A stretch of 64,000 nucleotides of DNA from Robertkochia flava (GTDB taxonomy: Bacteria; Bacteroidota; Bacteroidia; Flavobacteriales; Flavobacteriaceae). The number at the start of each line of letters is the position of its first letter. Positions within the stretch are counted from its first letter, which is position 1. The position numbers were made by a program, and so were the translations under genes. The stretch lies in NCBI RefSeq assembly GCF_020166515.1, contig NZ_JAINZT010000004.1:62001-126000 (forward strand), given 5' to 3'. This document shows positions 1-64,000 of this stretch, piece after piece. The notes under the pieces are model-generated. The model was given only the letters and a program-made list of their open reading frames with translations. It was not told the DNA's origin and made no database searches.

Positions 1-273
1 GCATTTTATGGTCCATCGTATTTCCTTGACATAGGCATTCCCGGTTACCTTTGGGGTTTCCAGGTTCTTACAAAACTCCGGAAAAACCGGGGCGGCTTTA
101 AGCACTTTTCCCTGGATCACGGGCAATACAAAATACACTTCGAATACCCCGGGTTCGACTTCCTGGAGTTCCAGGCGGGCGGGGTAAACGATATCAGCTT
201 TTATGCTGAAGGGCAAAAGCAGCATGCACCATAAAAGGGATCGGAATATATTTTTTATTAAAAATCTATTCAT
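1..273 (-). CDS. HupE/UreJ family membrane protein, N-terminal part (runs off window)
   Basis: The first 91 codons are present; the rest lies before base 1. The start is the ATG at 273, whose first bases overlap the end of the upstream isomerase gene by 8 nt, so the two are translationally coupled. The protein opens with a signal peptide (MNRFLIKNIF, hydrophobic core LLWCMLLLPFSIKA) followed by a periplasmic stretch containing PARLELQEVEPGVFEVYFVLP and a CKNL segment. That pattern (ADIVYPA..E..EVEPG.YEV....P) matches, from memory, the exported N-terminal domain of HupE/UreJ-like proteins, which continue into a six-helix membrane domain not visible here. Pairing with a PpiC-type isomerase fits that family. 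Transport of a metal such as nickel or cobalt is a family association only and cannot be tested from this fragment. Confidence 0.6.
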   Translation of the reverse strand, partial: MNRFLIKNIFRSLLWCMLLLPFSIKADIVYPARLELQEVEPGVFEVYFVLPVIQGKVLKAAPVFPEFCKNLETPKVTGNAYVKEIRWTIKC

Positions 274-1117
274 CGATCAGATCTTTAGCCATGCCCTGGT
301 AAATAACTTCATATTGCTGAAGGAGTTCTGTGTAGAATTGTTCTTTAGCAGCTTGTTTCTCTTCGTACTGCAGCATATTAGCAATTTCATTCTTTACCTT
401 ATCCAGGGGTAAGGGTTCAGCAGGAACAAGTGAATCCAGGTAGATCAAATGTAATCCGAATCCGGATCGAACGGGACCTGACCATTGCCCGACAGGCAGC
501 TCCATTAGCGAGGCTGCAAATCCGTTACCGAATTCCCGGTCGATGGCATCGGTGGTTTGCAGGTTCATCCTGGGGGGTAAAAGCGAAGGGGAAGCCATTT
601 CCATCCCTTCTTGAGGAGACAGGTTTTCCCGGTTCCAGGCAGATGAAAGTTCAGTCAGCCTGGTACTGTCTTTTTCATCCTTAAGGTATACCTGGTGAAA
701 TTTAAGCAGTGCCGGGGCGATGAATTGCTCTTTACGGAGATCGTAATACGCTTTGATGTCTTCTTCAGTAATGTCCCGTTCACTTCCCTGTCCTTCTGCC
801 AGCATATCCATTTGAGAGATCAGGGCACGTTTTACTGTGGCATTGTTACGGTCCATCTCCTGGTTCAAGGCCTCCCGGTACACCACCTCGTCCTGTATGT
901 ATGAACCCATAATTCCCTGTAACTCATCACGCGTAGGCATGCGTTTCCAGGTGCGCTGCCAACCGGCGATCATATGCGCCAGCTCGGCATCGCCAATAAC
1001 AACCTTACGGTCTTGCAGCTCCGGTTGCCGGGGCCCATAGATCAATAATAGGGTTATACCCAGCAATAGTCCGAATATGAAAATACGTGTCACCGGAAGG
1101 TTTAAAAAAGTACGCAT
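266..1117 (-). CDS. membrane-anchored PpiC-type peptidyl-prolyl cis-trans isomerase
   Basis: 283 residues. One N-terminal transmembrane segment (about residues 9-27, RIFIFGLLLGITLLLIYG) anchors a periplasmic domain. Residues 35-125 form a helical chaperone-like region with the DEVVYREAL motif of SurA/PpiC-like proteins. A parvulin-type rotamase domain follows at about 128-245, with the family's GPVRSGFGLHLIYL ending. The likely role is to help fold exported proteins at X-Pro bonds in the periplasm. The stop codon overlaps the start of the HupE-like gene, indicating an operon in which this is the dedicated chaperone partner (inference). It is shorter than SurA, with a single rotamase domain. 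Confidence 0.85.
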   Translation of the reverse strand: MRTFLNLPVTRIFIFGLLLGITLLLIYGPRQPELQDRKVVIGDAELAHMIAGWQRTWKRMPTRDELQGIMGSYIQDEVVYREALNQEMDRNNATVKRALISQMDMLAEGQGSERDITEEDIKAYYDLRKEQFIAPALLKFHQVYLKDEKDSTRLTELSSAWNRENLSPQEGMEMASPSLLPPRMNLQTTDAIDREFGNGFAASLMELPVGQWSGPVRSGFGLHLIYLDSLVPAEPLPLDKVKNEIANMLQYEEKQAAKEQFYTELLQQYEVIYQGMAKDLIDE

Positions 1118-1337
1118 TGATGTAAATTTTCTATTAATGTATTGAAAAATAGTGATTTAACATGTGCTTTTGGACCAAGTGTATGATATGAAATGATGAA
1201 AGGATTTTAAAAATAAACGAATTACAGAGAGAGCAGGTATCAGGGAGGAACAGTAATGGCATCCCGTCGCACTGCTACTACCCCCTTAAGGGCATGGCCT
1301 CTTTGGTAATTCGATTGAAAACCATTATACTATTACT

Positions 1338-1913
1338 ATGCAAAGAATAAATGATGAGGTCCTCACCAACAAAGTAATCCCTGATCCCATAGCCTCGGCA
1401 GCCCAATGCGCCCTGGAACACTTTCCGGAGTTAAAGAATACCCCGATCACGTTCAGATTCAATGAAAAAGCCGGGAAATCGGTGATGAAGGCACAGCCGG
1501 AATTCAGGAGTTTCTTTCGGAAACGAAGTCAGCGCAGGTATTATATCTTTATCAGTAGGACCTTTAACCTCGGGGGGCAGGTTTTTAATACCAAACAGAT
1601 TCCGGAGGAGGTAATGATCGGCTGGCTGGGACACGAACTTGGGCACATTATGGATTATGAGACCAGAAGTAAATGGAACCTGTTCTGGTTTGGGCTACGA
1701 TACCTGTTTCAGCCGTCGTATACACGTAAGGCAGAGCGTGTTGCGGATACCTTTGCTGTGGAAAACGGGATGGAAGCCTATATCCTTAAAACTAAAAACT
1801 TCATCCTCGAACACGCCGACCTTCCCGAACGCTATAAGGCCAGGATACGCAGGTACTACCTTTCGCCTGAGGCCATTGTGGAATTGGTTCAGGAGCGCGA
1901 CCGGATATCTTAA
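1338..1913 (+). CDS. putative small zinc metallopeptidase (HExxH), function unknown
   Basis: 191 residues with no signal peptide, so probably cytoplasmic. Residues 99-103 read HELGH, and 30 residues later comes AERVADTFA (E133, D137). This HExxH plus ExxAD spacing is the gluzincin pattern of M48-like peptidases and predicts a zinc site with E100 as catalytic base. Between them lies an aromatic segment (KWNLFWFGLRYLF) that could touch the membrane. The N-terminal 95 residues are not recognised. The start ATG at 1338 follows a 220-bp spacer. The gene converges on the GH3-type gene, and the two stop codons overlap by 4 nt (1910-1913). Substrate unknown. Confidence 0.7.
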   Translation: MQRINDEVLTNKVIPDPIASAAQCALEHFPELKNTPITFRFNEKAGKSVMKAQPEFRSFFRKRSQRRYYIFISRTFNLGGQVFNTKQIPEEVMIGWLGHELGHIMDYETRSKWNLFWFGLRYLFQPSYTRKAERVADTFAVENGMEAYILKTKNFILEHADLPERYKARIRRYYLSPEAIVELVQERDRIS

Positions 1914-3442
1914 TCCGTATCAGCTTCACCGTTCACGAAACGCTCCCACTCCTCGAATTTTTCTTCATTCATGACCCGTTCCATCTTTACCTGACCTCCT
2001 TTTTTCTTACTGCGTTCATTCCAGCGATAGAAAACCTCCGGAGACACCACTTTTACCTTGACGCCTTTAAGGGCTTTATTCCGGGCTACACCGTAATTTT
2101 TATTGGCCTGCTGTAAATGGGAATCCAGGATCTCCGCCAGGGTGCCCTCGTCCTCAGTGGTTTCCGATCCGAGGTACCAGCAATGATAAAAGCCATCTTC
2201 AAATTCCTTTGCACAAATGGTATACTCAAGAATGCCTTTATCCAGGGTCTCTTCCAGGTGTTGTATTGCCTGGTCCAGTTTATTGACCGATAACTGGGAG
2301 CCTACCACATTGAGGAAGAATTTGGTACGGCCGGTAATTCGGATCTCCTTTCTTTTCAGATCGGTAAATTTGATGGTATCGCCAATGGAATAGCGCCAAA
2401 GCCCGGAGACTGTGCTTATGATGAGAATGTATTCGGTTTGGGCTTCCACCTCTGCGATGTTCAATGCCGGAGCGTCCTGGGATACCGAACCATCTTCTTT
2501 TATGTATTCGGGTAGGAAGGGTACAAATTCGAAGTATATCCCATTGTCGGTAAGTAACTTCATGGCGGTGGTTTCCGGCCGTTCCTGCAGGGCGATGAAT
2601 CCCTCAGAGGCCAGGTAGGTGTCGATCACCTCCACAGGTTTTCCCATAAGAGATTCAAAGTTTTTCCGGTAGGGTTCAAAAGCCACCCCTCCTGAGGTAT
2701 ACACCTGCAGGTTTGGCCATATGTCATGGATGTTGTCGAGACCGTTATGGTCGATCACTTTTTCCAGCATTAACTGTATCCAGGAAGGGATGCCACTAAT
2801 AGCTCCGATGTCCCATTCCTTTGCTTTTTCTGCGATCCTTTTTACACGTTCATCCCAATCGTCAATGGAAGCGATCGCTTCCCCCGGTTTATAAAATCCC
2901 CTGAACCAAAATGGAATATTATCTGCGCTGATCCCACTGATTTCTCCCTCTTTATGTCCGTCTCTGGTATCGAGATTGGTGGAGCTTCCCAGCATCAGGA
3001 TCTCCTTTTCAAAAAAGTCCGGAGACATCTCAAAATGGGTCATGGCATACACCTGCTGCTTACCGGCTTCGGTAATGGCATCGAGCATTTCACGGGTAAC
3101 AGGAATCCGCTTGCTTTCATTACCCGTTGTTCCGGAACTCAGGGCGTAGTATTCCGGAGCCCCCGGCCAGGTAATGTTTTCCTCCCCCTCATGGAGCCTG
3201 TACCACCACTCCTGATGAATCATGTTATAATCAAAATAGGGCAGGGCTTCCGAAAACGCAGCCTGCATGTCATCGGCCTCCAGAATTTCTCCGAAACCAT
3301 AGGCCTTTCCGAAAGCGGTGTCCCTTGCCGTATCCAACAGCATTTTTAAGACTTTTCTCTGTTCCTCAACGGGATCAGGTAACGCAGTCACCTGCTCCCT
3401 GAGTTCCAGATATCCTTTGATAATGTGTCCGAGAATGGCCAT
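1910..3442 (-). CDS. GH3 (auxin-responsive-type) acyl-adenylate-forming family protein
   Basis: 510 residues. The protein belongs to the GH3 branch of adenylate-forming enzymes: YYALSSGTTGNESKRIPVT is the ATP-binding loop near residue 107, and a C-terminal swivel region follows WRYSIGDTIKF and GRTKFFLNVVGSQLS. Plant GH3 proteins couple amino acids to acyl acids such as jasmonate or auxin. Bacterial homologues are common in Bacteroidota but their substrate is largely unknown. It is monocistronic as far as the sequence shows, cytoplasmic and full length. The start at 3442 (MAILGHIIKGYLELRE) fits the usual family N-terminus. Amide or ester formation from an acyl-AMP is the expected chemistry; the acceptor cannot be inferred. 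Confidence 0.87.
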   Translation of the reverse strand: MAILGHIIKGYLELREQVTALPDPVEEQRKVLKMLLDTARDTAFGKAYGFGEILEADDMQAAFSEALPYFDYNMIHQEWWYRLHEGEENITWPGAPEYYALSSGTTGNESKRIPVTREMLDAITEAGKQQVYAMTHFEMSPDFFEKEILMLGSSTNLDTRDGHKEGEISGISADNIPFWFRGFYKPGEAIASIDDWDERVKRIAEKAKEWDIGAISGIPSWIQLMLEKVIDHNGLDNIHDIWPNLQVYTSGGVAFEPYRKNFESLMGKPVEVIDTYLASEGFIALQERPETTAMKLLTDNGIYFEFVPFLPEYIKEDGSVSQDAPALNIAEVEAQTEYILIISTVSGLWRYSIGDTIKFTDLKRKEIRITGRTKFFLNVVGSQLSVNKLDQAIQHLEETLDKGILEYTICAKEFEDGFYHCWYLGSETTEDEGTLAEILDSHLQQANKNYGVARNKALKGVKVKVVSPEVFYRWNERSKKKGGQVKMERVMNEEKFEEWERFVNGEADTD

Positions 3443-3610
3443 AATGCGAATGATGTGAAATTATTATAATGCTCTGAAGTTACGAATTTACCAGGACCGG
3501 GCCAGGAAACGCGTGAGGTTCGGCGATTGGGAGGTGCTGTTGTAATGGAATGGGTATAGCCGGAGCGCTGAAATCGTCCCCCTTTTAAAGGGCGGCATCA
3601 TTAAAGCGGC

Positions 3611-3632
3611 AGCCCCCGGGAAGGAGGGGGCT
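3611..3632 (-). terminator. G/C-rich hairpin downstream of the NagZ-type gene
   Basis: AGCCCCC (3611-3617) pairs with GGGGGCT (3626-3632) across an 8-nt loop, 12 nt past the stop of the last gene of the minus-strand operon. The tract that follows on the minus strand is not T-rich, so intrinsic termination is plausible but not proven. Confidence 0.4.
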
Positions 3633-3643
3633 TATCCGGTTAT

Positions 3644-5224
3644 TTATAAATGAAAGGGCATCTGGCCTTTTGCCTGCAGGTCTCCTTTCAGGACCCTGGC
3701 AGCAGTAGTTTGAAATTCAGGAAGGTCCTGGCCCGAGACGATCACATCATAGGCCTTATGAAGGGAAGTTATCACCCGGATGGCATAAGGGTTACCAAAC
3801 AACAGCAAAGTGACCCGATGGCGGTTCAGGAGTTGTTCTATAAGTTCCAGGTTGTCCGGGCTTATCCCAAAATTGGAATGGGGCTTTATATTGGGAGGAT
3901 ATAAAGCAATAGCTATAGGATCTCTGGTGCTGAGCTTCAGGGATCCCGTATTTTCTTCCACCCTTATGGTGGTTATTCTTTTTGTTTTCCGAAGTTCTTC
4001 CAGAAAGCCGTTCTCTTTTTCGTGTGCTCCGATACATACGAAGGTATCCGGGATGTCTGTGGCCGAAGGCTGTTCACTGAGCCTGATCATGCTGAGGGCC
4101 GCAATTTCACGGTTTATCTTCGAGGCCCTGACCAGGTCCGGGGCACCTTGTCTTTCCTTTTTCTGCAGCAATCCCACCTTTTCCTTCATGGCGAGAATTC
4201 GCGCAACCGAATCCTTTATTGCTGATTCCCCGCAATGGTCCAGGATCTTATTCTTGCCTTCTGCAATGTGTTCGGAAAAACAGAGAATATCGTTCCCGGC
4301 CTCGAAGGCTTTTTGTTCAAGGATTCCCTTTTCGGAGTATATTTTGCATACACTGTGCATATTGAGGGCATCCGAGATCACCACCCCATCAAAACCGAAT
4401 TCTTCCCGAAGCAGGCCTTTAATGATCTTTTCTGAAAGGGTTGCAGGAAGCGTCTCGTGACCGCTAAGTGCGGGGACGGCGAGATGACCCACCATAACAG
4501 AATCTACTCCCCGGTCGATAAGAGCTCTGAAAGGGGCGAGGTCTTCCTTCAGCATCTCTGCTCTGGATCGTTTGATCACTGGCAGTCCCAGGTGGGAATC
4601 CACGGCCGTGTCTCCATGCCCGGGAAAGTGTTTAAGACTGTTCAGGATACCGGCATCTGCAAGGCCACGGCAGAATGCCGCAGCTTTTCGGGTAACGTTT
4701 TCCCGGGATTCACCGAAAGAGCGGTAGCCAATAACCGGATTGTCCGGATTGCTGTTAATATCCACCACGGGGGCAAGATTATAGTCGATACCTACAGACT
4801 TCAGGTCTTTCCCCATTTGAAGCGCGGCTTGGTAAATAAGGTCGTCTCCCTCCTCGGGCATAGCACCCAGGGTAATGGCGTAAGGATAACAGGGGGTGTT
4901 TTCCACGCGCATGGCAAGTCCCCATTCCGCATCAATACTTATCAGCAGGGGGATCTCAGAAAGCGATTGGTAATGCGCGATCAGGGATTTAAGTTTCTCC
5001 AGGCTGTCCCGATAGGCGATCACCTCTTTTTTCTCGTAATTCGTGGCCGCACTGGCCCGGCTGTGAAAAAAGGTGAGTCCTCCGATCTTGTGTTCCCGGA
5101 TCAGGGTTTCGATCTGGCGGATGCCTTCTGCATCGTCATTGATAAACGCCGCAGGACAGAACAATTGCCCCGCCAGGTCATCCAGGGAGGAGTTGCTGAG
5201 TATTTTTGTGATGCTAGTCTTCAT
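3644..5224 (-). CDS. glycoside hydrolase family 3, NagZ-type beta-N-acetylhexosaminidase
   Basis: About 526 residues from the ATG at 5224. An alternative ATG at 5248 would add 8 residues and overlap the upstream gene more deeply. There is no obvious signal peptide, so it is probably cytoplasmic like NagZ. Counting from 5248, KHFPGHGDT with DSH (residues 206-219) is the Asp-His acid/base dyad special to NagZ-type enzymes, and DGVVISDALNM holds the nucleophile Asp at about 293. A second domain of about 170 residues follows. The reaction is removal of the non-reducing GlcNAc from GlcNAc-MurNAc or GlcNAc-anhydroMurNAc fragments. The start overlaps the transporter stop, so uptake and cleavage are coupled. 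It is the last gene of the SusC-led run. Confidence 0.85.
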   Translation of the reverse strand: MKTSITKILSNSSLDDLAGQLFCPAAFINDDAEGIRQIETLIREHKIGGLTFFHSRASAATNYEKKEVIAYRDSLEKLKSLIAHYQSLSEIPLLISIDAEWGLAMRVENTPCYPYAITLGAMPEEGDDLIYQAALQMGKDLKSVGIDYNLAPVVDINSNPDNPVIGYRSFGESRENVTRKAAAFCRGLADAGILNSLKHFPGHGDTAVDSHLGLPVIKRSRAEMLKEDLAPFRALIDRGVDSVMVGHLAVPALSGHETLPATLSEKIIKGLLREEFGFDGVVISDALNMHSVCKIYSEKGILEQKAFEAGNDILCFSEHIAEGKNKILDHCGESAIKDSVARILAMKEKVGLLQKKERQGAPDLVRASKINREIAALSMIRLSEQPSATDIPDTFVCIGAHEKENGFLEELRKTKRITTIRVEENTGSLKLSTRDPIAIALYPPNIKPHSNFGISPDNLELIEQLLNRHRVTLLLFGNPYAIRVITSLHKAYDVIVSGQDLPEFQTTAARVLKGDLQAKGQMPFHL

Positions 5225-6524
5225 TTCTTTCCTGATCTTTTTTACCATAATCCTGTGGGAATTTTAAATAGCGAACAACGAGGATACCCGGAATAGCTGC
5301 GATGACCACCCAGACAAAAAAACCGGTGTATCCCAGTAATTCCTGGACATATCCGCTGATCATCCCCGGAACCATCATCCCGAGAGCCATAAACCCTGTG
5401 GCAATGGCATAATGCGAGGTTTTGGATATCCCTTCTGCGATATAGATGAGGTACATGAGATAGGCGGCAAATCCAAACCCGTACCCGAATTGCTCTATCA
5501 CGACAACAACAGAAGCATACACCACGGACTCCGGGGTAAAAATGCTCAGCAGGACATAAAAGAGATTCGGCACGTTAAGGGCCAGGATCATGGGCAGCAT
5601 CCATTTGCCCAGGCCATCCCTGGAGATAACGAACCCTCCAAGAATACCGCCCAGGGATAGGGCAATGATGCCCAGGGTTCCGTAAATGGTTCCTACTTCG
5701 GTGGTACTGAGCGCCAGGCCGCCTGTTCCCCGTTCATCCAGGAGGAAAGGGGAGGCCATTTTAACCAGTTGGGATTCGCCCAGACGATACAGGAGAATAA
5801 AGGCCAGGGCAAGACCAATCTGTTCTTTCTGGAAAAAGGACTTAAAAACACCCACGAAATCCAGGTGTTGTTTCGGGGCTTCGGTATCCTGGTATTCCAC
5901 CTCCGGGGTGGTAAAGAAATTGATCAGGGTGAGTACTACCATAAGAAGCCCGGTGATAAGCATGGTATAGGACCACGCCCGGGTGTTGTCTCCATAATGC
6001 TCTTCGAGAAAACCGGCAACCACCACAATAAGTCCCTGTCCGGTGATCATGGCCAGGCGGTAAAAAGTACTTCTTACCCCGAGAAAAAAGGACTGCTTCT
6101 TTTCTGTGAGGGCGATCATATAATACCCATCAGAAGCAATATCATTGGTAGCAGAGGCAAATGCCGCCATCCAGAAACACGCCAGGGAAACCATAAAGAA
6201 TGCTGAGGTTCCCAGGCTGAACCCGGTGAGGAGGAAGGCCAGAGCCACCAGGAGCTGCATACCAAGAAACCATTTGCGCTTGGTCCCCTTCAGGTCTACT
6301 ATAGGGCTCCATATGGGCTTGATCACCCATGGAAGGTAGAGTAAACTGGTGTAGAGTCCGATATCGGCATTGCTGACGCCAAGTTTCTTATACATGATGA
6401 CAGATACGGTAATCACGATCACATAGGGGATCCCTTCAGTAAAATAGAGGGAGGGTACCCACCACCAGGGGTTCTTGCTGTTTGCGGCTTCAGCCATTTC
6501 TTCTGAGTAGGTTTTCATATACAC
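5214..6524 (-). CDS. AmpG-like MFS transporter (probable muropeptide/amino-sugar permease)
   Basis: 436 residues with about 12 predicted membrane segments. The N-terminal motif WWVPSLYFTEGIPY, then YTSLLYLPWVIKPIWSP, resembles AmpG-like major facilitator permeases of Bacteroidota. These carry anhydro-muropeptides or related GlcNAc-MurNAc products from periplasm to cytoplasm. The assignment rests on the motif and on neighbours: NagZ-type enzyme downstream with overlapping start, GHL10 glycosidase and SusCD upstream, MurQ across the intergenic region. The start may be 6524 or the second ATG at 6518; both overlap the end of the GNAT gene. The exact substrate is inferred, not seen. Confidence 0.78.
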   Translation of the reverse strand: MYMKTYSEEMAEAANSKNPWWWVPSLYFTEGIPYVIVITVSVIMYKKLGVSNADIGLYTSLLYLPWVIKPIWSPIVDLKGTKRKWFLGMQLLVALAFLLTGFSLGTSAFFMVSLACFWMAAFASATNDIASDGYYMIALTEKKQSFFLGVRSTFYRLAMITGQGLIVVVAGFLEEHYGDNTRAWSYTMLITGLLMVVLTLINFFTTPEVEYQDTEAPKQHLDFVGVFKSFFQKEQIGLALAFILLYRLGESQLVKMASPFLLDERGTGGLALSTTEVGTIYGTLGIIALSLGGILGGFVISRDGLGKWMLPMILALNVPNLFYVLLSIFTPESVVYASVVVVIEQFGYGFGFAAYLMYLIYIAEGISKTSHYAIATGFMALGMMVPGMISGYVQELLGYTGFFVWVVIAAIPGILVVRYLKFPQDYGKKDQERNED

Positions 6525-6969
6525 TTTTTTCGGAGCCTTCTATAACGACGGCATTGACATTCTTTTTATAGTATTCTTCAGGGCCAACCCCACCTATGAT
6601 CCCGTAGGCATACCCCATTTCTCTAAGTGCCTGCAGGGCTTTTATCAGCAGTACCTTCCCGATCCCTTTTCCACGTGCTGCTTCCAGGGTGCCCGTGGGG
6701 CCAAAAAAGGCCTTTGCCGTGGTTTCGTAACATGCAAATCCCAGAATTTCATTGCCTTTCTGGGCGACAAAGCAGCTCACAGGTTGGCGGCTGAAGGCCA
6801 CTTCTACCTCGTTGGCCCAGAATTCACTGAAATGGGTTCCTGCCCATTGACTCACCAGGCTTTTCTCCGGGGCAATAGGCCTGCGGATAACAATGCCTTC
6901 AGCAGCAAGTGCGTTTTCTTTGTCAGAAATATCCGGGAGTTCCGTTAGGCGAACAAGCATGTCTTTCAT
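6490..6969 (-). CDS. GNAT family N-acetyltransferase
   Basis: 159 residues. The acetyl-CoA loop is visible as ARGKGIGKVLL (about residues 97-107), preceded by LGFACYETTAKAFFGPTGTLE, the beta4/beta5 region of GNAT enzymes. It is full length with no signal peptide. It sits 10 nt after the GHL10 gene and overlaps the transporter start by about 35 nt, so it is embedded in the presumed peptidoglycan-recycling operon. A role in acetylating an amino sugar or a released amino acid is suggested only by position. The ending YENLLRRNG is typical of the family tail. Confidence 0.8.
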   Translation of the reverse strand: MKDMLVRLTELPDISDKENALAAEGIVIRRPIAPEKSLVSQWAGTHFSEFWANEVEVAFSRQPVSCFVAQKGNEILGFACYETTAKAFFGPTGTLEAARGKGIGKVLLIKALQALREMGYAYGIIGGVGPEEYYKKNVNAVVIEGSEKSVYENLLRRNG

Positions 6970-6979
6970 AAGCTGGTTT

Positions 6980-8491
6980 TTATAGTTTCAGGGTTTTCAA
7001 TGCACTTTCGTTACCATAGCGATCGACCAGAGAAAAGATCAGGACACGACCTGCAGGGTTGGGAATGTCCACAGAGATCTTCTGATCGCTGCTGTACACC
7101 GGTACCACCGCTTTAATGGAGGCAGCGCGTTCGGCCTTTCGTTTGCTGGGACGTTTCAGGTCATAGACCACTACTTCCTTAATGGGGGCCGGAGCAGCAA
7201 GTTGTATCCCAAGGGTCAGGGTATCTTTTGTGTTGGCTTCCCCGGTAACCTCTGCTATTACAGGAGCAGACCCGGAACCCTTCATTGACGGAGCTATTGC
7301 CTTGTATTTGTAGGTTTCCCTGAGAAGTTCCACGATCTCATCACGATCCTTCATGAGCGACTTGGCACTAAAATAAATATTCCCGCCTACATTTTCGGCC
7401 TCCCTGGCAAGTTTTACCTGTTGAATGAGCTGGGTTTTATCTTTCCAGTCGGGGTCGTTGTCGGTCAGGGCCCTGTAGGCACCATTTCCTACGTACAGGT
7501 TGGCGTTTTCCGTATTTTGATCCCACCAGTTGAGGATGGTGCGGTGGGATGCCAGTTTGTGGTCCAGGGTCCAGTAGATCTGGGGAGCCAGGTAATCGAT
7601 CCATCCGTTGCGCAACCAGGAAAGCGGATCGGCATACAGGTCGTCGTAGTTGGTTTGTCCGGCCTGGGTATCTGAGCCACGGGGATCAACAGACTTGTTT
7701 CTCCATACCCCAAACGGACTGATTCCGAATTGTACCCAGGGCTTTCTGGATTTAATGTTGTGATGGAGCTGACGGATAAGGCTGTCTACATTGGCGCGAC
7801 GCCAGTCGTCGATCTCCTGCTCGCCATTGCGGTACCTGAGATAGGAGGTACTGTCTTTAAAAGTTTCGCCCTTGATCTTATACGGATAGAAATAATCGTC
7901 AAAATGAATGGCATCAATATCGTAGTTTTCCACCAGTTCATTGGTGATACTGGTGAGGTGGTCCTTCACCTCCGGAAGGCCCGGATCGTAATAGTATTTT
8001 TCTCCGTACCTGATCATCCATTCCGGGTGCTTGAAGAAGTCGTGATCTTTGCTAAGGCTTGCGGTGTCGAGATTGAAAGTAGCCCGGTAAGGATTCATCC
8101 AGGCGTGAAATTCCATCCCTCTTTGGTGGGTTTCCTCGATCATCCAGCGGAGGAGTTCATCATAGCCAGGTTCGGCCTGACCTTGCTGACCGGTCAGGTA
8201 GGCTGACCATGGCGATAGGGAAGAAGGGTAGAAGGCATCGCCGGCGGTACGGACCTGGACAATGGCGGTATTAAAGTGGAGTTCCTCGTAAAAATCCAGG
8301 ATCTCCAGGTAATCTTGTTTTTTCTTTTGCAGGGCATCGGTACCGTTTTTAGGCCAGTCGATATTGACCACGGTGGCGACCCATGCGCCGCGGAGTTCGC
8401 GTTTAGGGGGTTGGTTCCTGTGGCTTCCGCAGGAAACCAGAAATGGAATTATAAGGAGATAGCGTAAGAGAGAAATCAGGTGTCTGTTCAT
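6980..8491 (-). CDS. GHL10 (DUF187) family glycoside hydrolase lipoprotein, DigH-like
   Basis: 503 residues. A lipoprotein signal (MNRHLISLLRYLLIIPFLVSC, Cys about 21) exports it. Residues 33-345 form the GHL10 TIM-barrel domain, recognised by ELRGAWVATVVNIDWP, FHAWMNPYRA, IDAIHFDDYFYP and YLAPQIYW. A beta-sandwich domain of about 130 residues ends the chain (IPNPAGRVLIFSLVDRYGN). E. coli DigH of this family cleaves peptidoglycan glycan strands stripped of stem peptides, so this enzyme probably shortens denuded glycan at the outer membrane or cell surface before import. It is separated from susD by a hairpin and followed at 10 nt by the GNAT gene. Cleavage specificity is inferred. Confidence 0.85.
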   Translation of the reverse strand: MNRHLISLLRYLLIIPFLVSCGSHRNQPPKRELRGAWVATVVNIDWPKNGTDALQKKKQDYLEILDFYEELHFNTAIVQVRTAGDAFYPSSLSPWSAYLTGQQGQAEPGYDELLRWMIEETHQRGMEFHAWMNPYRATFNLDTASLSKDHDFFKHPEWMIRYGEKYYYDPGLPEVKDHLTSITNELVENYDIDAIHFDDYFYPYKIKGETFKDSTSYLRYRNGEQEIDDWRRANVDSLIRQLHHNIKSRKPWVQFGISPFGVWRNKSVDPRGSDTQAGQTNYDDLYADPLSWLRNGWIDYLAPQIYWTLDHKLASHRTILNWWDQNTENANLYVGNGAYRALTDNDPDWKDKTQLIQQVKLAREAENVGGNIYFSAKSLMKDRDEIVELLRETYKYKAIAPSMKGSGSAPVIAEVTGEANTKDTLTLGIQLAAPAPIKEVVVYDLKRPSKRKAERAASIKAVVPVYSSDQKISVDIPNPAGRVLIFSLVDRYGNESALKTLKL

Positions 8492-8504
8492 GGCTTAATG
8501 AAGA

Positions 8505-8536
8505 AAAAGGCCCGCCCACAATTGGGCGGACCTTTT
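8505..8536 (-). terminator. intra-operon terminator or attenuator between susD and the GHL10 gene
   Basis: AAAAGG and CCGCCC (8505-8517) pair with GGGCGG and CCTTTT (8524-8536) around a 6-nt loop with one internal mismatch or wobble. On the minus strand the stem is followed by TTTTTCTTC. It lies between the susD stop (8559) and the next start (8491), and would leave downstream enzymes at lower levels than SusCD by partial termination. Confidence 0.65.
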
Positions 8537-8558
8537 CCGATTAGGAATTCTAACTAAT

Positions 8559-9854
8559 TCAAACTTGAGGGTCTGTTGGTGTATTGGTATTTTTATCGCG
8601 CTCCACGTTCGGGTAAGGATACCAGTTACGGTTACGTTCCGCATTGGCATCACCGGGTCCGGGACGTCCGAAACGACGGCTGTCTTCAAGTTTTAAGCCG
8701 CTCATGTACATTTCGATACAACGATTTTTATAGATCTCCGTCAGTAAGCTCGCCTGATCAGTTGCGCCGGTATAGGCCGATAATCCGGCTCCTAATCCAA
8801 AAGCGTCCTCAGCGCCAGTCTTGGTTCTAACGACATCAAGAGCGGTTACGGCCTGAGCGGCTTGACCTTCACGGGCATGGGCCTCAGCTATGATCAGGTC
8901 CATTTCTCCTGGCACATAGATTGGGATCGAGGCTTCATCAGCGGTAAAAAAGCCTTTCCCGTTAGCCTCATTGCCTTCCAGGTAAAAAGCAATTCTGCCA
9001 TCGGCAGGGTCGGGAGCCAGAGCTCCTGTTAAGCCAAAATCTGGTAGCACATCGTAAACGTTGTTCGTAGTAAGCGAAGAACGGAATACCGGGTTCTGGG
9101 CTACGTTGTCGTAGATGAACACTGAGGTACTTCCGCGGTCTACTACGCTGGCGGCTGCAATGGCTTCAGAATGATTGCCCAGCATAAGCTGGTATCTTGC
9201 GATAAGAGCCTGTATAGCATTAGGCAGGTCGATATGATTTCCTACAGTATTTAATACGTTAGCAGGTACCTGGGTCCCTATTAATGAAGCCGCTTCCTGA
9301 AGACTGGAAACTGCAACCTGAAGTCCTTGTTCACGGGAAACAAATTCCTGATTAACTCCGGTTTCTACGGTTACATTTTCCCAGAACTGAGTCATGGTAC
9401 CTATAGAAAGCGCTTTATAGAATAAGCCGTAAGCGCGAATGGCATCGGCTGTTTCGGCCGGAGCTGCATTCTGAGCATTATCAATCACCTTTTGTGCATT
9501 ACTTCGCACTAAGTTCAGGTTGGTCCATAAATTGGTTACCACAGAGTTGCTTGGGGCCACACTGCTACCCCCGTTAAGCAAGGCGGCTAACTCGGCATTA
9601 CCTGCATTAAGAAGGGTAAGCTCCATGGCGCTAAATCCTGCTCCGGAGATCGAGGTATATACGGAACTGGCGCCACCTACGCTATATTGGTATTCAAGGC
9701 CAACAATGGACCCCAGTAAACCGTTAGTTTCCTGCAGCACCAAATCTGAATTCGGTGCATTCGGGTTGTCAAAATCAGTCTCACAAGATGGCATGGAAAC
9801 CATGATTCCCAGTGAGAGTAGTGAGGTATATATTATTTTCTTCATAGTTGTCAT
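8559..9854 (-). CDS. SusD/RagB-like outer-membrane glycan-binding lipoprotein
   Basis: 431 residues. The signal peptide ends in MVSMPSC, giving a lipoprotein with an acidic stretch just after the Cys (CETDFDNP), a pattern linked to surface display in Bacteroidota. The helical TPR-like SusD core follows, with the C-terminal family marks PIYVPGEMDLIIAEAHARE and MYMSGLKLEDSRRFGR. SusD proteins sit as a lid on their SusC barrel and bind the imported oligomer. It is translationally close to susC (stop 9857, start 9854 or 9845; the second ATG, MKKIIYTSLL, is equally plausible). It is shorter than starch-type SusD, as is common for small ligands. A peptidoglycan-derived ligand is inferred from the operon. 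Confidence 0.9.
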   Translation of the reverse strand: MTTMKKIIYTSLLSLGIMVSMPSCETDFDNPNAPNSDLVLQETNGLLGSIVGLEYQYSVGGASSVYTSISGAGFSAMELTLLNAGNAELAALLNGGSSVAPSNSVVTNLWTNLNLVRSNAQKVIDNAQNAAPAETADAIRAYGLFYKALSIGTMTQFWENVTVETGVNQEFVSREQGLQVAVSSLQEAASLIGTQVPANVLNTVGNHIDLPNAIQALIARYQLMLGNHSEAIAAASVVDRGSTSVFIYDNVAQNPVFRSSLTTNNVYDVLPDFGLTGALAPDPADGRIAFYLEGNEANGKGFFTADEASIPIYVPGEMDLIIAEAHAREGQAAQAVTALDVVRTKTGAEDAFGLGAGLSAYTGATDQASLLTEIYKNRCIEMYMSGLKLEDSRRFGRPGPGDANAERNRNWYPYPNVERDKNTNTPTDPQV

Positions 9855-9856
9855 TT

Positions 9857-12800
9857 TTAGAATGAAGCGTTGAGTCTTAGTTGGAATGAAGCCGGTATTG
9901 GCACGTTACCAAAGTCATCTCCACGAACAACATTACTGTTTCCTGCAGAGTTAGTTTCTGGGTCATATCCAGAGTAGTCATCGAATGAGATCAGGTTTCT
10001 TCCGATCAAACTCACACTGAAATTTTCCATAGACCCCAGTTTTCCGAAGTCGTAGGATAATTGCAATTCTCTCAGCTTAATGAAAGAACCATCTTCCACG
10101 TGGAATTCCTGGATACGAGGTCCGCGGAACCCTCCAATGGCAGCTACCCAGCCACGAGGTACTTCTCCACGAAGTTCTGCCTCCGCCAGCTGCCCGGATC
10201 CTACGTTATTTCCGGTGATGGAGTTCCAGTTGTAAACTTCGAAACCACCCATGGCATCAAACTGCATTCTGAAGCTAAGGTTTTTATACGTGAATTCATT
10301 GATAAAACTCGCAGTATAATCTGGAATTGGGTCCCCCAGAACCTTACGGATCGGAGTGCCGGTTGGTTGACCATTTGCATCTCGCATCGGTTCTCCTGTA
10401 ATATCATCTCCTCGCTCTACCTGCGGAAGTCCGTCGGCATCCAGGAGATAAGAACCATCGGGGTTACGCGCAAAATAAGTACCTACATAACTACTCAATT
10501 CTTCTCCGATCACAGCACTTTGTGTACCACCACCACCTCTCAGTGCTTCACCTGTACGTGCAGATGAGGTTATCGAGGTTACCTCGTTGTTGAGGGTACT
10601 TAAGTTAAAGGATGTATTCCAGGTGAAATTTTCATTTTTAACCGGAATGGCATTAACTAACATCTCGATACCACTATTGGTCATTGTTCCAATATTCGTA
10701 GTTGTGATACGCCCCCCCTGCGATGGAGCAAGAAAGACCGGTAAGATAAGGTCGGTGATATCCTGATTGAAATAAGTTCCCTGGAATGCAAGACGTCCTC
10801 CCAGGAAGGCCATATCAGCTCCCACCTCAAGTTCGCTCATTCGTTCCGGCTCAATCTCTTCATCACCAAGTCTGGTTGAAGGCACAAATCCTCCTAAAGA
10901 TCCCAGAAGAATAGGACTGGACAATGTAAATCGGTCATAGGCTCCGATGGCGGTAAGGTTACCGGCATCCCCGTAGGAAGCGCGAAGCTTTAAGGTATTA
11001 AAGAACCCTTCCTTATTCCAAAAATCAAAGTCAGATAAGACAACAGATGTGCTCACTTTTGGATAAAACTGATTTCTTTGGTCCTTTCCGAAACTGGAGG
11101 CGCCATCAAATCGTCCTGCCAAGGTCAGGTATATCTTGTTGTCAAAACTTATGTTTTCCTGTAAATATCCACCCCAGATTGAAAGTTCACTTCTGGATTC
11201 ACTTGGATTAGAGAAGTAGTTTTTTGCTGCACCGATGGTTTCAACAAAATCCAGAAGATCTCTACCTTCCGCACTGGACCGTTCTGAACGTCTGTAAAGG
11301 TAGTTTCCACCTACCGTACTGGTCAGTGAGAACATGTCGCTGATGTCCAGCTTATAACTGGCGGTAAAGTCGCTGGTACGGCTGAAGAAATTCAAGGTAG
11401 CAGTACTTACATATCCGTCAGGAAAGAAAGAGGCACTAACCGGTCCATAAGGGATTCTGGGCTGGAAGGTGTTTCCTTCCAGACTGTAGGTATCTATACC
11501 AAACGTGTACTTCAGGTTCAGATTCTCAATTGGAGTATAGTTAATGGTACTGTTGGCAATCATCCTGTTTGTTTCCTGAGTAATGTCGAAATCCTCAATT
11601 ACCGTCAAAGGGTTCACCCTTTGTTGTTCTACGGGTAAAAGGTTTCCATCGGCATCACGCTCGGTGTAGTTCCATACATTATCAGTAATAAACATGGTGC
11701 TTATAGGGCTAAAGAAGTTGTTCCCATTAGGCTTGTCTTCACTACTTGAGTTGGTGTAGATGATTCCTGCATTGATGTTTAGCTTGTCACCAATTTTCTG
11801 ATTTGCCGTAAGGCGAGCCCCGTACTTCTGGAAACTGGTGTTATCAATAATCCCCTGGTTACGACTGTAGTTGGTAGAGAAGTAATAATTACTTTTATCA
11901 TTCCCTGAAGACATGGAAAAATTGTTATCTGTTCCATAGGCGATATCTCTGAAAACACCATCCTGGAAATCGTAGCGGGTCACAGCATAGGTGGTTTCAT
12001 CAAGAGGTCCCCCCAGTCCGTTTGGTCCTGTTCCAGGGTTGGTTCCGCGATCGCCTCTAAGATTGGCGATCATCGTAAGACGATCTCCCGTGGTGGTAAG
12101 CCGTTCGTCTCCTGGAATACCAAAACGCTCCGGGAAATCATTAAAATCAAGACGCTTCCTTACATAGCTAACAGAAGCTGCCGTTGAAAATGAAATTTTA
12201 GGTTCTCCGGATTTTCCTTTTTTAGTGATGATTTGTACAACCCCATTCGATGCCAGAGACCCGTATATTGCTGCGGCCGAGGCCCCGCTTAATACCTCAA
12301 TACTCTCAATGTCGTTTGGGTTGATGTCTACAAGTCTGTTTTGTCCCGCCTGGAAAGATGTTCCCATAGCATCAGCGTTCAGATTGATCACATTAGAGGT
12401 GCTGTTATCGACGATCACTCCGTCGATCACGTATAGCGGTTCTGATGATCCGGTAATTGTACTTGGACCTCTCAATCGCACTGAGAAACTACCTGCCGGA
12501 TCCCCGGAGTTCTGGGTGATCTGTGCTCCGAGTGTTTTTCCTGAAAGTGCTGACAGAGCGTTATTTGATCCGGTGTTTGCGATGGATTCTGCCTTGATGG
12601 TGTTAATGGCATTTCCCAATTGTCTACGGTTGGTGCTTACTGCACTACCGGTTACCACCACTTCGTCAAGAGAGAGAAGGTCTTCAGAGAGTTGGAAATC
12701 GATGGTGTAATCGGTCTGACTTCCAACGTCTAAGGTGGCCCTGCTTGAGGTGAATCCAAGATAGGTGGCTTCAAGAACATAGGATCCTGACTCCAGGCCG

Positions 12801-13027
12801 ACATTCAATTGATAATTTCCGTCGAAATCCGTGGTGGTACCTAAATTAGTTCCTGATACCGCAACAGATACCCCTACCAGCGGTGTGCCGCTGCTTGCAT
12901 CTGTTACTTTCCCCGAAATGGAGACGATGTTGGCCTGAGCGATCATGGCCAACGGCAGCAACAGGAAGCCCAGAAACATCAGGGCTCTTGTTGTCCTACT
13001 GTTTTTAAGTAAGAATGTGTTGTTCAT
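9857..13027 (-). CDS. SusC/RagA-type TonB-dependent outer-membrane transporter
   Basis: 1056 residues. A signal peptide (cleavage after ...PLAMIAQA) precedes a carboxypeptidase-regulatory-like beta-sandwich at about 35-115 (VSISGKVTDASSGTPLVGV). The plug domain follows at about 120-270, with LRGPSTITGSSEPLYVIDGVIV and the SusC signature SIEVLSGASAAAIYG. The remainder is the 22-strand barrel ending in the aromatic FQLRLNASF. It imports oligomers across the outer membrane using TonB energy together with the SusD partner encoded 3 nt downstream. It is the first gene of the minus-strand run and diverges from the DeoR/MurQ genes; their 297-bp shared region holds candidate operators. Confidence 0.95.
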   Translation of the reverse strand: MNNTFLLKNSRTTRALMFLGFLLLPLAMIAQANIVSISGKVTDASSGTPLVGVSVAVSGTNLGTTTDFDGNYQLNVGLESGSYVLEATYLGFTSSRATLDVGSQTDYTIDFQLSEDLLSLDEVVVTGSAVSTNRRQLGNAINTIKAESIANTGSNNALSALSGKTLGAQITQNSGDPAGSFSVRLRGPSTITGSSEPLYVIDGVIVDNSTSNVINLNADAMGTSFQAGQNRLVDINPNDIESIEVLSGASAAAIYGSLASNGVVQIITKKGKSGEPKISFSTAASVSYVRKRLDFNDFPERFGIPGDERLTTTGDRLTMIANLRGDRGTNPGTGPNGLGGPLDETTYAVTRYDFQDGVFRDIAYGTDNNFSMSSGNDKSNYYFSTNYSRNQGIIDNTSFQKYGARLTANQKIGDKLNINAGIIYTNSSSEDKPNGNNFFSPISTMFITDNVWNYTERDADGNLLPVEQQRVNPLTVIEDFDITQETNRMIANSTINYTPIENLNLKYTFGIDTYSLEGNTFQPRIPYGPVSASFFPDGYVSTATLNFFSRTSDFTASYKLDISDMFSLTSTVGGNYLYRRSERSSAEGRDLLDFVETIGAAKNYFSNPSESRSELSIWGGYLQENISFDNKIYLTLAGRFDGASSFGKDQRNQFYPKVSTSVVLSDFDFWNKEGFFNTLKLRASYGDAGNLTAIGAYDRFTLSSPILLGSLGGFVPSTRLGDEEIEPERMSELEVGADMAFLGGRLAFQGTYFNQDITDLILPVFLAPSQGGRITTTNIGTMTNSGIEMLVNAIPVKNENFTWNTSFNLSTLNNEVTSITSSARTGEALRGGGGTQSAVIGEELSSYVGTYFARNPDGSYLLDADGLPQVERGDDITGEPMRDANGQPTGTPIRKVLGDPIPDYTASFINEFTYKNLSFRMQFDAMGGFEVYNWNSITGNNVGSGQLAEAELRGEVPRGWVAAIGGFRGPRIQEFHVEDGSFIKLRELQLSYDFGKLGSMENFSVSLIGRNLISFDDYSGYDPETNSAGNSNVVRGDDFGNVPIPASFQLRLNASF

Positions 13028-13200
13028 AATTTGAATTAGTTAATGAGTTATCGTTCTGTACTAATTGACAAAAGGCTGACTGGTGGTTGTTTTGGTTACG
13101 AAAACGTTTGAGAATCTGGGGCTTATCCCACTCAGGTCTCGTGTATGTGCAGCATTTTTGTACTATTAGCCTCTCAAATAAAGCAAAAAAAAACATATTG

Positions 13201-13280
13201 TGCAAGATATTGCAGTTTTTTGTAAGATAAATAAACATTTAACAGACAGTGTAGGAAAAATAAACTGCAAAAAGCTGCAG
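13201..13280. promoter_or_regulatory. two TGCA-type dyads, candidate DeoR operators
   Basis: Two perfect short inverted repeats lie about 50 bp apart between the divergent susC and deoR-type genes: TGCAA-N4-TTGCA (13201-13214) and CTGCA-N6-TGCAG (13265-13280). They share the TTGCAG/CTGCAA half-site. Placement upstream of both units suits binding by the adjacent DeoR-family regulator. The link is inference. Confidence 0.45.
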
Positions 13281-13295
13281 AAATAGAAATTTTGC

Positions 13296-13303
13296 TATAT
13301 TTG
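13296..13303 (+). promoter_or_regulatory. TAnnTTTG -7 box upstream of the DeoR-family gene
   Basis: TATATTTG matches the Bacteroidota -7 consensus TAnnTTTG and would place the transcript start about 15 nt before the ATG at 13325. No good -33 TTTG is present at the usual spacing. The second dyad lies just upstream, where a bound repressor would block this promoter. Confidence 0.5.
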
Positions 13304-13324
13304 TTAAAATCTCATTAAAAAAGC

Positions 13325-14074
13325 ATGTTAAAAGCCGAACGCCATCAGCACATTCTGAACGAGGTGAGTATTCGAAGCCGGATACAGCTCTCGGATATTG
13401 CAGAATCCCTGGGAGTATCCATAGATACCATTCGCCGGGATGTCAAGGAACTCGATGATAAGAACAAGCTCAAGAAAGTGCACGGTGGGGCCCTTTCCCT
13501 GGGGTATAATGTATTTCCCTTTAGTAACAGTGAGGTTTTTAACAAGGAAATGAAGGCGCATATTGCCCAGAAGGCCATTGGCCTTATCAAGGAAAATGCA
13601 GTCATCCTGATGAGTGGGGGAACCACCAACCTGGAATTGGCGCGACTTTTACCGACCAATCTCGATATCACCGTGTTTACCCCCAGTTTACCCATTGCCA
13701 TGCAATTGCTGGCACATCCCAAGGCGGATGTCATTCTTATCGGGGGGAAGATCTCCAAGAATGCCCAGCTGGCCATCGGAGCCCAGGTGGTCCAGGAACT
13801 GTCGAATATAAAAGCCGACCTGTGTTTCCTGGGAACCGGGTATCTCGACCTGGAGCATGGGCTCACGGAATTCGATTATGAGGTGGTGCAGGTGAAAAAG
13901 GCCATGATACAAAGTGCCAGGCGTACGGTGTCACTCTGTATTTCGGAAAAGCTTAATTCCGTACAGCGTTTTAAGACCTGTGATATCCAGGATATTGACG
14001 TGCTCATCACAGAATTACCCCCGGAAGCAGACATGCTTATGCCGTATAAGTCTTTTAACGTTAATCTAATTTAA
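13325..14074 (+). CDS. DeoR/GlpR-family transcriptional regulator
   Basis: 249 residues. The N-terminal winged helix-turn-helix carries the DeoR signature (RSRIQLSDIAESLGVSIDT, then RRDVKELDDK; about residues 17-50). The sensor domain at about 75-235 has the family's ribose-isomerase-like fold motifs (LMSGGTTNLELARLLP, LIGGKISKNAQLAIG, FLGTGYLDLEHGLT). Such regulators usually respond to phosphorylated sugars. Being 13 nt upstream of murQ and divergent from the SusCD operon, it probably senses MurNAc-6-phosphate or GlcNAc-6-phosphate and controls both units (inference). Confidence 0.9.
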   Translation: MLKAERHQHILNEVSIRSRIQLSDIAESLGVSIDTIRRDVKELDDKNKLKKVHGGALSLGYNVFPFSNSEVFNKEMKAHIAQKAIGLIKENAVILMSGGTTNLELARLLPTNLDITVFTPSLPIAMQLLAHPKADVILIGGKISKNAQLAIGAQVVQELSNIKADLCFLGTGYLDLEHGLTEFDYEVVQVKKAMIQSARRTVSLCISEKLNSVQRFKTCDIQDIDVLITELPPEADMLMPYKSFNVNLI

Positions 14075-14087
14075 CCCGGTACAAAGA

Positions 14088-14906
14088 ATGACAAAGATCA
14101 CAGAACAATCCTCCTTATATGACCACCTTGAAGAAATGTCGACAAGGGATATATTGACCCATATTAACGAGGAAGATAAAAAAGTGGCAATTGCCGTAGA
14201 AAAGGTGATCCCACAGATCAAGAAACTGGTGGAGGAACTCACCGGACGTTTCCTCGACGGGGGACGCCTGTTTTATATCGGGGCCGGGACCAGTGGCCGC
14301 CTGGGGATACTCGACGCTTCGGAAATTCCCCCCACTTTCGGAATGCCCTTTGACCGCGTGGTTGGAATTATCGCCGGCGGAGACGGAGCCATACGAAAGG
14401 CGGTCGAATTTGCGGAAGACGATACAGAACAAGCCTGGAAAGACCTGAAGGCATTCGATATTAATGAAAATGATGTGGTGGTGGGTATCGCAGCATCCGG
14501 AACCACACCATACGTTCTCGGGGGTATAAAAGCCGCCCGCGAACACGGAATTCTCACTGCGGGCATTACCAATAACCCGGACTCTCCCCTGGCCGTAGAG
14601 GCGCAGATCCCGATTGAGATCAATGTGGGCCCTGAATTTGTAACCGGAAGTACCCGTATGAAAAGCGGTACCTCTCAGAAACTGGTCCTCAATATGATCA
14701 GTACTGCTCTTATGATCCGGATCGGAAGGGTGGAAGGGAACAAGATGGTGAACATGCAGCTTACCAATAAAAAACTCGTGGAACGGGGGATCCGCTTCCT
14801 GATGGAGGAAGAGGATGTGGATAAGGAAACTGCAGCAGCCTACCTGGAACGATTCGGTTCGGTTAAAAAAGCGATCTCTGCCCTTAGGGAAAACCGCGGA
14901 TATTAG
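14088..14906 (+). CDS. murQ: N-acetylmuramic acid 6-phosphate etherase
   Basis: 272 residues. MurQ cleaves the D-lactyl ether of MurNAc-6-phosphate to give GlcNAc-6-phosphate and D-lactate, the committing step of cytoplasmic peptidoglycan recycling. The SIS domain shows GAGTSGRLG (66-73), DASEIPPTFG with the catalytic Glu at 79, and an AEDD acid near 110. GPEFVTGSTRMKSGT is the MurQ/GCKR signature. The C-terminal UBA-like helices (DKETAAAYLERFGSVKKAI) are present. It is slightly shorter than E. coli MurQ (about 298 residues), at both ends. It is cotranscribed with the DeoR gene 13 nt upstream. No MurNAc or anhydroMurNAc kinase is encoded in this window. Confidence 0.96.
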   Translation: MTKITEQSSLYDHLEEMSTRDILTHINEEDKKVAIAVEKVIPQIKKLVEELTGRFLDGGRLFYIGAGTSGRLGILDASEIPPTFGMPFDRVVGIIAGGDGAIRKAVEFAEDDTEQAWKDLKAFDINENDVVVGIAASGTTPYVLGGIKAAREHGILTAGITNNPDSPLAVEAQIPIEINVGPEFVTGSTRMKSGTSQKLVLNMISTALMIRIGRVEGNKMVNMQLTNKKLVERGIRFLMEEEDVDKETAAAYLERFGSVKKAISALRENRGY

Positions 14907-15176
14907 CGTCAGGCAAGTATTTTGAGCCGAGCAGTTTACACCAAAATCTAAAAATGACGTTTGCGCATGCCGTTGCAGCTTACGCGAAAATTCACAGGAC
15001 TTTGAGGTTTGCAGCCCTGGTGTTGCCGGAGGTTCTTCCTAAGCATCTGTGAATGCAGACGGACATAGGAAGTTGAAAAAGCACCTTTTTAGCCTCCCGA
15101 AACACCACCTGCTTATTACTCTGATTTTAGTTCGCGGATGTATGTCCGCTGTGGATTCTAATCCGTAAAAGGCGGA
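14907..15176. other. non-coding spacer after murQ with paired hairpins
   Basis: No credible gene is seen. Two adjacent inverted repeats occur near its end: GCGGA-N6-TCCGC (15134-15149) and TCTAATCCG-N7-CGGATTAGA (15157-15181, perfect 9-bp arms). Neither is followed by a T-tract, so they are not clear terminators. They share the CGGAT/ATCCG core. Confidence 0.4.
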
Positions 15177-15320
15177 TTAGACCCGGGCTTCCCGGGTCCT
15201 GTCCACTTCAGGGATCGTGTCGGATAGTCTTACCCTTCTGTACCAGGCGCTATACCTAATGGCAAAGCCCATAGCGATCAGCATGACGGGCAATACAAAA
15301 TACAGGAACCTTTTTAACAT
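15177..15320 (-). CDS. small 47-residue single-span membrane protein (tentative)
   Basis: A 47-codon ORF starting at ATG 15320. It has a basic N-terminus (MLKRF), one hydrophobic stretch (LYFVLPVMLIAMGFAI), then a basic patch (RYSAWYRRVR) and a polar tail ending in TREARV. That is the layout of a small inner-membrane protein with its tail in the cytoplasm by the positive-inside rule. Its stop codon lies inside the right arm of the hairpin at 15157-15181. No homologue is recognised. The composition is protein-like, but an ORF this short could be chance. Confidence 0.4.
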   Translation of the reverse strand: MLKRFLYFVLPVMLIAMGFAIRYSAWYRRVRLSDTIPEVDRTREARV

Positions 15321-15550
15321 GTCATTATTTCTTAAAGTATTGAAAAGGCGTTAATATAGGTACGTCAGCAGGTAGTGAAGTAATAAAGTTATTGGCTTCT
15401 TTCAGGAATACTTGTATCCTTAATCCTTAATTTCACTGAAGATGTCGTTAGCATACGGTGGCTTTGCCCGGAAATCGGTTGCGTACATATATTTCAGATG
15501 GAATAGGAATAACCCGAACGAACTTCATACTTTATTTTTTTCCCATCCCT

Positions 15551-15597
15551 ACATCCCCACCTCCCCACATCCCCACCTCCCTAACTCCCCACATCCC
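15551..15597. repeat. C-rich direct repeat in the amidase leader
   Basis: ACATCCCCACCTCCCC (15551-15566) is repeated at 15567-15581, and a degenerate third copy (CTCCCCACATCCC) follows. The remainder of 15321-15644 carries no convincing gene; short ORFs through the repeat read only low-complexity Pro/Thr/His. Confidence 0.6.
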
Positions 15598-15644
15598 TTC
15601 ATCACCTCACTACTTTGTTATATCTTTAAGGAAAAAATATCTCT

Positions 15645-17294
15645 ATGCGTAATACTTTACTGCTATGTCTGATGTGTTCCCTGTTCTGGGCATGTAAACA
15701 GGAAGCCCGTCAGCAGGACGATGTTCTGGTTTATAACGAGGAGCATCTCCTCGAGGAACAACAGCAACATGAAAACCCGAGAATGCGTTTCAAGCTCATC
15801 ACTTCCAGGGTAGACCGTGAAGATCTTTTTGCTTCCTTCGAAAAGGAGCTCAATGCCTTTGGAGAAGCGCGCTATATAAATATGAAGCCTCTGGTTCTGG
15901 AGCGTACCATACCTGAACTTCAGTCATCTGTGGCAGCAGGGGAGTTTACCTATCGCGAATTATGCCTGTTCTATCTGTGGCGTATCCAAAAATTTGAAAG
16001 CGATCCGGAAACCGCTCTGCACACCATTATCAGCCTGAATCCTGATATTCTGCAAAAGGCAGAAGAGCGCGACCTCAAACGAACGGAGGTCCCGGACCGC
16101 CATCCGCTGTACGGGATGCCGGTGCTTCTCAAGGATAATATCGGGGCTTCAGGAATGCCCACAACCGCCGGGGCAGTAGCTTTGATAGACAACCATCCGG
16201 AAGATGCTTTTATTACAAAGCAGCTTAAAAAGCACGGGGCTTTGATCCTTGGAAAGGTAAATCTTAGTGAATGGGCTTATTATTTTTGCCAGGGGTGCCC
16301 TGTAGGGTATTCGGCCGTGGGCGGGCAAACCCTCAATCCTTACGGACCCCGAAAATTTGAAACCGGAGGATCGAGCTCCGGCAGTGGAGTAGCGGTGGCT
16401 GCAAATTATGCGGTAGCTGCCGTAGGTACGGAAACTGCGGGATCTATCCTTTCTCCTTCCGGTCAGAATGCGGTAGTGGGGTTAAAGCCTACGGTGGGTG
16501 TGCTCGGTAGAACGGGAATCGTCCCGATCTCCAGTACCCTGGATACTCCCGGGCCAATGACCCGAAGCGTGGTAGATAATGCTATAATGATGGATGCCAT
16601 GTCGGGAGAAGATCCTGATGATGCGGCTTCGGTGGTGGAATCCTTTGATTACCTAAAGGGCCTGGATACCCTGACTCTTGCGGGAAAGACCTTTGGGGTG
16701 TATCAGCCGTATATGGAAAGGGATACCCTGTATTCGCAAACCGTCAGGACTCTGGAAGAAGCCGGAGCTCAACTGCAGTATTATGAAGAGCAGGAAGGTA
16801 CGGAATTACAGGGGTTTCTTACCCTGCTTAATATCGACATGAAATACGACCTTCCCCAATACCTCGATACCCAGGCATCCAGAAATATTATGGTTCACGA
16901 TGTGGCCGATGTGGTCGAATTCAACCTTCAGGATTCCCTGGTGCGAATGCCTTACGGGCAGGCCTTATTCGAGGGGATCCTGAAAGACAGTACAACCACT
17001 ACCGAACTGGAGGCTATTAAGGAGCGTCTCAGGATTGCCGGGCAGCGGGTATTCGATCCTGCGCTGAAGGCCGGAAATGTAGATGCATTCCTGTCGGTCA
17101 ATAATTATTCTGCGGCTCATGCGGCGGTGGCGAAATATCCTGCTCTATGTTTACCCATGGGCTATCGCAATGATGGAGAGCCCGCCGGGATTACCCTTAT
17201 CGGACTGCCGTATTCGGAGCCGGAGTTGCTGCAGCTGGGGTATGCGATCGAACAGGTGCTTAAAGCGAGAAAGAGTCCATCTAAATATAATTAA
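15645..17294 (+). CDS. amidase-signature family hydrolase, lipoprotein
   Basis: 549 residues. The lipoprotein signal peptide (MRNTLLLCLMCSLFWAC) sends it to the envelope, unlike cytoplasmic GatA. The amidase-signature core starts at about residue 85. Its Ser-cisSer-Lys triad is visible as K163 (MPVLLKDN), the serine cluster of GGSSSGSG (241-248) and the nucleophile region GTETAGSILSPSG (S267). It hydrolyses a carbon-nitrogen amide bond; the substrate is unknown. A small membrane protein gene follows 6 nt downstream. It is full length for envelope amidases of this type. The ATG at 15645 directly precedes the signal sequence and is preceded by an A-rich AAGGAAAAAAT stretch. Confidence 0.9.
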   Translation: MRNTLLLCLMCSLFWACKQEARQQDDVLVYNEEHLLEEQQQHENPRMRFKLITSRVDREDLFASFEKELNAFGEARYINMKPLVLERTIPELQSSVAAGEFTYRELCLFYLWRIQKFESDPETALHTIISLNPDILQKAEERDLKRTEVPDRHPLYGMPVLLKDNIGASGMPTTAGAVALIDNHPEDAFITKQLKKHGALILGKVNLSEWAYYFCQGCPVGYSAVGGQTLNPYGPRKFETGGSSSGSGVAVAANYAVAAVGTETAGSILSPSGQNAVVGLKPTVGVLGRTGIVPISSTLDTPGPMTRSVVDNAIMMDAMSGEDPDDAASVVESFDYLKGLDTLTLAGKTFGVYQPYMERDTLYSQTVRTLEEAGAQLQYYEEQEGTELQGFLTLLNIDMKYDLPQYLDTQASRNIMVHDVADVVEFNLQDSLVRMPYGQALFEGILKDSTTTTELEAIKERLRIAGQRVFDPALKAGNVDAFLSVNNYSAAHAAVAKYPALCLPMGYRNDGEPAGITLIGLPYSEPELLQLGYAIEQVLKARKSPSKYN

Positions 17295-17300
17295 GAACTC

Positions 17301-17597
17301 ATGACGGAGAAAAACCTGGATATCATTACCAAGATCATCGCCTATTACTCTGCATTCTATATGGGGGTTAAGCTGTATTATGTGCTTAGTGGGGTGCCGG
17401 ATGGGAATGCACAGCTTACCCTGGCTATGATACTTTTTCTAATAGCCTTTACAGGATTTTATTTATTGCACAAGGGGAGGCAAAACTGGATTTATGCCAT
17501 TTTCGGGATCCTTGCAGTGAGCCTGCTCCGGTATTTCGAGGCCGACCTTGTGGTGATATTGCAGGATTTTTGGGCAAACCTTTTGGCCGGGAAATGA
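17301..17597 (+). CDS. small integral membrane protein, unknown function
   Basis: 98 residues with about three predicted membrane helices (IIAYYSAFYMGVKLYYVL, LTLAMILFLIAFTGFYLL, WIYAIFGILAVSLLRYF) and a short polar loop containing a Gly-Arg-Gln basic turn. It starts 6 nt after the amidase stop and ends just before a strong hairpin, so it is the last gene of a two-gene unit. I do not recognise a family. Confidence 0.65.
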   Translation: MTEKNLDIITKIIAYYSAFYMGVKLYYVLSGVPDGNAQLTLAMILFLIAFTGFYLLHKGRQNWIYAIFGILAVSLLRYFEADLVVILQDFWANLLAGK

Positions 17598-17624
17598 TGG
17601 CCATTCGCTGATAAATCAGGGGGT

Positions 17625-17652
17625 GGTGGCGAAAACGGCTGTTTTTGCCACC
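17625..17652 (+). terminator. hairpin terminator after the amidase unit
   Basis: GGTGGCGAAAAC (17625-17636) pairs with GTTTTTGCCACC (17641-17652) over a 4-nt loop with a single G-T wobble, followed by TTCCTCTTCTC. The stem is very stable. Confidence 0.7.
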
Positions 17653-17745
17653 TTCCTCTTCTCAATCTTCACTGCCTCCCGATTTTCGTTTGCCGACTCC
17701 GGAAAAATACCTTTTAAATACTTCGCGAAATACCGCATCTTATCG

Positions 17746-17753
17746 TAATTTTG
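17746..17753 (+). promoter_or_regulatory. TAnnTTTG -7 box for rimO
   Basis: TAATTTTG lies 21 nt before the rimO ATG and matches the Bacteroidota -7 consensus. The -33 element is not obvious. Confidence 0.5.
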
Positions 17754-17774
17754 CCCACTTAGAAATTCAGAGGC

Positions 17775-19097
17775 ATGAGAACGAGGTCATTAAAGAAGAA
17801 TAAGATCAATGTAGTTACCCTGGGATGTTCCAAGAACGTTTACGACAGTGAAGTGTTGATGGGGCAGTTAAAAGCCAGTGGTAAGGAAGTTGTACATGAA
17901 GAAGAAGGCAATGTCGTGGTCATCAATACCTGTGGCTTTATTAACAATGCCAAGGAAGAGAGTGTGAACACCATCCTGGAATACCTGCAGAAGAAAGAGG
18001 CGGGGGAAGTGGATAAGGTATTTGTTACCGGATGCCTTAGCGAGCGCTATAAACCGGACCTGGAAAAGGAGATTCCGGATGTGGATCAGTATTTTGGTAC
18101 CTCAGACCTTCCGATATTGCTTAAGGCACTTGGGGCCGACTACAAGCATGAACTGATAGGAGAACGACTAACTACCACCCCGAAAAATTATGCCTACCTG
18201 AAGATCGCCGAAGGATGCGATCGTCCCTGTAGTTTCTGCGCTATCCCGCTCATGCGGGGGAAACACCGTTCCACCCCCATCGAAGACCTCGTTACCGAGG
18301 CTGAAAAGCTGGCTGCAAATGGGGTAAAGGAATTGATTTTGATCGCTCAGGACCTCACCTATTACGGGTTAGACCTGTATAAAAAACGTGCACTTGCTGA
18401 GCTTTTAAAAGCTTTGGTTAAGATCGATGGGATCGAATGGATCCGTTTACACTACGCTTTCCCGACTGGGTTCCCTGTAGATGTTCTCGAGGTGATCCGG
18501 GAAGAACCTAAGGTGTGTAATTATATCGATATTCCTTTGCAGCATATTTCAGACAAGATCCTGAAATCCATGCGAAGAGGTACTACCTATGAGAAAACGA
18601 CCTCGCTGTTAAAGGACTTCAGAAAAGCGGTTCCGAATATGGCCATCCGAACTACGCTTATCGTGGGGTATCCCGGAGAGACGGAAGAAGATTTCCAGAT
18701 CCTGAAAGACTGGGTTAAGGAGATGCGATTCGAACGTCTGGGATGCTTTACTTACAGCCATGAAGAGAATACCCATGCCTATAACCTCGAGGATGATGTA
18801 CCGGAGGAAGTGAAAGAGCAGAGGGCATCGGAGATCATGGATATCCAGTCGCAGATCTCCTGGGAACTCAACCAGGAGAAAGTGGGTCACACCTACAGGT
18901 GTATCATAGACCGCAAGGAAGGAAATTACTTCGTGGGAAGAACCGAGTTCGATTCTCCGGATGTGGATAACGAAGTGCTTATCGATGCCGCCGAGCACTA
19001 TGTGAGGATAGGGGAGTTCGTCGAGGTGGAGATCACCGATGCGGGCGACTTTGACCTTTACGGAGTGCCTGTCAATGCAGAAGATTCCGGGAAATAG
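17775..19097 (+). CDS. rimO: ribosomal protein S12 methylthiotransferase
   Basis: 440 residues. RimO is a radical-SAM enzyme that methylthiolates the conserved Asp of ribosomal protein S12. The UPF0004 domain holds the auxiliary cluster cysteines C18 (TLGCSKN), C53 (NTCGF) and C87 (VTGCLSERY). The radical-SAM motif CxxxCxxC is CDRPCSFC (C148, C152, C155). A TRAM domain closes the chain (VGRTEFDSPDVDNEVLI). CSKNVYDSE and the FGTSDLP segment separate it from MiaB. It is monocistronic, with its own TAnnTTTG box, and converges on the TPR lipoprotein gene. Confidence 0.97.
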   Translation: MRTRSLKKNKINVVTLGCSKNVYDSEVLMGQLKASGKEVVHEEEGNVVVINTCGFINNAKEESVNTILEYLQKKEAGEVDKVFVTGCLSERYKPDLEKEIPDVDQYFGTSDLPILLKALGADYKHELIGERLTTTPKNYAYLKIAEGCDRPCSFCAIPLMRGKHRSTPIEDLVTEAEKLAANGVKELILIAQDLTYYGLDLYKKRALAELLKALVKIDGIEWIRLHYAFPTGFPVDVLEVIREEPKVCNYIDIPLQHISDKILKSMRRGTTYEKTTSLLKDFRKAVPNMAIRTTLIVGYPGETEEDFQILKDWVKEMRFERLGCFTYSHEENTHAYNLEDDVPEEVKEQRASEIMDIQSQISWELNQEKVGHTYRCIIDRKEGNYFVGRTEFDSPDVDNEVLIDAAEHYVRIGEFVEVEITDAGDFDLYGVPVNAEDSGK

Positions 19098-19131
19098 GTT
19101 AAAAACTTTTTTAACACCTCTTGTTCCTGCA

Positions 19132-20745
19132 TCAGGATCGCTGATCATTCGGTCCTGGGGAGCTTACCAGGTTGTCTTGCAGATCGCTGTTGAATTTTAA
19201 TGCCAGTTCATCATTTTCAAGGCTGATAGCAGCTTCCATGGCACCCTTTAGCGACCGGGATCGTTTTGGTGCTTTCTTCAGGGTGTGTTTATATTCCTGA
19301 AGTGCTTCTCCATTTCGGTTTTGTGCCAGAAGCCAGTCGGCGTAGAGTTCATGAGCCGGCTTTTGGATAACCGGAGGGCCATAACTGTAGCTTATCTGGT
19401 CTTCCAGGGTAACAGCCTGTCTTAAGAAAGATTCAGTTTTTGGGGTGTCCTCGCTAAGCCATGCCTGCAGGGCTTTTAGTTGCCATATCATGACCTGTGT
19501 TAATTGGAGGTCGGTCTTATTGGCAGTTTCCCTGTCTAAATTGGTGCACCCCGAATAACCTTTAGCCAGGTTGTCTACTAAAACAGCTTCCCGGTTTAAG
19601 GATTTTTCCAGGTCTGCTATCGTGGATGCAAGCTTTTCCTTGTTTTTTTCTGAAAAGGCCTGCATTCCCTCTGTAAAGGCATATTGTCCGCGAACGACAA
19701 TGTTCAGGTCTTCAACTTCAACCGGGATCTCAGCTACAGGATGTTGCCAGTCACCGGATTCCACCAGGTAAGTGCCTTTGAGAAAAACCAAATGGCTGCG
19801 CCCGCGTTTAGACGGTGTTTCCTTTATATAGTCATTCAGGTTTAATGCCATGGTTGCAGCCTCCGCTGCCCGGCCCTGCTGCAGGTAACCGTATTGAAGC
19901 CAGTGGAAGGAGTGGTACCCTCTGGCATCGTTAGATAGTTTTTTGCGTTCCATTCTGTTCAGGCTGGCGCCATAGGAGTCTTCATTGGAGGCAACCACCT
20001 TATCCCACATACCCATGGCCACATAAATATGCGATGGCATATGAAGGGCGTGCGCAGCATCGGGAGCTACTATGGCATAGGCATCGGCAGCCTCAAGTGC
20101 CAGGCGGGCATGGTCAGGGTCATCATAAGAATGGATCAGGTAATGAAGGGCGCCCGGATGTTCCGGATTGGATTTCAGTACTTTTTTCGCCATTTCAGCG
20201 GCTTTCCCATAGATCTCATAATCCCGTCCTTCAGAAACAGTACCTAAGAGGGACAGGGCGTAAAATGCGGTTATTTCCTGATTTTCCGGGAATTGCTCGT
20301 GAAGATCTCCTAGATATGCTGAATATTCCAGGTCTCTCTGCGGTTTGGGCTTTTCTTTTTGGTAGAGCAGCTCTACAGCATTGATCAGGCTTTTTTCCAG
20401 GTCAGAATCCGCTTTTAACCCGGCTCTGTTATGCATACGATCAAGACAGGCCGTTGCCTGCTCAAAATCCTGTTCAAACCAGATGCTGTGATTAAAGGTC
20501 ATGGCCTGCCCCCAGTAAGCCATGGCCATATCGGGATCTGCAGTTTCAGCAGCTTCAAACGCTTCCCGGGCATCCGTATACTCAAAACTGTGTAGAAGCA
20601 ATAAGCCTTTTTTAAAATGGGCTTTTGCCGCTTCATTCCCACTCACCTCCAGGTTGACCACCCCTAATTGATGTGCACGGTTTTCATTTTTTTGATTGCA
20701 GGACAACATCAGGCCCAGGCAAAGGAAGGTTAAAAAATATTTCAT
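19132..20745 (-). CDS. TPR-repeat lipoprotein, unknown role
   Basis: 537 residues. A lipoprotein signal peptide (MKYFLTFLCLGLMLSC) is followed by tetratricopeptide helices: residues 35-105 ([20 protein letters not shown], then EAFEAAETADPDMAMAYWG) and further units near the C-terminus (LLAQNRNGEALQEYKHTLKKAPKRS). The middle contains HYLIHSYDDPDHA and HALHMPSHIYVAMGMWD, motifs I associate with a family of Bacteroidota and proteobacterial TPR proteins of unknown function. It lies in the envelope, probably as a protein-interaction scaffold. The start at 20745 fits the signal peptide. It is divergent from the DUF418 gene. Confidence 0.8.
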   Translation of the reverse strand: MKYFLTFLCLGLMLSCNQKNENRAHQLGVVNLEVSGNEAAKAHFKKGLLLLHSFEYTDAREAFEAAETADPDMAMAYWGQAMTFNHSIWFEQDFEQATACLDRMHNRAGLKADSDLEKSLINAVELLYQKEKPKPQRDLEYSAYLGDLHEQFPENQEITAFYALSLLGTVSEGRDYEIYGKAAEMAKKVLKSNPEHPGALHYLIHSYDDPDHARLALEAADAYAIVAPDAAHALHMPSHIYVAMGMWDKVVASNEDSYGASLNRMERKKLSNDARGYHSFHWLQYGYLQQGRAAEAATMALNLNDYIKETPSKRGRSHLVFLKGTYLVESGDWQHPVAEIPVEVEDLNIVVRGQYAFTEGMQAFSEKNKEKLASTIADLEKSLNREAVLVDNLAKGYSGCTNLDRETANKTDLQLTQVMIWQLKALQAWLSEDTPKTESFLRQAVTLEDQISYSYGPPVIQKPAHELYADWLLAQNRNGEALQEYKHTLKKAPKRSRSLKGAMEAAISLENDELALKFNSDLQDNLVSSPGPNDQRS

Positions 20746-20963
20746 CGTCTACGTTTTATCAGTTAGATCCATGGTTGCAGCTGTAAACCTGCAAGATGGT
20801 CTGTTAAAGTTACGCATATTTATGTATCGTTTTGAAAATGAAGCGTGTTGAGTGCCTCAAACCTGATAGAGTAAAAACCTGGCAAGCGGACGGAATTACA
20901 TTTTCTTGCCAAAAAGGCAGGTAAATAAATTACCTTTACACTACCAACCAATAACTTATTTCA

Positions 20964-22262
20964 TTGTATACAACATCCAAACCATTAGCTGCCCCTGTTA
21001 CCGGGATTCAGCGCATCCAGGCCCTCGATGTGATCAGGGGAGTGGCCTTGCTGGGAATTCTGTTAATGAACATCACCGGTTTCGGCCTTCCTTTTGCCTA
21101 TGAAGACCCATCCTTGGCAGGTGGGGATGAAGGACTGAACCTTTTGGTTTTTCAAATCACATCCTTGTTTTTTGAAGGTACTATGCGCGGATTGTTTACC
21201 ATGCTCTTCGGAGCGGGATTTATCCTGCTAACCGCCAGGCTGGAAAACAAGGGACTGGGAATAACCACGGCAGATGTGTATTACCGGAGGGTTTTGTGGC
21301 TTTTGCTGTTTGGAGTGATTCATTCTTATGTGCTGTTATGGCCGGGAGATATCCTGTATCATTACGGATTGTTCGGGCTTTTTTTGTTTCCGCTGAGAAA
21401 CACCAAAGCACGGTATTTGTGCATGGCAGGACTCCTGATCATGGGAATAGCCGTTTGGGAAGCCTGGGGTTCGTATAAGGATACGAAAGAAGAGGAGGTG
21501 ACGGCCTCTGAATATATGGCCCTGAGGGATCAGGGCGTCATACTCAATGCAGAGCAGGAGGAGGCTGTGGAAGCCTGGGGAATGATGGCTGAAAAACAGT
21601 CGCCTGAACGGGTTGCTGAAGAAACTGAGGTGATGCGTCAGGGCTATGTCGATATTTTTAAACACCTGGCTCCTTACTCCAGGTTTTGGGAGTCTAAGGC
21701 CACTTATAAATTTATTATCTGGGATATTCTGAGTTTCTTATTGTTGGGAATGGCGCTTTTTAAATGGAGGGTTCTCACCGGAGAGCGGTCTCTGAAATTT
21801 TATGCAGCCCTGCTCCTCATCGGGTATGGGGTTGGCCTGGCCATTAATTATTACGAGCTGCAATTGATACAATCCCGTGATTTTTTCGTGATAGACATGG
21901 TAAAGGCAGGACTTACCTATGAACCCGGGCGTCTTTTTATGACCCTTGGACATATTGGTGCGGTGATGCTTTTTGTGAAGAGTGAATTCTTTGTTTTACT
22001 GAAAAAGGGACTGGCAGCGGTAGGCAGAATGGCGCTTACCAATTACCTGATGCATACGGTTGTCTGCATTTTTTTCTTTTACGGATTCGGATTCGGATTT
22101 TTTGGAAAACTGCAGCGTTATGAGCTGTACTATGTGGTGTTCGCTGTGTGGGCATTTCAGTTGATCCTGAGTCCGGTGTGGTTGAAGTATTTTAAATACG
22201 GACCCATAGAGTGGCTTTGGAGGAGTCTCACTTATAAAAAAGTTCAGGATTTCAGGAGGTAA
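20964..22262 (+). CDS. DUF418 family integral membrane protein
   Basis: 432 residues. The N-terminal IQALDVIRGVALLGILLMNI is the DUF418 family opening. About eight membrane helices follow, with a soluble insertion at about 160-220, and the C-terminal LAAVGRMALTNYLMHTVV block is also diagnostic. The function is unknown; the fold resembles acyltransferase-3/YeiB-like membrane proteins. The start must be the TTG at 20964 (or ATT at 20958): an in-frame stop lies at 20952 and the next ATG is inside the first conserved helix. It is monocistronic. Confidence 0.85.
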   Translation: MYTTSKPLAAPVTGIQRIQALDVIRGVALLGILLMNITGFGLPFAYEDPSLAGGDEGLNLLVFQITSLFFEGTMRGLFTMLFGAGFILLTARLENKGLGITTADVYYRRVLWLLLFGVIHSYVLLWPGDILYHYGLFGLFLFPLRNTKARYLCMAGLLIMGIAVWEAWGSYKDTKEEEVTASEYMALRDQGVILNAEQEEAVEAWGMMAEKQSPERVAEETEVMRQGYVDIFKHLAPYSRFWESKATYKFIIWDILSFLLLGMALFKWRVLTGERSLKFYAALLLIGYGVGLAINYYELQLIQSRDFFVIDMVKAGLTYEPGRLFMTLGHIGAVMLFVKSEFFVLLKKGLAAVGRMALTNYLMHTVVCIFFFYGFGFGFFGKLQRYELYYVVFAVWAFQLILSPVWLKYFKYGPIEWLWRSLTYKKVQDFRR

Positions 22263-22289
22263 TTCTCCGGTGGGTATGGTAATACCCGC

Positions 22290-22832
22290 TTACCATTCAG
22301 AAAATGCCTGCCTTAGGGCTTCATCCAGTTTTTTGGATTTGCTCTTCTCCGATTCCGGAATAACACCTGAGATGGCGCATTGCCACAACAGATTTTGATT
22401 TTTGGCATCTACCAGGTGAATGTCCAGGGTACCTTCCCTATAGGTTCTCACCACCACCTCCTCGCTCTTCCAGCTGTAATTGCGCTGCCCGATATATCTT
22501 GGGGCGTCAGTTCGGAAATCGGTCTCCCTGGTTTGTACTTTTTTCTCGACAACAATCCCCAGGTTGATCAGAATATCGGGAGTTCGCTCATCAGGAATCA
22601 ATCCTTTAGTTCTTAACTGCAAGGAAATGGCTTCTTTGAGGTTTTCGAGGTTGTCATCATATTGCTCCGGAATGGTATCGCCTTTGGAGGTGACTTCATA
22701 AAATCCAAAACTCCGGTATTCCGAGGGCTGAAAGGAATCATCTTTTACCCTGGTGATCACCTCAGGAGCAGCACACCCCAGCAAACATATGGCTGCAAGC
22801 GTGGCGATGAGCGTGTATTTTTTAGGTATCAT
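22290..22832 (-). CDS. DUF4136-type lipoprotein
   Basis: 180 residues from the ATG at 22832. A longer reading frame reaches back to 23039, but its first 69 codons only overlap the upstream gene in another frame. The true N-terminus is a lipoprotein signal (MIPKKYTLIATLAAICLLGC). The mature part (DDSFQPSEYRSFGFYEV ... DILINLGIVVEKKVQ ... EGTLDIHLVDAKNQNLLWQ) matches the DUF4136 pattern of periplasmic lipoproteins. The function is unknown. It starts 11 nt after the EF-hand-like protein gene and is probably cotranscribed with it. Confidence 0.8.
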   Translation of the reverse strand: MIPKKYTLIATLAAICLLGCAAPEVITRVKDDSFQPSEYRSFGFYEVTSKGDTIPEQYDDNLENLKEAISLQLRTKGLIPDERTPDILINLGIVVEKKVQTRETDFRTDAPRYIGQRNYSWKSEEVVVRTYREGTLDIHLVDAKNQNLLWQCAISGVIPESEKSKSKKLDEALRQAFSEW

Positions 22833-22843
22833 AGTATTTAAAA

Positions 22844-23866
22844 TTAATGTCCTCCGCGGCCCCGGCGCATCATGGTTCTTCCCGGAATGGATGTGGGGCG
22901 GGTGGCACCGGGGGGGCGGGTTGCCGGTTGTCGGGAGTAATTTCTTGTATTTCCACGGGGAGAATTTCCCAGGTTGGAAGGACGGTTCCCGGTCCAGGCT
23001 CCGGATGGAATTCCGGACCTGTTGGATGTCTTTTTCCAATCGGGATCAACTTTTCTGGGATTGTTCCGAGGAACGGCGGGCGACACATTTCTGTTCAGGT
23101 CGCGGGTAGCCGGCGTTGCATTGGCCGGCCTGGAACGGTTTAACTCCTGCCTGTTCCGAACCCCCTCATTACGCCCCTGGAAAGACCGGTCAGGATACCG
23201 GGTGGCTAGGTCCCGCCGGCTGATATTATTCTGAATATTTACCGCGGTATTACTCCGGCGAACATTGGTATACCGGTAGGTGTTGCTGATGTTAATATGG
23301 AGATGAACATTGCTCCTGTATGTATATGGAGGGTACGGACGCCATGGCCTGAAGTAGGGAGGGTAATACCCCCAGTACCAGGGGGAGACCCATGGCCGGT
23401 ACAATGGCCCCCAAAACCAGGTAAAGATAACTGGCGGTCTGACATATACGGGTTCAATAATATACTGCGGTCCATAGATATAGGTGTTGCCAATCACCTG
23501 AACAGAAGTGTCCTTTCCGTCTTTTCTTTCCACATCAATGGTGGCCACATCCTGATACCGATCTTCCCCGAGCACCGACTGTATGGTAACCACATGAGTG
23601 TTGCCCTTTGTGCTGCTTACCACCCTTAGGTAGTCCACATTTCCGTCTTCATTCAGGTCCAGGTTGGATAACTTCAGGTCCGGGTCATTCAATTTCCTTT
23701 CAAATTCTTCCAGGTCCTTGCATTCTCCAAATACCGAGGCAACAGCCTCCAGGTCAAGATTGTCGCTTATGTCGCTACTACTGGCACTAACCCGGTTCTT
23801 TTCCTGGCTGAATCCGGCCTGGAAAAGCAAAAACAGGAACAGTACCATACGGGTGGAATACGTCAT
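22844..23866 (-). CDS. secreted protein with an EF-hand-like loop and low-complexity Arg/Pro tail
   Basis: 340 residues. A signal peptide (to about residue 20, FLLFQAGFSQ) leads to a domain of about 110 residues containing LDLNEDGNVDYLRVV, a DxNxDGxxDxL calcium-binding loop like those of dockerin or EF-hand repeats. Next come an aromatic/Pro stretch (FTWFWGPLYRPWVSPWYWGYY) and, from about residue 215, a basic Asn/Arg/Pro tail ending RRGRGGH. I know similar unassigned envelope proteins from Bacteroidota. The function is unknown. The tail is low complexity and disordered. It is the first gene of a two-gene unit with the DUF4136 lipoprotein. Confidence 0.75.
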   Translation of the reverse strand: MTYSTRMVLFLFLLFQAGFSQEKNRVSASSSDISDNLDLEAVASVFGECKDLEEFERKLNDPDLKLSNLDLNEDGNVDYLRVVSSTKGNTHVVTIQSVLGEDRYQDVATIDVERKDGKDTSVQVIGNTYIYGPQYIIEPVYVRPPVIFTWFWGPLYRPWVSPWYWGYYPPYFRPWRPYPPYTYRSNVHLHINISNTYRYTNVRRSNTAVNIQNNISRRDLATRYPDRSFQGRNEGVRNRQELNRSRPANATPATRDLNRNVSPAVPRNNPRKVDPDWKKTSNRSGIPSGAWTGNRPSNLGNSPRGNTRNYSRQPATRPPGATRPTSIPGRTMMRRGRGGH

Positions 23867-24038
23867 TTACGGTAAAATTTATTTCGACCTCTTAAAGTTA
23901 GGTAATCTCTTGAAATTCAGCAATGTTGTCCCGGTGCTGTAATTCGAACGTTCCCCAATTATTTTGGATAGTTAATCGAAACAGGATGACCCTAAATATA
24001 AATATTGTGTTAAATTTATAAGACGTAAAAAGCTGACC

Positions 24039-25205
24039 TTGAGTTGTTTGTATTCTAAATATCTGCTGCGAGCCTCGTTCTTGTTGTTCCTTGTAATTAG
24101 TCTGAATTCCTGTTCTCTGCTCAGGATTGAGAGTGCCCAGGAACCCTTAAGCCGGACAGCTCTGAACACTCGGATCGTCACCCAAAGCTTTGCCCAAACG
24201 GCATCCTCCAGGGTCGAGAAAATGGCGGATAGTATTCTGGAGCTTCCCCATACTTTCGAAACGGAGAAGGCCGCCTATCTCTGGAAGATCAAAACCTTAA
24301 AGACCTATGCCAGCAGTGCATTTCAGACCTCCCCTGAGGTAGGTCTGCTCGATACCTGGGTAATTACCCGGCAGCTGGACGATTTCATGCATTCGGAGCA
24401 GGCCCGGACCATTTTTATGGAGCATACCCCCCTGGTCAGGGAAACTACCAGCTTGAATCTCGGGGATATTTCACAACGGGCCAGCCAGGTACTGCCTGCA
24501 GCGACCTTTTCGGAGTACCGGAACCTTGTGGATACCTATGCCCAGGCACATCCGCTGACCGATCTCGACTTTGCCGAACAATCGCTCAGAGATGTGTATT
24601 ACCAGTATAAGGGCATTCCGGACTCTTTAGCCATTCAGACTGTCGGAACCTTAAGTGAGGTAGTGGCCGATTTGTCTAACCGGTTCTCTTATGGCACCAG
24701 TGCCGCCAGCAAGAATCTCAGGTGGGGTACTCAGTTATTTCTTGCAGAGCGTGGCTGGGATTCCATGAACCTTCAGCAGCGCATGCAGGTTATCGATTCC
24801 CAGCTGGACCGCCTTATTGCCACCGTAGAGGTGGCGCCGGATAAATTTCAGGTCTCCCTCCGCGAATTACAGGGAAACCTGAGGGTGCTCTTTACCGGGC
24901 TGGATACCACCCTGAGCGAGTCCATGGTATACATGGACAGGCAGCGGGAGGCTGTAGACAGTATGATCATGAGGGAACGGATGGCCCTGGACACCATAGT
25001 GGCCAGGGAGCGGGCTGCCATCGCAGATGAACTGATCGAACTCACCGATACCTTTATGGAGGAAGTCGGGGATATTGTAAAAAATATCCTGATCTATGCT
25101 ATTATTCTGGTGGTCATTATTCTCGTATTCCCTTTTGCTGCAGGTTTTTATTTGGGAAAGGTATATAAACGTAAAAAAGCACTAGAAGAACGTAATAGTA
25201 CCTGA
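24039..25205 (+). CDS. envelope protein with lipobox-like N-terminus, coiled coil and C-terminal membrane helix
   Basis: 388 residues, no family recognised. The start is probably TTG at 24039: an in-frame stop at 23973 and the absence of any upstream ATG leave few choices. The N-terminus is a signal peptide with a lipobox-like LNSC (about residues 22-25). The body is helical, with a predicted coiled coil at about 270-345 (DRQREAVDSMIMRERMALDT). One strong C-terminal transmembrane helix (NILIYAIILVVIILVFPFAAGFYLG) is followed by a basic cytoplasmic tail (KVYKRKKALEERN). A lipid anchor at one end and a membrane span at the other would be odd, so the first segment may be a simple signal. It precedes the 181-residue membrane protein and ABC genes. 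Confidence 0.65.
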   Translation: MSCLYSKYLLRASFLLFLVISLNSCSLLRIESAQEPLSRTALNTRIVTQSFAQTASSRVEKMADSILELPHTFETEKAAYLWKIKTLKTYASSAFQTSPEVGLLDTWVITRQLDDFMHSEQARTIFMEHTPLVRETTSLNLGDISQRASQVLPAATFSEYRNLVDTYAQAHPLTDLDFAEQSLRDVYYQYKGIPDSLAIQTVGTLSEVVADLSNRFSYGTSAASKNLRWGTQLFLAERGWDSMNLQQRMQVIDSQLDRLIATVEVAPDKFQVSLRELQGNLRVLFTGLDTTLSESMVYMDRQREAVDSMIMRERMALDTIVARERAAIADELIELTDTFMEEVGDIVKNILIYAIILVVIILVFPFAAGFYLGKVYKRKKALEERNST

Positions 25206-25278
25206 GAATAAGTTAATTAATTACTAAATTTATGAGACAGTAGATCCTATTGGGATCATTATGTAAGATTTTATAACT

Positions 25279-25824
25279 ATGATAAATCATCCCATCCCAA
25301 AACAGCCGCATCCCGTTATTTCCTATTTCCGGGTAGGGAAACTATTATATTATTCCCTGTTTTTATTCATCCTGGAATCTTTGTTCTTTTTCGTTTTATT
25401 AACCAGGTCTTTAGAAAGAGAAGCGGCTTGGTGGGTTTCTGCCATCTGGCTGGTCTGTTTTATTTTTGCTTTCATACATATTTTCCTGGTCATGGCCGAC
25501 GGCTGGTCAAGGTATCAGAATTATAAACGCGCCAAAGACCTGTTCTATGAGCACGGCTACAGAGACCGGATCGCACGATTGTATATAGAATCGAAATGCC
25601 AGCGCAACGCGGCCCTGGTTGCAGCCGAAGAATTAGGGGTTCGTATGGAAGTGGAAGAATATTACAGGAAAAGAGGGGTTAAATGGCACCACTTTATCCC
25701 TTATTTTATGGTGAGAGACCCTCTATTCTTCTTTAGAAAACAATTCTGGAACCGGACCTTCCTGGAAAAGAGTTACACCCCCAAATACGACTACAAACAA
25801 CTTGAACTGCAGCCTGTTGCATGA
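25279..25824 (+). CDS. two-span membrane protein, unknown, linked to an ABC exporter
   Basis: 181 residues. Two membrane helices near the N-terminus (LLYYSLFLFILESLFFFVLL and WWVSAIWLVCFIFAFIHIFLV) are followed by a cytoplasmic basic domain rich in Tyr, Arg and Lys (YKRAKDLFYEHGYRDRIARL, FRKQFWNRTFLEK). I do not recognise a family. Its stop overlaps the ABC ATPase start by 4 nt (25821-25824), so it is translationally coupled to the transporter and may be an accessory subunit. Confidence 0.65.
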   Translation: MINHPIPKQPHPVISYFRVGKLLYYSLFLFILESLFFFVLLTRSLEREAAWWVSAIWLVCFIFAFIHIFLVMADGWSRYQNYKRAKDLFYEHGYRDRIARLYIESKCQRNAALVAAEELGVRMEVEEYYRKRGVKWHHFIPYFMVRDPLFFFRKQFWNRTFLEKSYTPKYDYKQLELQPVA

Positions 25825-26678
25825 ATATATCTGCCAGAGAAATTCAAAAAACATACGGGAAAACCACTGTCCTCAACCAGGTCAGCATTACCTGTCAGGC
25901 GGGGGAAGTGGTGGGTTTACTAGGACTAAATGGAGCAGGGAAATCCACCCTGTTTAAGATCCTGATGGGCTTGGTAAGCCCCGACCATGGGGAAGTGGTC
26001 ACCTCCAATCCCCATAAAAAACAGTTGGGAGGAATTATCGAAAAGCCTGCGCTTTATGAGTATCTCAACGCACGGGATAATCTAAGGATCTTTGCAGAGA
26101 TCCAGGGGGCAGCTTCGGATTCGGAGGCCTTAAACGCCGGTTTAAGAAGGGTGGGTCTCGATGTACACCGGGAAGATAAGGTAGGGAATTATTCCATGGG
26201 AATGAAACAACGACTGGCTATTGCTATCGCCCTGCTCAACGACCCTCCTTTTCTGGTGCTGGATGAACCTTTTTCAGGGCTCGACCCCATGGGGGTGATC
26301 CGGCTAAGGAACCTGATCCTGGAACTGGCCAAGGAAAAAGGAATCGGGGTGTTGGTCTCCTCTCATTTGGTCGATGAAATGATCAGAACCTGCGACCGCA
26401 TTTATGTGATCAACCGGGGAGAGATCATCCGGGAAGACAGTCCCCGTGTACTGGTGGACCAGGCTACCCGGTCCTATGTGCTTACAGGGGAATCTCTTGA
26501 TCAATCTGAAGTTTTAAAGGGTTCTGGGGCTCATTTTCAGGGAAACAGTGCCCGGATAACCGATCCTCATCCAAATATTGGTGCCCTTTTAAAAGAATTG
26601 GGAGCAGAAGGAACCACATTGTATTCCTGTGTTCCGGAAACCGATATTAAAATGTTATTGCATGCAGGGAATGACTAA
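25821..26678 (+). CDS. ABC transporter ATP-binding protein
   Basis: 285 residues. It has Walker A (GLNGAGKS, about 35-42), Q-loop region, signature NYSMGMKQRL (about 125-134), Walker B FLVLDEPF and the H-loop in SSHLVDEM. Architecture and length resemble GldA/CcmA-like exporters of the DRI family. It pairs with the permease gene that overlaps its end by 8 nt. The substrate is unknown. A role in export of a lipid, antibiotic or envelope component is typical of such two-component systems. Confidence 0.88.
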   Translation: MNISAREIQKTYGKTTVLNQVSITCQAGEVVGLLGLNGAGKSTLFKILMGLVSPDHGEVVTSNPHKKQLGGIIEKPALYEYLNARDNLRIFAEIQGAASDSEALNAGLRRVGLDVHREDKVGNYSMGMKQRLAIAIALLNDPPFLVLDEPFSGLDPMGVIRLRNLILELAKEKGIGVLVSSHLVDEMIRTCDRIYVINRGEIIREDSPRVLVDQATRSYVLTGESLDQSEVLKGSGAHFQGNSARITDPHPNIGALLKELGAEGTTLYSCVPETDIKMLLHAGND

Positions 26679-27504
26679 CGCTATCATCCGGGCCGAATGG
26701 TTTAAACTCTTCCGGCAAAGCAGAACCTGGTATGCCCTGGGGGCCTTGTTGCTGCTGCAGGTAGTACTGCTCCTCAATGCCTGGTATCAGGGCGGTTCCA
26801 TTCTCGATATGTTGCTGGACAACCTCAAGCAAAGTTTTCATTTCCAGGGAGAACTGCTCAATGGGCATCTTCTGGTTTATATCGTATTGAACACCATGTG
26901 GTTTCACCTGCCTTTGATCCTGATGATTGTGGTATCCGGGATGCTTACCACAGAGGCGGAGACAGGTACCTTGCGCACCGTGATGATGACCGGGATATCA
27001 AAGCGGAGGTATATTGCTTCCAAATTTCGGGTGGCCATTAGTTTTACCGCTCTTACCGTTGTACTTGTGGCCCTGACCTCAGGATCCTTATCATATCTGT
27101 TTTTCGGGACCGGAGATCTCTTTGTGTTTCACGGGGCATTAAACTTTTTTGAGTCTCCCGATGCCTTCTTTCGATTGGGTATGGCATTTATAGCCGGGAT
27201 CTTTTCCATGGTTTTTTTCTCGGTATCCAGCCTGCTGCTTGCCGTGATCTTCCGGGAAACGGTAAAAACCTGGATCGTGGCAGCGTTCTTCCTGATCGTT
27301 TCTAATTTGCTTTTACAGATGCAGATCGGACAGGGATGGACCAGGAAATTGTTTTTTGCCAACCTGAACGATACCTGGCAGTTGTTTTTCGAATACCATA
27401 TCAACTGGGCAGAGATAGGTGTCAGCCTTTTGATCTTAACGATCTATATTGCAGCCATAGTGGTTGCGGGAATCTGGTGGTTTGATAAAAAAGATATAGC
27501 ATGA
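26671..27504 (+). CDS. ABC-2-type transporter permease
   Basis: 277 residues from the ATG at 26671 (MTNAIIRAEWFKLF); a longer frame from 26629 adds residues unlike the family. Six membrane helices are predicted, with the ABC-2 pattern of an N-terminal EWFKLFRQSRTW amphipathic start, an ETGTLRTVMMTGISKRRYIASK coupling region and a C-terminal LILTIYIAAIVVAGIWWF helix. It overlaps the ATPase stop by 8 nt and the next start by 4 nt, so all are one operon. Confidence 0.85.
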   Translation: MTNAIIRAEWFKLFRQSRTWYALGALLLLQVVLLLNAWYQGGSILDMLLDNLKQSFHFQGELLNGHLLVYIVLNTMWFHLPLILMIVVSGMLTTEAETGTLRTVMMTGISKRRYIASKFRVAISFTALTVVLVALTSGSLSYLFFGTGDLFVFHGALNFFESPDAFFRLGMAFIAGIFSMVFFSVSSLLLAVIFRETVKTWIVAAFFLIVSNLLLQMQIGQGWTRKLFFANLNDTWQLFFEYHINWAEIGVSLLILTIYIAAIVVAGIWWFDKKDIA

Positions 27505-28154
27505 GAATATTTTTAATGTGTTTAGGCTTGTTGCTGAGTATGAATGTTCATGCACAGGCAGAACTCTCCCTGGATAAATTTCGTTCCAGGCTGGATGGTA
27601 TAGAAGCTTTCAAAGCCAATGTAAAACTCGAGACCGACATTGATTTTATTCAGATGCCTGTTAAGACAGCCGTCATGTATTACGAGCGGAATCAGCCTGT
27701 GAAGGTGGAATCGGAAGATTTTGTTCTTGTACCAAAAAGGGGGGTAGACCTGCTCCTTTCGGAGATCTTTTAATACGATTTCCTGGCCGTACCCAGGGGG
27801 GAGGAAAATAAGAACGGGGTGGTTTGCACCATGCTCAATATTATACCTGAGGACCAACGCGCCAATTATGCCATTGCAACCCTGTATCTGGATAAGGCCA
27901 ATAACCGTCTTGTGGAGGCCCAGATCCAGACCAGGAAAGAAGGGGCATATACCTTGGATATGTTTTATGAAAGTGAAGGGGATATATTGCCTGACCAGGT
28001 GGTGGTTTCCTTTGAAGTGGAAAAGGTGAAGATACCGGTGCGCTACCTGGCCAGGGAAGGCGAGGTAGACCGCGAAGCATACAAGGCAGACGGGGTGAAA
28101 ACCGGGAAGGTGATCCTTTATCTAACGGATTATGAAATTGCGATGAGAGAATAA
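27501..28154 (+). pseudogene. LolA-like periplasmic carrier gene interrupted by an in-frame TAA
   Basis: One reading frame of 217 sense-equivalent codons runs from ATG 27501 to the stop at 28154, broken only by a TAA at 27771-27773. The first part (90 residues) has a signal peptide ending VHAQA and LSLDKFRSRLDGIEAF. After the TAA the same frame continues YDFLAVPRGEENKNGVV through PVRYLAREGEV without shift. The whole looks like a LolA-type outer-membrane lipoprotein-sorting domain, and position at the end of an ABC exporter operon fits. A single base change (for example from AAA, CAA or GAA) explains the break. A sequencing error or readthrough is possible. Confidence 0.75.
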
Positions 28155-28157
28155 AAA

Positions 28158-28178
28158 AATCCCGGGAGTACCGGGATT
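28158..28178. terminator. bidirectional terminator between the ABC operon and the M14 gene
   Basis: AATCCCGG (28158-28165) pairs with CCGGGATT (28171-28178) over a 5-nt loop. An A-run precedes it and CTTTCC follows, so it terminates the minus-strand gene strongly (T-run) and the plus-strand operon weakly. Confidence 0.8.
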
Positions 28179-28200
28179 CTTTCCTTGGAATGGATGCTAT

Positions 28201-30639
28201 TTAGTCTGCCATAAATAGGGCGTTGACAAAGAAAAGTTTTCCATTTTCCCAAAATCCTCTGAACAAGGGGTTGTCGACCATATAGATCACGGTTCCCCTT
28301 CCCATATTTTCTGAACCAAAGATGAGGCTTTCGCCTTGTTTCTTAAGGGCTTCACTACCTGCGAATCCCGCTACCGGACGCGTGGTTTCCGGAAGGTAGG
28401 CTGCAGTGCCTTCATGAAGCCATTTAAAAGCCATGTCACTTAGCTTAAGGGTGTGATAGGTGGGGCCGTAACCATAACCCAGCGGATGGGTGTTGTCTAC
28501 TGTGGCTTTAAACACAGCTCCCGTGATAAGTTGTTTGATTTCTTCCCGTTCCCTGTTGTTAAAAGGTGCCGGAGTATTTGAGGTCTTCTCCTTAGTTTCG
28601 TCAGCGATCTCGATGGCCTCCAGGGAAAAATCATCATCTCCGTCCAGGGTATTCAGGGTGTTTCCGATGGCAATGAGCTTTCCGCCATCACGAACCCACT
28701 TTTTGATCTTTTCAAGAGTATTGGTTTCCAGGCTCCTGAGTTCCGGAAGTACCAGAATATCATAGGCTCCCAGATCTACCCGGTTAAAATAGGAGTCGTC
28801 CAGAACGCTCACCGGATAATTCAGCTGCTGTTCAAAGAAGTGCCATATTTCCCCGAAATTCAGGGTCGATGTACTGCCTCCTGAATATACAGCCACCTTG
28901 GGTTTCTCGATCATTTTCACGTGTGACGATCCGAAATCGTACCCTTTGTCTACCATTCCGGTGGAGGTAGCATAGATACTCTTATTGTACGTTTCTCCGG
29001 CACTCACGATCATATTTTGGATGTCGATACCCGGATTATCTCCGCGGGTAATGATCAGGCTTCCACGGTCGAAGGAGCGGTTGTTTAATGTGAAAGGCTC
29101 GTCATTGAACCGAACCTTAATATTGTTTTTGAGCAGATGCGCCAGGAATCGCGCATCTTTCATGCTATTCCAGTCGGTGATCCAGGCGTAAGCATTTTCG
29201 GCATCCTCCAAACTAAATTGCTGTTGAGGAGCAGAAGCATCGGCAGAAATAATGTTTTTTGCAGCTACCGCCTTCAATCCGTAGGCATACGGCAGCGACC
29301 ATGCTGTAATGTCATAGGTAAGGGAATCGTTTAACCTGGTTTTCGGCTCAAACAGGACCTTGACCATTTTACCTTTGAGTTGGTCGGTGCTTACCACCAG
29401 TTTTGAGGTGGAGTTATCCATGGATTTTCCTTCTTCATATGTATACCCCTTAACCGTCTTATCTGTAAAACCATACCGGATCTCATGGGCATCGAGCAAC
29501 CCGGTCAGGGCTTCGATCTTATCAGGATCTCCCTGGAGTACGTAGCTTTTGTATTGGAAATTATCGGCCCGGTAAAATTCACGGAATTCCTTGTTGAGTC
29601 GGTCAGCATTGGCAGCGGAGATCTCCACGGTAGATAATCCGGTGGTATGGTGATGGGCGATTCTGTCCTTCAGGGTTAGCGTGTCTCCAACGGCAGTGAT
29701 GATGCCTAATCCCGCTCTTCCGCTACCGCCCTGCTCATAGGTCATTCCTACCGCGCCGTTGTAGGTAGGGTAGGTGTCTCCATAACTGGGGTAGAGCAGG
29801 TCAAATCGCTCTTTAGTGAAATAGAACCATCCTTCCTTATCGAAATATTTTGCGTGGTTCTTTCCTATGGTATGCTGAAATTCTTTTTGCCAATCGGTGA
29901 TCACCTCATGCAGAGGCTCGGCCGCAGGTGCAAAATAATAAGGGCTGTTTACACTTTGTTCGTGAAAATCCACGTGGATATGCGGAAGCCATTGTGTGAA
30001 CAATTTAATGCGTTGCTGACTTTCCTTTTGTGTTAACCAGGCCCAGTCCCTGTTGAGGTCAAACATATAATGGTTGGGACGTCCCGAGACCCAGGGCTCA
30101 TGATGCTCCTTAGAATTCGGATCGGTCTGATAAGGCGTATTTTTAAATTGATTGTACCAATTTACATACCGGTCCCTTCCGTCGGGATTGATGCAGGGGT
30201 CAATAATAACCACGGTATTCTCCAGCAATGCAGATCTGGAGGTCAATAATTCATAAATGGTTTGCATGGATGCCTCCGTACTCACGCTTTCATTTCCGTG
30301 TACGTTATAACTCATCCATACAATGGCTTTCTCCGGAGACCCTTCGCCTTTGGCATTGTTCAGGTGATCCTGCCTGATGTTGTCCAGGTTGGACAGGTTT
30401 TCCGGGCTGGAAATATAGGCTATCATAAGGGGCCTCCCTTCATAGGTTTCCCCGTATCGGTAGAGTTTGACACGATCGGGGGCAGCCGCTTCCAGGTGTT
30501 CGTAATACGAAATGACCTGGTGGTGTCTGGAAAACCTGCTGCCCAGCTCATACCCGAGGAATTCTGAAGGAGATTGCACATCCTGTGCTCCTGCAAGGTG
30601 CAGGAAAAGAAAGAAAATAATAATCTGGTTGATCTTCAT
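28201..30639 (-). CDS. secreted M14-family zinc carboxypeptidase
   Basis: 812 residues. A signal peptide (to about residue 18, FLHLAGA) is followed by the M14 catalytic domain at about 35-350. The zinc motif HxxE is H114-E117 in YNVHGNES, with INPDGRDRYVNW and HVDFHEQ contributing later ligands and substrate contacts. About 450 further residues include a segment like a glutamine-amidotransferase-type sandwich (YDILVLPELRSL ... IKKWVRDGGKLIAIG). It removes C-terminal residues from peptides in the periplasm or outside. This two-domain layout is common in Bacteroidota. It is monocistronic with its own terminator. Confidence 0.9.
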   Translation of the reverse strand: MKINQIIIFFLFLHLAGAQDVQSPSEFLGYELGSRFSRHHQVISYYEHLEAAAPDRVKLYRYGETYEGRPLMIAYISSPENLSNLDNIRQDHLNNAKGEGSPEKAIVWMSYNVHGNESVSTEASMQTIYELLTSRSALLENTVVIIDPCINPDGRDRYVNWYNQFKNTPYQTDPNSKEHHEPWVSGRPNHYMFDLNRDWAWLTQKESQQRIKLFTQWLPHIHVDFHEQSVNSPYYFAPAAEPLHEVITDWQKEFQHTIGKNHAKYFDKEGWFYFTKERFDLLYPSYGDTYPTYNGAVGMTYEQGGSGRAGLGIITAVGDTLTLKDRIAHHHTTGLSTVEISAANADRLNKEFREFYRADNFQYKSYVLQGDPDKIEALTGLLDAHEIRYGFTDKTVKGYTYEEGKSMDNSTSKLVVSTDQLKGKMVKVLFEPKTRLNDSLTYDITAWSLPYAYGLKAVAAKNIISADASAPQQQFSLEDAENAYAWITDWNSMKDARFLAHLLKNNIKVRFNDEPFTLNNRSFDRGSLIITRGDNPGIDIQNMIVSAGETYNKSIYATSTGMVDKGYDFGSSHVKMIEKPKVAVYSGGSTSTLNFGEIWHFFEQQLNYPVSVLDDSYFNRVDLGAYDILVLPELRSLETNTLEKIKKWVRDGGKLIAIGNTLNTLDGDDDFSLEAIEIADETKEKTSNTPAPFNNREREEIKQLITGAVFKATVDNTHPLGYGYGPTYHTLKLSDMAFKWLHEGTAAYLPETTRPVAGFAGSEALKKQGESLIFGSENMGRGTVIYMVDNPLFRGFWENGKLFFVNALFMAD

Positions 30640-30848
30640 AGAGTAATTTGGTTTTGGCTCAAAACTACGATATTCTCCCCTTTTTTATTAACTCTTTTTT
30701 AGTATCTCATCGGGTAAAGAATGTTATTTTTACGTTTTGTAAACATGTTACTGTGTAAACTTCGGTCCGATGAATGATGATAGGGAGCGTAAGGGACGAA
30801 GATGCATCCGCATGTGTTGAATAACGTGCAGAAACCTTTAAACCGCAT

Positions 30849-32459
30849 ATGACCCTGGAGACCGTAGATTTTAAAAGCACCGGCTATTTTTCCGATCTCA
30901 TTTGTGACTACCTTTCCAAGAAGGAAGCATTGTCTTCTTTTTATAACCGGTATCCTGATGTAAATGCCTTTAAAGCCCAGATCGAAGAAAAGGAAGGGTT
31001 CACGGATTCGCACAGAAAGGTCCTCAGCGAGCAGTTAAGCGACCAGTATACGCATTTGGAGACTTCCGGTGCAACCCTGTCGAATATTGCGGCCCTTGCA
31101 AAGCCGAATACCTATACCATTACTACCGGGCACCAGCTCAACCTGTTTACCGGCCCTTTGTATTTTCTCTACAAGATTGTTTCGGTGATCAACCTGTGTA
31201 AGACTTTAAAAGAGGCTTATCCTCAGCATCATTTTGTGCCGGTATACTGGATGGCCACGGAAGATCATGACTTTGAGGAGATCAATTTCTTTAATTTCAA
31301 TGGAAAAAAATTTCAGTGGCAGGGTCCGGAGGATGAAACCCAGGGAGGGGCTGTAGGAAGGATGTCAACCCACCACCTGGAAGAGGTTGCCGCTCTTTTT
31401 ACTGCAGAACTGGGGCCGGGTAAATTCGCCGAAGAGCTCAGAGATCTTTTTAAGGAGGCCTACCTGAAGCATCCTGATCTTACCAGTGCAACCAGGTTTC
31501 TTGCAAATGCCTTGTTCGCCGGTCAGGGTCTGGTGATCGTTGACGGAGATGACCCCGGCCTGAAAAGGGAATTTATCCCCTACATAAAGGAGGATCTTCT
31601 CAAGAATACGGCTTATCACCAGGTGCAGGGTGCCATTGAGAAATTACAGGCGCTTCCTGCAAATTATAATGTACAGGTAAACCCGAGAGAGATTAACCTC
31701 TTTTATCTGGAAAAAGGCAGCAGGGATCGGATCATCTTTGACGGAGATTATTTTGGCCTGGCCGAAGGAACGAGAAAATGGTCGGAATCTTCGCTTATGG
31801 AAGAAGTGGAAAGTCATCCTGAGCGGTTTTCTCCCAATGTACTGCTGCGCCCCCTTTACCAGGAGGTGATTCTTCCGAACCTCTGTTATATTGGAGGAGG
31901 TGGAGAGTTGGCCTATTGGCTGGAGCTGCGCGATTTCTTTGAGGCCTCAGAAGTACCCATGCCCATGTTGCTGTTGAGGGATTCTGTATTAATGATCACC
32001 TCTAAACAGAAAGGGAAGCTTGATCGGCTGCATGTTTCCGTGAATCAGTTGTTTACAGACAGGCATGCGCTCATCAACCGTAAGGTCAGAGAGATCAGTG
32101 ACATCCCCATCGACTTCAGTCCGGAAAGGGAGCACCTCATAGAACAGTTTAAAAGACTATACGAACTGGCAGAGAAAACGGATAAGTCTTTTCTCAATGC
32201 CGTGAAGGCGCAGGAGGTAAAACAGATAAAGGGATTGAACAAGCTTGAGAAACGATTGCTGAAAGCGCAAAAGCGAAAACTGGAAGATCATGTAGAGCGT
32301 TTAACAGCACTGCATAACGAACTCTTTCCGAATGGCAGTCTGCAGGAACGTTCTTCAAACTTCTCACAGTGGTATCATCAATACGGCTCAGGTTTTATTG
32401 AATTGCTGTTGCAGAATCTCGACCCTCTTGATGCCAGATTCAAGGTGATTACGGTGTAG
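30849..32459 (+). CDS. bshC: bacillithiol biosynthesis cysteine-adding enzyme
   Basis: 536 residues. BshC joins cysteine to GlcN-malate in the last step of bacillithiol synthesis. It is recognised by ITTGHQLNLFTGPLYFLYKI (about residues 95-114), PVYWMATEDHDFEEINFF and the C-terminal LLLQNLDPLDARFKV. A long coiled coil lies at about 400-500, as in the family. It is cytoplasmic, full length and apparently monocistronic. Other bsh genes are not in the window, which is usual for this phylum. The ATG at 30849 fits the family N-terminus. Confidence 0.96.
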   Translation: MTLETVDFKSTGYFSDLICDYLSKKEALSSFYNRYPDVNAFKAQIEEKEGFTDSHRKVLSEQLSDQYTHLETSGATLSNIAALAKPNTYTITTGHQLNLFTGPLYFLYKIVSVINLCKTLKEAYPQHHFVPVYWMATEDHDFEEINFFNFNGKKFQWQGPEDETQGGAVGRMSTHHLEEVAALFTAELGPGKFAEELRDLFKEAYLKHPDLTSATRFLANALFAGQGLVIVDGDDPGLKREFIPYIKEDLLKNTAYHQVQGAIEKLQALPANYNVQVNPREINLFYLEKGSRDRIIFDGDYFGLAEGTRKWSESSLMEEVESHPERFSPNVLLRPLYQEVILPNLCYIGGGGELAYWLELRDFFEASEVPMPMLLLRDSVLMITSKQKGKLDRLHVSVNQLFTDRHALINRKVREISDIPIDFSPEREHLIEQFKRLYELAEKTDKSFLNAVKAQEVKQIKGLNKLEKRLLKAQKRKLEDHVERLTALHNELFPNGSLQERSSNFSQWYHQYGSGFIELLLQNLDPLDARFKVITV

Positions 32460-32481
32460 TTTTTATACAAGCAGACCATCC

Positions 32482-33030
32482 TCAGGGAACCAAAAAGCTG
32501 CTTTCCCATTTGTTGCCATCCGTCAGACTGTATTGTACCCGGATATGATTGGGCCTTTTGAGTTTGAGGTATTCTATTTTATAAGGTTCGATATGCATAA
32601 CTGAAAAATGCTGAGAGGTGTCCAGGTATTCGATCTGTTCCAGGTGACTGATCTTTGTTCCCGGTTCCTTGGCCGTGAGGTAATCCTTCTTTTTTGGGGC
32701 GTCCATGGAGTCCCAGATCTTCTGAAGCTTCTTTTGGTCCGATTCCATATAAGCCACCCCGTCTATCTTTAGCTGTAAAAGTTTTTCAGGATGGTAGAAC
32801 AGCACACATACTTTATTGTGCTCTTTGATATGGGTAACCTTTCTGGATCTTTTATCGGTAAAAATGGTAAGGGTAAGGTCCTTGCTTACTTTGCGCAAAA
32901 CCACGGTTCGCAACCTGGGAACCTGATTGATTCCCGTTGTGGCGAGGGTGAAAAAATGAAAGGGATGTCCCGCATCTTTCGCCCCTTCCTGCAGCTCGGT
33001 TCTGGCTATGTCGAAATATTGCTCATTCAC
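32482..33030 (-). CDS. pyridoxamine-5'-phosphate-oxidase-like flavin-binding protein
   Basis: 182 residues. The split-barrel flavoprotein fold is shown by FHFFTLATTGINQVPRLRTVVLRKV (about 23-47) and LTIFTDKRSRKVTHIKEHNKVCVLFYH. It resembles the Alr4036-type group rather than true PdxH, which carries a different C-terminal PLP-binding tail. FMN-dependent oxidation of pyridoxamine phosphate is possible but unproven. It diverges from the PLP-dependent decarboxylase gene across a 76-bp region with a perfect palindrome, which suggests shared control and a vitamin-B6 theme. Confidence 0.8.
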   Translation of the reverse strand: MNEQYFDIARTELQEGAKDAGHPFHFFTLATTGINQVPRLRTVVLRKVSKDLTLTIFTDKRSRKVTHIKEHNKVCVLFYHPEKLLQLKIDGVAYMESDQKKLQKIWDSMDAPKKKDYLTAKEPGTKISHLEQIEYLDTSQHFSVMHIEPYKIEYLKLKRPNHIRVQYSLTDGNKWESSFLVP

Positions 33031-33064
33031 CTTTTCCGGGTTTTTTATAAAGTTACGAATACCC

Positions 33065-33085
33065 TATAACTTTAACAAAGTTATA
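33065..33085. promoter_or_regulatory. 21-bp perfect palindrome, candidate operator
   Basis: TATAACTTT-AAC-AAAGTTATA has 9-bp arms and a 3-nt spacer. It lies between two divergent genes, and a minus-strand TAACTTTG (33076-33083) -7 box falls within it. A bound regulator would control both directions. Confidence 0.5.
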
Positions 33086-33091
33086 CCTTTG
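33084..33091 (+). promoter_or_regulatory. TAnnTTTG -7 box for the decarboxylase gene
   Basis: TACCTTTG matches the Bacteroidota -7 consensus and lies 15 nt before the chosen start at 33107, overlapping the right end of the palindrome. Confidence 0.5.
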
Positions 33092-33106
33092 TCAAAAACG
33101 TATTTC

Positions 33107-34477
33107 ATGCATAATATAGATATTGATCTGGTGGAGATGACCCTGGATGTGATGAAGTATGCCATCAACAGGATCACCAAAACCAATCCTGATCTCGGGG
33201 TACCCAAAAAAGCAGAAGAATTAAAGGCGCAGGTAGGGGAAACCGTTACCAGTAAGGGAATAGGAGGAGAGAAGGCTTTTGAATTGTTTCGCGATGTATT
33301 GGTGAAGGCCACAGTGCCTATCGATCATCCGAGACACCTGGCCTTTGTTCCTGCGGCTCCTACCCGGGCAGCGGTGATGTTTGACCTGGTAACATCGGCT
33401 TCCAGTATCCATGGCGCTTACTGGATGGAGGGTGCAGGAGGGATCTTTTGCGAAAATGAGGCCATGCAATGGTTGGTGTCGCTTACCGGACTGCCCGAAG
33501 GTGCCTTTGGGGTATTTACCAGTGGAGGTACAGCGGCTAACTTGTCGGCTATCGTAACCGCACGGGAAAACTGGCGTTTGCAGGAAGCTAACCGACGAAA
33601 ACGGGGCATGGTGATCACCTCGGTAGGGGCGCATTCTTCGATCAAGGCTATGGCCAAGGTGGCTGACGTCGATGTTCACCTGGTAGATACCGAAGACCGT
33701 CTGAGTGGCGCTCAGTTGGAGCAGTCTATCGCAGCGCTGGATCCTGAAGACCGGTCCCGGCTATTTGCTGTAGTGGCTACCGGGGGTACCACTAATGCAG
33801 GGATCATTGACGACCTGGAGGCAATTGCCGGTATTTGTGAAAAGGAATCCCTCTGGTTTCATGTAGACGCAGCCTATGGTGGAGGTGCCCTGGTGGCCGA
33901 TTCCGTAAGACATCTATTTCAGGGAATAGAACGTGCAGACAGCATCACCATCGATCCGCATAAATGGTTATTCTCTCCCTACGATTGCGGGGCGGTGATT
34001 TACAAACAGCCGGAACTTGCCAGGAATGCCCACAGCCAGGAAGGTTCTTATCTCGATATTTTTAAAGACGAAGGTGCACACGGATTTAATCCCGCCGATT
34101 ACCAGATACAGCTCACCCGGAGGGTAAGAGGTTTACCGTTGTGGTTCTCTCTTGCCATGCACGGTACAGATAAATATAAGTGGGCAGTGGAAGAAGGAAT
34201 CTCCCTGGCAAATAAGGCCGGAGAGATGATCGAAAGGGAGGACCATGTGGAACTGGTAAGAACACCCAGCCTGTCCTGTGTGCTTTTCCGTAGAAAGGGC
34301 TGGAGTCCGGAGGATTACCGGGAGTGGACCTATAAGAATCACCGGGAAGGTATTGCCCTGGTTACGCCGACCAAATGGAAGGCCGGAGATACTTTTGAGA
34401 CCGTGGCGAGGTTTTGTTTTATCAATCCGCATACCACGAAAAACGATATTCAGATCGTCCTGGATACTATGAAATAA
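33107..34477 (+). CDS. PLP-dependent group II amino-acid decarboxylase
   Basis: 456 residues from the ATG at 33107 (MHNIDIDLVEM). A frame reaching 33008 exists, but it would cross the palindrome and the opposing start. Group II decarboxylase features are HLAFVPAAPTRAAVMFDL, VFTSGGTAANLSAI (PLP phosphate loop), WFHVDAAYGGGAL (cofactor Asp) and IDPHKWLFSPYDCG with the Schiff-base Lys. It is related to aromatic-L-amino-acid, glutamate and diaminobutyrate decarboxylases; the substrate is not decidable by eye. Cytoplasmic, monocistronic, ending in a strong terminator. Confidence 0.9.
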   Translation: MHNIDIDLVEMTLDVMKYAINRITKTNPDLGVPKKAEELKAQVGETVTSKGIGGEKAFELFRDVLVKATVPIDHPRHLAFVPAAPTRAAVMFDLVTSASSIHGAYWMEGAGGIFCENEAMQWLVSLTGLPEGAFGVFTSGGTAANLSAIVTARENWRLQEANRRKRGMVITSVGAHSSIKAMAKVADVDVHLVDTEDRLSGAQLEQSIAALDPEDRSRLFAVVATGGTTNAGIIDDLEAIAGICEKESLWFHVDAAYGGGALVADSVRHLFQGIERADSITIDPHKWLFSPYDCGAVIYKQPELARNAHSQEGSYLDIFKDEGAHGFNPADYQIQLTRRVRGLPLWFSLAMHGTDKYKWAVEEGISLANKAGEMIEREDHVELVRTPSLSCVLFRRKGWSPEDYREWTYKNHREGIALVTPTKWKAGDTFETVARFCFINPHTTKNDIQIVLDTMK

Positions 34478-34483
34478 AACCTG

Positions 34484-34521
34484 CAGCAGTAAGATGCCTG
34501 TTTCCAGGTTTCTTACTGCTG
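34484..34521. terminator. strong convergent terminator
   Basis: CAGCAGTAAGA (34484-34494) pairs with TCTTACTGCTG (34511-34521), and a nested CCTG/CAGG extends the stem. TTCTTTCTTT follows on the plus strand. It separates the decarboxylase from the convergent outer-membrane protein gene. Confidence 0.8.
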
Positions 34522-34533
34522 TTCTTTCTTTAA

Positions 34534-35952
34534 TCAGGAGTCATCATCATCTTCGGCTCCGAAGAGTTGCCGGAGACTTAGGTTGAGCCCCAATAGAAAT
34601 CGCCACCTTGAAATACCGATCTTGAAGTTGTCCTTGGTGGGGATAAATTCGTTTATTGGGCGGTCTCTCACAAATCCAAATTCTTGTACCCCCGTCGTGT
34701 AAATGGCGCCAAATACCAGGTCGGCCTTTCTGAACTTCCAGTTAAATCCGCCCCCGAAATGGTAATTGTCGAACGCCAGAAGATTGGAGGTTCCGATCCC
34801 GTTCGAAGTCCCAAGAACTTCATCGGCTTCCTTTAAGGGAGAGAAATCTGTGGTGAAGCTTAAATAGGAGATAAATTTAGGGGATATCTGAAATTCTCCA
34901 CCTCCTCCGAAATTAAAGATTGTGCGCCTTTTCTCCTGGAAAAGCAGTACGGCCTCCTCCCCGGTTGAACCGCCCAATTCCGGAATGGAGATCCTGTCGT
35001 ACACCCCGGTTGGGCCATACCAGCTGACATTCAGATGGATCTTGTGCCCATTGATAGGGATTCCGGCCCCTACGTTGACCCCCATCGGCGTTTTATGTTT
35101 ACTATCCAGTCCGTTAAGCTTCTCGAGAATGAAAAAGTCCTGGGAGGTATCCCCGGTGGCCAGGATCTCATCGAAATTGAAATCGCTATCATTCAGGATC
35201 TCTATGTAAGGTATGTCAATATTGACCCCCAGTTCCCATTTTGGGAAGATCCATGCAGCAGCGATCTTGAAATACAAGCCGTAAGATGTTTGTGAGAAGT
35301 TAAGGTTCGATTCGTAGATGCTAACCTGGTTATTGCTCTCCTCCAGGGTGAGCCTGGATGTATCGCCCCCACTGTAGCTTAAATAAGAGCCAAACATGGA
35401 TACGCCCAGGGCAAAGCCCTCGTGAATTTTATAGGCCCAGGTAAGCCCGAACCAGTCTTCCCGTAATTTGTTGTTAAGGCTTAGTTTTAAGTTTGCCTGG
35501 TTTCCCGGGGAGATTCCTTCGTAGTCTTCGTTTCCCAGCACTCCGGTGTTGTATCCCAGAGAAATGTTGAGTCGGTTTCGGGATATGGAAGAATAAAAGA
35601 ATCGTGTGCCAAAAAGATCAAAACTACCGGCGAGCATGCCGGGAATTCCTGCAAAGTTCGAGGATCGAAAGCGTTCGCCCGGAACTACATCGTCTATGGT
35701 GATTCGGTTCCATTCGTAAGCCTTTCCCTGAATCAGAAAGCCGGGGTTATCAATTAGTGCCAGGCGAGCCGGGTTGTAGTAAACTGCCCCCAGGTCGTCC
35801 ACACTTCCGGTGACATTACCGTTAAGTAATACAGATCGGTTTCCGAAGTTTTCATATTCATACCCCCGTTGCGTCCACCCTGTGAAGCAGATGGAAAACA
35901 GGAGCAGGGTCCAGATGCCCTTTGTGTGTAATGGTTGGTTGTTTGAGATCAT
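34534..35952 (-). CDS. outer-membrane beta-barrel protein, unknown (FadL/PorV-like)
   Basis: 472 residues. A signal peptide (FSICFTGWTQ, cleavage near residue 27) leads to YEYENFGNRSVLLNGNVTG, then DDLGAVYYNPARLAL. The GAVYYNPA pattern is shared by FadL/OmpP1 and PorV-type barrels of this phylum. The rest alternates short hydrophobic strands (FKIAAAWIFPKWELGVNIDI) and ends in a strand followed by the acidic tail GAEDDDDS, so the barrel may be capped by a periplasmic tail. The function is unknown. An internally deleted paralogue lies immediately upstream. The start at 35952 fits the signal peptide. Confidence 0.75.
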   Translation of the reverse strand: MISNNQPLHTKGIWTLLLFSICFTGWTQRGYEYENFGNRSVLLNGNVTGSVDDLGAVYYNPARLALIDNPGFLIQGKAYEWNRITIDDVVPGERFRSSNFAGIPGMLAGSFDLFGTRFFYSSISRNRLNISLGYNTGVLGNEDYEGISPGNQANLKLSLNNKLREDWFGLTWAYKIHEGFALGVSMFGSYLSYSGGDTSRLTLEESNNQVSIYESNLNFSQTSYGLYFKIAAAWIFPKWELGVNIDIPYIEILNDSDFNFDEILATGDTSQDFFILEKLNGLDSKHKTPMGVNVGAGIPINGHKIHLNVSWYGPTGVYDRISIPELGGSTGEEAVLLFQEKRRTIFNFGGGGEFQISPKFISYLSFTTDFSPLKEADEVLGTSNGIGTSNLLAFDNYHFGGGFNWKFRKADLVFGAIYTTGVQEFGFVRDRPINEFIPTKDNFKIGISRWRFLLGLNLSLRQLFGAEDDDDS

Positions 35953-36082
35953 GAGTTGCGATAAATACTCATGGTTTCTTTTGGGAGCGGTATAAGTTTG
36001 TTATTTACTTAAAATTACAATCTTTTTTCTTTAATTAATTCATTTTCAATCACAAATGGCCTGTAAGGGTTTGCTTTGTCGT

Positions 36083-36479
36083 TTAATTCCCTGTTCCCGG
36101 TATGTTAAAGCCAGTGAGAAGCCTCGATCGACCCACTTTAATATTCAGGTACTGGTCTTCCGGGTTGTCGACCCCGATTGGCAAGGACCAGCAGTCCTGG
36201 CAGGCCGTTAATTTGTTTGTTTTCAATGTTGACGCCTGCGCCCAAAAAGTCATCAACATATACCTGGGTGCTTTCATAGAACCGGCCTTCCACAGAAAAT
36301 TGAGGGTTCCTGACCATGGCAAGCCTTGCCGGATTGTAAAATACGCCTCCAAGATCGGTTACACCCCCGGTCACTTTTCCGTTGAGGAGTACCGAGTGGT
36401 TTCCAAAGTTTTCATACCGGTAGCTTCGCTGGGCTTTTACAGGTAGAGATGCGATAAAAAAAGGGGGCAGATGGTGCAT
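36083..36479 (-). pseudogene. internally deleted, frameshifted paralogue of the adjacent outer-membrane protein
   Basis: The first part (from ATG 36479) encodes SYRYENFGNHSVLLNGKVTG and LGGVFYNPARLAMVRNP through INGLPGLLVLA. These are clear counterparts of the neighbouring 472-residue protein's first about 90 residues. In a second frame just after, DQYLNIKVGRSRLLTGFNI (ending at 36083) resembles that protein's C-terminal DNFKIGISRWRFLLGLNL. The central 350 or so codons are missing and the two remnants are out of frame. This is a collapsed tandem duplicate, with no functional product expected. Confidence 0.75.
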
Positions 36480-36664
36480 AGGAATGACTCTTTAGCAACA
36501 GGAAGGATCATTACATTTTGTTTTTTATGCATTCCTCTCCCGATTCTGTCGGGAAGGGTTGGGGCATGTCCAGGGGAGTTGGGGAAGGAGTGGAGTTTAG
36601 GGGGCAGCAAAAATCGAATTCTAAATATACTTTAAAAGACCCTTTTCAGAACAGCACAATTTGT

Positions 36665-36672
36665 TATTTTTG
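36665..36672 (+). promoter_or_regulatory. TAnnTTTG box immediately before guaA
   Basis: TATTTTTG ends only 3 nt before the guaA ATG at 36676. If functional, the transcript would start at or inside the start codon, implying a leaderless message; otherwise it is fortuitous. Confidence 0.35.
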
Positions 36673-36675
36673 CGC

Positions 36676-38205
36676 ATGCAAAACAATGTACTCATTCTAG
36701 ATTTCGGTTCGCAGTACACCCAGCTTATTGCAAGAAGGGTGAGAGAGCTTAATATTTACTGCGAGATTCATCCATACAATAACGCACCTGAGGACCTGAC
36801 CCAATTCAAGGCCGTGATCCTTTCCGGAAGTCCTTTTTCGGTACGCGCAGAAGATGCGCCTCACCCGGACCTTTCGGCGATTAAAGGGAAACTTCCGCTG
36901 CTGGCTGTTTGCTACGGAGCCCAGTATCTCGCGCACTTTAACGGGGGGAATGTAGCGCCTTCGAATATCAGGGAATACGGAAGGGCCAACCTGTCCTTTA
37001 TCAAGCAGGAGGAGCCCTTTTTTAAAGGGATCGATGAGGGAAGCCAGGTTTGGATGAGTCACAGTGATACGATCAAGGAGCTCCCACAAGGAGGTGTTTG
37101 TCTCGCAAGTACTTCAGATGTGGCCAATGCAGCGTACAGAATTGACGGAGAAGAGACTTATGCTATCCAATTTCATCCCGAGGTATACCACACCACCGAC
37201 GGACGTCAGTTGCTGGAGAATTTCCTGGTAAAGATCGCTGGGGTTCAGCAAACCTGGACTCCCGATAATTTTGTGGAAATGACCGTAGCCGATCTGAAAG
37301 CGAAGGTCGGTAATGGTAAGGTGGTACTCGGACTTTCGGGAGGGGTAGACTCTACCGTAGCTGCAGTGTTGCTGAATAAGGCCATTGGTGATAATCTCTA
37401 TTGTATTTTTGTAAATAACGGCCTCCTTCGTAAGAATGAGTTTGAGAGTGTGCTCAAGCAATACGAGGGGATGGGGCTTAATGTGAAGGGTGTCGATGCT
37501 TCGGCACGCTTTTTGGACGCCTTAAAAGACGTGGAAGATCCTGAGTTAAAGCGTAAGGCAATCGGACGTGTGTTCATTGAGGTGTTTGATGATGAGGCGC
37601 ATCTCCTGGAAGATGTGGAATGGCTGGGGCAGGGAACTATTTACCCGGATGTGATCGAATCCATCTCGGTTAAAGGCCCTTCGGCTACCATTAAAAGTCA
37701 CCACAATGTAGGTGGACTTCCTGATTTCATGAAACTGAAGGTTGTGGAACCCCTGAATATGTTGTTTAAGGATGAGGTAAGACGCGTAGGTGCAAGTATG
37801 GGCATTGATGCGGAACTTCTTGGAAGACATCCGTTTCCGGGGCCCGGACTGGCCATTAGGATCCTGGGTGATATCACTGCCGAAAAAGTTCGTATTTTGC
37901 AGGAAGTGGATCATATCTTTATTGAAGGTCTCAAGAACTGGGGGCTTTACGATAAGGTATGGCAGGCCGGAGCCATATTGCTTCCGGTAAATTCGGTAGG
38001 GGTTATGGGAGATGAGCGTACCTATGAGAAATGCGTTGCCCTTCGTGCAGTGGAAAGTACTGATGGAATGACGGCAGACTGGGTGCACCTTCCCTATGAT
38101 TTTCTGCAAAAAATATCCAATGATATAATAAATAAGGTCAAAGGCGTTAATAGAGTAGTATACGATATCAGTTCGAAACCCCCGGCGACCATAGAATGGG
38201 AATAA
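36676..38205 (+). CDS. guaA: GMP synthase (glutamine-hydrolysing)
   Basis: 509 residues from the ATG at 36676 ([21 protein letters not shown]). GuaA aminates XMP to GMP using glutamine and ATP. The class I amidotransferase domain has the nucleophile in LLAVCYGAQ (C79) and the His-Glu pair in QFHPEVYH. The PP-loop is [11 protein letters not shown] (about 221-231), and the dimerisation domain ends KPPATIEWE, the invariant GuaA C-terminus. The gene is full length. It precedes the LysM gene by 13 nt and may be cotranscribed with it. Confidence 0.97.
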
Positions 38206-38218
38206 CCTAATATTATCC

Positions 38219-40201
38219 ATGAAGAAAAACATACTTGTAATACTGGCCCTGGTATTCATTTCAATTTCTTATGCTCAGCAGCAGTTTAAAACCCATGCCG
38301 TAAAGGAGGGTGAAACTATTGAGCAAATTGCAAGGAAATACCAGGTAACACCGTACAACATCCTCAAGTACAATCCTGAAGCCAAAAAGGGACTGGAACC
38401 CAACACGGTATTGGTTATTCCGGTGCGTACCGGGGAGCGGCCTGATGTGGTGGTTTCCGGAAACCAGGCTTCAGGCGAAATCCAGGAACGGGAAGTGGAG
38501 CGCTTTATCAAACACCGGGTAAAACGAAAGGAAACCCTGTACAGCCTCGCCCAGAAATACAATATTACAGAAGCCGATATCAAGCGATATAACAAAGAGC
38601 TCTACGGCCGTATGCCCAGAAAGGGCGAACGCCTGGAGATCCCTGTGTTTAAGCCCATGGAAACCGCCGAAGGATGGAAGGTTCCTGAAGATGGGATGAT
38701 CCCTTATATTGTGAGGCCGGCCGAAGGGAAATGGCGCATTGCCTATGAGCATGGCATTACCCAGGAGGAACTGGAGCGAATGAATCCGGAGATGAAATCG
38801 ATCCTGCAGGAAGGAGATACCCTTATGGTGCCCTTTGTGCCCGGTAATGAGAAGGAAGTTGTGGTAGACAGTCTTTACAATTACTATGTGGTAAAACCGG
38901 CAGAAGGATTCTACCGGCTGAAGGTGAAACTGGGATTAAGTAAGGAAGAACTGGAGGCTTTGAATCCGGCCCTTAAAGAGTCGGGACTGCAGAAAGGGAT
39001 GATTCTGAAACTTCCCAAAAATTCCGGAAGCGACCTGGTACTTAACAATGGAATGCTCATCGAGAAATTTGCCCTTAAGGATAGTATCCGGGTTCCGGTT
39101 ACCAATAAAGTAGGCTTGATATTACCGTTTGATCTGAAGACGGTTAATTTCGATTCGCTTAGCGGAACCAAGCAGGATATTCAGACGTCCCCCTTACTGG
39201 GAATTTCACTTGATTTTTATACCGGAGCCATGGTGGCGCTCGATTCGGTAAGAGATATGGGGATATCTGTAGACCTTACCGTTTATGACAGTGGCGATAA
39301 GGATAACTTTGTGCTTCAGCTCATGAATCAGAAGGAGCTGTTTCAAATGGATGCCATCGTTGGTCCTGTGCGACCTTCGGTGATCAATGACCTGAGTAAA
39401 TACCTGGAAACTGCAGGGGTTCCGGTGTTCGCGCCGTTTGCCAATAAGGGCCTTGAAATGCGTTCGAACGTATACCAGACCCTTCCGCCGGACATTCTGA
39501 TGCGGGCCGAAATGATGAGGTACCTGGAAAACCACGGCCAGGATAAAAATGTTATCATTATAGCAGATGCAGATAATGCTGCGGCCAAGGCCAGGCTAAA
39601 GACCATCTTTCCCGGTGCCAAGATCGTAGACCCTTTACAGGATAAATTCCTGAGACTGGAAGACCTTAATCCTTTTCTCTCTGCAGAGAAGGAGAATTGG
39701 GTGATCCTCGAAAGCGGTTCCTTTAACCTGATCGGGAATGTGACCGCTGTGGTGAATTCGGCACAGACCGAAGAATATAAGATCACTTTGCTTACCACCC
39801 TGAGGGGGAACGTGTATGACAATAAGAACATCTCGAACCTCCACTTGTCCAATCTGAAATTTCATTACCCTACATTTTACAAGCCGCTAACAGCGCCTTC
39901 CGTATTTCACAAGCAATACGAGCGACGGTTTGGGGTGCCTCCGAACCGGTATGCTACCAGGGGTTTTGACCTAATGTTCGATGTTTTGTTAAGGCTTGCC
40001 TATAATAAGGATCTGGAGTTTGTGGCAAACAAGGTGGGAGAAACCCAGTATGTGGAGAATAAATTTAACTACCAGCGCGGGAAGCAGGGCGGCTACATCA
40101 ACAGTGCCCTGTACATTGTGCAATATGAAAACCTTACCATAAAAGAAGTTATACCTGATGCCGACCTCTACAGTAAAGTATCTGGGAGCACTCCGGACTG
40201 A
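38219..40201 (+). CDS. LysM-repeat protein with periplasmic-binding-like C-terminal domain
   Basis: 660 residues. A signal peptide (to about residue 20, ISISYAQ) is followed by LysM repeats at about 24-72 (HAVKEGETIEQIARKYQV) and 101-145 (HRVKRKETLYSLAQKYNI), then two more divergent ones to about 265. These bind peptidoglycan glycan. Residues 300-640 have the receptor-family ligand-binding layout of type I periplasmic binding proteins (VGLILPFDL, MDAIVGPVRPSVINDLSKYL). The layout suggests a cell-wall-bound receptor or scaffold without catalytic domain. It lies 13 nt after guaA, an arrangement familiar in Flavobacteriaceae. The next gene starts within its last 44 nt. Confidence 0.85.
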   Translation: MKKNILVILALVFISISYAQQQFKTHAVKEGETIEQIARKYQVTPYNILKYNPEAKKGLEPNTVLVIPVRTGERPDVVVSGNQASGEIQEREVERFIKHRVKRKETLYSLAQKYNITEADIKRYNKELYGRMPRKGERLEIPVFKPMETAEGWKVPEDGMIPYIVRPAEGKWRIAYEHGITQEELERMNPEMKSILQEGDTLMVPFVPGNEKEVVVDSLYNYYVVKPAEGFYRLKVKLGLSKEELEALNPALKESGLQKGMILKLPKNSGSDLVLNNGMLIEKFALKDSIRVPVTNKVGLILPFDLKTVNFDSLSGTKQDIQTSPLLGISLDFYTGAMVALDSVRDMGISVDLTVYDSGDKDNFVLQLMNQKELFQMDAIVGPVRPSVINDLSKYLETAGVPVFAPFANKGLEMRSNVYQTLPPDILMRAEMMRYLENHGQDKNVIIIADADNAAAKARLKTIFPGAKIVDPLQDKFLRLEDLNPFLSAEKENWVILESGSFNLIGNVTAVVNSAQTEEYKITLLTTLRGNVYDNKNISNLHLSNLKFHYPTFYKPLTAPSVFHKQYERRFGVPPNRYATRGFDLMFDVLLRLAYNKDLEFVANKVGETQYVENKFNYQRGKQGGYINSALYIVQYENLTIKEVIPDADLYSKVSGSTPD

Positions 40202-40565
40202 GTGCGTCCATTTGAAAAGCGGAAATAGTTTTATTACCGATGCACCCGTCGATAACAATGGGAAGGGCGAAGCCTTTTCTCCTACCGACACCGTGGCTAC
40301 CGCCCTGGGGAGTTGCATGCTCACCGTAATGGGAATCAAGGCCAGGGATATGGGGGTGGCTCTTGAAGGTGCCGTGGCGACCATTGAAAAGGTGATGAGT
40401 GCAGATCCGAGAAGGATCGCTCAGATCCGGGTCGATCTTAAAATTCCCGGGAATCCTTCGGAAAAAGAGAGGAAGATACTGGAACATACCGGGAGAACCT
40501 GCCCCGTGCTTTTGAGTCTTCATCCGGAAATAAGTAAGGATATACATTTCCATTGGGGAAGCTGA
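40158..40565 (+). CDS. OsmC family protein (peroxiredoxin-like)
   Basis: 135 residues. OsmC/Ohr-type fold: TVKYLGALRTECVHLKSGN, then FSPTDTVATALGSCMLTVMG, with the peroxidatic Cys in GSCM (about 54) and a second in RTCPVLLSL (about 113). Thiol-dependent reduction of organic or fatty-acid hydroperoxides is the family activity. The start ATG at 40158 is inside the end of the LysM gene in another frame (44-nt overlap), and the family N-terminus begins at that ATG. Confidence 0.88.
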   Translation: MPTSTVKYLGALRTECVHLKSGNSFITDAPVDNNGKGEAFSPTDTVATALGSCMLTVMGIKARDMGVALEGAVATIEKVMSADPRRIAQIRVDLKIPGNPSEKERKILEHTGRTCPVLLSLHPEISKDIHFHWGS

Positions 40566-40575
40566 GGCAGTTTGG

Positions 40576-41100
40576 ATGAAATTTATTCTTGCTCTGTTGT
40601 CCTTTTCTGTAATGTTCCTGTTTCAGGGCGATGCTCCCATCCTGTGGGATGGGGTTGGGCATTTGACCTGGGATGACTTCAGAGGAGCCCCTGAAATGGA
40701 TACCGATGCTGCAGCCACTACGGTATCTGCGCTATCCTATAATTTTCAGGGTTATATACAGGGTAATGAACTGGTATATGTCTACGATGTAAAGGCATAT
40801 TTCTTTCCCGATAAAAGTTGGGTAAGGCCGGGGATGCAGGATGAGGAGCTTCTGCTTCATGAACAACTGCATTTCGATATTACGGCCTGGTACGCATCTA
40901 AACTTCGCAAGGCATTTGATACCATAACACCTTCTGCCGATCCTGAAGAAAAAGTTCGTGCGGTGTACAAGCAGATACAAGGCGAATTGGATTCTGTACA
41001 GCTGCGGTATGATAAACAAACAGATTACTCCAGGAATACCAGGGAACAATTGCTCTGGCAATCGAGAATTAAAGCGTACCTGAACCGGGCCTATGATTGA
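40576..41100 (+). CDS. DUF922 domain secreted protein (HExxH)
   Basis: 174 residues. A signal peptide (MKFILALLSFSVMFLFQG) precedes the DUF922 domain: LTWDDFRGAPE, then LLLHEQLHFDI with H95, E96 and H99 in HExxH spacing. DUF922 is a putative zinc-metalloprotease-like family; catalysis is unproven. The C-terminal helix ends in LLWQSRIKAYLNRAYD. It starts 11 nt after osmC, and its stop overlaps the DUF3820 start by 8 nt, so the three are cotranscribed. Confidence 0.82.
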   Translation: MKFILALLSFSVMFLFQGDAPILWDGVGHLTWDDFRGAPEMDTDAAATTVSALSYNFQGYIQGNELVYVYDVKAYFFPDKSWVRPGMQDEELLLHEQLHFDITAWYASKLRKAFDTITPSADPEEKVRAVYKQIQGELDSVQLRYDKQTDYSRNTREQLLWQSRIKAYLNRAYD

Positions 41101-41320
41101 TCAAAGGGAATACTTGAAAAAACTGGCTTTTATGCGAATGCCTTACGGGAAATACAAGGGCTGGCTCCTGGTGGATATTCCGGAGCCCTATTATACCTGG
41201 TATCGTCAAAAAGGGTTTCCGGAAGGATCCATGGGCATGTATCTCCAGTCGATGTATGAGATCAAGCTCAACGGATTGGAATACCTGATAAGGAAGATCA
41301 TTTCCGAGTATCGGCGCTAA
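41093..41320 (+). CDS. DUF3820 family small protein
   Basis: 75 residues. The MPYGKYKGWLLVDIPEPYYTWYRQKGFPEG core is the DUF3820 signature, a small domain found in exonuclease-associated and virulence-linked proteins; its biochemical role is unknown. No signal peptide. The ATG at 41093 overlaps the end of the DUF922 gene by 8 nt, which supports both reading frames. Confidence 0.85.
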   Translation: MIDQREYLKKLAFMRMPYGKYKGWLLVDIPEPYYTWYRQKGFPEGSMGMYLQSMYEIKLNGLEYLIRKIISEYRR

Positions 41321-41386
41321 GGTTTGATGTGAATTTTCGGAGTTCGTGGGTTTGCGAATTTTTCTGTTGTTGGAAGCCCTGATTAA

Positions 41387-43144
<1,758 letters not shown>

Positions 43145-43248
43145 AAGTCGTGAATGGGGAGGTTTTTGCTCCCTGCTCAGGCAAGATAGCATATGCAAGG
43201 CAGCAGGTCTCCGGATCCTGACCTTGATTAGCCTTTTAAATTTAAACT

Positions 43249-45129
43249 ATGGAAGAAAAGAAATTTGATGTTAACTCCCTGATTGGGTTCCTTCTGATTG
43301 GAGCGATCCTGATCTGGGTAATGTATAACAACCAGCCTGCAGAAGAAGCTGCCAACCAGGAGACCACCACAGAAGAGGTCGTTTCTCCTGCCTCGGCCAC
43401 CCCGGAAAAAGGGACGCTTCCCCTGGCCGGAGTAGATTCGGTACAAACCGATTCCCTGGCCCTGGAACGCTATAAAAGCAGTCTTGGTGCATTTGCCTAT
43501 GGTGCTGCAACAGGCGTAGGGGAAGGGACTACCATCCTGGAGAACGAGAAGGTGAAGCTCACCATAAGCAATAAAGGAGGGCAGGTTACAGAAGCGGTTC
43601 TTAAAGGGTTTAGAACCTACGATTCTGTTCCCGTTTACCTGGTTAAGGATGGGAATGCCCGTTTTAATCTTACGTTTGCCACTACAGATAATCGCACCCT
43701 GAATACTGAGGAGTTGTATTTTGAGCCTGTGGTATCTTCCAACGGTGCTAATCAGGTGTTGAGCATGCGTCTCAAAGCTGGCGAAGATAAATTTTTGGAA
43801 TACCGATACGAACTTAAGCCGGATGAATATATGGTGGATTTTGCCGTGCGTTCACAGGGTCTTAACGGGGTGCTTAACGGCAGCCAGCCGGTAAACCTGA
43901 ACTGGGATGTTAAAGGAATACGCCACAGCAAGAGCATCGAATATGAAAATCGTTACACCAGGCTTACCTATAACCATGACGGCGATGTGAGTAAACTTGG
44001 GCAGATGGGAGAAGATTCGGAAACCGAAGAGGAATTGAAGTGGATCTCTTATCGACAGCACTTTTTCAGTACCATCCTGGCTACATCAGCTCCATTCAGA
44101 TCAGCAACCCTGAGTTCTGAGAACCTGGTAGAGGAAGAGTCTGATACGGCTCAGTATACCAAATACTACAAGACGGCAATCCCTCTTGAGGTGCAGGGGG
44201 GAGAACTGGCGCATAATATGCACTGGTACTATGGTCCTACAGACCTGAAGGTCTTTAAGCAGTATGAAGATTTTAATTTTGGCGAATCCATACCTTTTGG
44301 CTGGGGAATATTCGGGTTTATCAATAAGCACGTATTTACGCCACTTTACGATATATTGAGCTCATTCCTGCCTTATGGTATTGCGATTATCATTATGACT
44401 ATCCTGGTGAGGCTGGTGCTTTCGCCTGTTACCTATAAGTCATACCTGTCCCAGGCCAAGATGAAGGTGTTGCGTCCGGAGATCACAGAGATCAACGAAA
44501 AATTCAAGGATAACGCCATGAAGCGTCAGCAGGAAACCATGAAGCTGTATGGTAAGGCCGGGGTAAGCCCGATGAGTGGGTGTATACCGGCACTGTTGCA
44601 ATTGCCGATCTTCTATGCCCTGTTCATGTTTTTCCCAACAGCCATCATGCTGCGGCAAAAACCATTTCTGTGGGCAGACGACCTGTCTTCTTATGATGTG
44701 GTCGCCGAGTTGCCATTTAAGATCCCGTTCTACGGAGATCATGTGAGTTTATTTCCGATACTGGCCTCTGTAGCAATTTTCTTCTATATGCGAATGACCA
44801 CGGGGCAGCAGCAAATGATGCAGCAACCCACCCAGGAAGGGATGCCGGATATGGGGAAACTGATGAAGATGATGCTTTACATTTCTCCGCTGTTAATGTT
44901 GTTCTTCTTTAACAACTATGCGAGTGGACTGAGTTTGTATTACTTTATCTCTAACCTGATTACCATTGTGATCATGCTGGTGATCAAGAATTACATTATC
45001 GATGAGGATAAGATCCACGAGCAGATCCAGGAGAATAAGAAGAAGCCTAAGAAAGAAGGTAAGTTCCAGCGTAAGATGCGCGAAATGATGGAGCAGGCCG
45101 AGGAGCAGCAAAAAAAGGGAAAACGCTAA
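43249..45129 (+). CDS. yidC: membrane protein insertase YidC
   Basis: 626 residues. The first helix (LIGFLLIGAILIWVMYN, about 10-26) is followed by a large periplasmic beta-supersandwich to about 355. The conserved five-helix insertase core starts at GIAIIIMTILVRLVLSP, with the hydrophilic-groove Arg in VRLVLSP and MSGCIPALLQLPIFYALF. It ends in a basic ribosome-binding tail (KKKPKKEGKFQRKMREM). It inserts membrane proteins alone or with SecYEG. Terminated by the hairpin at 45152-45185. Confidence 0.97.
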   Translation: MEEKKFDVNSLIGFLLIGAILIWVMYNNQPAEEAANQETTTEEVVSPASATPEKGTLPLAGVDSVQTDSLALERYKSSLGAFAYGAATGVGEGTTILENEKVKLTISNKGGQVTEAVLKGFRTYDSVPVYLVKDGNARFNLTFATTDNRTLNTEELYFEPVVSSNGANQVLSMRLKAGEDKFLEYRYELKPDEYMVDFAVRSQGLNGVLNGSQPVNLNWDVKGIRHSKSIEYENRYTRLTYNHDGDVSKLGQMGEDSETEEELKWISYRQHFFSTILATSAPFRSATLSSENLVEEESDTAQYTKYYKTAIPLEVQGGELAHNMHWYYGPTDLKVFKQYEDFNFGESIPFGWGIFGFINKHVFTPLYDILSSFLPYGIAIIIMTILVRLVLSPVTYKSYLSQAKMKVLRPEITEINEKFKDNAMKRQQETMKLYGKAGVSPMSGCIPALLQLPIFYALFMFFPTAIMLRQKPFLWADDLSSYDVVAELPFKIPFYGDHVSLFPILASVAIFFYMRMTTGQQQMMQQPTQEGMPDMGKLMKMMLYISPLLMLFFFNNYASGLSLYYFISNLITIVIMLVIKNYIIDEDKIHEQIQENKKKPKKEGKFQRKMREMMEQAEEQQKKGKR

Positions 45130-45151
45130 TTTTTGATTGGCGTGTCAGTAT

Positions 45152-45185
45152 AAAAAAAGGAGGTCGTTAAGGCCTCCTTTTTTTT
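45152..45185. terminator. bidirectional terminator between yidC and a fasciclin gene
   Basis: A7-GGAGGTC pairs with GGCCTCC-T8 over GTTAA, with A- and T-runs on either side, so it ends transcripts from both directions. Confidence 0.9.
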
Positions 45186-45204
45186 ATGGATTCTGTTTTT
45201 ATGG

Positions 45205-47067
45205 TTAAAACTCTATTAAGGGCAGGATCACAGCGTCGATCACATGGATCACCCCATTATAGGCCTGTACGTTTGCCGCAGTGACATTGGAAACACGGCC
45301 GTTGGCATCGGTAATGCTTACCCCGGCTCCGGCGGTTACCGTTACTTCCCCTCCAAGGGTTTCGAGCGGACCGGAGGAAATGTCATCAGCCCGGGCATTG
45401 GTTCCTGCAACTACGTGATATGCGAGCGTTTCCGCTACCAAATCAGGATCAATATCATTGAGGCTGTCAGCTCCCAGGTCTGCAAGCAGGTCTGCAAAGG
45501 CTGCATTATCCGGTGCAAATACCGTAAATGGAGCCGGATCGGTGCCCCATGGGGTCTGGAGGGTTTCCACATACCCTGCGGAATTTTCTACTTTCTCCAA
45601 CGCATCTGCAAGACTGGAGAAGTCAGGATCTGCCGTGGCAAATGTGACCACGGTAGGCAGGTCTATAATGGCATCCACCAGGTGAACAGTACCATTACTT
45701 ACCACAAAATCGGGAAATACTACCTTGGAGGTGCCGTTTAGTGTGACCCCTCCATCCTCAACCCGAATGTAGAGGCTTAAATAGTCATTATCTCCGTCGG
45801 GTGTAGTGGCTAGGGTGTTGTTATAGCCCGTTCCGGCGGCCACGATCTCGCTTGACGAAAATTGGCCCTGTACCAGGTGATTTAACAGGAGGTTGGCCAG
45901 GTCTTCCTCTGAAATATCCTCCAGGGAATCGATGCCTTCAAAATTAGAGAGGTAGGTCGCGAAAGCTGCATCATTAGGAGCGAAAACGGTGAGGTCGGCC
46001 TGTGGGTTACTCAAGAGGTCAACCAGGCCAGCCTGCTCGATCGCGGTCGCAAGCAGGGAGTACCCTGGAGTAAGTTTGGCTAACTGGTAAATATTGGCCT
46101 CCCCCACGGTGCTGTTTACAATGGAGGGAGGTAATAAGACCCGGTCTATTTCATGAATAACTCCATTGGAGCCCTGGATATCCGAGGTTAGAATGCTTAC
46201 ACCGTCTCCTCCCGTACCATCGATCAGTTTAGTTCCTTCTTCAGAGTCCATATACAGCAGTTCTTCATTGGCAGTGGTCATTTCAAGGCCGGCAGTGAGG
46301 TTGTCTGATTGTAAATTCTGACCCGCTACCACATGATAGAGCAGGATGGTGCGCAGGGTTTCCGGGTCTACTGTCTCGGTACCCAAAACATCCGCCAGAT
46401 TCGCAAATGCTTCGTTAGACGGCGCAAATATGGTGAATGGACCTTCCCCTGTTAAAATATCGGTAAGCTCATTCTCAAAGGCAAGTACGGCATCTTCCAA
46501 CGATTGAAAATCCGGATTGGCCACCACATGGTTCACTACATTCGGTATACTCAAAGGAGTGTCCACAAGGTGAATGACGCCGTTGGAAGCGTTTATGTCA
46601 AGCCCGTCTGAGAGGGGAGAGGAAACACCATTAAATTCCACTCCACCTTCTGTATTTACAAAAAGACTGATGCTATTTTCTCCCGGTCCTGTGGCCAGGG
46701 TGTTCACGTATCCCGTAGAAAGGGACGAGGACAATACTGTAGTTCCCAGCACATGGTTAAGTAAAAGATTCGTCAGCTCTTCATTGGTAAAGTCTTCAAG
46801 AGAAACTCCTGCAGTTGTGAATGCTTCGTCGGTAGGAGCAAAAACGGTGTAGGTACCCGGGTCATCCAGGGTGGTGTCAAGGCCGGTGCGTTCCAGGGCT
46901 TCCACCAAAATGGTCAGATTTTCTGAAGCTACCGCAGTTTCGTAGATCGTTAGATCGGCTACCGGAGGTTCAGGAGTCCCCCCGTTATTGTTGTCATCAT
47001 CATCATTGTTGCAGGATGCAAATACCAGTAGTAGGGAAAAGAATAGCCCCAGTTTAATTGCCTTCAT
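45205..47067 (-). CDS. four-repeat fasciclin (FAS1) surface lipoprotein
   Basis: 620 residues. A lipoprotein signal (LLLVFASC) is followed by CNNDDDDNNNGG, an acidic run of the type linked to export of lipoproteins to the cell surface in Bacteroidota. Four FAS1 domains lie at about 35-170, 175-310, 325-465 and 470-617. Each shows the H1 motif YTVFAPTDEAF (repeat 1) or FTVFAPDNAAF (repeat 4) and the H2 motif SNGVIHLVD / YNGVIHVID. FAS1 domains mediate adhesion to proteins or glycans. It is a tandem paralogue of the upstream 631-residue gene. Confidence 0.92.
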   Translation of the reverse strand: MKAIKLGLFFSLLLVFASCNNDDDDNNNGGTPEPPVADLTIYETAVASENLTILVEALERTGLDTTLDDPGTYTVFAPTDEAFTTAGVSLEDFTNEELTNLLLNHVLGTTVLSSSLSTGYVNTLATGPGENSISLFVNTEGGVEFNGVSSPLSDGLDINASNGVIHLVDTPLSIPNVVNHVVANPDFQSLEDAVLAFENELTDILTGEGPFTIFAPSNEAFANLADVLGTETVDPETLRTILLYHVVAGQNLQSDNLTAGLEMTTANEELLYMDSEEGTKLIDGTGGDGVSILTSDIQGSNGVIHEIDRVLLPPSIVNSTVGEANIYQLAKLTPGYSLLATAIEQAGLVDLLSNPQADLTVFAPNDAAFATYLSNFEGIDSLEDISEEDLANLLLNHLVQGQFSSSEIVAAGTGYNNTLATTPDGDNDYLSLYIRVEDGGVTLNGTSKVVFPDFVVSNGTVHLVDAIIDLPTVVTFATADPDFSSLADALEKVENSAGYVETLQTPWGTDPAPFTVFAPDNAAFADLLADLGADSLNDIDPDLVAETLAYHVVAGTNARADDISSGPLETLGGEVTVTAGAGVSITDANGRVSNVTAANVQAYNGVIHVIDAVILPLIEF

Positions 47068-47221
47068 AGTGTTTTCGTTTAATCATCATTAGTTTTTTCG
47101 CTATTTTCATTTGGTTCAACCTCTTTCAGGTTTGAATTAAATATAGCCCAAAGTTCTAAAAAGCTGATAATAAACGAGTTGAGTGGTGATTTTTATCTGT
47201 GTAAGGCTTTCCTTAAAGGAT

Positions 47222-47252
47222 AAAAAAAAGGAACCCATTAGCGGGTTCCTTT
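47222..47252 (-). terminator. terminator of the upstream fasciclin gene
   Basis: AAAGGAACCC (47227-47236) pairs perfectly with GGGTTCCTTT (47243-47252) over 6 nt. On the minus strand it is followed by a run of T, 27 nt past the stop at 47279, so the two fasciclin genes are separate transcription units. Confidence 0.9.
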
Positions 47253-47278
47253 AAAGATATTCTAAATGATTTTCAGGA

Positions 47279-49174
47279 TTACTCGGCAGGAGCTGCTGGT
47301 GGAAGCAAAACAGTGTTTATTGCGTGTATCACACCATTATATGCCTGAACATCTGTTGCGATCACAGTAGATTCTCTTCCTCTTGCGTCGGTAATTACCA
47401 CGTCATCTCCCAGGGCTATAGTGATAGGACCGCCCAGGGTTGAAACTTCTCCTGCAACCAGGTCGTCGCTTCGCACGTTGTTATTTCCGATAACATGATA
47501 GGCGAGAGTTTCAATTACAGTTGAAGATGGGATGTCTTCAAGGCTTCCCGCTCCTAACTCTGTAAGGAGGTCTGCGAACGCATCATTAGTAGGTGCGAAC
47601 ACCGTAAATGGTGCAGAAGAACCATCTCCTCCCCATGGTTTAATAAGGGTTGCTATATATCCTGCCTGGTCTTCTACAGAAACCAGTGCGTCTACCAGGG
47701 TAGAGAAATTAGGGTCTGCCTGTGCAAAGTCAACAACGGTAGGGAATCCGATCACGGCATCAACCACATGTATCACCCCGTTATCGGTTTCGATATCAAA
47801 GGTCTCTCCGGCTGCTGAGGTGTTTACATTAGAGACTCCGTTGATGGTTACTCCGGCCGCAGTGCTAACGTAAAGGCTTAGATTATCCATATCCTCGTTC
47901 GGAACTGTTGCCAAAGAGGTGGTATAGCCGGTAGTTAGATCAGTGGAAAGTACTCTCCCTGATACAGCGTGATTTAACAAGAGGTTTTGTAAAACCGGTA
48001 CGGGTACATCATCAACACTGGCAAAGCCATTTGCACTTAAAAATGCAGCAAACGCATCATTGGTCGGAGCAAAAACTGTGATGTCAGTGGCAGGGTCGTC
48101 CAATACTTCGGAAAGTTCAGCGCGCTCGGCAGCGGCCAAAAGTGAAGTGAAGCCGGCAGCCTGGGCTACGTCCGCAATGGTCATACGACCTAATCCCACA
48201 GCGTCTGCAATGGCTTCAGGCAGCAATACTTTGTCTATGGCATGAATTACTCCGTTACCTGCCTGTACATCGGCTACGACAACGTTAGCCGGGGTGGCAG
48301 TACCGTCGATAACCTGAACACCGTCTTCAGTAGTAAACGAAAGCGTTTCTCCGTTTGCAGTTGCTACATCGGTATCAACAGGGATTCCTGAAGATTGAAC
48401 ATTAGCCATCAGGATCACGTGATACGTTAAAACGGCCTCTAGAGTTTCATTATCGATATCATCCAGGGAACTTGCTCCCAAGGCGGTTAACAGATCCTGG
48501 AAAGCCTGGTTGGTAGGTGCGAAAATAGTATATGGCGAGGCAGTATCCGAATCTAAAAGACCGGTATACTGATCTTCAAAGCGGGATAGCGCAGCTACAA
48601 GGGTTGTAAATTCAGGATTTGCAAGAGCATGGTCTACAACAGATGGGATGGCCAGGGGCGCATCGATCAGGTGAATAATACCATTGCTGGCCTCGATGTC
48701 CAGTCCGTCGGCAACCGGAGATGCCGCCCCGTTGAAGGTAACTCCCCCATCTGTATTCACAAACAGGCTGATCTCGTTTTCTTCTGGGCCGCTAGCCAGA
48801 GTGTTTACATAGGTAGTGGTCAGATCTCCTGACATTACTTCTGTTCCTAAAACATGGTTTAGCAGCAAATTGGTTAATTCCTCATTGGTGAAGTCATCAA
48901 GAGAAACTCCCGCTGCAGTGAACGCGTCATTAGTTGGCGCAAACACAGTAAAGGTTCCCGGGTTATTAAGCGTTTGATCCAGACCGGTACGTTCCAGAGC
49001 CTCGACCAGAATGGTTAAGTCTGCAGAAGCTACAGCAGTCTCATAGATGGAAAGATCTTCTACAGGAGGATCCGTAGGCCCGCCATTATCGTCATCATCG
49101 TTGTTACATCCAACGGCGAAAAGCACGAACATGGCAACGAAGCTTAGTTGAAGGGTTTTAAGTAGCGTTTTCAT
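47279..49174 (-). CDS. four-repeat fasciclin (FAS1) surface lipoprotein
   Basis: 631 residues, the closest relative of the gene just downstream. It has lipoprotein signal FVLFAVGC, acidic stretch CNNDDDDNGGP, then four FAS1 domains with the motifs FTVFAPTNDAF (repeats 1 and 4), ITVFAPTNDAF (repeat 3) and SNGIIHLIDA / YNGVIHAINT. Small differences in loops and a slightly longer chain set it apart from its neighbour. A role in adhesion or matrix is inferred. The gene has its own upstream TAnnTTTG box and terminator. Confidence 0.92.
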   Translation of the reverse strand: MKTLLKTLQLSFVAMFVLFAVGCNNDDDDNGGPTDPPVEDLSIYETAVASADLTILVEALERTGLDQTLNNPGTFTVFAPTNDAFTAAGVSLDDFTNEELTNLLLNHVLGTEVMSGDLTTTYVNTLASGPEENEISLFVNTDGGVTFNGAASPVADGLDIEASNGIIHLIDAPLAIPSVVDHALANPEFTTLVAALSRFEDQYTGLLDSDTASPYTIFAPTNQAFQDLLTALGASSLDDIDNETLEAVLTYHVILMANVQSSGIPVDTDVATANGETLSFTTEDGVQVIDGTATPANVVVADVQAGNGVIHAIDKVLLPEAIADAVGLGRMTIADVAQAAGFTSLLAAAERAELSEVLDDPATDITVFAPTNDAFAAFLSANGFASVDDVPVPVLQNLLLNHAVSGRVLSTDLTTGYTTSLATVPNEDMDNLSLYVSTAAGVTINGVSNVNTSAAGETFDIETDNGVIHVVDAVIGFPTVVDFAQADPNFSTLVDALVSVEDQAGYIATLIKPWGGDGSSAPFTVFAPTNDAFADLLTELGAGSLEDIPSSTVIETLAYHVIGNNNVRSDDLVAGEVSTLGGPITIALGDDVVITDARGRESTVIATDVQAYNGVIHAINTVLLPPAAPAE

Positions 49175-49242
49175 TGCTTATTGATTTTTTTAAATGTGTT
49201 ATTGAAATTGTTTTGTTTAGCTAATTTACAATTAAAGTTAAA

Positions 49243-49250
49243 CAAAGATA
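49243..49250 (-). promoter_or_regulatory. TAnnTTTG -7 box for the fasciclin gene
   Basis: On the minus strand TATCTTTG matches the consensus and would give a 5' leader of about 60 nt before the ATG at 49174. Confidence 0.45.
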
Positions 49251-49493
49251 GCGGTTTATTAATTTTTTAACATTTCAGGTTTAAACAGGAGGCAGATCTT
49301 GTTTAAGTATATTCAATTGAAATATAATTAGATATGTTTACATTTCTAGCCAAAGTAGGAAAAGTTTGCTCACTTTTACATTATAGTTTAAAGTTGTTTA
49401 TTTTTTGTTTAAAGTTTGTTCAACAATTAAAAGTGTGTTGCTACGGTAAGCTGAAGCGCGTGGAATCGACTAAGACCATCTGAGTTAATTTTG

Positions 49494-49501
49494 TAATTTT
49501 G
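49494..49501 (+). promoter_or_regulatory. TAnnTTTG -7 box for mnmA
   Basis: TAATTTTG matches the -7 consensus; a second near-copy lies 9 nt upstream. It gives a leader of about 40 nt to the mnmA start at 49547. Confidence 0.5.
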
Positions 49502-49546
49502 TCGCGTTTTCATCCGCAGGGATGTAAGCGTTTAAAAAAGAGTGTA

Positions 49547-50734
49547 ATGAAGCGTGTTGTAGTTGGTTTATCCGGAGGTGTAGACTCCAGTGTAGCGGCC
49601 TGTTTGCTGAAAGAGCAGGGGTACGAGGTCATTGGCTTGTTTATGAAGAACTGGCATGATGACTCCGTGACCATTTCAAATGAATGTCCGTGGCTGGAAG
49701 ACAGCAATGATGCCATGATCGTGGCCGAAAAGCTGGGTATTCCTTTTCAGACCGTCGATCTTAGCGAACAGTATAAGGAGCGTATCGTTGACTATATGTT
49801 CAATGAATATGAAAGGGGAAGAACGCCCAATCCGGATGTATTGTGCAATCGGGAGATCAAATTCGACGTTTTTATGAAGATAGCTATGGACCTGGGGGCC
49901 GATTATGTAGCCACCGGGCACTATTGCCGTAAAGAGGTGGTCGAGAAGGATGGTACTGAGGTGTACCGGTTAATGGCCGGGGCAGATCAAAATAAGGATC
50001 AGTCTTATTTTCTTTGTCAGTTATCCCAGGAGCAGTTGTCTAAAGCGCTGTTTCCTGTCGGGGAACTTACCAAGCCTGAAGTGCGCAGGATCGCTGCTGA
50101 ACACGATCTTATCACTGCTGAGAAAAAGGATTCCCAGGGGCTTTGCTTTATTGGGAAGGTACGTTTACCAGAATTTCTGCAACAGAAACTCCAGCCTAAG
50201 GAAGGGGTCATTGTAGAAATAGCTCCTCAGGAGGTACTTCAGAAAAAGCAGGACCGGAATTTTGATACTAAGGAACAGGAGTTGTCCTGGAAAGCGGAAA
50301 AAATCCACTATGACCTGACCGACGGAAGGGTGGTGGGCAAACACCAGGGTGCCCATTATTTTACCATTGGCCAGCGAAAAGGACTTGGGGTTGGTGGTAC
50401 TGCAGAACCCTTGTTTGTAATTGAGACCGACGTGGATAAAAATGTGATCTACACCGGGCAGGGGAAGGATCATCCGGGATTATACCGGAAGGCACTGTTT
50501 ATTGGCGAGGATGAGCTGCATTGGGTGCGGGAAGACCTGGCCATGCCGGAGGGAGAAACCAGGGCATTAAAGGTGCGGATCCGATATCGACAGCCATTGC
50601 AGGAAGCCCTTCTTCATAAGGTTTCCGGTGGGTTATATGTAGAGTTCCAGCAGCCTCAAAGCGCCATTACTGAAGGTCAGTTTGCAGCATTTTATGAAAA
50701 TGATGAACTTGTAGGCTCAGGAGTTATCGCCTAA
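49547..50734 (+). CDS. mnmA: tRNA-specific 2-thiouridylase
   Basis: 395 residues from the ATG at 49547 ([21 protein letters not shown]); a frame back to 49499 exists but lies within the promoter. MnmA makes 2-thiouridine at the wobble position of Lys, Glu and Gln tRNAs. The PP-loop SGGVDSS, the CNREIKF active Cys (about 104) and [14 protein letters not shown] are visible. The second catalytic Cys is in that segment. It is slightly longer than E. coli MnmA, with an insertion around [16 protein letters not shown]. The flavin-oxidase gene follows 13 nt downstream. Confidence 0.96.
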
Positions 50735-50747
50735 AGACCGAAATACC

Positions 50748-51689
50748 ATGGAAAACCGAATTACCTCTTTGTTTCAAATCGAATATCCCATTATTCAAGC
50801 CGGAATGATCTGGGCAAGCGGATGGCGACTGGCCTCAGCTGCCTCCAACGCGGGAGCGCTGGGCCTTCTTGGTGCCGGGTCGATGTACCCTGAGATCCTG
50901 AGGGAGCATATCCGGAAGTGCAAAGCAGCTACTTCAAAACCTTTTGGTGTGAATGTTCCCATGTTATACCCGGATATAGACAAGATCATGGAGATTATCG
51001 TTGAGGAGGGGGTTAAGATCGTTTTCACCTCAGCTGGAAACCCCAAAACCTGGACCCCTTTTTTAAAGGAACACGGTATTACAGTGGTCCATGTGGTAAG
51101 CAGCGTGAAGTTTGCGCTCAAGGCTCAGGAGGCAGGGGTAGACGCCGTAGTTGCCGAAGGATTTGAGGCCGGGGGGCATAATGGGAGAGAGGAGACCACT
51201 ACCTTTACCCTGATTCCGATGGTAAGGGAAAAGCTGAATATCCCGCTTATTGCTGCAGGAGGTATAGCCACCGGAAGAGGCATGCTTGCTGCGATGGTAT
51301 TAGGGGCAGACGGGGTACAAGTAGGCAGCAGGTTCGTTGCCAGTGAAGAAGCTTCTTCCCATCTGGCTTTTAAGCAAATGGTGGTGGAGGCCGGAGACGG
51401 TGCCACCCGTCTCACGCTCAAGGAACTTGCCCCGGTTCGCCTATTAAAAAATAAATTTTTCGATGATATCCAGTCACTCTACGCAAAGGGTGCCACGAGG
51501 GAAGAGTTACAGAGCCTTCTTGGCCGGGCAAGGGCTAAAAGAGGGATGTTCGAAGGCGATCTTGAAGAGGGTGAGCTCGAGATCGGGCAGGTGGCCGGAT
51601 TGATCCATGAAATAAAACCTGCGGCAAGGATCGTAGAGGAGATCGTCACCGATTTTAAGAAGGCGAAGCAGGAACTCCCTTCCTTCTAA
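50748..51689 (+). CDS. nitronate monooxygenase-like FMN enzyme
   Basis: 313 residues. It has a TIM barrel of the 2-nitropropane dioxygenase/FabK group: YPIIQAGMIWASGWRLASAASNAG at the N-terminus, VVAEGFEAGGHNG (flavin phosphate loop) near 135, then IAAGGIATGRGMLAAMVLGADGVQVGSRF. It oxidises nitronates to carbonyl compounds, or acts as an enoyl reductase in the FabK case; the two cannot be separated by eye. Probably cotranscribed with mnmA (13 nt). Converges on the Nudix gene with a 4-nt overlap of the stops. Confidence 0.85.
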   Translation: MENRITSLFQIEYPIIQAGMIWASGWRLASAASNAGALGLLGAGSMYPEILREHIRKCKAATSKPFGVNVPMLYPDIDKIMEIIVEEGVKIVFTSAGNPKTWTPFLKEHGITVVHVVSSVKFALKAQEAGVDAVVAEGFEAGGHNGREETTTFTLIPMVREKLNIPLIAAGGIATGRGMLAAMVLGADGVQVGSRFVASEEASSHLAFKQMVVEAGDGATRLTLKELAPVRLLKNKFFDDIQSLYAKGATREELQSLLGRARAKRGMFEGDLEEGELEIGQVAGLIHEIKPAARIVEEIVTDFKKAKQELPSF

Positions 51690-52264
51690 ATCAGCCCTTT
51701 CAGAAAACCGTATTGCAACAGTAACAGCGTCTTGGCGTCCTTGATCTCACTCCTGGTGAGCATGTTTTTTATCGCAGTAACGGGATATTCCTCCACGAGC
51801 AGATCTTCGGTTTCCTCAGTGCTGCCGCCGCCTTCATCTGTCTTCAGGGCTCCGGCATAATCACAGTAGAAAAAATGTAAATTTTCGGTAACCGCACCCG
51901 GCGAGGTATAGGCCTCAAAGAGCCTGGTGACTGTGGGTACCGTATACCCGGTTTCCTCCCGGATCTCCCGGATCATACACTCCTCGGGATTATCGGTGTC
52001 TAAAACGCCGGCTGGAACCTCCAGCAAAAGTCCGGTGGGATTTCCATTTATATAGGTAGGCATTCTGAATTGCCGGACCAGGAGAACTTTTCCCGTATGG
52101 CTGTTATGCATGAGTACGGCCACACCGTTTCCCCGGTCATAGACTTCCCTGCTTTGCCGTTGCCAGGCGCCTTTAAAGGTTTTCCAGGTAAAGGTATACC
52201 GCTTTAAGGTATACCAGGCATCCGAGAGGGTTTCTACGTTGACATCCTTAAGGCGAAGTATCAT
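51686..52264 (-). CDS. Nudix hydrolase, NudK-like
   Basis: 192 residues. The Nudix box is GVLDTDNPEECMIREIREETGY, with the two-residue-longer first spacing found in NudK-type GDP-mannose/ADP-ribose pyrophosphatases. It hydrolyses a nucleoside diphosphate linked to another moiety, with Mg2+ held by the REIREE glutamates. Its start overlaps the end of the VOC gene by 4 nt, hence translational coupling. Confidence 0.88.
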   Translation of the reverse strand: MILRLKDVNVETLSDAWYTLKRYTFTWKTFKGAWQRQSREVYDRGNGVAVLMHNSHTGKVLLVRQFRMPTYINGNPTGLLLEVPAGVLDTDNPEECMIREIREETGYTVPTVTRLFEAYTSPGAVTENLHFFYCDYAGALKTDEGGGSTEETEDLLVEEYPVTAIKNMLTRSEIKDAKTLLLLQYGFLKGLI

Positions 52265-52704
52265 TTCCCGTTGATTTCGATCCAGTAGCCATCGGGATCC
52301 TGCACATAGATCTGCCGGACACCATCCGGTCGGGAGTTGGTAGTACCTGCTTCTCCCATCCAGTTCTCAAAAGGGATCTCCTTACTTTTCAGATGCTGCA
52401 TCATGCCATCGAGATCAGCCGTGCTCAGGGCCATATGCACCCCCTTTACCGGGGCTTCGGGTGCTGAAGGATCCTCGATGAGATGGAGTTCCAGCTTTGA
52501 TCCCATGGAAAACCATCGAATATGAGGTTGTTCTGTTTTGTCTTCAATCTCGGTCAGGCCCAGTACCTCCTGGTAAAAGGCAGCGCTTTCATCGAGGTTA
52601 TGAACCTGCAGCGCCTGGTGGTTGAAGGTAAGTGCCGGGGCATGTTGTGCATGGGCAGCACTGATTAATAAGCCCAGGAATACGGTTATGAAGAAGTGTT
52701 TCAT
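52261..52704 (-). CDS. exported VOC-family (glyoxalase-like) protein
   Basis: 147 residues with a signal peptide (FLGLLISAAHAQ), unusual for this mostly cytoplasmic fold. The VOC domain shows TFNHQALQVHNLDESAAFYQ and QIYVQDPDGYWIEING, with metal ligands His (residue 30 or so) and Glu in WIEI. It may be a periplasmic glyoxalase I or dioxygenase; no activity can be assigned. Cotranscribed with the Nudix gene. Confidence 0.82.
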   Translation of the reverse strand: MKHFFITVFLGLLISAAHAQHAPALTFNHQALQVHNLDESAAFYQEVLGLTEIEDKTEQPHIRWFSMGSKLELHLIEDPSAPEAPVKGVHMALSTADLDGMMQHLKSKEIPFENWMGEAGTTNSRPDGVRQIYVQDPDGYWIEINGK

Positions 52705-52766
52705 AGAAATGCGTTTCTATAAAAATAAGGGTTCTCAGGTTTAATTGATAACTTTATTTAAAAAGT

Positions 52767-53138
52767 ATGGTATTGAACCTGAAAGAAATACATCCGGTGT
52801 TGCCTGTGAAAGATGTAAAACTGGCTTTAAATTTTTATACCAAACAACTGGGCTTTGAACTGTGTTTTATGGATTCAGAAAATGCCCCGGGCTATGCAGG
52901 GGTCAGGAAGGAGGGTGCAGAGATTCATTTGCAATGGCACCATTCATCAGAGTGGGTCGATGGCATCGACCGACCACAGCTCAGGATCCTGTGTGCCGAT
53001 CCGGATATCCTTTTTAGGGCATGGAGGCACCTGGTGGGTAATGAAGAAGCCGGATTAAGGGATACTCCCTGGGGAACGCGGGAATTTGGAGTATACGATC
53101 CTGACGGGAATGGATTGATCTTTTATCGTAACATATGA
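52767..53138 (+). CDS. VOC-family (bleomycin-resistance-type) protein
   Basis: 123 residues, cytoplasmic. The domain shows HPVLPVKDVKLALNFYTKQLGFEL, then GTREFGVYDPDGNGLIFY, the pattern of bleomycin-binding or glyoxalase-like half-barrels that dimerise. Drug binding or a small-molecule enzyme function is possible. It diverges from the exported VOC gene, from which it is not closely related in sequence. Confidence 0.82.
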   Translation: MVLNLKEIHPVLPVKDVKLALNFYTKQLGFELCFMDSENAPGYAGVRKEGAEIHLQWHHSSEWVDGIDRPQLRILCADPDILFRAWRHLVGNEEAGLRDTPWGTREFGVYDPDGNGLIFYRNI

Positions 53139-53198
53139 AATGAATCGAAGGCGTAGTTAATTCACTCAAAATGAGTAAATTAGAACAAACTTTCAACT

Positions 53199-53780
53199 AT
53201 GAGGATACTGATTTTTACACTGTTAACCCTAAGCCCGTTACTTTTTTATTCCCAGGAGCACCATCAGATGGAAGAGCATCAGGAGATGAGTTCACATCAT
53301 GAGGAGCAGCATACCTATAAACATGCCATTGCATTGATGTTAGGACATACGCATATAAGCCAGGGGAAAGATATTGATGGTAATAAAAGATTTCTAGGGG
53401 TGCCTTCCATAGCCCTGGATTACAATTATTATATCAATGAACGGTGGTCTGTGGGATGGCACAATGATTTTATTAATGAAAACTTTATTGTAGAACGGCA
53501 TCTCGGTGGTAGTGAAGAAGGGAAGGAGCTCGAGCGGGAACGTCCTATTACCACATTGGCCATGGTTGGCTACGAATTTTTCGGACACTTTATATTTAAT
53601 GCTGGTCTGGGAGGTGAATTTGCCAAGGGAGAGAATTTTTTTGTTACCCGCATCGGGTTTGAAGCCGCCTGGCATTTCAATGACCCCAGCTGGGAATTTG
53701 TTACCGGGATCAATTATGATATCATGTGGGATGCCTATGATACACTGAACTTTACTGCGGGGGTTGCCAAGCGATTTTGA
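53199..53780 (+). CDS. secreted outer-membrane beta-barrel protein with His/Glu-rich start
   Basis: 193 residues. Signal peptide to about residue 18 (LTLSPLLFYSQ), then EHHQMEEHQEMSSHHEEQH, a His/Glu-rich stretch that could bind metal. The remainder reads as amphipathic strands (ALDYNYYINERWSVGWHNDF, FIFNAGLGGEFAKG, FTAGVAKRF) with an aromatic C-terminus, the usual sign of a small outer-membrane barrel. Family not recognised. Own terminator follows. Confidence 0.7.
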   Translation: MRILIFTLLTLSPLLFYSQEHHQMEEHQEMSSHHEEQHTYKHAIALMLGHTHISQGKDIDGNKRFLGVPSIALDYNYYINERWSVGWHNDFINENFIVERHLGGSEEGKELERERPITTLAMVGYEFFGHFIFNAGLGGEFAKGENFFVTRIGFEAAWHFNDPSWEFVTGINYDIMWDAYDTLNFTAGVAKRF

Positions 53781-53783
53781 TAT

Positions 53784-53816
53784 AAAAAAAGGGAGCTTTT
53801 AAGGCTCCCTTTTTTA
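53784..53816. terminator. bidirectional terminator
   Basis: AAAAAAAGGGAGC pairs with GCTCCCTTTTTT across TTTTAAG just past the stop at 53780. The convergent secreted-protein gene ends at 53822. Confidence 0.85.
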
Positions 53817-53821
53817 CGTCT

Positions 53822-54256
53822 TTACCATACTTTCCGGGCCAGGTCGGCATCCGATTTGACAATATAGGATTCGTATTCCTCCCACAGGGCCTGCGCCTTC
53901 TCCTGGTCACCGGCAATCTTAGACATGGAGGATAACCATTTCACGTCCTCGGGGCTGGTTTTCCAGTTCATTCCTTCAATTCCGTCTTTCATGTGCCATA
54001 CAAATACCATATCGTATTCGCCGCTGCTCATTTCCATGACCATGGCCGGACCAGGTACTCCCGCATCTGCTCCTGCTTTCATAAAGTAATTTTCAATGAT
54101 CTCTTTGGCCCTGTTTATTTTTCCGGGAGCGAAATCCACCTTGACGACCCAGTACCATTGAGGATTCTCATATTTTTCAGCTTTTATATCTTCCTGGGCA
54201 TAGGCTCCGGAATATGCAAAGCACAGGCATACCATTGTGATGATTATCGTTTTCAT
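53822..54256 (-). CDS. small secreted protein, paralogue A (dimeric alpha/beta-barrel-like)
   Basis: 144 residues. Signal peptide (VCLCFAYSGAYAQ) then a domain WYWVVKVDFAPGKINRAKEI, MVMEMSSGEYDMVFVWHMKDG, EGMNWKTSPEDVKWLSSM. The strand-helix-strand rhythm and EYDMVFVW strand recall NIPSNAP/antibiotic-monooxygenase-type dimeric alpha-beta barrels; no catalytic residues identifiable. The neighbouring 142-residue gene is a clear paralogue. Function unknown. Confidence 0.7.
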   Translation of the reverse strand: MKTIIITMVCLCFAYSGAYAQEDIKAEKYENPQWYWVVKVDFAPGKINRAKEIIENYFMKAGADAGVPGPAMVMEMSSGEYDMVFVWHMKDGIEGMNWKTSPEDVKWLSSMSKIAGDQEKAQALWEEYESYIVKSDADLARKVW

Positions 54257-54289
54257 GCGTGTGTGATTTAATTTTGGTTCTTGATTAGA

Positions 54290-54718
54290 TTACATTTTGC
54301 GTCCCATATTGGAGGAAGAAGCGCGAAGGCATTTACGGTATTGGGCCATGATCTCCTCCGCCTTTTCAGGACTTCCGGCCAACTCATTCATGGCGTTTCT
54401 CCATTTGATCTGGTTCGGGCTGGTTTGCCAGTTCAGGCCTTCCACCCCGTCCTGCATTTTCCATACGATGAGCATATCGTATTCTCCGGCAGCCAGTGAG
54501 ATCTCCATTACCGGGGTAGGAGTGCCGGCCTGGGCAGATGCTTTTTTGAAATAATTGTTGATAATGTCCCTGGCCTCACCCATCATTCCCGGATGGTAGT
54601 CTACATACACAAAACTGTACCATTCAGGATTGTCGTACTTTTTAGCTTCCTGGGCTTCGGCATTAGAAAATAAGAGCACAGTGAACAGGGCGGTTAATAC
54701 TAAGCTTAATGATTTCAT
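54290..54718 (-). CDS. small secreted protein, paralogue B
   Basis: 142 residues. Signal peptide (LFTVLLFSNAEAQ) then WYSFVYVDYHPGMMGEARDI, VMEISLAAGEYDMLIVWKMQDG, EGLNWQTSPNQIKWRNAM. Shared with paralogue A are the EYDM..VW.M.DG.EG.NW.TSP core and the spacing of all elements, so the pair arose by tandem duplication. The genes are 33 nt apart and probably cotranscribed, this one first. No function is recognised. Confidence 0.7.
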   Translation of the reverse strand: MKSLSLVLTALFTVLLFSNAEAQEAKKYDNPEWYSFVYVDYHPGMMGEARDIINNYFKKASAQAGTPTPVMEISLAAGEYDMLIVWKMQDGVEGLNWQTSPNQIKWRNAMNELAGSPEKAEEIMAQYRKCLRASSSNMGRKM

Positions 54719-54867
54719 TGTTTCTGTAAATTGGTTTGTGATTAGAAATATTTTAAGCTATTAACCAGAAAGAGGTTGTTAAATTTACAAATAAAATACT
54801 ATTAATCAGTAATTTACGACAGGCAATGTGAGGTGTTTTTATTGGAGAATTGCGGGTGTAAATGAAA

Positions 54868-54889
54868 AAGGAGGCCTTATGACCTCCTT
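54868..54889 (-). terminator. terminator of the S9 peptidase gene
   Basis: AAGGAGG (54868-54874) pairs with CCTCCTT. On the minus strand the stem is followed by TTTTTCATT, 22 nt past the stop at 54911. Confidence 0.75.
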
Positions 54890-54910
54890 GCTGCATCCTT
54901 TGTACAGAAA

Positions 54911-57616
54911 TTATTCTTTAATGACCCGGAAGCCTGTAGTGGAACTGTTCCATTTCTTTTCGGCCATTTTATCGGCATGGTCATAGGCACTGAACCCAAC
55001 CGACTTTCCGTCCTGGGTGTGTTCAGCAACATTGCCTCCAAGGTCATAGATCAGGGCATTGCCTATAGCTACAGCTTTAAACTCGCCAACGGGTTGGATC
55101 AAATTAAGATCCCGGGCCTTTATCCCTGCCAATAGCGTTTCTGCATCTTCAGGAGTCGGGTCGTATCCTGCCCACCAGGCAAGAGTATTTTCTTTTGGTG
55201 CCACCTGAAGTGCTTTTTTCCTAAGGGCTGAGGCTTCCCCTGCATTTGGCAGGCGGTAGATATCCCCGGTAAGGTCAGAAAGCCAGTTAAGATATGCTGT
55301 CGCATCCTCCATGCTGCATACAACAGGATGGTTTTCGGTTCCAGCTTTATAAGAGTGGCCGGGCCGGAAGGCTCCAAACTGGGCGTTGGTTACCTCAAAG
55401 ACCCCAATGGCGATGCTGTCCTTTTTTACGGTAGTTACCTGTGGAATCAGCTTGTCGTTATGGGTAGTCCCCCAAAGTCCGCCAACGTGCTCTAACTTTG
55501 CCTTAGCAAGTAGCAAGGCTGCAGGGCTGTCTTCTTTCACGGCAGGGTTTTCTTCCGGAACTTTTTCGAAGAGATACGTATCTATCCAACGCAGCTCTTC
55601 TTTCATTTTTCGCAATTGGTGAGTGATCTTTGCCAGGCCGTGCCGCTGCCCCGGAAACCAAAGAAACCGGACAGGAGCCTGACCTATCTGTTGAAGCGCC
55701 CGATAATACTCCCACCCCTGGTCTCTGGGTACGGCACGGTCTTCACTTCCATGAAAGATAATGGTGGGTGTTTTTACCTTTTCCATTTCAAACAGGGGAG
55801 ATTTCAGGATGTAGTTCTCATTATAGGTGTTCCCGTTGGTATTATCCCAGGGCGCACCACCGAAATAACTCTGGTCGAAACTGACGCCAAAACGACAGGT
55901 CCCGAAATCGGAAGTCCAGTTCACGTCCCCGGCCCCGGCAGCGGCTACCTTGAACATATCAGGGTACCTCACGGTAAGCATGGTCGTGAGGATAGCTCCG
56001 TTAGACCACCCCATGGTGCCAAGTTTATCCATATCGATCATTCCCTTTTCATTCAGGAATTCTATACCCTTGGTGATATCTGCGAGCTCCGGTTCATAGT
56101 AATTTCCTTTGATCGCTTCCACATACTCCAGGCCATGGTTGGCTGAGCCCTGGTAATTGGGCTTTAACACGAAGGCACCACGCTGTGCCAGAATATTGGG
56201 ATAGGTACTCCAGCGTTCGCTCCAGGAATCGGTGTCTTCCCCGGCAGGTCCGCCATGGATGGAGAGGATAAGGGGATATTGCTTCCCGGATTCGTAGTTC
56301 GCAGGGTAATAAAGGATCCCCGTTACTTCCACATCGTTATACCCTTTCCAGGAGATGACTTCGCTTCGGGTCCGGGGTTTAGCCTTTAAATTCTCGTTAA
56401 GGCTAACGATCTCCTTTTCATCCCGGAAATCGGATCCTTTTAAGGTAGCTGAGTAGTATCTCGGCAGTTCGGAGGCGGTAGAATGGTTGTACACCACCCG
56501 TGTTCCGCTATGATCTGTTGCGAGAATATCCACATGGTCGTTTTTATCACCCAGGTCGATGGTACGTTTTTCCCATTGGTTGCCCTTTTTCCTGTACCAG
56601 GCCAGGGTGTATGCCGTACGGTTCGCCAAAGAGGCGATTACACCATCCCCGGTGATCTCGTACCCTCTTCCAAGACCATTGCTCCAGTCAAGGTCCACCT
56701 TGACGGCGTTTCCTTCTGGAAGGGAGGCGTAATAAAGTTCCTGTATGCCGGCACCGTTCCATTCGGGATCACTGGCATGGGATGAGGTAAAATAAAATCC
56801 TTTGGAATCCTGTTCAAACCGGAAGGAACCGGAAGGGAATTCCAGGTCTTCCAATATTTTTTTAGAAGCTCCTGTTTCCAGGTTCACCAGGTAGTACTCC
56901 GGATCCTGTCTGGCATCTGCCGCAAAACTGATGCCCACGGCCTGGGTGTACACCATCCATTTTCCATCCGGCGACACGGTAAAGGAAGTAACCGGTTTGG
57001 TGTTGGCAGTAAGCCTGGAAACCGACTTATCTTCGAGATTTAGGCTATACACCTTATCGGCCTTCCATCTCACAGTGTCTTCTACTACCAGCACGTCGTC
57101 TTTGGTTTTTTCTTCCTCAAGCTCGGTGAGGGTCTTACCATCGTCAGAAAGGAAGAACAGGGTATGCTCATCTTTCCATTGGATTGCAGAGGCATTGCTG
57201 TGAAAGGTGTGCACTTTTTCCGGTTCTCCTCCCATCAGGTCGAGTTTCCAGAGCACCTTGCCTTTATCTCTTGAAGAGAGGAAGTACAAATAGCGGTTAT
57301 CCCTGGAGAATAAGGCAGAATGGTCATTCTCATCTGCGTTGGTGAGCTGCACCGTAACCGGTTTTCCGTTTTCTTCTTTATCCAGGTAGGTAAGATAAAG
57401 ATCGGTTACAAATTTGTCTTTTTCCGGATCTTTCAACGCCCTTCGTTTGCTCCATACGATCTTATTGCCATCGTAGGAGAATTGGACATTGGTCATGTAT
57501 TCGGTGAAGATCACATCCTCAGGAGTCCATTTTTCCGGGTTTTTAATGATCTCCTGGGCACGGGAAATGTACAGCCCTGTAAGCAGTAGCGCTGAAAGAA
57601 GAAGTAGTTGTTTCAT
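54911..57616 (-). CDS. S9 prolyl-oligopeptidase-family peptidase fused to a degenerate FGE/SUMF1-like domain
   Basis: About 901 residues from the ATG at 57616 (MKQLLLLSALLLTGLYISRAQ, a signal peptide); an upstream ATG at 57640 adds 8. An N-terminal beta-propeller (about 30-400) leads to the alpha/beta-hydrolase domain with nucleophile GWSNG, Asp in HGSEDRAVP and His in PGQRHG. After WIDTYLFEK (about 680) comes a segment of about 210 residues resembling a formylglycine-generating-enzyme fold: IAIGVFEVTNAQFGAF, then NHPVVCSMEDATAYLNWL, then YDLGGNVAEHTQDG, then TGFRVIKE. The RGGSW block and catalytic cysteines of true FGE are absent, so the tail is probably a binding module. The domain union is unusual. 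Confidence 0.85.
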   Translation of the reverse strand: MKQLLLLSALLLTGLYISRAQEIIKNPEKWTPEDVIFTEYMTNVQFSYDGNKIVWSKRRALKDPEKDKFVTDLYLTYLDKEENGKPVTVQLTNADENDHSALFSRDNRYLYFLSSRDKGKVLWKLDLMGGEPEKVHTFHSNASAIQWKDEHTLFFLSDDGKTLTELEEEKTKDDVLVVEDTVRWKADKVYSLNLEDKSVSRLTANTKPVTSFTVSPDGKWMVYTQAVGISFAADARQDPEYYLVNLETGASKKILEDLEFPSGSFRFEQDSKGFYFTSSHASDPEWNGAGIQELYYASLPEGNAVKVDLDWSNGLGRGYEITGDGVIASLANRTAYTLAWYRKKGNQWEKRTIDLGDKNDHVDILATDHSGTRVVYNHSTASELPRYYSATLKGSDFRDEKEIVSLNENLKAKPRTRSEVISWKGYNDVEVTGILYYPANYESGKQYPLILSIHGGPAGEDTDSWSERWSTYPNILAQRGAFVLKPNYQGSANHGLEYVEAIKGNYYEPELADITKGIEFLNEKGMIDMDKLGTMGWSNGAILTTMLTVRYPDMFKVAAAGAGDVNWTSDFGTCRFGVSFDQSYFGGAPWDNTNGNTYNENYILKSPLFEMEKVKTPTIIFHGSEDRAVPRDQGWEYYRALQQIGQAPVRFLWFPGQRHGLAKITHQLRKMKEELRWIDTYLFEKVPEENPAVKEDSPAALLLAKAKLEHVGGLWGTTHNDKLIPQVTTVKKDSIAIGVFEVTNAQFGAFRPGHSYKAGTENHPVVCSMEDATAYLNWLSDLTGDIYRLPNAGEASALRKKALQVAPKENTLAWWAGYDPTPEDAETLLAGIKARDLNLIQPVGEFKAVAIGNALIYDLGGNVAEHTQDGKSVGFSAYDHADKMAEKKWNSSTTGFRVIKE

Positions 57617-57724
57617 GGGTGTTGAAATAGGTTTGCTCAAATTTTTCTTACAAAACTCTAAGATAATCTTTTCTTTGGGTTCTGCCCTCCTTCGCTAAAT
57701 CTTAGGAGGATGAAAAGGTTATGG

Positions 57725-57760
57725 GGTGACAAGGGTGACAAAGGTGACAGGGGTGACAAG
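57725..57760. repeat. 9-bp tandem repeat, four copies (GGTGACAAG)
   Basis: Four units at 57725-57760 (GGTGACAAG, GGTGACAAA, GGTGACAGG, GGTGACAAG) followed by a partial GGTTAC. In the plus frame they sit in a 23-codon ORF starting at ATG 57710 behind GGAGG, with a collagen-like Gly-Asp-Lys/Arg pattern. That is probably accidental. Confidence 0.75.
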
Positions 57761-57875
57761 GGTTACTGGGAAACAGTTTGACCACTATCAATAAGGTCAG
57801 GCATTCTATTCGTCTGCTAAAGGGGTTTACCACTTTACGACTTCACTCCTTTACAATTTTACTCATCCCTCATTT

Positions 57876-58388
57876 TTAAATATTCACATATTCAAAAGCA
57901 GCATTCGGATCGTCTCTGAGGTCCAGGGTGGTTTCGTTTAGCAGAATGCCGTGTTCCAGGAAGGCTTTCAGGTTGGTCAGCCAAAAGGTCCACCCGTTAC
58001 TGCAACCGCAATAGATCTTCATTTTACTTTCCTCATCTGTTGGAATTCCGCTTTGTTTCAGGATCAGGAGTGTTCCGGTCTCTTTAGGGTGAAGGGAGAT
58101 GTCCAGAAGATTATCGCCTGCAAAGGAAAACTGAAGGTGGTCTTTTTCGTTGGCCGCCCTGATCACTCCCTTTTCCTCTCCGTCCCAGTTGTGCCACATC
58201 CAGAGGTATTCATCGCCCTCCTGTACCGGAGTCTGATGATTGATCCTCTTTCCTGCCCGGATGAAATCGGAAGCCCTGAGAAACCAAGAGGTCAGTCCAT
58301 CCTCGGTAGACCAGCACCAATACAATTTTTCTACGGGGACTTTAATAAAGATCTTCCTGGTGAAATGATCGAAGCTGAGCGTATTCAT
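57876..58388 (-). CDS. SRPBCC/AHSA1-family ligand-binding protein
   Basis: 170 residues. Bet v 1-like fold: FDHFTRKIFIKVPVEKLYWCWSTEDGLTSWF near the start, LQFSFAGDNLLDISLHPKETGTLLILKQ in the middle, and GWTFWLTNLKAFLEHGI in the C-terminal helix. Such proteins bind hydrophobic small molecules or act with Hsp90-like chaperones; the ligand is unknown. Cytoplasmic, monocistronic. Confidence 0.8.
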   Translation of the reverse strand: MNTLSFDHFTRKIFIKVPVEKLYWCWSTEDGLTSWFLRASDFIRAGKRINHQTPVQEGDEYLWMWHNWDGEEKGVIRAANEKDHLQFSFAGDNLLDISLHPKETGTLLILKQSGIPTDEESKMKIYCGCSNGWTFWLTNLKAFLEHGILLNETTLDLRDDPNAAFEYVNI

Positions 58389-58985
58389 AAATGGTTTGGT
58401 TGATGTTCTTTAAGTTACGAATTTGTTCTTAATTTCTATACAACTAATTATGTACCCTGATCGCAATGGGGCAGGGATGTTATACTTAAGATTATATCGA
58501 TCTATCACTGAAATAAGGAGAGTTAAAAAGTTGCGTTCCTTCCGGCATTCAGGAGCGGGGAGCTGATCTTCTACAGATGAAATTTTCATTTTTCAGGAGT
58601 ATTTAGCGAATACCCGGGTCCATGTCCCGGAACCATTCCCATCTCTTATGGACCCCTCTTTTACCAAAGGGATTACTGCAATAGGGATTCTATCTTTACC
58701 TGCAGCGGAAATCAGAAGGGTGAAACTTAATATTCCTGCGTTTTAGCAGTTCATCCATTATGGGCTGGCCTTCCTGATTTTTTTGTCAGCAATATATAGG
58801 AGAGATTAGTGTGTCTCAAAGATTTCCACATGGCCATCTATTAAAAAATAAGTACTATTTTTAGCCCAGCCCGAAATCGATGTGCGCATCAGTGAGGTCC
58901 TTAATATCCTTTTTTCTCGCTCATTCTTAAGGGTTTGTTGTAGCCAGTAATAAGGCAATTATAGATCATTTGAAATAATCCGGTA
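58389..58985. other. 597-bp region without a convincing gene
   Basis: AT-rich and full of stops in all frames except one open stretch of about 59 codons (ending near 58745) with a lone internal ATG (MDPSFTKGITAIGILSL). No homologue is recognised. It probably contains the AraC gene's promoter; I could not fix it. Confidence 0.4.
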
Positions 58986-60131
58986 ATGGTTATTGATAGT
59001 TATTATGAATTGATATTGTTGATGGGAGCTGTTTTATCCTTTCTCTTATCAATGTATCTGATATTTTATCCGGGCAAATTTTTTCCCAATAGAATTCTTG
59101 GAGTGCTTGTACTGTCATGGTCTGTTACTGTATTTGTTTTTATTTTACATACCACTGTCTTTTATGAGCGCTACCCTCATCTATATGCCCTACTGGACGT
59201 ATTTACCCTGATGTTTTTCCCCTTGATGTATCTTTATCTGAGAAACTATCTGTACCGCGATATCAGGCATCCCAGGTTACAATACCTGCATTTTATCCCG
59301 GCCCTGTTGTACCTGATCATGCTGTCACCCTTTTTTTTTCAATCAGCAGGTGAGAAGCTGGAGATGATGAAGAACGGTTTTCCATCGTGGTACCTGAATG
59401 TACAATTAAGCTTTAATCTGGTAATTATATTACAGGGTATATTTTACAGTATATTTTGTTTGCGAACCATTCACCAGTTTAAATATTTTCGAAAAAACCA
59501 TCTTTCCCCCTTTCAGCTTTCCACCCTGAAGTGGCTGCAACTTTTTGTTCTGATCAATATATTTCTTTGGATGGTAGGAACCACCGGAGCCATCCTTGAG
59601 ATCGCCGGCATTAAATTGTTTTTGGATCTCTTTAAGGTGTTTTATTCCGGGTTAACCCTTTTCACGATCGTTCTGGGAATCTTTACCATTAAAAGACCAG
59701 AGTTGTTTTCTGAACCGGAAGACCTTAAAAAATTGGTGTCCGTGAGCAGGCCAACTGGTCAACGGGATATTTCCGAACAGAATATGAAGGATTATGAGGT
59801 GATCTCTGCTTTAATAGAAAGGGAAAAGCCATATCTTAAGAACGATCTCAAAATGCAGGATCTCGTCGAATCTACAGGAATTACCTACCGCAGGATTTCT
59901 GAGGTATTCAATAAGAATTTTAATAAAAGCTTTTATGAAGTGATGAATGAATACCGGTTAAATGAGGCAAAAATCCTGATGCAGGAGGGCTTTCATAAAA
60001 ATCATACCCTGAGTTACCTTGCCGAAAAAGCAGGGTTTAATTCCAAAACCACCTTTAACAGGATCTTTAAAAAGTTTACCGGAATTACCCCAACCGACTA
60101 CATAAAAGATCTGGACGATACGTCCGTTTAG
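58986..60131 (+). CDS. membrane-anchored AraC-family transcriptional regulator
   Basis: 381 residues. Six or seven N-terminal membrane helices (to about residue 230, for example LLMGAVLSFLLSMYLIFYPG and FTIVLGIFTI) precede a C-terminal AraC-type double helix-turn-helix, EYRLNEAKILM, then HTLSYLAEKAGFNSKTTFNRIFKKFTGITP. Such membrane-anchored AraC regulators occur in Bacteroidota, and the sensor signal is unknown. It lies upstream of the lipoprotein/SusC pair and may regulate it, but a 505-bp gap intervenes. Confidence 0.88.
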   Translation: MVIDSYYELILLMGAVLSFLLSMYLIFYPGKFFPNRILGVLVLSWSVTVFVFILHTTVFYERYPHLYALLDVFTLMFFPLMYLYLRNYLYRDIRHPRLQYLHFIPALLYLIMLSPFFFQSAGEKLEMMKNGFPSWYLNVQLSFNLVIILQGIFYSIFCLRTIHQFKYFRKNHLSPFQLSTLKWLQLFVLINIFLWMVGTTGAILEIAGIKLFLDLFKVFYSGLTLFTIVLGIFTIKRPELFSEPEDLKKLVSVSRPTGQRDISEQNMKDYEVISALIEREKPYLKNDLKMQDLVESTGITYRRISEVFNKNFNKSFYEVMNEYRLNEAKILMQEGFHKNHTLSYLAEKAGFNSKTTFNRIFKKFTGITPTDYIKDLDDTSV

Positions 60132-60267
60132 AAGTATTCATTTTTTTTTTTGCTGTTATTCAAAAGCTCCCAATTTCATGCCCGTCCTGCATTGATTGAT
60201 CAGCCTCATTCGAATCTTCCCTTTCACATGGGTGTTTTTTAAATACAAGGGGACATGTAGGCTGCTC

Positions 60268-60462
60268 TTATCGTTTCAGAGGTTTTTTGGTTTCGTTGGC
60301 AGATTTAATTCCCGATGATTTCCTTTTTTTACCGACTGCAACATCTGCAGGTTGATCCTTCAATCCGCTCCCTTTCTTATTGTCTTTTTCGCAAGTTTAA
60401 TTCCCCGCTTTTATAAACTGATGCTTTTTAGAGGTCTCAGGAGTGGTTTTACCATCTTTCAT
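60268..60462 (-). pseudogene. small Lys-rich ORF broken by an in-frame TAA (tentative)
   Basis: Minus-strand frame from ATG 60462: 21 codons (MKDGKTTPETSKKHQFIKAGN), TAA at 60397-60399, then 42 more codons in the same frame (TCEKDNKKGSGLKDQPADVA ... KPLKR) to a stop at 60268. Both sides share a Lys/Thr/Ser-rich composition, which suggests one former protein of 64 residues. The alternative is chance in AT-rich DNA. The rest of 60132-60636 shows no gene. Confidence 0.4.
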
Positions 60463-60636
60463 AGGTGAAACCTTAATAGTCTTTTATTCAGGCTCTTATA
60501 TGGGTGGTGCCATTAGTGGTATAGTGCCAATACATGCATTGACACACCAAATAGGGCAGTGAAACTTCACTTTAATCTCATATCTGTAATTATGCCACCA
60601 TTAACCTAAATATGTGTTATCAAAAATTAATTAATT

Positions 60637-62301
60637 ATGAAAATTAGATTTTTACCCACTTTAGTGCTGGCCTCCATGCTATCCTTGACCGGATGTATGA
60701 AGGGAGATATTGATGACCTGCAGAACCAGATTGATGATCTTACTTCAAAGGTCGATGAACTGGAGGCTACCCAACAGGAGGCTTTGCTCAAGGCGATTGC
60801 AGAATTAGAAAATAAATTGTCTTCGCTCAACTCCGATCTGGTAGCCGAGTTGGAATTGATCGAGCAGGAAATCGCAAATAATGCTGATGCCGTTTTTTAC
60901 GGTAATGTATTGACTGAGGAAGATTATGCAGCCTTAGAAGCGCAGGGAGCAACGATCATTACCGGTAAGGTTATGGTTACTCAGGATGCACATGTACAAG
61001 CGCTTTCCAATGTGAAACTCATCGGAAAAAATCTCGAAATCAATGGAGGAATGGACATCACCTTTGATGCCCTTCAAAGTATTGGAGAGCATCTTCACAT
61101 TAGTGGTTTAGTTAACGGTGCAGTAGTCAATCTTTCCAGGCTTTCCTCTGTAGGCGGGGATGTTGAGATTACACATAATGGCGGACTCACTTCTCTATCG
61201 GCAGATGAGCTTGTATTAGTAGGAGGGGCCTTACATACAGAAATGAACCCGGAGGTGACTTCGATGTCCTTTATGAAGCTCGACCAGGTAGGGTCGCTGT
61301 ATATCAACGGATATTGGAATGCAGATCCCGAAGAAGTAGGGATTGGGGTGATGACCCGGCTGGAGCTATCTTCCTCAGATGTTAAAGGTAATGTGGACCT
61401 TTCCTATATCGGAGCTGTAGATAATATTTCCCTGGGAAATATTGGAGGTAGCTTTAAAGGTATCTACAACAAGATTGCAGGAATAAGCCTGGAGAGTACC
61501 AAAATACCGGGTGATTTTATTTTGGAGTTTAATCCCGGACTAACCACTGTGGATGCAGGTGCCCTGGAACGTATTGAAGGGAAGCTTAGCATAAGATTTA
61601 ACGATAACAGCATCTATTGGTCAGCAACCGAGAAATCGGGACTATCAGCAATGCCGGCATTCCCGGCCCTGCAATATATTGGAGGCGATGTCGAGCTTTC
61701 GAACAATTCTGCCATGAAAACCATGGAAGCCTTTAATGCGGTGACGGAAGTGGCTGGAGACTATATTACTATTGGTTACAACGGTTCAGATATGGACTAT
61801 GTGAATGTTTTTAATGCCTTGGTGGAAACAGGGGCGTCCCAGTTCAGTAATGCCGACGTGTCTATACACGCAAAAACGAATTGGTTCAAAGGTTTTGAGG
61901 CTTTACCAATCGCGAAGCACGTAAGGCTGGAGATATTGCTGCCTACGGAAGAAGGCGGTGGAGGTATTGGTCCGTTTGCTGTTAATGGGATCGCCCGGGT
62001 TGATGGGTTTGATGCTATGACAGAATTGTCAACCCTTACCATGCTTATTCAGGAGGTTACGGAATTTAATGCCTTCGGTGCCTTGAATAACTTCCAGAAC
62101 TATCAAACGTATTTAAGGGTTTATATGCCGAATGATGAAAATGTTGGCTTGTGCTCTATGCGACCCATCCTGGAAAAAGTTAAGAACGGAGATTTCGATC
62201 TTACGTATAATGAGAATCGAAAGGCTTTCTTTTCTCATAATTGGTCAGAAATGGACAGGGATTTAGCGATCGATCAACTATTGGCCCCTTGTGGAATATA
62301 A
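60637..62301 (+). CDS. lipoprotein with coiled coil and receptor-L/LRR-like repeats
   Basis: 554 residues. Lipoprotein signal (LVLASMLSLTGC) then a short coiled coil (about 22-85, DDLQNQIDDLTSKVDELEATQ). After that come repeats of 20-25 residues of beta-strand type, such as ITGKVMVTQDAHVQALSNVKLIGKNLEI, LSSVGGDVEITHNGGLTSL, LQYIGGDVELSNNSAM. This resembles receptor-L or leucine-rich-repeat-like solenoids on bacterial surfaces. It is probably surface-exposed and may bind ligand or partner. The SusC gene follows 160 nt downstream behind two hairpins. No known family name. Confidence 0.7.
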   Translation: MKIRFLPTLVLASMLSLTGCMKGDIDDLQNQIDDLTSKVDELEATQQEALLKAIAELENKLSSLNSDLVAELELIEQEIANNADAVFYGNVLTEEDYAALEAQGATIITGKVMVTQDAHVQALSNVKLIGKNLEINGGMDITFDALQSIGEHLHISGLVNGAVVNLSRLSSVGGDVEITHNGGLTSLSADELVLVGGALHTEMNPEVTSMSFMKLDQVGSLYINGYWNADPEEVGIGVMTRLELSSSDVKGNVDLSYIGAVDNISLGNIGGSFKGIYNKIAGISLESTKIPGDFILEFNPGLTTVDAGALERIEGKLSIRFNDNSIYWSATEKSGLSAMPAFPALQYIGGDVELSNNSAMKTMEAFNAVTEVAGDYITIGYNGSDMDYVNVFNALVETGASQFSNADVSIHAKTNWFKGFEALPIAKHVRLEILLPTEEGGGGIGPFAVNGIARVDGFDAMTELSTLTMLIQEVTEFNAFGALNNFQNYQTYLRVYMPNDENVGLCSMRPILEKVKNGDFDLTYNENRKAFFSHNWSEMDRDLAIDQLLAPCGI

Positions 62302-62310
62302 ATTCAACCA

Positions 62311-62358
62311 AACCTGGTTAAACAGGTTTCCCGGCACCCATCTGAAAAGGGTGTCGGG
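62311..62358 (+). terminator. two tandem hairpins between lipoprotein and SusC genes
   Basis: AACCTG/CAGGTT (62311-62328) is followed by CCCGGCACCC/GGGTGTCGGG (62330-62358, one G-T wobble, 9-nt loop). No strong T-run follows, so partial termination or RNA structure is more likely than a full stop. Confidence 0.5.
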
Positions 62359-62461
62359 GAATTTATAAGATACCCTGCCTGGAATCAGGCAGATTCCGGC
62401 TAGCAAAGCCCACTGACTGAATAAATTTCACAATTACTACAGACTAATTCCTACTTAAATA

Positions 62462-64000
62462 ATGAAAAGACAATTACACTGCCTTTTAGTGTTTCTGTTC
62501 TTGGGTGTATCGTATCTCCACGCCCAATCCCTAACAATTGAAGGCCATGTTAAAGACGATAATGGAGGGGCGCTACCCGGAGTAAATATTGTAATGGAAG
62601 GAGGTAACCAATGGGCGGTTACCGACATGGACGGCTATTACTCCATAGAGGTGCCCGATGGAAATGTGAAGTTAGTCTTTTCTTATATAGGCATGCAAAC
62701 CCATGTGGAAGCGGTTAACAACAGAACCCTTGTCGATGTTGTTCTTACGGAAAGTTTTGAAGAGCTCGAATCTGTGATCGTGGTCGCCTATGGAACCTCT
62801 ACCAAGGAGGCCTATACCGGAGCAGCTTCGGTGGTCGAGAACGAGGTGATCGAAAACCGGCCCGTATCCTCTTTCGAGAAATCCCTTCAGGGAACTACTC
62901 CCGGGTTAATGGTTTCCAGCAGTTCTGGTCAGCCCGGAGCAAGCGCTACCGTGAGAATTCGGGGTATTGGTTCTCTAAGTGCCAGCAGTGCTCCGCTTTA
63001 TGTGCTTGATGGGATACCCATGTCCGGGTCTGTTACCGATATCAACCCGAATGATATTGAAAGCGTTACCGTGCTTAAAGATGCAGCAGCCTCCTCCCTG
63101 TATGGTTCCAGAGCAGCCAATGGGGTTATTCTCATTAACACGAAAACCGGTAAAGCGGGCTCTACAAGAATCAGTCTCACCAGCCAGCTGGGAGTCTCTG
63201 AACGTATTTCAGACGGATATGCTCTTATGAATTCCACCCAGTTTTATGAGCACACCTGGATGGGCTTATACAACCAGGCCCTGATAAACGGCGCTTCCAA
63301 TGATGACGCCAGGGCTTACGCCCATGCCAATGTCCGGGAATTTGTGGGATATAACCCTTTCGGTGTCGAAAACCCGTTGGATACCAATGGAAAACTCATT
63401 AGCGGGACCCAGGTCCTCACCAATACCGACTGGCGGGATCAAGTATACAAAACCGGGATCACTCAGAATGTTAACCTCAATGTATCTGGTGGATCCGACC
63501 TTACTAAAGTATTTATGTCACTGGGGTATTTCAGGGATTCGGGGATTACCCTTGGTTCAGATTTTACCCGGTTGACCAATAAGATTAATGTTTCGCATAA
63601 GATCAATCATTTTCTGGAAGTAGGCCTTAATACACATCTTTCCTACTCAAAAACCAATGCACCCCCGAGCGGTTCCGGAGGAGCCAACCCGGTCCGGTCT
63701 GCAGAGGTGATCAATGCTGCCTCCCCCGTCTACAATGAATTTGGAGAATTTGAATGGGGCAATAAGGCCGTTTTTGACTTTAACCCGGTGGGACTGGCCG
63801 AATTGGATAAATACCGCTATGAGACCAAAAGAGCAGTGGTGAATGCCTTTTTTAATTTTAAGTTATCTCCTTCTTTCAACTTCAGAACTACCGCAGGTAT
63901 TGATAACAGTCTGAACAGCGGGTTGAATTACTACAATCCGGAGCACGGAAACGGAGCTGGTGTAAATGGACGTACAACAACCTCCAATACCGATAACCTC
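62462..64000 (+). CDS. SusC/RagA-type TonB-dependent transporter, N-terminal part (runs off window)
   Basis: The first 513 codons, open to the window end. The start is ATG 62462 (MKRQLHCLLVFLFLGVSYLHAQ, signal peptide). Next come a carboxypeptidase-regulatory-like domain (IEGHVKDDNGGALPGVNIVM, about 27-100), the SusC motif IVVAYGTSTKEAYTGAA and the plug (RIRGIGSLSASSAPLYVLDG, then VLKDAAASSLYGSRAANGVI). Barrel strands begin at about 240. The SusD partner and substrate genes lie beyond base 64000. It is different from the SusC at 9857-13027 in its plug region (LYGSRAANGV versus IYGSLASNGV). Confidence 0.95.
   Translation, partial: MKRQLHCLLVFLFLGVSYLHAQSLTIEGHVKDDNGGALPGVNIVMEGGNQWAVTDMDGYYSIEVPDGNVKLVFSYIGMQTHVEAVNNRTLVDVVLTESFEELESVIVVAYGTSTKEAYTGAASVVENEVIENRPVSSFEKSLQGTTPGLMVSSSSGQPGASATVRIRGIGSLSASSAPLYVLDGIPMSGSVTDINPNDIESVTVLKDAAASSLYGSRAANGVILINTKTGKAGSTRISLTSQLGVSERISDGYALMNSTQFYEHTWMGLYNQALINGASNDDARAYAHANVREFVGYNPFGVENPLDTNGKLISGTQVLTNTDWRDQVYKTGITQNVNLNVSGGSDLTKVFMSLGYFRDSGITLGSDFTRLTNKINVSHKINHFLEVGLNTHLSYSKTNAPPSGSGGANPVRSAEVINAASPVYNEFGEFEWGNKAVFDFNPVGLAELDKYRYETKRAVVNAFFNFKLSPSFNFRTTAGIDNSLNSGLNYYNPEHGNGAGVNGRTTTSNTDNL

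Follow-up and report, generated by a model that had tools for sequence, protein, structure and literature searches.

The window analysed here, a stretch of 64,000 nucleotides from Robertkochia flava whose coordinates are counted from its first letter, contains an eight-gene run that is likely to be a DeoR-controlled peptidoglycan-salvage operon that has acquired an outer-membrane importer of its own. The glycans usually associated with SusCD systems come from plants and algae; in Robertkochia, a marine flavobacterium, such an importer appears to be built into the machinery that dismantles cell-wall fragments. If this SusCD family is truly tied to MurNAc genes, marine Bacteroidota would use similar machinery to forage the bacterial wall, itself a large reservoir of organic matter. 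The peptidoglycan reading, already proposed in the initial annotation, is supported by the neighbours conserved in relatives (NagB, AnmK and NamZ), by the linkage of the SusD to MurNAc genes and by a shared DeoR operator.

All eight genes were found at the places and on the strands first assigned to them. On the reverse strand, a SusC-like TonB-dependent transporter (9857..13027; TIGR04056, 588.2 bits, cut-off 368.25) is adjacent to a SusD-like lipoprotein (8559..9854; PF07980, 27.8 bits, cut-off 23.1) whose Cys24 is invariant in an alignment of 13 sequences (A1), and the glycan-degrading families GHL10 and GH3 follow in the same unit and on the same strand, as in a polysaccharide utilization locus (PUL). 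The GHL10 lipoprotein (6980..8491; PF02638, 250.6 bits, cut-off 27.9, E 2.6e-74), with a lipobox read by eye as LVSC, is a candidate glycan hydrolase of the type of DigH, which we take to be a member of this family. Next come a GNAT acetyltransferase (6490..6969; Acetyltransf_1, 34.9 bits, cut-off 20.7), proposed to be a glucosamine/glucosaminide N-acetyltransferase, an AmpG-like MFS permease (5214..6524; TIGR00901, 180.6 bits, E 4e-53, cut-off 350), the frame of which overlaps both of its neighbours and the position of which is kept in relatives, and a NagZ-like GH3 beta-N-acetylglucosaminidase (3644..5248; Pfam Glyco_hydro_3, PF00933, 240 bits). The best solved relative of the latter is the GH3 beta-N-acetylglucosaminidase 6k5j (E 8.9e-62), with the KHFPGHGDT...DSH stretch aligned; the protein of the window scores 168.7 bits against the NCBIfam PRK05337 cut-off of 207; no signal peptide was seen by eye, so that the enzyme is probably cytosolic. 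On the forward strand lie a DeoR-family regulator (13325..14074; DeoRC, 142.7 bits, cut-off 31.8, E 1.3e-41) and a MurQ etherase (14088..14906; TIGR00274, 316.3 bits, cut-off 302). Thus six of the names first given to the components (GNAT, GHL10, SusD, SusC, DeoR and MurQ) pass curated cut-offs, but "AmpG" and "NagZ" score below their equivalog cut-offs and are therefore family-level names. The order of the genes is not due to chance, since it recurs identically in three relatives (L003, L004 and L009).

In the mechanism we propose, SusD and SusC would take up murein glycan fragments into the periplasm, where the GHL10 lipoprotein would cut peptide-free glycan shorter and the AmpG-like permease would move disaccharide units on into the cytosol. 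There, the GNAT would re-acetylate any glucosamine, making cleavage by NagZ possible; AnmK would yield MurNAc-6P, MurQ would convert this to GlcNAc-6P and D-lactate, and NagB would pass the sugar into glycolysis. We infer the substrates of all components and the order of the steps; the pathway chemistry is established for these protein families, and the gene content, its conservation, the operator-like sites and the presence of AnmK, NagB and NamZ are observed. For the anhydro-muropeptide recycling route (AmpG-NagZ-AnmK-MurQ), the MurQ etherase is encoded at the locus and the AnmK kinase at an unlinked position (C6:894744-895787; 46% identity to the AnmK of L018, E 1.1e-94), while NagB and two NamZ genes are likewise found elsewhere in the genome. 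The single locus first proposed to cover a pathway from import to MurNAc-6P cleavage lacks AnmK and NagB.

A SusCD locus for cell-wall sugars, regarded as notable in the initial annotation, is not unprecedented: a murein-type PUL has been reported in a Urechidicola symbiont, where, according to the available part of the paper, susCD is found with deoR, murQ, nagB, ampG, GH3, GH171 and GH10 (PMC10199937). That locus has two susCD pairs and extra genes (ampD, dacA, an epimerase, GH18 and others), and its authors leave the substrates open; the same part of the paper names no GNAT, whereas the Robertkochia locus has one, together with a predicted operator and with nagB, AnmK and NamZ unlinked. Because the murein-type SusCD locus itself is already known, the locus described here is a variant, and it is the regulated form, with its predicted DeoR operator and its GNAT, that is new. 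A second likeness is to ampG-murTKQ of Tannerella forsythia, in which AmpG, its function demonstrated, shares one transcription unit with MurQ and external MurNAc and muropeptides are scavenged, MurT and MurK standing in place of AnmK and GppX acting as regulator (available parts of PMC5388701, PMC7670621 and PMC10465942). The term "SusD" does not occur in the texts of these three papers, and "SusC" occurs not at all in that of PMC5388701 and once in that of PMC7670621. In Robertkochia, a family scan of the genes between 1910 and 17294 for a MurK-type sugar kinase beside MurQ found none that belongs to a kinase family. E. coli DigH is a denuded-glycan hydrolase that acts in the cell's own division, as described in the available part of PMC12288456, and RmNag3 is placed without SusCD in that of PMC6987092. 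Among open-licence papers, which make this a weak negative, none was found that combines MurQ, SusD, AmpG and NagZ, and the available parts of those on SusCD, peptidoglycan and muropeptides describe no such locus.

Comparison with relatives covered loci whose MurQ has a DeoR immediately upstream, namely those of 37 relatives and that of the window itself. Of the 80 loci collected, 43, some of them short contigs, do not have this arrangement and were left uncounted, and L001, a piece of this same genome, was dropped. Across these 38 loci the divergent run contains NagB in 31, AmpG in 31, NagZ in 27 and AnmK in 19, and since many runs reach the edge of the locus, distal genes are undercounted. 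SusC is present in the divergent run of 14, and SusC-SusD-GHL10-GNAT is an accessory block on the usual run of NagB, AmpG, NagZ and often AnmK; L021 and L034 end before the accessory slot is fully visible. The GNAT occurs in 12 of the 14 SusC-bearing loci (the exceptions being L027 and L046) versus none of the 24 others. L019, in which a second DeoR breaks the run, was scored as SusC-less; it has SusC, SusD, GHL10 and a GNAT cut by the edge, and counting it as SusC-bearing gives 13 of 15 versus 0 of 23. Nine of the 14 SusC-bearing loci come from Muricauda, Allomuricauda or Flagellimonas, and the counts are therefore not independent. The expectation of one order across Flavobacteriaceae holds in the three relatives named above, but the accessory block is variable: the closest relative (L002, MurQ 85%) has no DeoR or SusCD at murQ, and in G223, which has the same coordinates and is apparently the same assembly, neither this SusD nor the GNAT was matched.

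The SusD was then sought in 299 genomes of the family (E<=1e-30) and was found in 23, with one match each. MurNAc genes (MurQ, AnmK or NamZ) stand in 15 of the 22 other SusD neighbourhoods of this blind survey, MurQ in 10, NamZ in seven and AnmK in seven, where for a random place the chance of finding MurQ in the same 20-kb stretch is about 0.6% by arithmetic (20 kb in 3.5 Mb). An ORF in L169 that matches the long GH3 query was not counted, having no NagZ profile score and looking beta-lactamase-type by eye. For its part, murQ is mostly found without this SusD (MurQ in 282 of the 299 genomes). It seems very improbable that the SusCD merely rides along in the operon and serves an unrelated glycan: the slot is exchangeable, as L011, L014 and L029 hold a SusD of another cluster in it (that of L029 belonging to PF12771), but the blind neighbourhoods place this SusD near MurNAc genes, and the operator lies in the promoter region of SusCD in several genera. 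An amino-sugar gene is missing from six of the 22 neighbourhoods, and two of these (L162 and L166) keep DeoR beside SusC. Two neighbourhoods contain an FAD/Fe-S oxidase, presumably of the D-lactate-dehydrogenase type, and two an MR_MLE enzyme, which we take to be of the dipeptide-epimerase type. The structural model of the SusD is weak (pLDDT 66.3), and its Foldseek matches are generic, a mixture of laminarin, peptide (RagB), NanU and chitin SusD proteins with uncharacterised ones, too weak a basis to name the ligand.

Two operators are predicted between susC and deoR, at 13211..13226 on the reverse strand (score 16.8) and at 13264..13279 on the forward strand (score 21.7), by a weight matrix learnt from the gaps of relatives with the window excluded; we infer repression by DeoR. 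Of 40 gaps collected, three were withheld from training (L001, the window and L010, the last of length 0), and eight with no site above 16 were kept (L003, with no site at all, L017, L018, L020, L023, L024, L034 and L046). In survey loci that share no sequence with the training gaps, the operator is predicted in 11 of 16 DeoR gaps versus 0 of 118 other gaps; a strong site is absent from the remaining five. The DeoR gap of L162 (38 bases) falls below the length limit of 40 bases, hence is not among the 16; a site at its edge scores 20.3. Where SusC follows NagB, none of the seven gaps has a site of at least 10; the two genes overlap in L046 and lie 15 to 63 bases apart in the other six loci, and co-transcription of SusC with NagB is therefore the likelier arrangement.

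The operator also offers a simple handle for finding unlinked members of the regulon. Upstream of the unlinked nagB of this genome there is a site of 16.9, the best of 41 gaps in four stretches of the same genome, the next scoring 10.6; the weight matrix gave none upstream of AnmK and NamZ, the sole match of at least 13 in L099 scoring 13.8 inside a gene and L101 and L102 being without any. The site at nagB bears on a further explanation, that the SusCD is an addition to an ordinary recycling pathway and retrieves wall fragments shed by the cell itself, instead of foraging on other bacteria. The 24 of 38 loci whose run lacks SusC (among which L019 is a special case) represent the ordinary anhydro-muropeptide route, and the near-ubiquity of MurQ noted above fits as well, but the shared operator of NagB points to carbon use and the variability of SusCD among close relatives is, we believe, typical of foraging genes, which makes leak recovery rather improbable beside the salvage operon proposed here. 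Further matches in the window score 14.8 at 10251, 13.4 at 60888 and 13.4 at 4667, where shuffled sequence of equal total size leads one to expect 2.7 matches of at least 13. A consensus pattern was found at seven places in the genome versus one for a reversed control; as the pattern was chosen after three of the seven had been seen, we rely on the weight matrix alone. Of the other four places, three are inside genes and one lies between genes that by eye resemble polA and a ribosomal protein gene.

De-N-acetylation of the wall is a common protection against lysozyme, and the coupling of the GNAT to the locus provides a testable link between it and scavenging. The model of the 159-residue GNAT (pLDDT 81) has glucosamine N-acetyltransferases in all of its top seven Foldseek rows; by VIA Z, 4zm6 (14.4) and 5kf2 (14.0) are level with 3tt2, 1sqh and 7q3a, the titles of which name no substrate. 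Among the closest solved folds, those closest of known function belong to the Clostridium acetobutylicum glucosamine N-acetyltransferase (5kf1, 5kf2, 5kga and 5kgh), presumably GlmA, and GlmA entries are the top three in a profile search (E about 0.004). The clostridial enzyme has about 313-317 residues, and the GNAT matches only its positions 147-310, at 15-17% identity; PDB mutant titles give Asp287 and Tyr297 as catalytic residues of GlmA. Enzymes of this type acetylate GlcN, after which a beta-N-acetylglucosaminidase cleaves (available part of PMC4680927). Since the GNAT tracks SusC and its model is closest, if in a tie, to glucosamine N-acetyltransferases, the model suggests that it re-acetylates de-N-acetylated fragments before NagZ; it may thereby repair chemically altered wall sugars, or its substrate may be another amine. 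We tentatively speculate, with more doubt than conviction, that SusC-SusD-GHL10-GNAT could be dedicated to the uptake of de-N-acetylated, glucosamine-bearing peptidoglycan. Such wall fragments, poor substrates for lysozyme and for the ordinary recycling enzymes, would then cross both membranes and be acetylated again by the GNAT in the cytosol, for use by NagZ and MurQ.

The same resemblance would suit a SusCD that imports chitin or chitosan oligosaccharides, which NagZ and the GNAT turn into GlcNAc, with MurQ merely adjacent and serving wall turnover in the cell itself. Indeed, the GNAT resembles the acetyltransferase region of the fungal GH3 beta-N-acetylglucosaminidase 4zm6, which enables (GlcN)2 cleavage by that enzyme (available part of PMC4680927). 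A search of the genome for GH18 and GH20 gave two matches for GH20 and none for GH18, the eight-gene run is without either, and the chitin-binding SusD 8jxz ranks only 48th against the weak SusD model. In relatives, moreover, this SusD is paired with NamZ, AnmK and MurQ, for which we know of no role in chitin, and we regard the chitin explanation as unlikely.

A blind search for the GNAT family gave seven places in six of the 299 genomes. The surroundings of the other six (L093-L098) are free of SusD, MurQ and the remaining profile genes of the set, apart from a SusC fragment at the outermost edge of L093 and a weak match of metallophosphatase type in L098, and no GNAT occurs in the 22 SusD survey neighbourhoods; the GNAT is thereby ruled out as a general marker of peptidoglycan loci, and its coupling is limited to some loci, in Robertkochia, Muricauda-type genera and one Algicola MAG. 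Four of the six paralogs are 44-46% identical to the GNAT of the window. In L095 the next two genes after the GNAT encode an amino-acid permease and an Fe-ADH_2 family protein, and the next genes at the other places agree with these by length and order only.

The locus at 3644-14906 of the window probably serves the uptake and catabolism of peptidoglycan fragments, a reading already proposed in the initial annotation and now supported by conservation of the murQ locus, by the linkage of its SusD to MurNAc genes and by a conserved predicted operator. Family scans confirmed its eight genes in position and family, with MurQ, SusC, SusD, GHL10, GNAT and DeoR exceeding curated cut-offs; the names AmpG and NagZ hold at the family level, but the permease and the GH3 protein do not reach the NCBIfam equivalog or subfamily cut-offs. 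The KHFPGHGDT...DSH stretch of the NagZ-like GH3 aligns with the solved GH3 beta-N-acetylglucosaminidase 6k5j, and a His/Asp dyad is the proposed acid/base in a few such enzymes (PMC4680927). The listed reading frames of GNAT, AmpG and NagZ overlap one another, an arrangement as in a single operon. A terminator-like hairpin lies between susD and the GHL10 gene (8514-8531, minus strand), although the region's 19 terminator-like sites, against 13.6 (sd 4.3) on average in shuffles, are not a clear enrichment. MurQ itself is 85% identical to that of Robertkochia sediminum and 84% to that of R. marina; directly 3' of it (15645-17294, plus strand) is an Amidase-signature protein with a lipoprotein-like start, whose gene follows MurQ only in L002 and L003 among 80 relatives (L numbers denote loci fetched from other genomes or elsewhere in this one).

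Presumably, DigH is a member of the GHL10 family. It is described as a denuded-glycan hydrolase (PMC12288456), and T. forsythia scavenges MurNAc and muropeptides via an ampG-murTKQ operon (PMC5388701). Comparison with known systems makes the present locus a variant of a type already known: a SusCD dedicated to cell-wall amino sugars had been thought notable in itself, but its association with MurQ is not new, and what is new is the GNAT and the regulon. Three things are added to the known type: how often this SusD family occurs and what it is linked to, a predicted DeoR operator that nagB carries although unlinked, and the GNAT. In the open-licence literature we found neither the SusD frequency and linkage, nor the predicted operator at an unlinked nagB, nor the GNAT coupling in print.

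The MurQ scan gave 80 named loci, in 37 of which, as in the window, DeoR stands directly upstream of MurQ. The divergent strand of these 38 loci recurrently carries a NagB-like protein (31/38; in relatives NagB plus a PIG-L domain, PRK02122), AmpG (31/38), NagZ (27/38) and AnmK (19/38), as well as GHL10 (22/38), SusC (14/38) and GNAT (12/38), counts in which distal genes are underestimated because flanks stop at 10 kb or the contig end; gene names in the relatives come from scans of representatives. On these counts SusC-SusD-GHL10-GNAT is an accessory block within an existing anhydro-muropeptide operon, with NagB, where present, on one side and AmpG on the other. GHL10 also occurs in 9 of the 24 loci without SusC. 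In L011, L014 and L029 the slot between DeoR/NagB and GHL10 holds a SusC only 31-32% identical to ours and a SusD of a different cluster (PF12771 family in L029), while GHL10 and GNAT are retained; in L019, L159 and L160 the block comes with a second DeoR, one divergent from NagB and the other from SusC, both gaps carrying an operator-like site. The closest relative, L002, has neither DeoR nor SusCD at its murQ. Separately, SusC lies within 10 kb of MurQ in six loci of Sphingobacterium, Pedobacter and Pontibacter (L057, L059, L065, L072, L073, L075), whose stretches also hold two further clusters, one of sodium:solute symporters and one of metallophosphatase/PQQ-propeller proteins. Near MurQ in L171, L164 and L178, and also in L059, L065, L072 and L074, there is a long FAD/Fe-S oxidase of the D-lactate-dehydrogenase type, as would suit the D-lactate that MurQ sets free.

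Across the family, MurQ is found at E<=1e-40 in 282 of 299 genomes, and a SusD like that of the window at E<=1e-30 in 23 of 299 including this one, one per genome; SusD_RagB genes in this genome alone number about a dozen (13 matching stretches, of which two share a frame). For each of the 22 SusD matches outside this genome a stretch of up to 20 kb was surveyed, genes being scored with profiles from the first locus set. MurQ was present in 10/22, NamZ (annotated as exo-muramidase, PF07075/PF20732) in 7/22, AnmK in 7/22, NagZ in 8/22 and DeoR in 14/22; 15/22 had at least one of MurQ, AnmK and NamZ, and 16/22 any amino-sugar gene. The next 20 kb of L165 and L173 holds MurQ, NagB and a further NamZ. 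Amino-sugar genes were absent from the neighbourhoods L157, L162, L166, L169, L175 and L177; the contig of L157 is 8.8 kb long, and DeoR still stands beside SusC in L162 and L166. No identical 200-base stretch is common to the survey and named loci, which are therefore distinct sequences, though related.

The operator search used a weight matrix 16 bases wide (consensus acaGCAAAAAACtGCA), built from 37 DeoR gaps taken from relatives and without the window. In the window gap, between susC (9857-13027, minus strand) and deoR (13325-14074, plus strand), the sites at 13264 and 13211 reach 21.7 and 16.8, the 99th percentile in shuffled training gaps being 9.6. Scores of at least 15 occur in 11/16 divergent DeoR gaps of survey loci versus 0/118 other gaps, with no 40-base stretch common to survey loci and training gaps; as the loci are related, this is a conserved site and not one of independent origins. 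DeoR would presumably bind the predicted operator. The searched assembly (3.45 Mb, 99.99% complete, window on contig 8) has AnmK (46% identity to that of L018) and a NagB-like protein (56% identity) on contig 6; contigs 9 and 12 hold its two NamZ genes. It also has two GH20 matches, while a GH18 search of it gave no match. The four stretches surrounding AnmK, NagB and the NamZ genes comprise 41 gaps, of which the one upstream of nagB scores highest (16.9; next 10.6), with two predicted sites 32 bases apart. This nagB is unlinked to the murQ locus but has a predicted operator; the matrix found none upstream of AnmK and NamZ. A further consensus match in this genome (L180:5870-5882), between genes resembling polA and a ribosomal protein gene, is possibly due to chance.

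The GNAT occurs in 12/14 DeoR-MurQ loci with SusC versus 0/24 without (13/15 versus 0/23 if L019 is moved to the SusC group). The seven best Foldseek rows for its predicted model (pLDDT 81) are the glucosamine N-acetyltransferases C. acetobutylicum GlmA and the fungal GH3 enzyme RmNag. With VIA-align, 4zm6 leads (Z 14.4, 3.0 A over 145 residues) and 5kf2 comes fourth (Z 14.0, 3.3 A over 142 residues), scores tied with chains whose titles give no substrate. Independently, the top matches of a profile search over all solved sequences are GlmA entries, though weak ones (E near 0.004; the next match 0.23); a single-sequence search does not list GlmA. The GlmA gene, we assume, lies near NagZ and MurK genes. 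RmNag acetylates GlcN, a step it needs in order to cut (GlcN)2; acetyltransferases of the same type in bacteria are said to repair non-acetylated peptidoglycan-fragment ends before glucosaminidase cleavage (PMC4680927). It is conceivable, if rather doubtful, that GNAT and SusCD would together serve the uptake of de-N-acetylated murein, re-acetylated by the GNAT. Weighing against this, the GNAT has relatives in small flavobacterial genomes (L093-L098; 44-46% identity to ours in the four aligned) that stand apart from SusCD and MurQ. They directly precede two genes, which in L095, the one scanned, encode an amino-acid permease and an Fe-ADH_2 family protein.
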